Shown: piece after piece, positions 1 through 35,056 of the stretch | Numbering within the stretch: position 1 is the first letter of the stretch | Layout: the number at the start of each line of letters is the position of its first letter | Source: Phycisphaerae bacterium | Lineage (GTDB): Bacteria; Planctomycetota; Phycisphaerae; Sedimentisphaerales; Anaerobacaceae | Direction: 5' to 3' | Assembly (NCBI GenBank): GCA_030619925.1 | Contig: JAUXAL010000045.1 | Coordinates: 1-35,056 of the forward strand | DNA length: 35,056 nt | The notes under the pieces: generated by a model | What the model was told of the DNA's origin: nothing | Database searches by the model: none | Seen by the model: only the letters and a program-made list of their open reading frames with translations | Made by a program: the position numbers and the translations under genes

Positions 1-693
1 GCTCTGTCTAAAATTGGCTTTTTGAGCCTTAAATTCTCTTAAAACCACCTTCTTGTTATCAAAAAGTCGGTTACAATAACGAAGCTCACTCTCAATCCCA
101 TCCACTTCTAAAAACGCTGCTCATTTTGCAGAAGTCTTAAAATTGTTAATATTTGACGGGTCGCCACGTGCGCACCGTTATCGGCTTAGCCTTATTTTGA
201 GAAAATTCTGCTGATTGAAATCCATTTTGACTCTCTCCTCCAGAAAACTCAAGAGGCGTTAGCGCGTATTCAGAGTAGATTATCAAGTGTAGAAACGACG
301 TGTCTGCGCTATTCTTTCATAAGAATAGTCTGCCCGATTGAAACAAGTCTGTCAACAGGAAATTTCCATAAATGAGATTTTTTTGCAGGAACAGCGAATT
401 GGGCCTGAAAATCAGGATTTGTTTCTCCCCATCACCGCACCCAAGCCCCGTTAGAAGTCCACACAGGGTCTGACACCTTACTTCTAACGGGGCAAGCCGA
501 GCAGTGGTCTCTTGGTTTCTTATTGTTGTTATTCTGCTTCGATGAGAAACGTTGATTTTTTTGCAAGAGTTATGCAAAAGATTAAAACTTTAAGTTCTAA
601 ACTTAAAATTAGTATATAGCCCAGTTAACATTTTGTGGCAAAGTCCCGCCAATTTTTCAACCTGCTTCACGAGATAATTTCAAATTTCAAATT
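1..693. other. Left edge, no convincing gene
   Basis: No reading frame here has a family signature or a good ribosome site. The only long frame (minus, 317-577) runs through a palindromic element and has no recognisable domain, so it is left out. The stretch holds an 8-bp-stem hairpin at 309-328 (CTATTCTT / AAGAATAG) without a T-tract, one palindromic element (445-493), and a short tandem run of 'atttcaa' near 677-699 just downstream of the transporter operon. The operon's terminator is not obvious. Confidence 0.6.
445..493. repeat. Palindromic element, CCCGTTAGAAGT family (copy 1)
   Basis: A perfect 14-bp inverted repeat, GCCCCGTTAGAAGT at 445-458 and ACTTCTAACGGGGC at 480-493, surrounds a 21-bp centre. 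CAAGC occurs on both sides (442-446 and 493-497), which may be a short target duplication. The same ends recur at 1728-1784, 6528-6592, 16603-16707 and, in part, at 11902 and 18391. Element plus one flank is 51 bp, a multiple of three. Confidence 0.8.
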
Positions 694-1671
694 TCAAATC
701 AACTGCCAGCAAGCCACAAAGTGCCCCTTATAATTGCTTTTTTCCTTCAACATCGGCGTCTGCTCTAAACAATCGCCCGCTGCCAAAGGACATCTGGGGC
801 CAAAAGCGCAGCCGGTCGGCGGATTCAAGGCGCTCGGCACTTCGCCTCCCAATATGGTTCTCTGACCACGCTGGGACTGCTCGACCTGCGGAATTGCCGA
901 TATAAGCGCACGCGTGTAAGGATGCAGAGGGTTTCGATACAGCTCTTCGGCCGCGGCCCGCTCTACTATCCTGCCCATATACATAACCGCCACGACGTCA
1001 CAAAAAAACTCCACCACGGCCAGATCGTGTGCGATAAATAAGAATGTAAGCCCAAGTTCTTCCTGCAAATCTTTCAGCAAATTCAGAATCTGCGATTGAA
1101 TCGAAACATCAAGTGCGCTGACCGGCTCATCGCAAATAATCAGTTTCGGCTCCAGCGCCAGGGCTCTTGCGACTCCGATTCGCTGCCGCTGCCCGCCGGA
1201 GAACTCGTGCGGATAACGGTTTATATGCCCGGGCGACAGCCCCACCTTTGAAAGCAATACCGCAACCTGCTCAAAATAAGTGCCTCTGTGCCTCTGTGTT
1301 TTTTGAATCTTCAACGGCTCACCAATAATATTGCCGATGGTCATTCTTGGATTTAACGAGCTGTACGGGTCCTGAAAAATAAGGCTGATCCGGCTGCGAA
1401 GCCGGCGCAAATCCTCCCTGTCAGCTGACAGAACATCGGTCTGCTCGAAGACCACTTTCCCCGCCGTTGCCGGTACTAATCGAACTATACTTCTGGCAAC
1501 GGTCGTCTTCCCACAGCCGCTCTCGCCCACCAGACCCAGAGTCCGCCCTTTTTCGATACCGAAACTTATCCCGTCAACTGCTTTGACCTGCCCAATGGTT
1601 CGCCGCAGCAGACCTTTCTTTATAGGATAGTACGTCTTTAAGTTGTCAACGGCTAACAATTCGTCGCTCAT
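694..1671 (-). CDS. Peptide ABC transporter ATP-binding protein (DppF/OppF type)
   Basis: Cytoplasmic ATPase subunit, 325 residues, energising the peptide or nickel-type importer encoded just upstream. Visible motifs are Walker [10 protein letters not shown], the Q-loop region [13 protein letters not shown], signature FSGGQRQR, Walker B LIICDEP and switch His in AHD. The C-terminal oligopeptide-transporter extension carries the usual cysteine cluster (GCAFGPRCP ... C ... VACW). The ATG at 1671 is chosen because it overlaps the stop of the preceding ATPase as ATGA and follows AAAGGACAGGT. An upstream ATG at 1704 would only add 11 residues from inside the neighbour. Around residues 110-120 the segment [12 protein letters not shown] comes from a tandem 'tgcctctg' repeat (about 1284-1303), which looks like a small in-frame insertion. 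Substrate is not predictable from the sequence. Confidence 0.95.
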
Positions 1672-2735
1672 ACCTGTCCTTTCGCATACCAGCAGGCAAC
1701 GCACCGCCCCGGCCGGATTTGCCTCAGCCCGTTAGAAGTCCCTTTGTGGGTTTTACCTTGGTAAGCCGGTTTACTTCTAACGGGCCTCAGCTCCGGCTCG
1801 ACAGTCTGACATCTCTTATCATTGCAGCCTTTCGGGCAGCGAGGATGGAATTTACATCCCGCTGGAAAATCCAATGGCTCGGGAACACCGCCTGAGATTG
1901 TTGGCAGCCGCTGCCCACGAAAACCCAATCGCGGCAAAGACTTTAACAGCCCCCGGGTATAAGGATGTAAAGGTTCTTGAAAAAGTCTCCGGGTATCAGC
2001 CACCTCCACTATTTGCGATGCATACATCACAGCAACATTCTCAGCACGCTCAGCCACCACGCCCAAATCGTGCGTTATCAGCAGAATACTCATCCCGTTT
2101 TGTTTTTGCAGCTCGTCTAATAAATCCAGTATTTGTGCCTGAATTGTCACATCCAGCGCGGTAGTCGGCTCATCGGCTATGAGCAGCGCCGGCTCGCAGC
2201 TTGCCGCCATTGCTATCATAACCCGCTGCCGCATCCCTCCGGACATCTGATGTGGATATTCACGCGCCCGCTGTGCCGGGTCTGCAATACCTGCCTTTCG
2301 CAGCATCTCGACGGCATCCGCCCAGGCCTCTCTGCTGCTCTTTTTCTGATGCAGCCTGATGGCCTCGGCAATCTGGTTGCCCACCGTATATACCGGATTG
2401 AGACTTGTCATCGGCTCTTGAAAAATCATGGCGATTTTCCGCCCACGAACTCCCCGCATCTGGTTTTTGCTCAACGCCAACAGGTTCTTTCCCTCGAAAA
2501 CAACTTTACCGCCGACGATTTTGCCTTGTGGCGCCGGAACCAGTCGCATAATCGATAGCGCCGTAACACTCTTACCGCACCCACTTTCACCGACAAGTGC
2601 AAACGTCCTGCCTCTCTTTATCGAAAAGCCCACATCCTGCACCGCTTTGACTACGCCTTCTTCAGTGAAAAAGTGTGTCGAAAGATTCTCCACCGAAAGT
2701 AATGTCCCGTTATCACTCATACTTATTTTGGTCAT
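1668..2735 (-). CDS. Peptide ABC transporter ATP-binding protein (DppD/OppD type) with in-frame palindromic insertion
   Basis: Second ATPase of the importer, 355 residues from this start. Motifs are Walker [21 protein letters not shown], signature MSGGMRQR, Walker B LLIADEP and THD. The gene overlaps the permease gene upstream and the DppF-type gene downstream (ATGA). An internal ATG at 2720 ([13 protein letters not shown]) is an equally good start, since neither has a strong ribosome site. Near the C-terminus the family pattern EPELR...[11 protein letters not shown] is split by residues 318-338, encoded by a 57-bp palindromic element plus a 6-bp duplication of CTGAGG (Leu-Arg). The frame is kept, so the cysteine-containing tail is still made. 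Whether the extra 21 residues affect function is unknown. Confidence 0.95.
1728..1784 (-). mobile_element. In-frame palindromic element (copy 2) inside the DppD-type gene
   Basis: The element is 57 bp with 12-bp perfect inverted ends, CCCGTTAGAAGT and ACTTCTAACGGG. On the plus strand it is flanked by CCTCAG at 1722-1727 and again at 1785-1790, a clean 6-bp direct repeat expected of a target-site duplication. The inserted length, 57+6=63 bp, is exactly 21 codons, and removing it restores the expected [12 protein letters not shown] junction. No internal gene, so it would have to be moved by something elsewhere. Confidence 0.88.
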
Positions 2736-3714
2736 TAGTCAGCTTCGGGTCGAGCGAGTCCCTCAGGGCATCGCCGAAGATATTCAGCGCCAACGAAAGC
2801 AGGAATATTGCCGCCGTAGCCGCCACCATTTGCCACCACACACCTCGCGAAAGCTCAATCCTGGCGTCATTTATCATCGCTCCCCAGCTTGGACGGTCCG
2901 CTTCCCCGAGACCTAAAAAACTCAGGATTACTTCCGCATGGATAAAGGCCACAAATCGCAGCGAAAAGTCGATAATCACGAGGTGGAAAACATTGGGTAG
3001 CAGATGCTTGAAGATTATCCGCCGCCGGCTGCACCCATAGCTCATCGCAGCCAGGACATATTCTCTGTCCTTGTGTTTGATAACCTCACCGCGAATCAGC
3101 CGGCAAATGCCGACCCAGCTCGTAAGGCCTATAGCTAAATAAACCGCCGTAATACCTGTAAGCTTATAACCAAGAAGACTCTTATCACGCAGCACGACCG
3201 CAAAAGCCAGTATCAGCAGAATATACGGGATTGAGCTTAAAGTTGAATAAATCCAGACTATTATCTCGTCGACAAAGCCCCGAAAATAACCTGCGACAGC
3301 CCCCAGAGGAACACCGATGGCGATACTGACCAGCGAAGCGCATAACACAACCGTTATCGATATTTTCGCCCCGTACAGTGTTTTTCGCAGAACCGACTGC
3401 CCGAATATATCGGTGCCTAATAAATTTGTTGAGCTGGGCGGCTCATAAGATTGGCCCACCTGTTCGGCCCATAGCATCGGCCCAACCCGCCACCCGCAAA
3501 GCTCCGCTAAATGGATAGACCCCGCAAGCAGAAAATATAATACTATTACAGCCGAGCAGACCATCGCCAGCTTATGCCTGCGAAGCCGCCTTAGACCGTC
3601 GGCCCACAGGCTCCGGCTCGACTGAGCTCGCCGAAGTCTGCCCTTTGGCACCGGCTGGGGAACCTCTTTCATTATCTGCTGATGTTCACTCAAGACAAAC
3701 CCTCGGGTCGGCAA
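2713..3714 (-). CDS. Peptide ABC transporter permease (DppC/OppC type)
   Basis: Inner-membrane permease of the importer, about 333 residues. It has an N-terminal membrane segment ([19 protein letters not shown]), the OppC-type periplasmic part with [22 protein letters not shown], five further hydrophobic segments and the EAA-loop sequence [25 protein letters not shown] that docks onto the ATPases. The start is uncertain. The ATG at 3714 overlaps the upstream permease by 29 bp; a TTG at 3693 after CCGAGGG would give a start 'LSEHQQ'; an ATG at 3672 also exists. The residues [11 protein letters not shown] near the start come from a stretch rich in 'ctccggctcga', a phrase repeated elsewhere in the operon. 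Confidence 0.93.
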
Positions 3715-4624
3715 GTGAGTAACAAATATCTGTTATAAGGTTGAATACCACAAAAAGTATCGCGCTTATATAAGTCATTGCACTGATAACAAAATAGTCA
3801 CGTGAGCCGATTGCCTCGACCATCAGATAGCCCAGCCCCGGAATACCAAAAAACCTCTCAAGCAGCAGTGACCCCAGGAACAAAAACGGTATCGCCAAAA
3901 CTACCCGCGTAATAATTGGTATCATTGCATTTTTCAAAACGTGTTTGAACAGCACACGTCTGGTGGTAAGGCCTTTCGCAAAAGCCGTCCGAACGTAGTC
4001 GCTTCGCATCTCATCGAGCATAACTGTTCGGTAGAACCGTATATTGCCTCCCAGACCCGCTGCGGTACCAATCAGCACAGGCAAAGCTACATTCTGGGCC
4101 ATCGTCAAATCCGGCGAAAAGAATACGGGGAACAGCCCCCACTTGTATGCGAGAAAGTACTGGCCGAAAAGAATAAAACTAAGATACGGAATACTCATCC
4201 CCGCAACGCAGATGACCACCGCCGAAACGTCCCACACCGAACCACGAACAAACGCTATGACGAGCGATAGGCTTATCGAAATAATAACCACTCCAAAGAA
4301 CATCGGCACCGTCAGCGCCAGAGAAGGCCCCACTCCTCTCTTGATTTTATCAATGATAAGCTCGCGGTCGCGGGCTCTGCCGAAGTCAAATGTCAGAGCA
4401 TTCTTGAAGTGGTTTATAAATTGGCTGTCCCAGGAAAGAAACAAAGGCTTGTTGAGACCGTACTGCTCACGGATTTCTTCAATTGTCTCAGCCGTGGCGC
4501 CCTTGCCGGCTATTTCAATGGATATATCTCCACCGACCAAAGTAAACAGCACGAAGGTCAGCAGCAGCACGCCGAATACAATCGGTATTGTATATAGAAG
4601 CCGCCTTATTATATATGCTGTCAT
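3686..4624 (-). CDS. Peptide ABC transporter permease (DppB/OppB type)
   Basis: First permease of the importer, 312 residues. It starts with MTAYIIRRLLYTIPIVFGVLLLTF, typical of DppB/OppB, followed by the family periplasmic stretch ending EQYGLNKPLF, and has the EAA-loop SDYVRTAFAKGLTTRRVLFKH. The C-terminus, [14 protein letters not shown], is also standard (Y..xDPR). It lies 110 bp downstream of the binding-protein gene and overlaps the DppC-type gene, so all five genes are likely one transcript. The 110-bp gap contains an inverted 'cttcgcag/ctgcgaag' cluster around 4671-4700. Confidence 0.95.
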   Translation of the reverse strand: MTAYIIRRLLYTIPIVFGVLLLTFVLFTLVGGDISIEIAGKGATAETIEEIREQYGLNKPLFLSWDSQFINHFKNALTFDFGRARDRELIIDKIKRGVGPSLALTVPMFFGVVIISISLSLVIAFVRGSVWDVSAVVICVAGMSIPYLSFILFGQYFLAYKWGLFPVFFSPDLTMAQNVALPVLIGTAAGLGGNIRFYRTVMLDEMRSDYVRTAFAKGLTTRRVLFKHVLKNAMIPIITRVVLAIPFLFLGSLLLERFFGIPGLGYLMVEAIGSRDYFVISAMTYISAILFVVFNLITDICYSLADPRVCLE

Positions 4625-4733
4625 TTATTGAGCTTTGCGTTACGAAAGAAACCAGGGTGGCACCCTCTCGTGCTTCGCAGCGAAGCGCTGCTTCGCAGAG
4701 TAGTACAAACTTGTTTGGGGGTGCTGAAAATCT

Positions 4734-6614
4734 TTAATTTTTATACGCTGTGCGTTTGGCCATATCGATTCTACGGTACTTACTCAACCCGTATGCGAAA
4801 GCGTGCTGCTTGTAATTCTTATACCAGTCGTGGTGCAGCACATACGCGACCCGATGGTTTAACAAAGCCGCGGGGCAATCTTCCAGCGCGATAAGTTCCA
4901 TTCTTTGATAAAGCCGGCGTCGTTCGCCGCTGTCGGGCAATACTTGTGCTTTTTCATATAGTCTGTCAAAGTCAGGATTGGAGTAGTTGAATTTATTTCG
5001 CCCGGGCGTCTGATATTTGCTGTAGAACATCGACAAAAAATCTTGTGCATCGGGTATGCTTGCACTGGTACCGGAGCTGAACATCTGCGCGCTTTTGGTG
5101 TTTACCCTCTCCTGATAAGTAGGACGGTCCATATATTGCATTTCGACTTCGAGCCCGACAGTATCTAAGTTACGTTTGAGGAATTGGCCGAATTGACGGT
5201 ACCACGTATCTGTGCCGGGCATAGCTATTTTGAGCCTGGGCAGTGTTCCGCCGTGAATTTTCTCGGCCTCTTTCAACAGCTCTTTCGCCTTTTCCGGGTC
5301 ATACCGGGTGTATCCTTTTTCTTTTATCCCGGGATTGTAAGAGGGCATTACAGGCGGTATAAGGCCGTGGGCAACCAGGTGCCGATTGTTGAAAAACAGC
5401 TCGATAAACTTCTCGCGGTCGATAGCGTAGCTTATTGCCCGGCGAAGCGGCTTGTTCCTGCTCAGAACATCATCCGCCATGTTAAAGCCAACCCAGTAGG
5501 TTGACGGGTCCCTAAAGGTTTTCAGGCGTATGTTGCGCTGCTTCATTTCAGGTGTCAGTTCTCCAGTCCCCGTCATAACCTCATCGAAGCTGTCTTTGGG
5601 AATTACGGTGGCATCGACTTTGCCCTGCAAAAATAAAAGCCAGGCCGGCTGGCGCTCGTTGATTATGGTCCAGAGGACTCTATCGGCAAAAGGTATGGGT
5701 TTTCCGGCATCATCCAGATAGCCGGCTTCGGCGTCGCCGTCCTCGCCTTCGCTCGGGTATAGTTCGCCCCTGAAGGCCGGGTTGCGAACAAGCTCGATAT
5801 AGCTGCCGCGCCGCCAGACATTGAGCTTAAACGGCCCGGTACCTACGGGATGGCTTATAATATCCTTGCCGTAATAATCGACCGCCTCTTTGGCTACGGG
5901 CGCTGTTGATATATCCGCCAGCGCCGTGCACAGTTGTGGCCAGTGGGCTTGGCCATCCTGCGGAGGTTTTTTGAGCTTGATAACAAGAGTGTAGTCATCG
6001 GGAGCTGTCAATCCTTCAACCTGCCGCGAATAATCGACATCCTCGGCACTGCTGCAGTTCTTGGTATACTCACGAAACTCATCGAGTCCGACAATCTTGT
6101 TATCAAAGATAGACCAGTTCTGGCTCAGATACTTGATGTCAGCTACTCTTTTCAGCGAGAAAACAAAATCCTCAGCCTTTAATTCCCTTCCCTTTCCGCC
6201 CGTGAAGCACCGGTCATCTTGAAAGTAAACACCCTTTTTGATTCTTATGGTATAGGTGAGCAGATCCTCGCTGATTTGCGGCATATCTTCAGCCAATAGA
6301 GGCACAAGCTCGTATGGCCGCTTGAGGAAGTGATATTGATACAGACTCTCGAAAATCTGGCTGCCAACAATAACAGAATAGACGTCGCGCATATTGCCGG
6401 GGTCGAGGCCTTTTATCCTGGTGTAAAGGACGTGACGCAGGACCATTTCGTTCGGTTCTTCAACTGATGCGGAACCGTCGCATCCAGCGACAATCAACAG
6501 TGATGTAGTAAATACAACGCTTATTAACCCCGTTAGAAATCTACCCTTTTTTTTTGCCAATCTTATTGCCCTCCGAGAAATTTCTAACGTGGCAAACTTT
6601 AGCGCAAAATTCAT
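4734..6614 (-). CDS. Peptide-type ABC transporter substrate-binding lipoprotein (SBP_bac_5)
   Basis: Exported binding protein of the importer, 626 residues from ATG 6614. It has a basic n-region (AKKKGRF), a hydrophobic core and a lipobox LIVAGC, so it is probably a lipoprotein. The body matches the DppA/OppA family: LDPGNMRDVYSVIVGSQIFESLY, then HPVGTGPFKL and LRRAISYAIDREKF. A palindromic element (6528-6592) overlaps codons 8-29. Within it GGAGGGCAATAAGA precedes a TTG at 6560, which would give a tidier 608-residue precursor beginning MAKKKGRF; this may be the true start. An ATG at 6749 is unlikely because it would put 45 unrelated residues, coming from another repeat, before the signal peptide. 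First gene of the operon. Confidence 0.93.
   Translation of the reverse strand: MNFALKFATLEISRRAIRLAKKKGRFLTGLISVVFTTSLLIVAGCDGSASVEEPNEMVLRHVLYTRIKGLDPGNMRDVYSVIVGSQIFESLYQYHFLKRPYELVPLLAEDMPQISEDLLTYTIRIKKGVYFQDDRCFTGGKGRELKAEDFVFSLKRVADIKYLSQNWSIFDNKIVGLDEFREYTKNCSSAEDVDYSRQVEGLTAPDDYTLVIKLKKPPQDGQAHWPQLCTALADISTAPVAKEAVDYYGKDIISHPVGTGPFKLNVWRRGSYIELVRNPAFRGELYPSEGEDGDAEAGYLDDAGKPIPFADRVLWTIINERQPAWLLFLQGKVDATVIPKDSFDEVMTGTGELTPEMKQRNIRLKTFRDPSTYWVGFNMADDVLSRNKPLRRAISYAIDREKFIELFFNNRHLVAHGLIPPVMPSYNPGIKEKGYTRYDPEKAKELLKEAEKIHGGTLPRLKIAMPGTDTWYRQFGQFLKRNLDTVGLEVEMQYMDRPTYQERVNTKSAQMFSSGTSASIPDAQDFLSMFYSKYQTPGRNKFNYSNPDFDRLYEKAQVLPDSGERRRLYQRMELIALEDCPAALLNHRVAYVLHHDWYKNYKQHAFAYGLSKYRRIDMAKRTAYKN
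6528..6592 (-). repeat. Palindromic element (copy 3) at the binding-protein start
   Basis: Left end CCCCGTTAGAAAT (6528-6540) pairs with the right end ATTTCTAACGTGG (6580-6592) with one mismatch, so the copy is slightly decayed. It lies across the signal-peptide-coding region of the substrate-binding gene and leaves the frame open. It also supplies a strong ribosome-site-like GGAGG and a possible TTG start. No clear flanking duplication is left. Confidence 0.75.
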
Positions 6615-6640
6615 TTGCCTTAGTGAACTAAAGTGAAAGT

Positions 6641-6728
6641 GTAGAAGCACGTTTGTCGTTCTCGAAACTCGTATCGAAGCTGGAAGCTGGAGGCTGGATG
6701 CTAAAAAAAACGAGTTTCGAGCTTCTAT
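6641..6728. repeat. Second inverted-repeat family (copy A)
   Basis: Outer arms TAGAAGC (6642-6648) and GCTTCTA (6721-6727) and inner perfect 11-bp arms TCGAAACTCGT (6662-6672) and ACGAGTTTCGA (6710-6720) bracket a purine-rich 'gctggaagctggaggctgg' middle. A diverged copy lies at 34986-35055 with the same order of parts. Unrelated in sequence to the CCCGTTAGAAGT family. Confidence 0.75.
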
Positions 6729-7077
6729 AGCAAGCATCGATACAAGCATCGAAAACCTTAAACGATGGTCATGAACATTTTAGGCACTTTAGTTCACTTT
6801 AGCCACTTCAGTAATCAATTATCAGTAATTAATCATCAATAATCAACTCTTTTTAGCGTTTCCAGCAGGCTGCACCAATGGCCGATGCGACTTTTGGCTT
6901 TTCCTTGTTGGATTTTGGGCCCAAAATGACAAGCCGGGTTTCGTTTGACGCCAATTGCGGCTTTGGGTATTATGGCTTTTTTGTAGCTAAATTAGGGTTG
7001 ACTGAAATCTCTATGTTTTCCAGTTGTATGCGGTAGATAGCTTAGGTGACAAAAAGATAGGCTCCTTGGGGGATGAC
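6729..7077. repeat. Intergenic stretch with degenerate short repeats
   Basis: No gene seen. It holds 'ttaggcactttagttcactttagcc' like sequence at about 6780-6804, an inverted relative of the motif at 6618-6640 and of 10290-10330, and an AT-rich run of 'atcaataatcaa' words at 6811-6847. Such word-like repeats recur at 8390-8410, 10250-10280 and 10440-10487. The last part carries the leader of the TPR gene, with GGGGGATGAC before the start codon. Confidence 0.5.
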
Positions 7078-8391
7078 ATGAAGTGGGTAATATTTATTAT
7101 TGTTGTTGTTATTGTAGTTGCCTTATCAGGGCTACAGATATGGAAGCTATATGTTCCTGAAAAAACTAAGCTAGCAAGATCTATTCAAATAGTTGTTTTC
7201 GTTCTTGGAGCTATTGTGGTGATTGCAGGAGTTATCAAGGAGAATCTGTTGTCTCCTCCTTCTGAGCAGTTGATTAACGAAGCAGTTCAAAAGGCAATTG
7301 AGAAGTACGCGGATCATAGCGCTGGGCTTCTACAGGGCAAACTTGACGACGCATACAGAGAAATTGGCCGGCTTAAGGAACAAAAAGAGTTGTTGGCAAA
7401 AGCAATTGGTCGCGCGGAGCATGTCGAACGAGTCCTTAAGGGTATACGAGAAAATGGCGATGTGACCCGATTACTAGAAGTCTTAATAGAGGATCGAGAC
7501 CGCAATAGAGAGGATTTGATTCAACGGAATCGTGAGATAGCTGCGGTTGCGTATTTAAGAGGTGACATTGATATTGCGATAGAGGCGGTTGGTGAGATAC
7601 TTAAAGAGTTACCGGATGATCTGTTCGCTCTTAATCAGAGGGGTCATATTCATAAGCTTCGGGGACAGTTGAAAGAGGCAGAGGATTGTTACAAGCGTGT
7701 ATTGCAATTGGGCCGTGATGCAAGTGAAGAGGAAGGACAGGCTGTGGCATTGGGCAATTTAGGGGTGACATACACAATTCGAGGTGAACTGGATAAGGCC
7801 GAGGAGATGTATAAAAAAGCGCTGGATATTAACGAAAAGCTTGGCCGTCTTAAGGGAGTTGCAGGAAATCACGGCAATTTAGGGCTGATTTATATGGATA
7901 AGGGTGAGCTGGATAAGGCCGAAGAGATGTATCTAAAATCGCTGGAGATTGCAGAAAAGCTTGGGCTAGAAGAGATAATAGCAAGTGGGTACGGCAATTT
8001 AGGGTCGATATACAGAATTCGAGGTGAGCTGGATAAGGCCGAAGAGATGTTGATAAAATCACTGGAGATTGAAAAGAAGCTTGGGCGTCTTGTGGGGATG
8101 GCGAGTGATTACGGCAATTTAGGGCTGGTATATAAAACGCGGGGTGAGCTGGATAAGGCCGAAGAGATGTATAAAAAGGCTCTGGAGATTAGCGAGCCCG
8201 GTGGAATGATGGAATTAACGGCAAATCAGTACGGCAATTTAGGGAATGTTTATGAGCAACGGGGGGATATTGGCAAGGCCAGGGAGTACTGGGAGAAGGC
8301 GGTGGAATTGTATAAAAGAATAGGTATGCCGCATATGGTAGAGAAGGTGGAGGGGTGGCTCGACGAGCTGAAGGACAAGAAGGGTAGTTAA
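7078..8391 (+). CDS. Membrane-anchored TPR protein
   Basis: Protein of 437 residues with two N-terminal membrane segments (KWVIFIIVVVIVVALSG and IQIVVFVLGAIVVIAGVI), a charged probably helical linker (about residues 65-160), then TPR units. The last five are 40-residue repeats of the form YGNLG.IY..RGELDKAEEMY.KALEI, of the kinesin-light-chain TPR type, which form a protein-binding superhelix. The start ATG at 7078 is preferred over 7024 since it follows GGGGGATGAC and begins right at the membrane segment. The repeats are nearly identical in DNA, so copy number may change easily. Partner unknown. It stands alone, divergent from the transporter operon. Confidence 0.9.
   Translation: MKWVIFIIVVVIVVALSGLQIWKLYVPEKTKLARSIQIVVFVLGAIVVIAGVIKENLLSPPSEQLINEAVQKAIEKYADHSAGLLQGKLDDAYREIGRLKEQKELLAKAIGRAEHVERVLKGIRENGDVTRLLEVLIEDRDRNREDLIQRNREIAAVAYLRGDIDIAIEAVGEILKELPDDLFALNQRGHIHKLRGQLKEAEDCYKRVLQLGRDASEEEGQAVALGNLGVTYTIRGELDKAEEMYKKALDINEKLGRLKGVAGNHGNLGLIYMDKGELDKAEEMYLKSLEIAEKLGLEEIIASGYGNLGSIYRIRGELDKAEEMLIKSLEIEKKLGRLVGMASDYGNLGLVYKTRGELDKAEEMYKKALEISEPGGMMELTANQYGNLGNVYEQRGDIGKAREYWEKAVELYKRIGMPHMVEKVEGWLDELKDKKGS
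7753..8352 (+). repeat. 120-bp tandem coding repeats
   Basis: The word GGCAATTTAGG recurs at 7753, 7873, 7993, 8113 and 8233, exactly 120 bp apart. Long identical stretches such as GAGCTGGATAAGGCCGA accompany it, which points to recent unequal exchange inside the TPR gene. The last unit is more diverged. Confidence 0.9.
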
Positions 8392-8570
8392 TTGGTTAAT
8401 TAGTGAGTTAGAACTTAAAATTTAAAGATGAAAATGTAAAACCAACTGTTCAAGAAAACAATCAGTAAAACTGCAATTATTGTTATGCGTACAACCCCGC
8501 AACTGGCTCCTGCATATCCTCAAAGCTAATATCGGCGTGCATGTTTCCTGCCGAACAACGGTTTTTGCTG
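8392..8570. other. Intergenic stretch downstream of TPR gene
   Basis: Begins with 'ttaattggttaattag' word repeats and contains no supported gene. The longer frames across 8422-8908 on both strands overlap the small RNA signals described next and show no protein family. Confidence 0.5.
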
Positions 8571-8641
8571 GCAATAAAAAAGCCCCTGCTTTAAGCTTTT
8601 CGGAGGAAAAAGGAAATGAGCAGGGGCATTGTCCAAATGAC
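8571..8641 (-). ncRNA. Candidate small RNA A (hairpin-only, C-rich loop)
   Basis: On the minus strand a near-consensus promoter (8648-8676) is followed by about 14 nt of leader and then a hairpin GCCCCTGCT (8627-8619) / AGCAGGGGC (8590-8582) ending in TTTTTT, a standard intrinsic terminator. The 28-nt loop is pyrimidine-rich and contains TTTCCTCC, complementary to Shine-Dalgarno sequences. The expected transcript is only about 65 nt with no reading frame. A sister unit with the same promoter and stem but another loop lies directly upstream. Function by pairing to ribosome sites is inference. Confidence 0.65.
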
Positions 8642-8647
8642 AGCATT

Positions 8648-8676
8648 ATTATAGACCTTTTTGTTAGCGCGGTCAA
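8648..8676 (-). promoter_or_regulatory. Sigma70-type promoter of small RNA A
   Basis: Minus strand: TTGACC (8676-8671), 17-bp spacer, TATAAT (8653-8648). The block of about 46 bp around it is nearly the same as that at 8775-8803. Confidence 0.75.
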
Positions 8677-8703
8677 GAAAAAACAAAAGAAGTGAAGATT
8701 ATG

Positions 8704-8768
8704 AAAAAGTGCCCCTGCTCATAGCGATATTGGGGGGGAGTGAAGAACAGGGGCTTGATCCAAATGAC
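8704..8768 (-). ncRNA. Candidate small RNA B (hairpin-only, C-rich loop)
   Basis: Same plan as small RNA A, lying 128 bp upstream of it. The hairpin is GCCCCTGTTC (8754-8745) / GAGCAGGGGC (8720-8711), ten pairs with one G-U, followed by ACTTTTT. The 24-nt loop contains ACTCCCCCCC. The leader between promoter and stem starts with the same AATGCTGTCATTTGGA as in copy A. Stem and leader are kept while the loop differs, as expected for paralogous regulators with different targets. Confidence 0.65.
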
Positions 8769-8774
8769 AGCATT

Positions 8775-8803
8775 ATTATAGACACTTTTGTTAGCGAGGT
8801 CAA
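8775..8803 (-). promoter_or_regulatory. Sigma70-type promoter of small RNA B
   Basis: Minus strand: TTGACC (8803-8798), 17-bp spacer, TATAAT (8780-8775). Upstream of it lies GCCGTTTGTACGGC, an inverted repeat also found in variant form next to the related promoter at 15285-15313. Confidence 0.75.
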
Positions 8804-8843
8804 GAGAATTATGCCGTACAAACGGCGCCTCTCAGCCGATACG

Positions 8844-9842
8844 TCACAGGATTCTGCGTTTTCGGAGGAGCCAGCCGGAAAAACCGAGACCAAGGCTGCC
8901 GAGAACAACAGCAGAGGGTGCGGGGACAGGTTCGACGTCGGCGGTCATGCCAGTGATATAGAAGTGCTCGGCCGTGCCTGAAGGATTTAAAGGGTCGTCG
9001 TCATTTGCATAGATTGTGAAGTTATCTATCAAATCGGTCGCGCCAAGTCCGCTGAGACCAGAGAACTTCAGCCTCCACAGTTTGTCATAACTGGAGTCGA
9101 CCTTTTCGAAAATGCTAGTGTCAGTAGTCTGGAGGAAGTCAAAATCAAACATAGATCCGGACGTGAGTTCGATGTCCAGGTCGATTATATCTGACGGATC
9201 GTAATCGCTCAGGAGCACTTCAACGCTATGGGCATCGACGAGCCAGAACGAGTCGAAGTCGAATTTGACAGCCTCGTCTACGTGCGGCGCGCCGTTTGGA
9301 TTAAGCGGATCGAATGTATCAGGTCCGGTCCCGCCGGAAACATGCCCACTCCCTTTGATATCCGCGAGCAGTGCGCTACCTTCCGCGTCATAGATTCGGT
9401 ATGCATCCTTATCGACCTGAAACGCGCGGACGCCAACACCTTCTTTCCTGCCGTTGGGCATTTCCGAGCTTTCCTTCGTGATCTTAAGGATGCCCGCCTG
9501 ATAGTCGCGCGGGTCGCCGCCGACCCACGGGTAATACAGCGTATCAAGGTGCGTCTGGGCAGTAAGAGTAACCAAGAGTCGGTCGATCCCCGTACCAGGA
9601 CCCGCCAGGCCACTTTCCTGAATGGTTAACTTGCTGCCCTCACCGACCGTGGAGCTTGTGATGAGCTTACCAGGCACATCGGGATCGACTTCCTTCCCAC
9701 TATTAATGTCTGAACTGCCAAGTCCCAATGCATCACTGGTCAATTTAATTGAGGTCATGTCGGCCTGAGCCGGCAAGCCGCCAAGGACAACCAGCACCCA
9801 CAGAATTGTTGCTAACTTTGCCATTTCCCGTTTCATTTCCAT
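8844..9842 (-). CDS. PEP-CTERM sorting domain protein
   Basis: Exported protein of 332 residues. It has a signal peptide (LATILWVLVVLGGLPAQA) and a C-terminal sorting tail: VPAPSAVVLG, a hydrophobic segment and RKRR. In PEP-CTERM systems an exosortase recognises this tail and anchors or releases the protein at the cell surface; no exosortase gene is in the window. The middle is rich in Asp and Gly with no recognised fold; it might be a beta-sandwich. The start at 9842 follows AAGGAGATAGGGGAAA; ATGs two and five codons further in are possible. Its 3' end is 41 bp from the promoter of small RNA B, which points the same way. Confidence 0.88.
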   Translation of the reverse strand: MEMKREMAKLATILWVLVVLGGLPAQADMTSIKLTSDALGLGSSDINSGKEVDPDVPGKLITSSTVGEGSKLTIQESGLAGPGTGIDRLLVTLTAQTHLDTLYYPWVGGDPRDYQAGILKITKESSEMPNGRKEGVGVRAFQVDKDAYRIYDAEGSALLADIKGSGHVSGGTGPDTFDPLNPNGAPHVDEAVKFDFDSFWLVDAHSVEVLLSDYDPSDIIDLDIELTSGSMFDFDFLQTTDTSIFEKVDSSYDKLWRLKFSGLSGLGATDLIDNFTIYANDDDPLNPSGTAEHFYITGMTADVEPVPAPSAVVLGSLGLGFSGWLLRKRRIL

Positions 9843-10086
9843 TTTCCCCTATCTCCTTACTTGAGATTACCAAATTCAGTCACTTTGCAGGAGTCTTCAA
9901 TAAATAATATATTTTTTGCCGGAGACCATCCCCACCTAACGATCCGGATTCCCCACTCCATTAGTGTAGAACACTCCCCGCTTCAATATTACACACGCTC
10001 CTCCTTTTTGTAAAGCACTAATTTACTAAAATATAAAGTTTTTTTAGGACTTTTTCGGAGACTGTGGTAGCATTATAGCAAATAAT

Positions 10087-10248
10087 ATGTCTTGGTGCAA
10101 AAAATGCCAGCGTGAATATGAACGAAAGCGCTACAGGAAAGTCAGGAAGACTGTAAAAGAATACTACAGATATGAGGAGCGACACAGGATTGTTGATGGT
10201 GTGAAACAAAAACGATGTCGTAGGTGCAGGGGTGGATCAGTGAATTAG
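10087..10248 (+). CDS. Small CxxC...CxxC protein, probable zinc ribbon
   Basis: A 53-residue frame beginning MSWCKKCQREYERKRYRK and ending KQKRCRRCRGGSVN. Two CxxC pairs about 40 residues apart and a very basic, Tyr-rich middle suggest a zinc-binding nucleic-acid-binding peptide. Longer relatives of this kind usually go on with a further Cys pair after the second CxxC, so this one may be cut short; the stop falls where the 'ttagttgattagttaattgg' word repeats begin. No strong ribosome site is seen. Family recall is from memory, not a search. Confidence 0.55.
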   Translation: MSWCKKCQREYERKRYRKVRKTVKEYYRYEERHRIVDGVKQKRCRRCRGGSVN

Positions 10249-10478
10249 AGGATTAGTTGATTAGTTAATTGGTTAATTGATAAGTGAAATAAGTGAGCTA
10301 AAGTTAAAAAGTGCCTAAAGTGAGCTAAAGAAAGAGGACAGAAGATAGAGGAATATCGAACAAGGAATATTGAATTACGAAGTTGAGATTGCCGCGCTGC
10401 CTTATAGGCAGGTAGGTATTTCCTCACAATGACATTTTAATTATCAATAATCAATCGTCAATCGTCATTCGTCAATCG
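10249..10478. repeat. Word-like repeats between genes
   Basis: Contains 'gattagttaattggttaattgat' like runs (10251-10275), 'aagtgagctaaag' repeats (10290-10332) and 'caatcgtcaatcgtc' runs (10442-10487). No gene seen. Confidence 0.55.
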
Positions 10479-11603
10479 TCAATTCCTTCTGGGTGGTTCC
10501 GGCAGAGGAATTGGTGCGGTGCGTCCGCCGCCGTAGTTAAAGTTCAGCCTCAAAGGTAATTCCCCGGTTTGTGTTTCGCCCCCGAGTAATCTATTATGCT
10601 CTTGCAGAAGTGCCGGCAGGTTTTCCCGCTCAATAGCCCTCCTTATAGTCGTTTGCGGCCTGCCCAGAAGCCTGCTGATACACTTCTCCTCGGTCTCGAC
10701 CAATATCGAAGCTAACTGCTGTTTCTGGATGTCGCTTAAAAACGCCTGACCCTTGGCATACCTTTGTATTGCGTAGGAATACAGCTGCCCGAACCGGCGA
10801 GCGGCCGCGCCCTTGCCGCTGCCTGTTGCCGGCGGCGGTCCGCTCGAACCCGCCGAAGGTGCAGATATTTTACTCTCGAGCAATTTTAAGATAACACTGT
10901 CCATAAGCTCGTATTTCACTGTCCAGTCAGCGTATCTCTTAATCCGCACATCCGCTGTTTGGCCCAACAAATCTTCTCCTTGTGGAATCTTCACATCAGC
11001 CGCAAATTTTGCTATTAAAGCTATTATCTCAGGGTTGCTGCTCTCGACCAGCTCTTTAAGCTCTTCTGCGATGACCTCTGCCGCTCTTGAATTTGACGCT
11101 TCGGCGGAATTTAACTGTTTTATGATGCCCGGGTTGGTAAGACAATGGACCGCCCAGTAGCGAGCAATCATATTCTCATTTTTCAGCATCCCGATAGCCA
11201 AATCCGCCAGCCGCAGGTCTTCCAGACCATCCATCAGAATCAGAAGATTAATTGTGACTTTGGTTTTGCGGTCGTCCGGCTTTAGTGTTTGGGCCTGCGT
11301 AAGGCCTGCGGAGATATGTTTATAGGCCGATTCAGAAAACTGCTGAGCGTATTGGCCTTGAGTGCTCTGCCTGCTCAGGATGACGGTTCGAACTTTTGCT
11401 ATAGACGTAAAATCTCTGGTCCTCACCAATTCTCGCACCGCCTCAGAAATAAAATCGTCAATGATTCTTAAATCCTGGCTATCAAGCACCTCTTTTTTGC
11501 GTACCACGTCAATATCTCTCGTATTGACGGCCAGGGAGCTCGCGTTCATCACCAGAACCAGAAATGCCCCCAGAACAGCAAAAATCACCCACTTTACCTT
11601 CAT
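10479..11603 (-). CDS. Exported protein of unknown function, possibly HEAT-like helical
   Basis: Protein of 374 residues from ATG 11603 (an ATG at 11618 adds five). A signal peptide is clear (KVKWVIFAVLGAFLVLVMNASSLA). The body is alpha-helical in look: DLRLADLAIGMLKNENMIARYWAVHCLTNPGI reads like a HEAT-type repeat, and the C-terminus is Gly/Pro-rich (GGGRTAPIPLPEPPRRN). Not recognised beyond that. It stands alone on the minus strand, divergent from the sulfatase gene. Confidence 0.8.
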   Translation of the reverse strand: MKVKWVIFAVLGAFLVLVMNASSLAVNTRDIDVVRKKEVLDSQDLRIIDDFISEAVRELVRTRDFTSIAKVRTVILSRQSTQGQYAQQFSESAYKHISAGLTQAQTLKPDDRKTKVTINLLILMDGLEDLRLADLAIGMLKNENMIARYWAVHCLTNPGIIKQLNSAEASNSRAAEVIAEELKELVESSNPEIIALIAKFAADVKIPQGEDLLGQTADVRIKRYADWTVKYELMDSVILKLLESKISAPSAGSSGPPPATGSGKGAAARRFGQLYSYAIQRYAKGQAFLSDIQKQQLASILVETEEKCISRLLGRPQTTIRRAIERENLPALLQEHNRLLGGETQTGELPLRLNFNYGGGRTAPIPLPEPPRRN

Positions 11604-11896
11604 TTTACAAACACCCAAAAAACAACTGATTTTAGATTCGACGTTTCACACATTATACCGGCGTTCAATATTATCTACTTTAACTTTTAAACCGGCTTTT
11701 GTCAAGTGAATTTGCCTTGACCCTGCTCTATCTTCGTCCGATAGCAGTTTTTCTTATGCTTTTTCGCAGGACTTTCTGTTCATAAATCGTAAGAGCTGAT
11801 ATAATAAAATCAAACTCGGACGTTTCAGTCCCGCACCAATTGCACCAGAGCGGTTGGGCGAGGACTTTTGTTGGGGATTTTCGAAGGAGTTATAGA

Positions 11897-11980
11897 ATGA
11901 ACCCCGTTAGAAACTTGTCCGCCAGACGTACGGCGGACTTGTCTGACGACAGTCAAGAGTCAAGATTCAAAAAAGGGTGA
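11897..11980 (+). CDS. Short upstream frame before the sulfatase, made by a repeat element
   Basis: ATG at 11897 follows GAAGGAGTTATAGA, the best ribosome site in the area. Its 27 codons run almost wholly through a palindromic-element sequence and stop 4 bp before the sulfatase ATG, in another frame. It may be the remains of the sulfatase gene's original start, displaced by the insertion, and could now couple translation. It could also be meaningless. Confidence 0.4.
   Translation: MNPVRNLSARRTADLSDDSQESRFKKG
11902..11967 (+). repeat. Palindromic element, partial (copy 4)
   Basis: Left end CCCCGTTAGAAAC is intact; the matching right end is missing or decayed. Inside are the hairpin GTCCGCC/GGCGGAC and the phrase CTTGTCTGACGACAGTCAAG, both shared with the copies at 16603-16707 and 18311-18391, so these three make a longer subfamily. 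Confidence 0.7.
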
Positions 11981-11984
11981 GAAT

Positions 11985-13607
11985 ATGGGAGGAAAAGTAA
12001 AGATTTCGGTTCCCGCCCTTCTTGGCTCGGCCAAGCCGAGACAGGCAACGCCGGGTCGGGCTAACGGGCTGAACCGCCGGGAATTTATCAAAGCTGTGGG
12101 CCCGCCGGCGGCGGGTCTGGTTCTGGCCGGCCTGGGAGCGGCATCGCTGCTGCCGTCGGGATGTACAGGCACTTTGAAGCCCTCGGCGGGCAGGCCGACC
12201 GCCAAAAAACCTAATATCATTTTCATCATGGCCGACGATATGGGCTATGGTGACCTCGGCTGTTATAACAAGAATTCAAAGATTCCTACGCCGAACGCCG
12301 ACCGCCTGGCTGCGCAAGGCATGCGTTTCACCGACGCTCACGCACCATCTGCGGTCTGTACGCCCACCCGTTACGGAGTCCTGACAGGTCGATATTCCTG
12401 GCGAACCCGTTTAAAAAAAGGAGTCCTCAATGGTTATTCGCCGTGCTTGATCGATACCAGCCGAATGACAGTTGCATCGTTCTTAAAGCAGCACGGTTAT
12501 GCCACGGCCTGTATCGGCAAGTGGCATCTTGGTTTGGGAAGCGACAAAAAGACCGATTACAATAAACCGCTTGTTCCCGGTCCCAACGCACTTGGCTTCG
12601 ATTATTTTTACGGGATTCCTGCCTCACTGGATATGACCCCTTACTGCTATATCGAGAACGACCGGCCCGTGGCCAAACCCACATTGACCATTGAAGCCGG
12701 CAAAGCCAGCGAAGATGGATGGTGGCGGGCCGGAGCCATTGCGCCGGGTTTCAAGCATGTGGGCGTTCTGCCGAGGCTGACCGAAAAGGCTGTTGAGTAC
12801 ATCGACAACCGCGCCGAGAAATCGCCGGGCAAACCATTCTTTATGTATTTCCCGCTGCCGGCACCGCATTGCCCGATCGCCCCGGCGGATTTCGTAAAGG
12901 GACGCAGCCAGGCCGGCGGTTATGGAGACTTTGTCGTCGAGGTCGATTGGACTGTCGGAGAGGTGACAAAAGCACTTGCTCGAAATCGACTTGCCGACAA
13001 CACGTTAGTTATTCTCACCAGTGACAACGGCTCGCCCGGCCGGACGAAAATTAACCGTGCACCCTATTCCATTATCGAACTGTATGGTCATTACCCCAAC
13101 GGCGATTTACGAGGCATTAAGGCCGATATCTGGGATGGGGGCCATCGCGAGCCGTTTATCGCCCGTTGGCCGGGTAAGATCCCGCCTGCAAGCACCAGCG
13201 GCGAGCTTATCTGCCTGACGGACCTGCTGGCGACCTGTGCTGCTGTCCTCGGTGTCGAGCTGCCGGACAACGCCGGTGAGGATAGCTACAACATCTTGCC
13301 GGCCCTGTTGGGCCGCAAGCCCGGCAAACCAATCCGCCAGGCCGTTGTGCATCATTCCCTCTCGGGAATGTTCTCCGTTCGCCACGGAAACTGGAAGCTG
13401 ATACTCGGCCGCGGCTCCGGCGGGTTCACCTCGCCAAAAAGTTACAAACCAAAGCCCGGTGAGCCGACCGGACAGCTCTACAATTTGCAGGACGACCTCG
13501 CCGAGACAAACAATCTCTGGCACAAACATCCGGAAATCGTAAAGCGCCTCACAGACCTGCTGGAGAAGTACAAGAGACAGGGCCACAGCCGAACAAAAAG
13601 CTTATAG
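11985..13607 (+). CDS. Sulfatase (arylsulfatase A-like), Tat-exported
   Basis: Alkaline-phosphatase-superfamily sulfatase, 540 residues, that would hydrolyse sulfate esters, in planctomycetes usually on sulfated polysaccharides. After a long N-terminus comes a Tat-type signal (NRREFIKAVG plus hydrophobic core) and a lipobox-like LPSGC (Cys60). Metal-binding DD (84-85) lies in NIIFIMADDMGYGD. The catalytic motif CTPTR starts at Cys125, the residue oxidised to formylglycine by an FGE or anSME enzyme (not in the window). GKWHLG and SDNGS are further family motifs. The ATG at 11985 follows AAGGGTGAGAAT; a displaced original start at 11897 is possible. rtcB follows after 41 bp on the same strand. 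Confidence 0.95.
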   Translation: MGGKVKISVPALLGSAKPRQATPGRANGLNRREFIKAVGPPAAGLVLAGLGAASLLPSGCTGTLKPSAGRPTAKKPNIIFIMADDMGYGDLGCYNKNSKIPTPNADRLAAQGMRFTDAHAPSAVCTPTRYGVLTGRYSWRTRLKKGVLNGYSPCLIDTSRMTVASFLKQHGYATACIGKWHLGLGSDKKTDYNKPLVPGPNALGFDYFYGIPASLDMTPYCYIENDRPVAKPTLTIEAGKASEDGWWRAGAIAPGFKHVGVLPRLTEKAVEYIDNRAEKSPGKPFFMYFPLPAPHCPIAPADFVKGRSQAGGYGDFVVEVDWTVGEVTKALARNRLADNTLVILTSDNGSPGRTKINRAPYSIIELYGHYPNGDLRGIKADIWDGGHREPFIARWPGKIPPASTSGELICLTDLLATCAAVLGVELPDNAGEDSYNILPALLGRKPGKPIRQAVVHHSLSGMFSVRHGNWKLILGRGSGGFTSPKSYKPKPGEPTGQLYNLQDDLAETNNLWHKHPEIVKRLTDLLEKYKRQGHSRTKSL

Positions 13608-13648
13608 AAAACGTAAAAAAATTAAAACACTCTGAGATAGACACAAGA

Positions 13649-15091
13649 ATGGCCGAACCATCTTCAAAACTTGTTCGCATCGACCCTCTTCGCCTGCGTA
13701 TGAAACGTCGCGGCCAGATGGTTACCGACGCAACCATTTTCGCCTCGCAAGCTGTAAGGCTCGAGCCTGATGCGGTCAGCCAGCTTCGTGATGCCGCTTC
13801 TCTACCGCCGGCCAAAAAAGTCCTGGCCACCGCTGATATCCACGTTGGCTATGGTATTCCTATCGGTGCCGTATTGGGGCTGGACGGGGCGATTATGCCG
13901 CCCGCCGTCGGCTACGACATAAATTGTGGGATGCGGCTACTGCGCACACCCTTTTCGAAAGGCGACATAGATACCGGCAAAATCGCTGTCGATATCGCCC
14001 GCGAAATCCCGCTCGGTGAGGGCAGAGAAAATCTGCGATTGGATAGAGCCGGAATCGAAGCCGTCGTTAATAAAGGTGTTGCCTCCGTACCCGCCCTCGC
14101 ACAAAGAACCAGCCACCGCGCCTGGGAGGCCTTTGACCCGGACCAGTTCGCCGATGACCTCGAAAGAATCGAAGAAAATGGCGGCCTGCCCAGTGACCTG
14201 GCCGCAGTACCAAAGACTGCATTACAAAAGGGCGCCAATCAGCTTGGCACACTTGGAGGCGGAAACCACTTTATTGAAATCCAGTACGTCCAGCGGGTCT
14301 TTGACCCTGCTTTGGCTGAGACTTTCGGCCTTTTCAAGGACCAGATCGTTGTAATGATACACTCCGGCTCCCGTCGATTCGGCTATGAAGTTGCCGATCA
14401 ATATATGAACATCGCCGCCCAGAGGCCGGAGAATGCGGGCCGAAGGAAGATGCTCTCATATCTGCTCACCGACACCAACCCCGGCAAAAACTACATCGCT
14501 GCAATGGCTGCCGCCGCAAACTTTGCATTTACCAATCGCCACATTATGGCTCTGCTTGTAAGGCGTTGTTTTAACAGAATGTTTGGCCCGACGCCGCTAA
14601 AACTCGTTTACGACGTCGCTCACAATATGGCAAAGCTCGAAACCCACAGCGGCTCTCGCCTCTGGGTCCACCGCAAAGGTGCCACCCGCGCCTTCGGCCC
14701 GGGCCGCATGGCCGCCACCGTTTTCACACAAACCGGCCAGCCGATAATAACCCCCGGCTCAATGGGTACTGCAAGTTTCTTGCTTGTCGGAACGGGCAAC
14801 TCTGATGAGTCTTTGTGTTCGGTCAATCATGGGGCCGGCAGGGTGATGAGTCGCACCGCCGCTCTCGGAAAAGCCCGTAAGGGCAGAATCATTGCACCGG
14901 CTTTGATTAGTGACGAACAGTTCAAACGCAGTATGGAGGGTATAACACTCATCGCCGGCAATAGACGCAAAATAAAGGAGGAAGCGCCCGGCGCCTATAA
15001 AGACATCGATGAAGTCGTCCGAATTGTTGTCGAATGCGGCTGGGCCAGGGCCGTCGCCCGAATGGTACCTTTAGCCGTCTTAAAGGGCTGA
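13649..15091 (+). CDS. rtcB: RNA-splicing ligase RtcB
   Basis: GTP- and manganese-dependent ligase of 480 residues that joins 2',3'-cyclic-phosphate (or 3'-phosphate) RNA ends to 5'-OH ends and serves RNA repair. Visible family signatures: ATADIHVGYGIPIGAV, GYDINCGMR (metal Cys), LGGGNHFIEIQ with Asn206-His207, HSGSRRFG, HNMAKLE, and SVNHGAGR with His394 as the expected GMP-bound residue. The start at 13649 has no strong Shine-Dalgarno. It may share a transcript with the sulfatase 41 bp upstream, but the pairing is probably not functional. No archease or RtcR regulator gene is nearby. Confidence 0.96.
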   Translation: MAEPSSKLVRIDPLRLRMKRRGQMVTDATIFASQAVRLEPDAVSQLRDAASLPPAKKVLATADIHVGYGIPIGAVLGLDGAIMPPAVGYDINCGMRLLRTPFSKGDIDTGKIAVDIAREIPLGEGRENLRLDRAGIEAVVNKGVASVPALAQRTSHRAWEAFDPDQFADDLERIEENGGLPSDLAAVPKTALQKGANQLGTLGGGNHFIEIQYVQRVFDPALAETFGLFKDQIVVMIHSGSRRFGYEVADQYMNIAAQRPENAGRRKMLSYLLTDTNPGKNYIAAMAAAANFAFTNRHIMALLVRRCFNRMFGPTPLKLVYDVAHNMAKLETHSGSRLWVHRKGATRAFGPGRMAATVFTQTGQPIITPGSMGTASFLLVGTGNSDESLCSVNHGAGRVMSRTAALGKARKGRIIAPALISDEQFKRSMEGITLIAGNRRKIKEEAPGAYKDIDEVVRIVVECGWARAVARMVPLAVLKG

Positions 15092-15111
15092 GAACTTTCG
15101 TCTCACCCGTT

Positions 15112-15188
15112 TTCCCGTAAATGCTTTTCCTATGCGATTGCTTTTACTCGTTTTTAAACCTTCTCGTCCATTCCGGCCGGTCTTCCTC
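15112..15188 (-). pseudogene. Prepilin-like gene remnant (both ends only)
   Basis: Read on minus, 15188-15144 encodes EEDRPEWTRRFKNE and a stop, matching the end of the array genes (AEDWPEWMRRFKEY). Next, 15135-15112 matches the beginning of another member (AAAAGCATTTAC, KAFT). So the junction of two array genes is left while their bodies are gone. It extends the prepilin array leftward past the ankyrin gene. Confidence 0.7.
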
Positions 15189-15284
15189 AAAACAGAGCCG
15201 CGACGAAACAGAGCCGCGACCGTAAGGGAGCGGTAACTGCTCAGCCGACGCCAACGAAATCAGGGACGCTCTAACGCGCCCTGT

Positions 15285-15313
15285 ATTATAGGACTCTTCA
15301 GCAGTGAGGTCGA
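15285..15313 (-). promoter_or_regulatory. Promoter related to the small RNA promoters
   Basis: Minus strand: TCGACC, 17-bp spacer, TATAAT (15290-15285). Upstream GCCGTTTGTATAG matches the block upstream of 8803. Downstream comes CAGGGCGCGTTAGAGCGTCCCTG, a small hairpin without a T-tract. No gene for it is seen; it may be a decayed third unit. Confidence 0.5.
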
Positions 15314-15602
15314 ACCCGTTGTTCTATACAAACGGCATTCCAGCATTCTATCCGAACTCGAAGGCCGATTTCTATGATTTATTATTCTACCGGATTTGTG
15401 CCCTTCAATCCATTTCTTATATTTTAAGTTAGGGGCGGCTATGAGTCCGACCGAGCTAATAATTGGGTTAATTATTTTGGCGTAAGAACCATTGCTATAG
15501 TGCTAATAGCAGTCATTAGATGACAATGCAGGCAATTTTTAGGAAGCGAGCCGTGTTGTGCGGCTTGCCAATCAATACTAATTTTTCTTTAGGGGATTTA
15601 TC

Positions 15603-16472
15603 ATGGTCACTAAAAAAAGAATGATTATCGCTGTGATGGTCTTATTCGGTAGTTTAATACTCACCGGATGTAGAAGTCGTGTCGCGGAGTTTCATCAGGC
15701 GATGAGGACAGGAAATCTTGAAGAGGCTGAAGCCTTGGTGGAAGAGAAGTCGACACTGGTGTATGTCGAGAAAGACGGCCGGACTCCTCTATTCGAGGCG
15801 CTCCGGGAGGGCCAGGGGCGCATGGTTTTGCTTCTAATAAACAATGGCGTGGATATAAACGTCAGAGACAAATACGGCTTTACTCCCCTGCACTACGCGG
15901 CCCAGCAAGGCCATGCAGAGATTGCTGAGCTTCTCATTGCCAGCCGAGCCGATGTAAATGCAACAGATATGATGGGCGAAACCCCTTTGCACATAGCGGC
16001 TTTGGACGGCCATGAGGATGTAGTCGCGGTTCTGCTTGTCGGCGGAGCGGATGTGAACGCAGAAAATCTAATACAAGCAACTCCTTTGCATCTTGCAGCC
16101 GAAGCCGGTCACGCGGATGTGGTTGAGGTTCTGCTTGCCGGACGAGCGGATGTGGATGAAGAAGACCAAATGCAGCGAACTCCTTTGCACCTTGCAGCCA
16201 AAATCGGTCACACCGATGTGGTCGAGGTTCTGCTCGCCCAGGGAGCGAGTCTTAATCCAAAAGATAAAAGTCCAGGTCGCACTCCCCTCCATTATGCGGC
16301 TCAACAGGACCACGAGGACGTCACCGGGCTTTTGCTTGCCTATGGAGCAGATGTCAATGCAAGAGATTTATTGTCCCGTACTCCTCTTTACTGGGCGTCC
16401 ATTCGGGTCTGTAAGGAAGGAGTCTGCAAGGATGTCGTCAAATTACTTCGCAGGTACGGAGGTCGGTATTAG
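15603..16472 (+). CDS. Ankyrin-repeat lipoprotein
   Basis: Exported lipoprotein of 289 residues. Signal peptide KKRMIIAVMVLFGSLILTGC with a clear lipobox (Cys23), then about seven ankyrin repeats of 33 residues (GxTPLHxAAxxGHxxVVExLLxxGADVNAxD). Ankyrin arrays bind proteins; partner unknown. Ribosome site AGGGGATTTATC precedes the ATG. The fourth and fifth repeats are close in DNA. Flanked by prepilin remnants on both sides but unrelated to them; it looks like an insertion in that array. Followed by a perfect hairpin at 16486. Confidence 0.92.
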   Translation: MVTKKRMIIAVMVLFGSLILTGCRSRVAEFHQAMRTGNLEEAEALVEEKSTLVYVEKDGRTPLFEALREGQGRMVLLLINNGVDINVRDKYGFTPLHYAAQQGHAEIAELLIASRADVNATDMMGETPLHIAALDGHEDVVAVLLVGGADVNAENLIQATPLHLAAEAGHADVVEVLLAGRADVDEEDQMQRTPLHLAAKIGHTDVVEVLLAQGASLNPKDKSPGRTPLHYAAQQDHEDVTGLLLAYGADVNARDLLSRTPLYWASIRVCKEGVCKDVVKLLRRYGGRY

Positions 16473-16485
16473 CAAAACCAATCAT

Positions 16486-16523
16486 CGGCGTGTGGATGAA
16501 TCTCGATATTCATCCACACGCCG
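16486..16523. terminator. Perfect 16-bp hairpin after the ankyrin gene
   Basis: CGGCGTGTGGATGAAT (16486-16501), 6-nt loop, then its exact complement (16508-16523). It lies 13 bp after the stop codon. No T-tract follows, so it may stabilise the transcript end rather than be a classic terminator. Confidence 0.5.
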
Positions 16524-16553
16524 GGAATAAGTCCAGTAGCCGGAATGGCCGAA

Positions 16554-16731
16554 CCAAAAGCCCTATTAACGTAAACCCGCCATACACGCGTGGTGGGTAA
16601 ACCCCGTTAGAACTCCCGCACGGAGCTTTGATACTTTCCGAATCTTGCCCGCCTTACGTCTGGCGGGCGAGACTGTCGTCAGACAAGTCCGATTTATTTC
16701 TAACGGGGGTAAACGCTTTTCTTTTGGGCAC
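16554..16731 (-). pseudogene. Prepilin-like gene start broken by a palindromic element
   Basis: On minus, GTG at 16731 begins V-P-K-R-K-A-F-T, the usual leader of this array, after AAAGG. A 105-bp element (16603-16707) then interrupts it. After the element comes GFTLIGLLV (about 16578-16554), the rest of the FTLIELLV motif, and the gene then ends. The insertion shifts the frame and a stop appears inside the element. A further small hairpin (ACCCGCCA / TGGTGGGT) lies between the parts. Confidence 0.7.
16603..16707. mobile_element. Palindromic element (copy 5), full length
   Basis: 105 bp with ends CCCGTTAGAA and TTCTAACGGG. GGTAAAC flanks it on both sides (16596-16602 and 16708-16714), a 7-bp direct repeat. 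The interior has the GCCCGCC/GGCGGGC hairpin with TTACGTCTGG and the GACTGTCGTCAGACAAGT phrase shared with copies 4 and 6. It disrupts a prepilin gene start. Confidence 0.82.
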
Positions 16732-16762
16732 GACGCTGCGCCTTTCTCGGGCGATGGTTTTT

Positions 16763-17524
16763 TCAGTAGTCCTTATATCTTCTCATCCATCCCGGCCAGT
16801 CCGCGGGTTGGACGCCGCCGGCTTTGGTCCAGACCCCCTGAGTATCAAAGGTCCGGTTCCAATTCAGCGTCCAAAGCTCCTTGAGGCCGACCTTCCTCAC
16901 ATTAAGATCCAGGAAAACGGCATTTATGATGCCATTGTGCCTGTTGATGCATACTAACTGCATTTCGTTTTGAACAAGGCCGTCAATCTCAGACGGGCCT
17001 TGTGTGTCCCTGCAGTAGGTGTCCCAGACCACACAGTCAGAAAACATCGGTATGTTGTTTGCCTTTTTTTGCTCTCGATTTCTCCAGAACTCCTCGCCAG
17101 GTCGATCACCGAGCCATTCATTCATGCCATAACTACCGTAATCTTCGCCGGGCTTGCTCGCAAAGTCTGACCAGCCCCCTCCTTCCTGTCTCCATCGCCA
17201 GGCTCCGAAGGGGACCCTGCCTCCATCAGAATAAGGTTTCTTTGCAGACGGACACAAGGTCAATGCCCCCCGGTCCTTATAATATGGTCGCAATTTATCC
17301 GGCCAGTCTCCGGAGGCTCCGGCACCGCTTGGAAACTTTCCCGCGGAGTCCTCGAGATACATATGCCAACAGTAGCTCCATTGTTTGATGTTCGACATGC
17401 AGGCGACCACCTGTGCCTGTTTCTTCACCCGCTGCAGTGCCGGCATCAATATCGCCATCAATAACGCAACAATGGCAATCACTACCAAAAGCTCTATTAG
17501 GGTAAATGCTTTTCGTTTGCACAT
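16763..17524 (-). CDS. Prepilin-like protein (type II secretion/type IV pilin N-terminus), array member 1
   Basis: Protein of 253 residues with a short leader MCKRKA, then [20 protein letters not shown], the class III signal cut by a prepilin peptidase and forming the pseudopilin helix. The rest is a globular part with conserved Cys, Trp and the H-x8-D like region CINRHNGIINAVFLD near the C-terminus, ending AGGVQPADWPGWMRRYKDY. This layout is common in planctomycete and lentisphaeral genomes, where such proteins are abundant and of unclear role. ATG 17524 follows AGAGGTGGTACT; an upstream ATG at 17581 lies inside the neighbour's end. The residue before Phe is Ala rather than the usual Gly. 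Confidence 0.9.
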   Translation of the reverse strand: MCKRKAFTLIELLVVIAIVALLMAILMPALQRVKKQAQVVACMSNIKQWSYCWHMYLEDSAGKFPSGAGASGDWPDKLRPYYKDRGALTLCPSAKKPYSDGGRVPFGAWRWRQEGGGWSDFASKPGEDYGSYGMNEWLGDRPGEEFWRNREQKKANNIPMFSDCVVWDTYCRDTQGPSEIDGLVQNEMQLVCINRHNGIINAVFLDLNVRKVGLKELWTLNWNRTFDTQGVWTKAGGVQPADWPGWMRRYKDY

Positions 17525-17553
17525 AGTACCACCTCTTTGTTGTGCTCTCGTTT

Positions 17554-18438
17554 TCAGTAGTCTTTGAAGCTTCTCATCCATTTCGGCCAGTTCTCAGGTT
17601 TAACGTTGCCGGCTATGGTCCAGGCCCCTGCCGTGTTGTACTCGCGATGCCACTTGAACGTCCACAACTGCTTAAGTCCAGCCCTTCTAACAGTCCAGTC
17701 CATAAAGAGGATGTTTACGAACCCATCATGCCGGTTGACGCAGAAACGCCTCATTTCATCAATACTTCCACCCGAGCCCTGCGCCCAGTATTGACCATCG
17801 AATTCCGGCGGTGTATCCTCGGGCCATACGGTGGCACTGGTTATCGCGCAATCCAGGAACACCGGTATATTACCTGCACCTGCAACGTTGGGCGTCCTCC
17901 AGAGATATGCAGGCACTCGTCTGGCTACGGTCTGCTTTCCTTGGATATTCAGGACCCATTGATTTATCCCTAAGCTACCGGCAATGGTCTTGCCCGTGTC
18001 ATCTTCCCGCGACCATGCTCCAAAGGGGACCCGTCCTCCTTCATTGTAAGGTTTCGTCGCCGTTGGGCAAAGGCATATTTTTGGGTCCACGTAGTAGCGC
18101 CGCACCTCGTGCTGCCATACCCATACCCTCTCAGGGAAATAGCCGTTATTATCTTCTGTGTACATCTCCCAGATAAGGCCCCATTGTTTGAGGTTCGACT
18201 GGCAGCCGACCGCCTTTGCCTGTTTCTTAACGCGCTGCAGCGCTGGCATCAATATCGCCATCAGTAACGCGATGATGGCAATCACTACCAAGAGCTCTAT
18301 CAACGTAAAGGCCGCTGGAAGTCCCACCCGAAGCTCCTGGGCTTTGCGAACTTGTCTGACGACAGTCAAGATTCGACTTACTTCTAACGGGGCAAAACCT
18401 TCCTTCCGGAGCGGCACTTTGTCGCATTGTTTATGCAT
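17554..18438 (-). CDS. Prepilin-like protein, array member 2, leader enlarged by a palindromic element
   Basis: Protein of 294 residues of the same type as its neighbours ([47 protein letters not shown]; ending [13 protein letters not shown]). The leader is about 45 residues, not 6-14. It reads [15 protein letters not shown], then a repeat-derived stretch starting [14 protein letters not shown], then [11 protein letters not shown]. Removing 29 codons would give [11 protein letters not shown] with the canonical Gly at -1, so the element seems to have split the cleavage site while keeping the frame; the present site has Ala at -1. The start at 18438 has only a weak, distant GGAGA. Whether it is still processed is an open question. 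Confidence 0.85.
18311..18391 (-). repeat. Palindromic element (copy 6) in a prepilin leader
   Basis: One end is intact (ACTTCTAACGGGG at 18380-18392); the other is decayed (GGCCGCTGGAAGTCC, about 18310-18324, 3 mismatches in the first 13). The interior has CTTGTCTGACGACAGTCAAGATTC like copies 4 and 5. TTT occurs on both sides in the coding frame. The net gain is 29 codons, in frame. Confidence 0.68.
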
Positions 18439-18560
18439 CACGATGTTTTTTTTCTCCAATCTTAAAAGACAAGGTTCTTCAAAAGTCATTGGCCTCGAGC
18501 ATATAGTCAACTGCCAAAAACAGCTCATGTCACCGTTTGGCCGAACAAAAATTCGGCCTA

Positions 18561-19325
18561 TCAACGATTTGGCGTATAACCCAATTCGCCCCATATACCC
18601 ATCTGCACCCATTCTAAATCCTCATTGCCCGGCTGGGACACACTGGCATAGCCGGGATTCACATGCTCATAGGGCGGTCGCAGCTCGGCAAGGTCCATTG
18701 TACGCCGGTCTTTCCACTTATGGTAATCAGCGTGCCCATCTGCGTAGGACCAGTTCGTCCCGTCACTGTGTCGCACTGTAGGGATGTCCCACCACATCGG
18801 CTTATCATGCCAGACGCCCCATGGGCTGCCCGGCCACTTGCCCTCGTCAACAAAAACGAACCTTTCGCCCGGCCTGCGAATCTGCTCCTTGTTTTTAATA
18901 CACAGTTCCTTAGGATGTCCCCCAGAGATGCCAGTACTACTGCCCCACATAGAGCCAACGATGGAGTAGGTTACCAGCTCTCCCCGGACACCGGTCGGGC
19001 ATTTGTAAAGTTTTATGTTCTTCACGAATGGAAATAACACTCCGGACTCCATAGCCTGTATTTGCTGAGCCTCAGAAGCGTTTCGGCCGGCCATCTCCAC
19101 CCAGGAATCCTTCCTGCCTACCCAGGCCGTACAAATCTTGCCGTCGTTCTCATCTGCGTACATAATCCACGCAAGCGTCAACTGCTTTAGATTGCTAAAA
19201 CATACCGCACGTTTGCCGTGTTCTCTGGCGGCTTGCAGGGCCGGTATTAGTATCGCCATCAGTAACGCAATGATGGCGATCACCACCAGAAGCTCTATCA
19301 GTGTAAAGCCTTTTCGCTCGCACAT
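18561..19325 (-). CDS. Prepilin-like protein, array member 3
   Basis: Protein of 254 residues: leader MCERKG, then [47 protein letters not shown], the form most typical of planctomycetes (Gly at -1, NLKQ motif). The C-terminal region has [20 protein letters not shown], the H-x-x-G...DGH motif. It differs from members 1, 2 and 4 in its body, so it belongs to another subgroup. ATG 19325 follows AAGGAAGACGCGGCATC. Confidence 0.9.
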
Positions 19326-19355
19326 GATGCCGCGTCTTCCTTGTGCAATGTTTTT

Positions 19356-20147
19356 TTAGTACTCCTTAAACCTTCTCATCCATTCCGGCCAGTCCTCGGC
19401 TCTAACGCCGCCGGCTGTGGTCCATATCCCTGTCGTGTCGTACTCGCGATGCCACTTCAACGTCCACAACTCCTTAAGCCCAATTTTTCTGACAGACCAA
19501 TCCAGAAAAGCACCGTTTATCATCTCGTTGTGTCGGTTGACACAGAAACGGGCCATATTGCCGCCCGACTGCCACGGCTGGTCGTAATATGCCGGGGGTT
19601 CATTGGTGGGGTGTGGCCAGCCGTCAATCCACTGAGCATCCAGAAACAACGGCACATAACCTGCGCCGCTAACATGGGGAGTCTTCCATCGCCTCGCATA
19701 GCGCTGTTGTGACTGCCCCACGCCATCGGTGGTATTTCGAGTCTCAACCCACCCGTTTATCCCATAGCTGCCGTAATCGCCTTTTGTCAGGAAGTCGCCG
19801 GGATCGATGCCCCAGGCTCCGAACGGGGGCCGGCCTCCCTCAGTATAAGGTTTCATCGCCGTTGGGCAGCAGCGCAAATCCGGCTCCTTGTAGTACTGCC
19901 GCGTCGCATCCATCCACCATCGGCTCCCTTCTTTCCGGCCGACCCAGCCTTTCTGGAAATAACCGTTGTTATCTTCCGTATACATCGAAAAGATAAGGCC
20001 CCATTGTTTCAGGTTCGCCTGACAGGCAACCGACCTTGACTGCTTCTTTACGCGTCCCAGCGCGGGCATCAATATCGCCATCAACAGCGCAATGATGGCA
20101 ATCACCACCAAGAGTTCTATCAGTGTAAAGCCTTTTCGCTTGCGCAT
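19356..20147 (-). CDS. Prepilin-like protein, array member 4
   Basis: Protein of 263 residues, leader MRKRKG then [30 protein letters not shown]. Body and tail are close to members 1 and 2: NGYFQKGWVGRKEG, RFCVNRHNEMINGAFLDWSVRKIGLKELWTLKWHREYDT, ending AEDWPEWMRRFKEY. The tail is nearly the same in DNA as in member 2, indicating recent duplication. It is 31 bp upstream of member 3 on the same strand. Confidence 0.9.
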   Translation of the reverse strand: MRKRKGFTLIELLVVIAIIALLMAILMPALGRVKKQSRSVACQANLKQWGLIFSMYTEDNNGYFQKGWVGRKEGSRWWMDATRQYYKEPDLRCCPTAMKPYTEGGRPPFGAWGIDPGDFLTKGDYGSYGINGWVETRNTTDGVGQSQQRYARRWKTPHVSGAGYVPLFLDAQWIDGWPHPTNEPPAYYDQPWQSGGNMARFCVNRHNEMINGAFLDWSVRKIGLKELWTLKWHREYDTTGIWTTAGGVRAEDWPEWMRRFKEY

Positions 20148-20177
20148 TATACTGCGTTGTTCTTATGCAATTGTTTT

Positions 20178-20320
20178 TTAGTAGTCCTTAAACCCTCTCA
20201 TTCATTGTGGCCAGTCCACAACTCTAGCGCCGCCGGTTGTGGTCCGGGCCTTCGGTGTCGAACTGGCGATGCCGCTTCAACTCCTTTAGGCCAATCTTTC
20301 TGACAGAGAAATCGAAAAAG
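20178..20320 (-). pseudogene. Prepilin-like gene remnant (C-terminal part)
   Basis: Minus-strand sequence encodes SVRKIGLKEL-KRHRQFDT, then after a frameshift TTTGGARVVDWPQ, a stop codon, and MRGFKDY, matching the tail of member 4 (SVRKIGLKELWTLKWHREYDT ... DWPEWMRRFKEY). It has a deletion, a frameshift and an internal stop. Its upstream part has been replaced by the intact member 5, whose 3' end abuts it. Confidence 0.8.
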
Positions 20321-20335
20321 GCCGGGTCAGAACCC

Positions 20336-21118
20336 TTACCACTGCGGTATTGGTGGTCCGCTTGGCCAGCTTAATTTAAAAGTGTTACCGGGCGGATATG
20401 CTGAGACCTGTTCGACGTGCCCGTCCACAAACACCGCGTTGGCAAAACCCTTATTCAAGTCTCCGCCCGGGGGATTATGGTAGGTGGCGAAGCAGTCAGT
20501 CGTATTATCAGGTGTGGAGCGCAAATTGTTATCATTGATAGCAGCACCACTCAGGCGTGGAACAGACCAAGAATTTTCCTCAGAAAAGGAAAACACCCGT
20601 GCCGGATGCTTTATATCAGATTCCTTCCGAGCGAGCCCTTGGGTGGTACGGTATTCCGCGGGCACCGACCTCCATGCGTCGCCATGCAGGTAGGAATTCA
20701 TGCAGTAACTATATTGAGGTTCGATAGGAATCGTCTCACCAGTACAATAGCGGCAGCCCTTCTGTTTGGTAACAATGTTGAATTCCGGACACAGGTGAAT
20801 ATCCTTGTCCTTCAGATAAGGCCACAGTACGCCGCCAAGGTCGGGGTTTTGGTTGAGGTTCATGCTGGCATCGTGCCATCGGCACCGTCTGCCGCCGTCT
20901 TTGTAGAGCCAGGTAAATGAATAAGGAAAGTAGCCATCACTATCGTCTATATACATCCTTACTGCCAGGCCGTATTGATTCAAATTGGATCTACACAAGA
21001 TTGTCCTTGTCTGCTTTCTCACTCGCTGCAGTGCCGGCATCAATATCGCCATCAATAATGCTATAATGGCAATCACCACCAAAAGCTCTATTAACGTAAA
21101 CCCTCTTTGTTTATTCAT
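20336..21118 (-). CDS. Prepilin-like protein, array member 5
   Basis: Protein of 260 residues: leader [36 protein letters not shown], then [40 protein letters not shown], and at the end [23 protein letters not shown]. Close paralogue of member 6 at 24188-24973, also in DNA through the last 60 bp and a few bases beyond the stop. ATG 21118 lies nine bases after GGGAGG; an ATG at 21124 is too near that site. It carries two CxxC-like pairs (CRYC), which might bind a metal. Confidence 0.9.
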
Positions 21119-21964
21119 GATCATATTCCTCCCAATCTATATCTTACTCACTGACCATTCATATGATGCGTAAAATCATCTTCCTGTTCTGTTGGTTTTT
21201 GCGTTTTTCTCACAATTTTAAATGCTTTATTAAAAATAATATACACTAAACCTGCTTTCTTTGCAATATAAAATTTCTAATAACTTTTGAGGCGGAATAT
21301 CCAAGAGGTTTTTCGCTTTACGCAGTATCCCTTACGGGAGTTGCAGGGCTATTGCAGAGAGCAGAAAAATCTGCCCTGACGAGTTTTTTTACGCAGTGTC
21401 CCTTACTGGAGATGAGCTCTTCTCCATGAATGTTTCTAAGCCTCTTTAAACAAAGGTTTTATAATTTTTGGTTTATTATCAAAAAATCCGTAGTACTTTT
21501 AAAGAATTTGCCTTGACGAGGAGGTAGCTGATTTGGTATAAAAAAGAGAGGATTTGTGATTTGGGTTTTCTGAGTTGATGGCGTTTTGCAGTTTTTTCTT
21601 AAAGGAGGAGTCATACGGTTTAAGAAACTATCTCAAAACTGTCACCCTGAGCGAAGCGAAGGGTCTGGTTGGCTGAAATAAGAGATTCTTCGCTGCGCTC
21701 AGAATGACAAATTGTGTTTTGAGATAGTTTCTAAGGCACAGAGCAATAGCGTAAGCTTTCGGTCGCGGAATCAAGAGTGTTACATTTCAATTTAGATTCT
21801 TGAAGGAAGGAGGTAGAGTCAAATTGTAAAAAATTGTCCTGGGCATGCACCGAACTTAGTGAAGGTGCGAATTTTTGGTTGTTTTCTTGAAAACAACGAG
21901 CGTTTTGGTGTGTAGCCAAAGCACAATTATTGTTATGTTAACTTTTTTGAATGGAGGAAGTATT
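21119..21964. other. Long intergenic region
   Basis: No gene seen in about 840 bp. It has a direct repeat of 'tacgcagtatcccttacgggag' like words (about 21318 and 21391), a MITE-like inverted repeat (21623-21732), a short hairpin GCACC/GGTGC followed by TTTTT (21847-21876), and a 9-bp hairpin GTTGTTTTC/GAAAACAAC (21878-21897). The last two could form a leader structure for the dockerin-type gene. Confidence 0.5.
21623..21732. mobile_element. MITE-like inverted-repeat element
   Basis: Perfect 17-bp inverted ends AGAAACTATCTCAAAAC (21623-21639) and GTTTTGAGATAGTTTCT (21716-21732) enclose 'gtcaccctgagcgaagcgaaggg' and 'gattcttcgctgcgctcagaatgac', themselves partly complementary. The inner words are widespread in bacterial genomes. 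No coding capacity. Confidence 0.75.
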
Positions 21965-23992
21965 ATGAGAACTCGAATTGTGTTATGTGCAGGTATTGTT
22001 TTGTGTTTAGCCGGCGTGCTTCATGCCGCGACGACGCAGTGGGCCCCGCTACCCGGCAACAACTTATGGAGTGACCCCCTCAATTGGAGCGCTGGGCTGC
22101 CCACAAGTAGCGATAAGGCTCAGTATAATCAGCCGGCTGAGTGCATCGTTGATTTTGATGGAGCTGTGTCAAATCAGATTGATCTCGCTGGAGGCCCCAT
22201 AAAAATCGTCGATGGAGGAGTCCTAACGCACTACAATTGGTTCATAGCGGGTTATGGCGCAGGCGATGTAGGTGAGATTGCCGGTCGCGTGGAGGTGCAT
22301 GATGGTGGTGTGCTGAATTCCATGCAGCGTCTTTATATTGGCCGTCTGGGCGAAGGACACCTTACCGTGTATGAAGGTGGAACGGTCAACATACTCGGTC
22401 AAAACCTCCATGTCGCTCAAACCGCGACGGGGGTTGGCGTTCTTACACTGGAAGGTGGCACAGTGAACATCCTTGAAGGGAGTGATGCGCACGGTCTGCG
22501 GCATACTGGCAATGCCAGTATAGATTTCCGGGGCGGTACAATAAATCTTCGGGATACGACGCAAAATCAAGACTATCTGACCGGGGCTATTGGCGACGGT
22601 ATAGTCAAGGCCTATGGCGGAGTTGGCGAGGTTATAGTGGAAACCGATGCAGAACTAGGCACGATTATTGTCAGGGGTGTTCATCCTCTTAAGCCCTCCC
22701 CAAGGGATGACGGCCTTGTACCACCAGGCGATGTAGAGTTGAGCTGGGTCCTGCCCGACCCGTGTGTGCCCGGTCAGCCGGTACCGGTTGACGTCTATTT
22801 CACCAACGATTTGACAGCGCTGCAGCAGTTTACCGATCCGGCAGCCATGCAGGTTGTTAACAAGCAAAATGTGACCTCCGTGGTCATGCAAACTCAAACA
22901 AAGACGCGGTACTATTGGGCCATCGATACCTACGTTGACAGCGCCGCTGAGTTTCCGGTCATTGGTCCTATCTTCAGTTTCATTGTGGACAACCTGCCTC
23001 CCGAAGTGGATGCAGGTAATGATGTGGTTACCTGGCTGGTCGATGGTTTCAGGACCGGTAATCTGGACGCGACCGTTTTCGATCACGGCGATTATACCAT
23101 GCAGTGGACGGTGGTCAGTGAACCCGATGCAGTGATTGATATCCAGATCGCCAACGGAAATGACGATGCCGAGCAGCATGTCGGTAACGGCGGAATGGAT
23201 ATAGGCAGCAGCGATCTGGAGCTGGCTAATGAAGACGCGGGAGACCCGGCTACAGATGAGCAGGTTATCGGCCTGCGTTTTGTGGATGTTCCCCTCGAAA
23301 ATGGCTCCCTTGTCGCTGATGCGTATGTAGAAGTCGAGGTGGACAAGGTTGACAAACAAGGCAGCGGGGCCCCGGTGAATCTTATCATCGAAGGCGAGCT
23401 TGCCCCCGATGCCGCACCGTTTGAGGATGTTGCAAACAATATTACGGACAGAGCCGTAACAACGGCGCAGGTGAAATGGTCTATTCCGGCATGGACCGAG
23501 CGGGACGCAAAATTCCAGTCACCGAATATCTCCAGCATTATCATGGAGATCAACAGCCAAAGATTCTGGGCTCCCGGAAATGCCATCGTCCTGATCTTAA
23601 GGGATGACAAGGATGCTCCCTCAACAGGTCTGCGAGAGGCCGAATCTTGCAATGGAGAAGCGGCCGCCGCACCACTGCTGCACATAGACTTAGCCGGCGG
23701 GCCTGTTGTTATAGAGACACCGACTGCCGAGGATACTAATGTTACCCTCTCAGTATTAGGAGAACATGTCTTGCAGTTAGAGGCCTTTGACGGTGAATAC
23801 ACCGGTTCGGACACCGTCATGATCAACGTATATAGAGACGGTTGTGAGGCAGCCAAGTCACTGACCGATTACGAGCCGTCTCCTGGGGACCTCAATGGTG
23901 ACTGCGTGGTTGATGATGCTGATATGGCATTGCTGCAGGAAGACTGGCTTCAGGATACTTCACTGACTGAAGATTGGTTTAAGGTCGAGTGA
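21965..23992 (+). CDS. Exported beta-helix-like protein with C-terminal dockerin-type motif
   Basis: Protein of 675 residues. Signal peptide MRTRIVLCAGIVLCLAGVLHAA; start chosen at 21965, after GGAGGAAGTATT. Residues about 25-210 (NNLWSDPLNWSAGLPTSSDKAQY, then GDVGEIAGRVEVHDGGVL, LYIGRLGEGHLTVYEGGTV) look like a repeated beta-strand region of the autotransporter or pectin-lyase kind. The middle has a PKD-like start (PPEVDAGNDV) and a segment like DNRLRE carbohydrate-surface domains (VIGLRFVDVPLENGSLVADAYVEV). The tail GDLNGDCVVDDADMALLQEDWL matches one half of a type I dockerin calcium loop. It is probably a surface or secreted protein. Flanked by prepilin genes on the other strand. Confidence 0.88.
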   Translation: MRTRIVLCAGIVLCLAGVLHAATTQWAPLPGNNLWSDPLNWSAGLPTSSDKAQYNQPAECIVDFDGAVSNQIDLAGGPIKIVDGGVLTHYNWFIAGYGAGDVGEIAGRVEVHDGGVLNSMQRLYIGRLGEGHLTVYEGGTVNILGQNLHVAQTATGVGVLTLEGGTVNILEGSDAHGLRHTGNASIDFRGGTINLRDTTQNQDYLTGAIGDGIVKAYGGVGEVIVETDAELGTIIVRGVHPLKPSPRDDGLVPPGDVELSWVLPDPCVPGQPVPVDVYFTNDLTALQQFTDPAAMQVVNKQNVTSVVMQTQTKTRYYWAIDTYVDSAAEFPVIGPIFSFIVDNLPPEVDAGNDVVTWLVDGFRTGNLDATVFDHGDYTMQWTVVSEPDAVIDIQIANGNDDAEQHVGNGGMDIGSSDLELANEDAGDPATDEQVIGLRFVDVPLENGSLVADAYVEVEVDKVDKQGSGAPVNLIIEGELAPDAAPFEDVANNITDRAVTTAQVKWSIPAWTERDAKFQSPNISSIIMEINSQRFWAPGNAIVLILRDDKDAPSTGLREAESCNGEAAAAPLLHIDLAGGPVVIETPTAEDTNVTLSVLGEHVLQLEAFDGEYTGSDTVMINVYRDGCEAAKSLTDYEPSPGDLNGDCVVDDADMALLQEDWLQDTSLTEDWFKVE

Positions 23993-24018
23993 CTGAGCTC
24001 ACTATCAACTTGAGCTTA

Positions 24019-24052
24019 CCAGGGCGTTTGATACGCGTATCAAACGTCCTGG
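24019..24052 (+). terminator. Strong hairpin after the dockerin-type gene
   Basis: CCAGGGCGTTTGATACG and CGTATCAAACGTCCTGG form a 17-bp stem with one G-U pair, followed by CTTATATTTTTATG. It starts 27 bp after the stop codon. Probably an intrinsic terminator, though the T-run is interrupted. Confidence 0.65.
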
Positions 24053-24187
24053 CTTATATTTTTATGTATGGTAAGGATTTCTCTGTCTGCTTTGGCCGCG
24101 AGAGTACGAGGTCGTGCCATTCCACTGCTCTGGGCGGTTATGAAGACCCCGCAACGTTCTCGGGCCAAAAAGGCCGGGTCAGGACCC

Positions 24188-24973
24188 TTACCAATCCGGT
24201 ATTGGTGGTCCGCTCGGCCAGCTTAATACAAAAGTATTACCAGCCGGATATGCTGAAACGCGTTCGACATGCGCGTCCACAAACACTGCATTAGCGAAAC
24301 CCTTATTCAGGTCCCCGCTCGGAGCGTTATGGTAGGTGGCGAAGCAATCAGTGTTACAGGGAGGTGTGGAACGTAAATTGTTGTCATTGGTTCCTGCGTT
24401 GCTAAGGCCCGGAATAGGCCACGGATTCTCCTCAGAGAAGAAAAACACACGCGCTGGATTCTTTACCTGGGACTCCTTCCGAACTTTCTCGTAGTTGGTA
24501 CGAAATTGGGAGGGCACCGATTTCCATGCGTCGCCGTTGAGGTAGGAATTCATACAGTAACTATATTGAGGTTCGATGGGAATTGTGTTACCACTACACC
24601 TGCTGCAGCCTACCATTCTGGCAATAACGTAGAATTGCGGACACATGTGAACATCTTTGTTCTTCAGATATGGCCAGAGTTCGCCGGCACGGTCCGGGTT
24701 ATCTACAAGATTCTTGGTCTTATCGTGCCATCCACACCCGACGAAACCAAAATCTTTGCAGAGCCAGGTGAATGAATAAGGAAAAGACCCCTCATTATCG
24801 TCTAAGTACATCCTCGCCGCCAGGCCGTACTGCTTCAGGTTGTGTCTACACTTAATGTCCCATACCTGCTTTTTCGCCCGCTGCAGGGCCGGCATCAGTA
24901 TCGCCATCAACAATGCTATAATGGCAATCACCACCAAAAGCTCTATCAGTGTGAATGCTTTCCGTTTGCACAT
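24188..24973 (-). CDS. Prepilin-like protein, array member 6
   Basis: Protein of 261 residues: leader [99 protein letters not shown]. Closest relative is member 5 (20336-21118), sharing nearly the whole length. ATG 24973 follows AAGGAGAATCGATC. A promoter-like sequence lies about 95 bp upstream. Separated from member 5 by the dockerin-type gene, which is on the other strand. Confidence 0.9.
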
Positions 24974-25364
24974 GATCGATTCTCCTTCTCTTTTAAGAAA
25001 AGTTTTGCAAACCGACATTTCCGATTTAAAGCTGATGAACTTTGCCGTTGAGCTTATCTGCCATAATTATAACGCACCGCGTCTGGTGATGCAAGCCATT
25101 AGCGGCAAGTTCCTGTGCTCGGAATTAATCAGAACAACCCGAACCGGTAAACTTGCCTGTTTTTGGGCTTTCTGACTCGCTTCTACGCGACATCTGCCCT
25201 GAGATTTCTCTGTAAAAATACGATAAAAACAACTGACAAATCGTTGCATTTATTGCCTAATGCTTTATCCTATGCAGAATTAAATAATTTTTGCAGTTGA
25301 CCCCGCCCCTCTGCGAGGGGTCGGGGTTGACCGATTATGTAATTATTTATCGGAAGGCAAAAAG
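24974..25364. other. Intergenic region between prepilin member 6 and the DUF547 gene
   Basis: No gene supported. It holds the likely promoter of member 6 and, at 25301-25326, a GC-rich hairpin (CCCCGCCCCTC / GAGGGGTCGGGG, one bulge), 38 bp before the DUF547 start. Confidence 0.5.
25066..25094 (-). promoter_or_regulatory. Likely promoter of prepilin member 6
   Basis: Minus strand: TTGCAT, 17-bp spacer, TATAAT (25071-25066). The -10 is perfect, the -35 only half matches. It points at the member 6 start, about 95 bp on. Confidence 0.45.
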
Positions 25365-26294
25365 GTGTCTAAACGCGTTGTTGTTTTTATAAGTTCGCTG
25401 ATGGTATTGGTCTTTATTGCTGATTGTCCCTCCGTAGAGCCTGGACCTAATGATGTTGAACCCGGCCAGGTCGAGCCCAATAAAGTTGCGCCTGCTGAGC
25501 CTAATAAGGTCGAACCTCCCCCGGCTGCTTCTTTTCACGACAAATGTGCTGAGGTCTTCAAGAGCTTCGTCAATACTCAGGGAATGGTTGACTATAAAAC
25601 GCTCAGGCGGAAAAGACTCGACTTAAAAGCTCTTCTGGATGAATTCGACAACCTCGACCCAAACGAATATCGCTCTTGGCCCGAGGAGGACAAAATCGCC
25701 TTCTGGATAAACGCATATAACATCCAGATGCTGAAGATTATCACCAGCAATTATCCCATCAAATCATCGCGATTCCTGCGCATTTTGCCGGGCTGGGGCC
25801 CTAAAAGCATCTTGCACATCAAAGGAATATGGACGGATTACAAATTTCTTGTGATGGACGAGGAATTTACGCTTGCCGAGATTGAGAAGCGGTTCTTCCG
25901 CAAAGAGTTTGCTGACCCCAGAATATTTTTTGCTCTGAGCCGGGCCAGTCTGTCCGGTCCGTCTCTGCGCAGTGAACCGTATTATGGGAAAAAGCTCAAC
26001 AAACAGTTGGACGAGCAAGTCAGACGGTTTCTATCCAGCCCACATGCATTCAGGATAGACAAAGCAAAGCAGAGAGTCTATTTATCCGCGTTATTTCAGA
26101 AAACCGAGTATGGCCGGGAGTTTATCAGCAGGTATGGCATAGACAGAAAGTTTAAAGACCAGCAGCCGGCTACCCGCGCCGTTTTGAATTTCATTACCAA
26201 TTATGTTTCCGAGCGTGACGTCTCCTTCCTTGAAGTGGGAAACTACTCCGTTCGGTACATAAGATATGATTGGACGATCAACGATGGTTCGTAA
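25365..26294 (+). CDS. DUF547 domain protein, exported
   Basis: Protein of 309 residues starting at GTG 25365. Signal-like N-terminus (VVVFISSLMVLVFIADC, a poor lipobox), then a Pro/Glu/Val/Asn-rich low-complexity linker (residues about 22-58, PNKVEP words), then a DUF547 domain: FVNTQGMVDYKTL, KIAFWINAYNIQMLKII, HIKGIWTDYKFLV, LAEIEKRFFRKEFADPRIFFAL, and RFLSSPHAFRIDKAKQRVYLSALF. Function of DUF547 is unknown; some members are cell-envelope linked. GGAAGGCAAAAAG precedes the start. metK follows 72 bp later. Confidence 0.88.
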   Translation: MSKRVVVFISSLMVLVFIADCPSVEPGPNDVEPGQVEPNKVAPAEPNKVEPPPAASFHDKCAEVFKSFVNTQGMVDYKTLRRKRLDLKALLDEFDNLDPNEYRSWPEEDKIAFWINAYNIQMLKIITSNYPIKSSRFLRILPGWGPKSILHIKGIWTDYKFLVMDEEFTLAEIEKRFFRKEFADPRIFFALSRASLSGPSLRSEPYYGKKLNKQLDEQVRRFLSSPHAFRIDKAKQRVYLSALFQKTEYGREFISRYGIDRKFKDQQPATRAVLNFITNYVSERDVSFLEVGNYSVRYIRYDWTINDGS

Positions 26295-26345
26295 TCTATG
26301 TACAACGAACAGTGAACTACGAACAATGAACTACAAACTACGAGC
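26295..26345. repeat. Word-like repeat run
   Basis: Tandem variations on 'gaactacgaacaatgaacta'. A complementary run of the same words lies at about 31915-31980. Confidence 0.55.
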
Positions 26346-26366
26346 TGCTAAAAGGATAAATCACAA

Positions 26367-27581
26367 ATGGTAAAAAAATCAATTCGCAGCAATCCTCATC
26401 TTGATACCGACAAGTATCTTTTCACCAGCGAGTCCGTAACGATGGGCCATCCCGACAAGGTAGCCGACCACATATCCGATGCAATCCTTGACGCAATGCT
26501 CGCACAGGACTCGAAAAGCAGGGTCGCTTGTGAAACACTGGTAACAACCGGCCTTGTCGTTGTTGCAGGCGAAATCACGACAAAAGCATATGTTGACATC
26601 TCCGGCGTCGTCAGAAAGACAATCAAAAAAATCGGCTACGACGACCCGGCAATAGGTTTCGATGGTGATGACTGCGCCGTAGTTGTTTCGATTGACAGTC
26701 AAAGCCCCGACATCTCGCAGGGCGTAACCGAAGGCACCGGGCTGCACAAGGAGCAGGGGGCCGGCGACCAGGGCCTGATGTTCGGCTACGCCTGCCGGGA
26801 AACTCCCGCCCTCATGCCGATGCCGATTCAACTCGCACATGCCCTGACGACGCGGCTGGAAAAAATGCGTCAAAGTAAGAAGCTGCCCTGGCTGCGGCCG
26901 GACGGAAAAAGTCAGGTAACGGTTGAATATGAAAACAGCAAACCCAAACGCATTCACACAGTCGTAGTATCCACCCAGCACGCGCCGTCTATTGCTTACA
27001 GACAATTGCGAAAACAAATCATTGAAAAAGTTATCCTCCCCGTCCTGCCGAAGCGCCTCGTTGACAAAGGCATCGTGTTCCACGTCAATCCGACCGGCCG
27101 ATTTGTCGTAGGCGGCCCAAAAGGTGACTGTGGACTGACCGGTAGAAAGATCATTGTTGACACCTACGGCGGAAGAGGCAGCCACGGCGGCGGCTGCTTC
27201 AGCGGAAAGGACCCCACAAAGGTCGACAGAACCGCAAGCTATATGGCCAGATACGTCGCAAAGAACGTCGTTGCCGCCCGCCTCGCCGACGCCTGCGAGC
27301 TCCAGTTGTCTTATGCCATCGGAGTCGCCGAACCGATTTCTGTTCTTGTTGACACTGAAGGAACCGCAAAAATCAGCGAGCAAAAGTTGAGCCGGATTAT
27401 CAGAAAGCTTTTTCCATTGACCCCCAAGAAAATGATTGCGCGCTTAAAGCTTGCTCGTCCAATCTACGCCGAAACTTCTTATGGCGGGCACTTCGGAAGA
27501 AATCTGCCCAACTTCACCTGGGAAAGAACCGATATGGTCGCCAAGCTCCGAAAAGCCGCCGGACTAAAACCACGCAAGTGA
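26367..27581 (+). CDS. metK: S-adenosylmethionine synthetase
   Basis: Makes S-adenosylmethionine from methionine and ATP in the cytoplasm. 404 residues, slightly longer than the E. coli enzyme. Signatures are GHPDK at 27-31 (ATP site), GAGDQG at 131-136, and the loop [17 protein letters not shown] with [19 protein letters not shown] after it. ATG 26367 follows AAGGATAAATCACAA. No SAM riboswitch-like structure is seen in the 72-bp leader. The last 17 codons have a near-copy at 28333-28384 ending AAGL-stop, whereas this gene ends AAGLKPRK. Confidence 0.97.
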
Positions 27582-27669
27582 CTCGCGATTCGCTACCGCA
27601 GGCGTTTATGCCAAGCTTTCGCTTGATGCTGCCACACTGGCTGGGCAATAGACTTACTCCTTGTTTATT

Positions 27670-27993
27670 CTATTCTGCAAACATCTCGCTAAGCACCGCT
27701 AAGACGGTTTGTCGCGTCTTTGAGCCAATGTGACCGAGCTTTTTAACCAACCTCACTTTGTCCACAGTGCGTAACCGGTCAAGCACTATCTGACCATGTT
27801 TTCCCTGGAATTGGCAGGACACACGAGTTGGATATTGCCGCCCTTTGGTCGTCATTGGAGCAACAATGACAGTTGTAATGAATCTGTTCATCTCATCAGG
27901 CGATACCACCAGACAGGGACGTATCTTCTTGATTTCCCTGCCAACGGTCGGGTCGAGATTGACCAGATAAACGTCAAATCGCTTCACTTCCAT
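27670..27993 (-). CDS. MazF/PemK-type toxin, likely mRNA endonuclease
   Basis: Protein of 107 residues from ATG 27993: RFDVYLVNLDPTVGREIKKIRPCLVVSPDEMN, VIVAPMTTKGRQYPTRV, and GQIVLDRLRTVDKVRL are the conserved MazF/PemK blocks (RP.lVvs, aPlTtk, r.D.l.pvd). These toxins cut single-stranded RNA at short motifs. The gene overlaps the antitoxin gene by 10 bp, and an ATG at 28014 would merely lengthen the overlap. Length and motifs look intact, so probably active when free of the antitoxin. Confidence 0.92.
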   Translation of the reverse strand: MEVKRFDVYLVNLDPTVGREIKKIRPCLVVSPDEMNRFITTVIVAPMTTKGRQYPTRVSCQFQGKHGQIVLDRLRTVDKVRLVKKLGHIGSKTRQTVLAVLSEMFAE

Positions 27994-28241
27994 TGCCACT
28001 CGTCTGCATCCCATTGGGTTAGATTTATTGCATCTTTATCTAAAAGCCGGTCATCTCGTCTCTCAGCCATCCGCTTGAACTGCTCTTCCCAACCCTGACG
28101 TGGATGCTGGCTTGGCTGGATCACCAATTGATTGTGTTTGACCGCCAATTCTACTTCCCCACGTAACTGAAGCTGATGGAGCAAAAGCTTTGGGATACGA
28201 ATGCCCTGTGAATTGCCTATTTTTATAATACGGGTTTTCAT
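27984..28241 (-). CDS. MazE/AbrB-type antitoxin
   Basis: Protein of 85 residues: MKTRIIKIGNSQGIRIPKLLLHQLQL is the SpoVT/AbrB DNA-binding fold, followed by VELAVKHNQLVIQP and an acidic, Trp-ended tail (QWDADEWQWK) of the sort that covers MazF. It would bind its own promoter, and a perfect 17-bp palindrome lies there. Start 28241 is preferred to 28295, since the AbrB domain begins at this Met and the promoter covers the region above. Confidence 0.9.
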   Translation of the reverse strand: MKTRIIKIGNSQGIRIPKLLLHQLQLRGEVELAVKHNQLVIQPSQHPRQGWEEQFKRMAERRDDRLLDKDAINLTQWDADEWQWK

Positions 28242-28286
28242 TAAAGCACCCACAAAAAAGCACCGCTTTGTTTTATATGTAGTTAC

Positions 28287-28315
28287 ATTGTACACACCTA
28301 ACTCAGTTAGGTCAA
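28287..28315 (-). promoter_or_regulatory. Promoter with palindromic operator for the mazEF-like pair
   Basis: Minus strand: TTGACC (28315-28310), 17-bp spacer, TACAAT (28292-28287). ACCTAACT-C-AGTTAGGT (28296-28312) is a perfect palindrome covering the spacer and part of the -35, well placed to be the autoregulatory operator. Confidence 0.72.
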
Positions 28316-28332
28316 GAGCAAAAAAGCACTTT

Positions 28333-28384
28333 CTGGGAAAAAACCGATATGGCAGCCAAGCTCCGAAAAGCCGCCGGCCTGTAG
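28333..28384 (+). pseudogene. Duplicate of the metK 3' end
   Basis: Encodes [16 protein letters not shown] and a TAG stop, against [16 protein letters not shown] in the complete metK. About 47 of 52 bases agree. It lies beyond the mazEF-like pair, so that pair is bracketed by two metK ends. The stop overlaps the start of a GTAGGGGCGGCC repeat. Confidence 0.85.
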
Positions 28385-28411
28385 GGGCGGCCCTGTGTGG
28401 CCGCCCTAATC
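28381..28411. repeat. GTAGGGGCGGCC hairpin repeat (copy 1)
   Basis: GGGCGGCC and GGCCGCCC pair around CTGTGT. The same 30-bp unit with one base changed lies at 33323-33352. Both sit right at a gene end. Such units are common in many bacterial phyla. Confidence 0.8.
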
Positions 28412-28434
28412 TGTTAAACGCAATACGCTATCAA

Positions 28435-28491
28435 TCAATGTTTGAAATGCCGTTTGCCGGTAAACACCATCGCGATGCCGTGCTTATCTGC
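28435..28491 (-). pseudogene. Duplicate of the purH 3' end
   Basis: Read on minus it encodes [18 protein letters not shown] and a TGA stop, the same residues as the end of purH. All base differences in the coding part (third positions of Ala, Gly, Ala, Gly and Lys codons) are silent, so this is a once-selected allele. It is bracketed from the real purH end by the DUF2283/DUF4258 pair. Confidence 0.88.
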
Positions 28492-28506
28492 CCTGGTCAA
28501 CAAAAG

Positions 28507-28722
28507 TTATTTTGCCGTCTTTAACGTTTCATAGTTAACGGGCATAAGTTTTTCCAGACTCACATGTTTTGAAGCGTCAAGAATCTCAATGCCAACGATT
28601 TTGTTGTCTTCACCTATATCAAGTACGACGTCTTCAGAGACTCTCCGGTTTATAATCTCCTGCTTTTTGTCATCTAACCGGATATAGAGAAGATCCGTTT
28701 TGTCATTGTACAAAATGTTCAT
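28507..28722 (-). CDS. DUF2283 family protein, candidate antitoxin partner
   Basis: Protein of 71 residues: MNILYNDKTDLLYIRLDDKK, then RRVSEDVVLDIGEDNKIVGIEILDASKHV, the usual DUF2283 pattern. Start 28722 overlaps the stop of the upstream gene as ATGA and follows GGGAAGGACAAAA. Genes of this family often stand next to DUF4258 or other RelE-like genes, and are suspected antitoxins; the direct evidence is thin. Confidence 0.85.
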   Translation of the reverse strand: MNILYNDKTDLLYIRLDDKKQEIINRRVSEDVVLDIGEDNKIVGIEILDASKHVSLEKLMPVNYETLKTAK

Positions 28723-28988
28723 TTTTGTCCTTCCCATTTCCCATAAAATACATAAACTGTAATAGTTATTACAGCGTTCTTTTCGATCATATAAACTACT
28801 TCCACTCTTTTCTGTTCGTGATATTTGCCCTGTCGCTTTTCCTTAAATTCATAGACTTTAGCCTTAGCAATTCGTCCATATTTGGCAGGAATTGCAAAAC
28901 CTGTATCAATTACATCTCTGATTTCATTTTCGTTTGTACCACGTTCCTCCGCTCGCGCAAGAGTATGCGGGTCAATCTGGATTTTCAT
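28719..28988 (-). CDS. DUF4258 family protein, candidate toxin
   Basis: Protein of 89 residues: HTLARAEERGTNENEIRDVIDTGFAIPAKYGRIAKAKVYEF, then KRVEVVYMIEKNAVITITVYVFYGKW, matching DUF4258, a small family with a likely RelE/BrnT-like fold. AAGGAATATTGA precedes ATG 28988. Together with the overlapping DUF2283 gene it makes a second toxin-antitoxin-like pair in this islet; toxicity is inferred from context only. Confidence 0.85.
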   Translation of the reverse strand: MKIQIDPHTLARAEERGTNENEIRDVIDTGFAIPAKYGRIAKAKVYEFKEKRQGKYHEQKRVEVVYMIEKNAVITITVYVFYGKWEGQK

Positions 28989-29024
28989 TCAATATTCCTT
29001 TTTGATGCCTTTTCAAATATCCTT

Positions 29025-30635
29025 TTAATGCTTGAAATGCCGTTTTCCGGTAAACACCATTGCGATACCGTGCTTATCCGCTGTGGCGATAACTTCATCG
29101 TCCTTTTTCGAGCCGCCCGGCTGAACTATTGCAGCCACACCCGCCTTGGCCGCGTTTTCAACATTATCCGGGAACGGGAAGAACGCATCCGAGGCCATCG
29201 CACAGCCGTTCGCCTCGTCCCCTGCGTGCTTGAACGCAATCAGCCCGGACTCAACGCGATTCATCTGCCCGGCCCCCACGCCCAATACCTTTTTGTTCTT
29301 GACCAGCACGATTGTATTACTCTTGGTATGCTTGGCGGCGAGCCAGGCTATCCTCAAATCCTCAAGCTGCTTGGCGCTCGGCCTGGCCTTAGTCGGATAC
29401 GTCAACGCATCCGGCTCCCAGCCAACCAAATCTCGTTTCTGCAAAAGCAGTCCGCCGATAATGCAGCGAACGTCGAACTCACCGCAGTCAATCTTGGCCC
29501 GCTCGATTGGCCCGGTCTCTACCAGCCGGACTCGACCGCCCCAGCTCTTCAAGGTCCTGATTATCTCAACGGCATCGGCCTCAAATTTCGGAGCGATAAT
29601 CACCTCCGCAAAGAAACCGCCGGCCCCGAGTGCCTTGCCGAACAGGCTGTAAGATTCCATAATCGTTCGCGCCAATTCAACATCTACTTTCCTGTTCAAA
29701 GCTACAATGCTCCCGAACGCACTGACCACATCGCCTTCGTAGGCCTTGCGGTATGCCATACAAATATCCTCATCAACCGCGCACCCACACGGATTAAGGT
29801 GCTTAACGACCACCGCCGTCGGCTCCTCAAATTCCTTCACTAATTCAAACGCCGCATTAGTATCCAGCAGATTATTGAAGCTGATGCCTATGCCGCCCTC
29901 TAACAGAGTACCGCTGCTGACCGACGTTTCACCGCTTGGCGGCAGCTTATAGAATGCAGCGCTTTGATGAGGATTTTCGCCGTATCGCAGCGACGCTTCT
30001 TTCTTAAGCGCAATTGAGACCTTCTCCGGGTACTCTACGCTTGATTTGCCGTTAAGATACTTTGCTATAGCGGCATCGTAAGAAGCCGTCAGCGCAAAGG
30101 CCACCCGCGCAAAATCACTCCGCAGCTCCTGGCTCACAGCCCCACCGTTTTTCTGCATCTCTTCGATGACCTTATCGTACTGGTCGGGTTTTGTTACGAC
30201 CGTCACGAACTTATTGTTCTTCGCAGCCGAGCGAATCATACTCGGCCCGCCGATATCAATATTTTCAATCGCCTCGGCCAACATGCAATCGGCCTTGGCA
30301 ATCGTCTGTTCAAACGGGTAAAGATTCACACAAACCAAATCAATCGGCTCGATGTTATGCTCCTTCATCGCCGCTGTATGCTCGTTTTTGTCGCGAAGTC
30401 CTAACAGCGCGCCGTGTATCTTGGGATGAAGTGTTTTTACTCTGCCGTCCATCATTTCCGGAAAGCCTGTGACCGACTCAATACCAGCGACGCTCACACC
30501 TGCCTCGTTCAGCTTTTTAGCTGTCCCGCCGGTGCTGATTATCTTGACTTTCATCTTGCTGAGCTTCTTGGCGAAGTCAACCACACCGCTCTTGTCGGAA
30601 ACACTTACCAATGCCGTCTTAATTTTCACGTCCAT
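29025..30635 (-). CDS. purH: Bifunctional AICAR formyltransferase / IMP cyclohydrolase
   Basis: Carries out the last two steps of IMP synthesis. 536 residues. The N-terminal MGS-like cyclohydrolase part reads [53 protein letters not shown]; the transformylase part reads [27 protein letters not shown], and near the end [33 protein letters not shown] 30635 follows AAAGGAGTTCAA. Its last 17 codons are duplicated at 28435-28491. Convergent with metK; the two probably stood next to each other before the toxin-antitoxin genes came in. Confidence 0.97.
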
Positions 30636-30787
30636 TTGAACTCCTTTCTCTCAAAGATTTTCTTAAGCCATACGCTATCTCTTAATTTGGTTTGATTTTT
30701 ACGTTACTGAAAGTCCCGCTATGCTCGGGATAGCTTTTGCGCTTTTCACTTCTCCACGATATGCATCACGCATCACGCAATACGAAG

Positions 30788-31903
30788 TTATTCAACCGGT
30801 TGTAAACAGGCAATCCGGCCGCGCTCATCGGCAATATAAATTCTTGAGTCCGCCGTATTGGCTGCGTATCTCGAAACTCCCGCAAAATTAACTGAATACA
30901 GCTTCTTGACTCTGACATTATCCATCACCACTAACGTCCTGTTTTTTGTAATCACGTAGGCCTTGCCTCTTGCTTCCGCCAACAAATCGTCACCTCCCGG
31001 CACCGACCACATGAATTTGCCGCTTTCTTTGTTTATCGCCGTCACACCCTTACCGCGGACATACTGATAGACGACCTCTTCGGTCACACGCGGCGCCTTC
31101 TCAAGCATCCCCGCCGTCTGATACTTCCACACAAGTCTCGCCCCGAGCAGGCCGACTATATCAACCCTGTAAACGTTCGTGTCCTTGCTGGAAAAAAACA
31201 ATGACATCCCCTCTCTGACAATCGGCCCGGCAATACCACCGGCCGCGTCAAATTGCCACAGCCGCCTGGGCCTGTTCGGCGTGATGCTAATCACGTTACC
31301 CGCATCGGTAGTAAAGATGACGAAATTCTCATCGGCGGTGATTGAAGTAATCGTAGACTCGTTCTCAGCAGCCACCTCAAAGATTTGAACATTATCCTCC
31401 ACTCGCAGCACATGCAAACGATTCCCGACTCCGGCCACATAAAAATACGAGCTGTTCCGCGAGGCAGGGCAGATTATACCGAAGCCCACATCCACGGTCC
31501 GGCGTTCAACCCCCGATGCCGCATCAATCTGAACCAGCTTACTGCCGCCTATCGATATAAGCTCATTACCATAAAGCTTTAATCCCGCAATCGGAAAACC
31601 AGCCGGTGCGACAGTCCTGCTGAATATTATATTTCCTTTTTCCGTGTTCAGGGAAATCATAAAATTGCGGTCGGAAAGTACATAGACACGATTACTGAGG
31701 ATAAGCAGCCGCTCTAAACTGTCCGCCTTCTTAATAGGCAGCTCGTTTTCCCACAGCATTTCCAGCTTGGCGTGTTCAAGCAGCTCCGGCGAAACGAGCC
31801 ACCGCGAACTGCCTTCCGCTCCAACCGTCCTCGCCGCAGCGAACAAGACCAAAGAAACCGCCGGTAGGACCAATCTGTATCTTGACATTCTTAGCATTTT
31901 CAT
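30788..31903 (-). CDS. Exported PQQ-like beta-propeller protein
   Basis: Protein of 371 residues with signal peptide (YRLVLPAVSLVLFAAARTVGAEG) and repeated blade-type motifs: VYVLSDRNFMISLNTEKGNIIFSR, LVQIDAASGVERRTV, VVYQYVRGKGVTAINKESGKFMWSVPGG, IYIADERGRIACLQP. This is the PQQ/BamB-like propeller fold, without enzyme residues that can be pointed at. It is probably periplasmic. GAGGGG lies just upstream of the ATG; ATG 31897 would have better spacing. The next gene upstream ends 82 bp before it on the same strand and may be cotranscribed. Confidence 0.88.
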   Translation of the reverse strand: MKMLRMSRYRLVLPAVSLVLFAAARTVGAEGSSRWLVSPELLEHAKLEMLWENELPIKKADSLERLLILSNRVYVLSDRNFMISLNTEKGNIIFSRTVAPAGFPIAGLKLYGNELISIGGSKLVQIDAASGVERRTVDVGFGIICPASRNSSYFYVAGVGNRLHVLRVEDNVQIFEVAAENESTITSITADENFVIFTTDAGNVISITPNRPRRLWQFDAAGGIAGPIVREGMSLFFSSKDTNVYRVDIVGLLGARLVWKYQTAGMLEKAPRVTEEVVYQYVRGKGVTAINKESGKFMWSVPGGDDLLAEARGKAYVITKNRTLVVMDNVRVKKLYSVNFAGVSRYAANTADSRIYIADERGRIACLQPVE

Positions 31904-31914
31904 AACCCCTCACA

Positions 31915-31980
31915 AGTAGTTCGCAGTTCATTGTTCATTGTTCGTAGTCTATGAACTACGAACTCATAACTATGAACTAA
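31915..31980. repeat. Word-like repeat run
   Basis: 'gttcattgttcattgttcgtagt' and 'gaactacgaactcataactatgaac' words, the same set as at 26295-26345, partly inverted against one another. Confidence 0.55.
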
Positions 31981-31984
31981 TTTA

Positions 31985-32281
31985 TTACGGCAGCTCAACG
32001 TAGTCGGTCAAATTGATATTATGTTCCTCTTCGAATTTCTGCATTTCCTGGATCCGCTCGATGTCGTCTTCTATTCGAGCTGCCAGCTTAAATATATACG
32101 GCTTATCCGCCAAGCGGTTTCGCAGGTCATCGAGCATCGGCTCCCACGTTCCGTCGTACAATTGTGCCTTGAGAACGACCAGCATACGGTGCTCGTCGCT
32201 CAAGCTGTCAGCAAAATTGCTCGCCACCTTGCTGACGGCGGTATCGTCGCCTTTATTACTATTTTCGCTCGGCTCAACCAT
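31985..32281 (-). CDS. Small conserved-looking acidic protein, function unknown
   Basis: Protein of 98 residues, acidic and helical: SLSDEHRMLVVLKAQLYDGTWEPMLDDLRNRLADKPYIFKLAARIEDDIERIQEMQKFEEEHNINLTDYVELP. No signal peptide or membrane segment. GAGGTTGTAGAAA precedes the ATG. Not recognised by family. Composition and codon use look like a real gene, and it lies directly upstream of the propeller gene. Confidence 0.75.
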   Translation of the reverse strand: MVEPSENSNKGDDTAVSKVASNFADSLSDEHRMLVVLKAQLYDGTWEPMLDDLRNRLADKPYIFKLAARIEDDIERIQEMQKFEEEHNINLTDYVELP

Positions 32282-32553
32282 TTTCTACAACCTCGCCCCG
32301 CTGTAGGATTCGGGTTCCCGCCCCCGCGCAGGCGCCGAAGGCGTCCTTGGGCCCAAGGTCCCTCTAACAGGGCTCGTTTCAGCCGAATACTAACGACCAA
32401 ACTTCAAAATTGCAACAAATTTTCACAAATTAGCCCAATTCGTATTTGACGGGGCTTTACGAGTCTTTGTTAAACCCGGATTTCCCATTTCAGTGATGAA
32501 GAAAACAAGGAAATTTGATAGTATACAACTACAAGAAAGGCAGGTTAGTTGTG

Positions 32554-33318
32554 ATGCATGTTCAGAACAAAGAAACGTTTAAGACGATACTGCTCAGGTC
32601 GGGCATGGTTCTTTGTCTATTCCTCATAGGATGTAGAGACAAAGACAGAGACAAATCCGTTGACCACTACGATCGCGGGATTGCCCACGCCGGGAAAGGC
32701 GAATATGACCAGGCTATCTCAGAATTCACCAAGGCCATTGAGATAAACCCAAGGTTAGCTGAGGCATACTACAATCGGGCGGCTGCCTATGGTGCTAAAG
32801 GCGAACATGACCTTGCCATCTCAGATTGCACCAGGGCCCTTGAGATAAACCCAGGCAATGCTGAAGCCTACGTCAATCGGGCCGCTGCCTATTATAACAA
32901 AGGCGAGTATGACCGGGCCATCTCAGACTTTACTAAAGCCATCGAGATAGACCCGGGAAGTGCCGACACCTACAACAATCGGGCCAATGCCCATCACAAG
33001 AAAGGCGAACATGACCAGGTCATCTTGGATTGCACCAGGGCCATTGAGATAGACCCGCTGCATGCTGACGCCTATTACAATCGGGCAGTGGCCTGTGACA
33101 ACAAAGGCTTTTATGACCAGGCCATATCAGACCTGAACGAAGCCCTTGCGATAAACCCAGAGTATGCCGGTGCCCACAACAGTCGGGCGATTGCCTACTA
33201 CCATAAAGGCCAATACGACGAGGCGTGGGAGGATGTTGGTAAGGCACAAAGTTTGGGGTCCCAGGTTCACCAGGGATTTCTCAAGGCCCTTCGCGAAGCT
33301 TCAGGAAGAGAAAAATGA
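32554..33318 (+). CDS. TPR lipoprotein
   Basis: Protein of 254 residues from ATG 32554. Signal peptide with lipobox (RSGMVLCLFLIGC), then a basic/acidic stretch RDKDRDKS and about six 34-residue TPR units of the type AY.NRA.AY..KGEYDQAISDFTKAIEI.P, ending with KALREASGREK. The units are exactly 102 bp apart in DNA (AAAGGC at 32695, 32797, 32899, 33001, 33103, 33205). An ATG at 32515 would place 13 extra residues before the signal. A scaffold role in the periplasm is likely; partner unknown. Confidence 0.9.
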   Translation: MHVQNKETFKTILLRSGMVLCLFLIGCRDKDRDKSVDHYDRGIAHAGKGEYDQAISEFTKAIEINPRLAEAYYNRAAAYGAKGEHDLAISDCTRALEINPGNAEAYVNRAAAYYNKGEYDRAISDFTKAIEIDPGSADTYNNRANAHHKKGEHDQVILDCTRAIEIDPLHADAYYNRAVACDNKGFYDQAISDLNEALAINPEYAGAHNSRAIAYYHKGQYDEAWEDVGKAQSLGSQVHQGFLKALREASGREK

Positions 33319-33322
33319 ATCT

Positions 33323-33352
33323 GTAGGGGCGGCCCTATGTGGCCGCCCTAAT
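33323..33352. repeat. GTAGGGGCGGCC hairpin repeat (copy 2)
   Basis: Same unit as at 28381-28411, followed by a partial further half (TGTGGTCGCCC at about 33355). It begins 5 bp after the TPR gene's stop codon and may act as transcript-end hairpin. Confidence 0.8.
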
Positions 33353-33549
33353 ATATGTGGTCGCCCAAATCCGAAAAGCCTCGCTTGACATCGGTCCGCA
33401 GTTTGCATATTCTGCTAATTAACGGAAAAAGCAACGGGGATTTCTTGTAAAGAAAGAAACAGTGTGTGTTTGGCGTTTTATGCAGTACGCCAGAGGCGTA
33501 TAAAACTGTATAATAATTGTTGGATGCAGAAAGATAAGGGAGGAATATC

Positions 33550-33792
33550 ATGGATATCGACAGTATCAGAGCATTTTTTATGTGGTGCACGATTCTGAAC
33601 GTAGCATTGCTGCTTCTCTCGTCGCTGATGTGTATCTGTGCCGGAGACTGGGTCTACCGAATACACAGCAAATGGTTTTCGGTTTCCCGAGAAACCTTCA
33701 ACGTGGCGATGTACTCGTTCATCGGACTATACAAGATATTGGTCATTGTGTTCATTCTTATTCCCTACATGGCTTTGTTGATCGTCGGATAA
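33550..33792 (+). CDS. Small membrane protein, DUF6868-like
   Basis: Protein of 80 residues with membrane segments at about 8-32 (FFMWCTILNVALLLLSSLMCICAG) and 54-79 (MYSFIGLYKILVIVFILIPYMALLIVG), separated by DWVYRIHSKWFSVSRETFNVA. The sequence fits the small membrane family I recall as DUF6868; role unknown. AGGGAGGAATATC precedes the ATG. Upstream is TGTATAATAATTGTTGGATGC, similar to the sequence before the next gene. Confidence 0.8.
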   Translation: MDIDSIRAFFMWCTILNVALLLLSSLMCICAGDWVYRIHSKWFSVSRETFNVAMYSFIGLYKILVIVFILIPYMALLIVG

Positions 33793-33965
33793 ATTGGACG
33801 AATATTTAAGAAGCAACCGTGCTACGGCAGGCTCCGCCCTGACGAGCGGCAACTTCTTATACTGGCAGAAGAAGTCTGTGTTTGCTCTTTTATATGGATT
33901 GTATAATTATTGTTAGGCGCCTATGACAATACGTCACGCTAATTTCTAAACAGAAAGGAGTCACT

Positions 33966-34214
33966 ATGAAAGTTTTTATCAAGAAGTTTCAGGTTGATAT
34001 GGAAGTGAAATCTAGTGGAATAGAATTTGAAATTCGATCACCTGATGGCAAGGAACAGAAAGGTGATTGTTATATTACAAAGACCGCACTTGTATGGTGT
34101 AAGGGGAGAACTGAAAAACAGAATGGCGTCAATATCTTGTGGGAAGATTTCATGGAAATCATGAAGTCCAAGGATACCAAGAAGGCTGCCCTCAAAGCCG
34201 CAAAGTCCATATAG
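33966..34214 (+). CDS. Small protein of unknown function
   Basis: Protein of 82 residues: MKVFIKKFQVDMEVKSSGIEFEIRSPDG, then ITKTALVWCKGRTEKQNGVNILWEDFMEIM and KAALKAAKSI. Cytosolic by look, beta-strands then helix. No domain recognised. Good ribosome site GAAAGGAGTCACT. It lies between two small membrane protein genes on the same strand, but with 130-170 bp gaps each has its own leader. Confidence 0.8.
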   Translation: MKVFIKKFQVDMEVKSSGIEFEIRSPDGKEQKGDCYITKTALVWCKGRTEKQNGVNILWEDFMEIMKSKDTKKAALKAAKSI

Positions 34215-34287
34215 CCTCAACGAACAGGAGATTGGACGAGTCCGCCATAGGCGGATAAATATTGAATATTATTGTGTTGGGCAGGAT

Positions 34288-34644
34288 ATGATTATCACCG
34301 GTTTCTTTTTCATGCGTGAAGAGAGCGAGACCAAAGTGGTGTATCGCCTGCGCAATGCATGGGTCCCCTTCGTCTTTGCGTGGGTCGGCATCATCGCTGG
34401 CGCAGTCTGGTTTCTCACTCAGCCACCCGTCCAGACGGTCGGCAAAGTCACTTTCTGGATTGCCGCAGCATTCCTCCTGTTCCGGTGGGTGTGCTTCTTC
34501 AACGCCAATCGCGAGATGCTGAGCGCGAAGTACAGCGGTCGGATGAAGGTCGAGGGAAGCAAGTTCTCCAAGACCAATCCACCAGTCATCACCATCCAGA
34601 AGGAAACAACTTCCCCAACAAACGAATCGAGCGCGACTTCGTGA
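34288..34644 (+). CDS. Small membrane protein of unknown function
   Basis: Protein of 118 residues with two membrane segments (NAWVPFVFAWVGIIAGAVWFLTQ and VGKVTFWIAAAFLLFRWVCFFNA) and a polar Thr/Ser-rich tail. The first ATG at 34288 has GGGCAGGAT upstream; an ATG at 34312 is also possible. GC content is higher than in the two genes before it. Not recognised. Confidence 0.7.
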   Translation: MIITGFFFMREESETKVVYRLRNAWVPFVFAWVGIIAGAVWFLTQPPVQTVGKVTFWIAAAFLLFRWVCFFNANREMLSAKYSGRMKVEGSKFSKTNPPVITIQKETTSPTNESSATS

Positions 34645-34758
34645 AGGTGTCCGGCCATAATTCTTTCAACTAACGACTACCCAACCCCACACTTGCTGTC
34701 AAAAAAATTTCTGTCTTCCGCCGCCTGTTATTTACGTGCCTAAGGCACCGCTATTTAT

Positions 34759-34779
34759 GTGCTTATAAAGCACTTTTTT
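34759..34779 (+). terminator. Intrinsic terminator
   Basis: GTGCTT-ATA-AAGCAC followed by TTTTTT. A second small hairpin GTGCCT-A-AGGCAC lies just before it (34736-34748). It likely closes the transcript of the small gene at 34288. Confidence 0.75.
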
Positions 34780-34792
34780 GGCCGTTTTTTTT

Positions 34793-34821
34793 TTGACTTT
34801 TGTTCGAAAGTGTGTTAAAAT
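34793..34821 (+). promoter_or_regulatory. Sigma70-type promoter of the right-edge gene
   Basis: TTGACT (34793-34798), 17-bp spacer, TAAAAT (34816-34821). The gene starting at 34943 would then have a leader of about 115 nt. Confidence 0.7.
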
Positions 34822-34826
34822 ACCCG

Positions 34827-34850
34827 ATTGTTTGTCAGCAGACAAACGAT
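34827..34850 (+). other. Leader hairpin at the expected transcript start
   Basis: ATTGTTTGTC-AGCA-GACAAACGAT, a ten-pair stem with one G-U, begins at about the transcription start. It is followed by a GC-rich inverted CCGCC/GGCGG cluster (34854-34886) and the tandem 'acagacatcag' run (34891-34931). A 5'-end stabiliser or regulatory leader is possible. Confidence 0.5.
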
Positions 34851-34887
34851 AAACCGCCCGCTCGTCGGGGCGGAGCCCGGTAGGCGG

Positions 34888-34931
34888 ATATAACAGACAT
34901 CAGACATCAGACTTCAGATAACAGACATCAG
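34888..34931 (+). repeat. Tandem 'cagacatcaga' run
   Basis: Four imperfect repeats of 'acagacatcag' lie directly before the ribosome site of the right-edge gene. Confidence 0.6.
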
Positions 34932-34942
34932 GAGGTTACCCA

Positions 34943-35056
34943 ATGGCAGCCGAAGTTGTTCTTTTTTCAGAACCCCGTTTATGGGTGTCGAAACTTGTAT
35001 CGAAGCTGGAAACTGGTAACTGGATACACGAAAAAACAAGCTTCAAGCTTCTACAG
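34943..35056 (+). CDS. Right-edge reading frame, partial
   Basis: ATG 34943 follows the excellent ribosome site AGGAGGTTACCCA and a promoter, and the frame is open for 38 codons to the window end. It begins MAAEVVLFSEPRLW, then goes into the second inverted-repeat family (34986-35055), read as VSKLVSKLETGNWIHEKTS. The repeat probably entered near the 5' end of a real gene. The product cannot be told from this piece. Confidence 0.6.
   Translation, partial: MAAEVVLFSEPRLWVSKLVSKLETGNWIHEKTSFKLLQ
34986..35055 (+). repeat. Second inverted-repeat family (copy B)
   Basis: TCGAAACTTGT (34988-34998) and ACAAGCTTCA (35036-35045) correspond to the arms TCGAAACTCGT / ACGAGTTTCGA of copy A. The change C to T in the left arm is matched by G to A in the right arm, keeping the stem. 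'atcgaagctggaaactgg' in the middle matches copy A, and GCTTCTA ends both. Confidence 0.75.

Follow-up and report, generated by a model that had tools for sequence, protein, structure and literature searches.

A short palindrome inserted in frame in a planctomycete transporter gene is very probably a copy of a mobile family with a broad bacterial host range

The window, which is the whole stretch of 35,056 bp of planctomycete DNA analysed here, holds a gene for an OppD-like ATPase with a short palindrome near the C-terminal end of its coding sequence. This raises the question of whether the palindrome is a peculiarity of this gene or a copy of a mobile element that can reside in genes. Its inverted ends are perfect over 12 bp, the left one being CCCGTTAGAAGT (1728-1739) and the right one ACTTCTAACGGG (1773-1784), and counting the outer G..C pair at 1727/1785 extends them to 13 bp. 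The same 8 bp, GCCTCAGC, are found on both sides of the palindrome, and CTCA lies within them. The net gain of the gene is 63 bp or 21 codons, of which 19 residues are contributed by the element and 2 by the repeated CCTCAG, and the reading frame stays open through the insert. The protein matches the Pfam families ABC_tran and oligo_HPY; the insert is located beyond the oligo_HPY match (residues 243-302), within the short conserved tail of the ATPase. The protein probably still works with its insert. The sequence of this region agrees with the preliminary description of the locus, in which a palindrome with perfect 12-bp ends had been placed at 1728-1784 between two copies of CCTCAG.

The ATPase was sought in 61 genomes, the own genome included, and a match of some kind was found in all of them. 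Thirty loci were obtained, one of which is the window's own, and the other 29 (L080-L108) were all inspected. The element is missing at every one of these 29 loci, as judged by protein alignment in 28 cases and by DNA in the remaining one (L105), where a stop codon lies upstream of the site and the DNA continues through the site without the element. The 28 aligned orthologues read EP-x-(L/P)(R/K/M)...ACW without the 21 residues, and one of them, L092, has an unrelated 7-residue insert of its own further on. A single CTGAGG is retained at the site in L082 and L084, the empty site of the latter reading GAGCCGGAGCTGAGG-GAAGTT, while the window reads CTGAGG-element-CTGAGG. Since the relatives are empty and two of them have one CTGAGG, the 63-bp, 21-codon event was an insertion. 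The proposal that element and duplication together add 21 codons in frame is thereby borne out, as is the expectation of an empty site in orthologues.

The window contains ten matches to CCCGTTAGAAGT with at most 2 mismatches, compared to 2.25 expected and a maximum of 7 in 100 shuffles; copies and half sites of the window are listed in Table 1. The copy with the mutated right end lies in phase within a 671-aa ORF (4737-6749, minus strand), of which it encodes residues 53-73. A copy count for the whole genome, suggested in the preliminary description, gave 87 half sites CCCGTTAGAA in 4.02 Mb on 141 contigs (45 forward and 42 reverse) versus 12 for the reversed control (4 and 8). Close pairs of the form CGTTAGAA-N(12-42)-TTCTAACG number 19 in this genome, and the corresponding control pattern is found 0 times.

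Table 1. Coordinates of the features of the window, and proteins of other loci in which one Pfam domain match crosses the insert
Feature	Location	Strand	Remarks
Palindromic element	1728..1784	.	57 bp, perfect 12-bp inverted ends
Target repeat CCTCAG, left copy	1722..1727	.	core 4-bp duplication CTCA at 1723-1726
Target repeat CCTCAG, right copy	1785..1790	.	core CTCA at 1786-1789
OppD-like peptide ABC transporter ATPase	1668..2735	-	355 aa, insert near C-terminus
Second complete copy	447..491	.	45 bp, perfect ends, CAAG on both sides
Third copy	6529..6591	.	63 bp, mutated right end, without exact 4-bp repeat
Longer copy	16603..16707	.	105 bp
Single half site	18380..18391	-	just upstream of prepilin-like stretch
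Half site, 2 mismatches	11903..11914	+	without intact partner
RsmH	L125		insert inside domain match; Nomurabacteria
HypE-like AIRS_C	L128		insert inside domain match
PGK	L214		insert inside domain match
LipA-like radical SAM	L206		insert inside domain match
RibD_C	L197		insert inside domain match
PolA exonuclease domain	L182		insert inside domain match; Nomurabacteria
GDE_C	L114		insert inside domain match
RACo	L205		insert inside domain match
Thymidylate synthase-like	L009		insert inside domain match; own genome, E 5e-7
Further radical SAM protein	L223		insert inside domain match; 27-bp copy without duplication

To describe the family, loci were retrieved by their ends, and a catalogue of 195 distinct copies was compiled from 241 sequences. 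An exact left CCCGTTAGA was required, the maximum length was 130 bp and, when a left end could be paired with more than one right end, the choice fell on the better flank match, which biases the duplication counts of the catalogue upwards. The catalogued copies are 26-128 bp long, the commonest lengths being 60, 63, 51 and 57 bp. Flank positions -5 to -2 agree with +2 to +5 in 76-83% of the copies. An exact 4-bp repeat is present in 117 of the 195 copies and absent from 78, compared to a mean of about 14 and a maximum of 24 in 500 shuffles. The base between the repeat and CCC/GGG is complementary to its opposite in 112 of these 117 copies (C-G in 87, T-A in 23, A-T in 1, and G-C in 1, which is the copy at 1728-1784). 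As this outer base pairs with its opposite and the next four bases are repeated, the end is defined as YCCCGTTAGA and the duplication as 4 bp. The family ends thus read YCCCGTTAGA...TCTAACGGGR, and the duplicated target is best read as YNNR; TTTA and TAAA are the commonest duplications, and the target is often G-YNNR-C. A duplication of 6 bp was rejected, because agreement at positions -6/+1 and -1/+6 is seen in only about half of the copies, and -1 is complementary to +1 in 112 of the 117. The presence of CCTCAG on both sides of the window's element stands as described before, but the duplication is better taken as 4 bp, the part duplicated family-wide, which here is CTCA. We also considered whether homogenisation of the arms by cruciform repair explains the complementary outer base. 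This was rejected, since 28 of the 117 copies match on neither side, which such repair does not predict; this number is below the shuffle mean of 42.

A check that is free of partner choice was made on 8 copies among the 76 pairs of the Omnitrophota genome G100, which were picked mostly for similar interiors with their flanks unseen. The 4-bp duplication is exact in all 8 (TTTA in four, and TTTG, TTAG, TGAA and CTAA in one each). Several of them are near-identical inside and lie at separate places, which is the pattern left by recent movement. Two identical 33-bp copies of a planctomycete (G003) both lack a duplication, so that 8 of the 10 copies retrieved for checking have an exact one. Near-identical 38-bp copies flanked by TTTA were observed in four Deltaproteobacteria/Desulfobacterales loci (L135, L139, L151 and L201), of which that of L135 differs by one base, and copies nested within copies occur in L054 (element at 2001) and L168 (93-180).

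The family extends beyond planctomycetes to several bacterial phyla. Close pairs were found in 24 of 100 genomes, the own genome included; 10 genomes have at least 3 pairs and 14 have 1 or 2, and the richest are G023 (47), G003 (31), G053 (24) and G019 (14). The control pattern was found in 10 of the 100, with 1-2 matches each except for 30 in G032. Genomes with 1-2 pairs therefore prove little, because the control yields as many. The 30 matches of the relative G032 to the control AAGATTGC-N(12-42)-GCAATCTT probably represent another short palindrome family. Among 117 Omnitrophota genomes, 17 contain pairs and 0 contain a control match, and the 76 pairs of G100 are packed in 1.4 Mb. A pattern scan of species genomes returned at least 116 stretches, whose taxa are a sample. 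The 140 copies catalogued from this source, among the matches listed, include 32 from Omnitrophota, 29 from Planctomycetota, 29 with no phylum named, 7 from Myxococcota (all in one record) and 6 from Nitrospirota, with smaller numbers from Thermodesulfobacteriota, Elusimicrobiota and many Patescibacteria groups; an exact 4-bp repeat accompanies 85 of the 140. Actinomycetota, Bacillota and other taxa represented by one or two copies that lack the repeat may be there by chance. Spread by phages was considered and rejected: 5 and 9 stretches were found in a viral collection, which is near our rough chance estimate, and the single case on a phage contig, L241, has a 609-aa ORF that by eye resembles a terminase large subunit.

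A copy was scored as residing in coding sequence if it lies in an uninterrupted ORF of 100 aa or more, with 25 aa or more ahead of the insert and 15 or more behind it. This applies to 50 of the 195 copies, namely 6 of 34 from the own genome, 9 of 21 from relatives and 35 of 140 from species genomes. The copy at 1728-1784, which was catalogued from a locus cut at 1,991 bp (L002), is not among the 50. The length is a multiple of three in all 50, which is partly forced by the criterion, and also in 73 of the 145 other copies; the length counts are not independent, because copies of one subfamily share their length. The encoded peptide reads PVR...SNG in 37 of the 50 and TPLE...LTG or a near variant in 13. 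Two of the three codon phases are used and the third is closed by stops. With two phases open, a gene remains readable if the net gain from a copy is divisible by three. The same openness is seen outside ORFs: when the 73 copies with lengths divisible by three were read on both strands (146 readings), one phase was open in 108 (mean 85, maximum 98 upon shuffling of the interior only) and the other in 95 (mean 79, maximum 89).

For a Pfam search we chose 20 proteins from a pool made up of the 50 and the OppD-like ATPase. In 10 of the 20, one domain match crosses the insert (Table 1). The match is split into two stretches in YbeY (L223) and in a chorismate-binding enzyme (L116). The insert falls outside the best match or on its border in SecA (L137), a LeuD-like protein (L149) and the OppD-like ATPase, among others, and no Pfam match was obtained for the proteins of L044 and L173. 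Compared to the structure 1m6y, the RsmH of L125 has 19 unmatched residues directly before DGI(I/L)xDLG. A PDB search with the PGK returned nothing at a strict cut-off, and the PDB matches of SecA stop short of its insert. A 1130-aa Omnitrophica protein of L173 (1380-4769) has two near-identical inserts reading (T)xLDKSxSQDKHYLTGFT. In prepilin-like proteins, which were named by eye, a copy or half site is found just upstream of the motif (G)FTLIELL (L185, element at 2723-2773; L059; L068; window, 18380-18391), and the favoured target GTTTAC can encode G-F-T. The leader of type IV prepilins is normally cleaved off, and inserts before this motif may therefore do no harm.

Taken together, copies of the family are inserted with a duplication, occur in high numbers and reside in frame in genes. 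We therefore take the insert at 1728-1784, with a probability of about 0.88, to be one copy of a mobile palindrome, short and non-autonomous, that behaves like the Rickettsia palindromic elements (RPEs) but belongs to a different family. In the available parts of two reviews (PMC2229807, PMC10969869), RPEs are palindromic, have 12-bp inverted ends and lie in frame within genes, including conserved ones, and the product of a guanylate kinase gene with an RPE was shown to be active. Their length is given there as 105-146 bp, or about 150 bp in the second review, they are described as Rickettsia-specific, and their target duplication is stated to be unknown. Our family likewise enters protein-coding genes in frame. 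Judged against these published descriptions, it differs in length (57 bp here, 26-128 bp in the family) and in its host range, which comprises Planctomycetota, Omnitrophota, Patescibacteria groups and others, and it has a 4-bp duplication and, in part of the copies, a T fold. The likeness to RPEs proposed in the preliminary description is thus upheld for the entry into genes in frame, but not for membership of that family, as length and host range differ.

Which machinery moves the family is a separate matter. By eye, no transposase ORF was recognised beside unpaired half sites of the own genome. REP elements are linked to RAYT (Y1) transposases, and a partner of this kind was sought with PF01797 in 30 genomes. 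The number of Y1 genes does not track the number of elements: G019 lacks a Y1 match in spite of its 14 pairs, and G020 has 9 Y1 matches and no pair. Of 30 Y1 loci, 0 have an exact end, 9 have one match with one mismatch and none is flanked on both sides, and this candidate was rejected. According to the available text of PMC3733652, REPs are extragenic palindromes of 20-40 bp. Our family resembles them in being short, palindromic and present in many copies, and differs from that description in its duplications, its intragenic copies and its lack of a tie to Y1 genes. No DDE partner (PF01609, PF13701) was recognised either: the loci obtained in six element-rich genomes (5 matches and 1 weak one) have no exact ends. 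One-mismatch matches occur at 5 of the 6 loci, singly except in L280, which has two in the wrong order for a pair. The integron attC site, whose R boxes GTTAGA/TCTAAC resemble, was considered and tentatively set aside on the orientation of those boxes.

It may be, at somewhat less than even odds, that the family is an ordinary set of MITEs, that is, shrunken copies of an insertion sequence with the same ends, which are moved as a duplex by a DDE transposase that is missing from or unassembled in the drafts. Inverted ends and a target duplication of fixed length are the usual marks of MITEs, and draft metagenome assemblies often lose insertion sequences, so that they may hide the mobilising enzyme. 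Against this view, DDE_Tnp_1 matches number 0-2 per element-rich genome and are absent from two of the six; the draft G023, with its 47 copies, has none, and the DDE loci have no exact ends. Nor did the 241 sequences, which gave 14 long spans, show a recognisable gene enclosed by matching ends and flanks. Two of these spans, in L173 and L167, were inspected and turned out to be pairs of short copies; the others measure 164-618 bp, except for a weak one in L214 (1525 bp). Two bound proteins can hardly be brought together by looping a duplex of 30-60 bp. Copies of 26-128 bp (with a search maximum of 130) would be very short for duplex end pairing, and a paired interior is superfluous in a duplex model. 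Compared to the bacterial MITEs in the available parts of the reviews (PMC2229807, PMC10969869), namely Correia/NEMIS, RUP, ERIC and the Coxiella QMITE, our family is alike in being short, with inverted ends, no transposase gene and a target duplication (4 bp). Those elements are described as small and without a transposase gene, with inverted ends, a target duplication and occasional in-frame fusions, and as mostly 100-200 bp long, with TA at the ends and each from one host group; our family is shorter, has a YNNR duplication and occurs in many phyla. A parent insertion sequence with YCCCGTTAGA ends was not found in the draft genomes.

The interior of the copies points in another direction. 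A T fold, consisting of an outer stem and two hairpins of 6-8 bp and unlike sequence, was found in 23 of 92 copies of 55-66 bp, compared to a mean of 0.82 and a maximum of 3 in 100 shuffles of single interior bases. The arm sequences vary among copies and yet pair: at 13 of 16 arm positions, between four and six kinds of base pair are seen; these were counted on a selected, structure-fitted alignment, for which the shuffle test serves as control. T-shaped copies occur in Planctomycetota, Omnitrophota, Nitrospirota, Riflebacteria and several Patescibacteria groups. The copy at 1728-1784 folds as a weak T only and is absent from the 23. Given that some copies measure no more than about 30 bp and that a T fold is seen in part of them, what moves may be a folded form, either a hairpin or a cruciform. 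The ends would be recognised in trans by an enzyme that makes 4-bp staggered cuts. Our tentative reading, which we hold to be possible rather than probable, is that of one minimal mobile family across phyla, which would move as a folded T-shaped single strand by means of an unrecognised enzyme, leave a 4-bp duplication, be shaped by having passed through coding regions (lengths of 3n, two open phases) and spread in essential genes as inserts of 10-25 residues.

A conserved fold with changing arm sequences would also agree with selection on an RNA structure, and 145 of the 195 copies lie outside recognised ORFs. It is nonetheless unlikely that the host retains the palindromes because they serve it, for instance as a transcript hairpin, a terminator or a peptide tag, with their number reflecting selection and not selfish movement: their presence among relatives is patchy (24 of 100 genomes), the host genes are unrelated, two codon phases are used, and Rfam 15 gave 0 covariance-model matches in the window at gathering thresholds. 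A chance or local origin, with a gene-specific C-terminal extension and a palindrome due to coincidence or replication slippage, has almost nothing left to it beyond other C-terminal variation such as that of L092, as it is contradicted by the recurrence of the 12-bp ends in the genome with 87 half sites versus 12, the control counts, the empty sites and the duplications.

In the open PMC text, we found among the matches listed no paper on YCCCGTTAGA ends, on their peptides or on such inserts in these phyla. The available parts of the reviews treat RPE-like palindromes inserted in frame as a peculiarity of Rickettsia (PMC2229807, PMC10969869). The present findings support the existence of in-gene palindromic elements with a broad host range and with copies in housekeeping genes. 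The family would explain puzzling short inserts of the types PVRN...SNG and TPLE...LTG in proteins from metagenome-assembled genomes, and it raises the question of which enzyme moves a hairpin of 30-60 bp and leaves a 4-bp duplication. With copies in rsmH, pgk, polA, lipA and oppD, it would supply new peptide segments to proteins in general.
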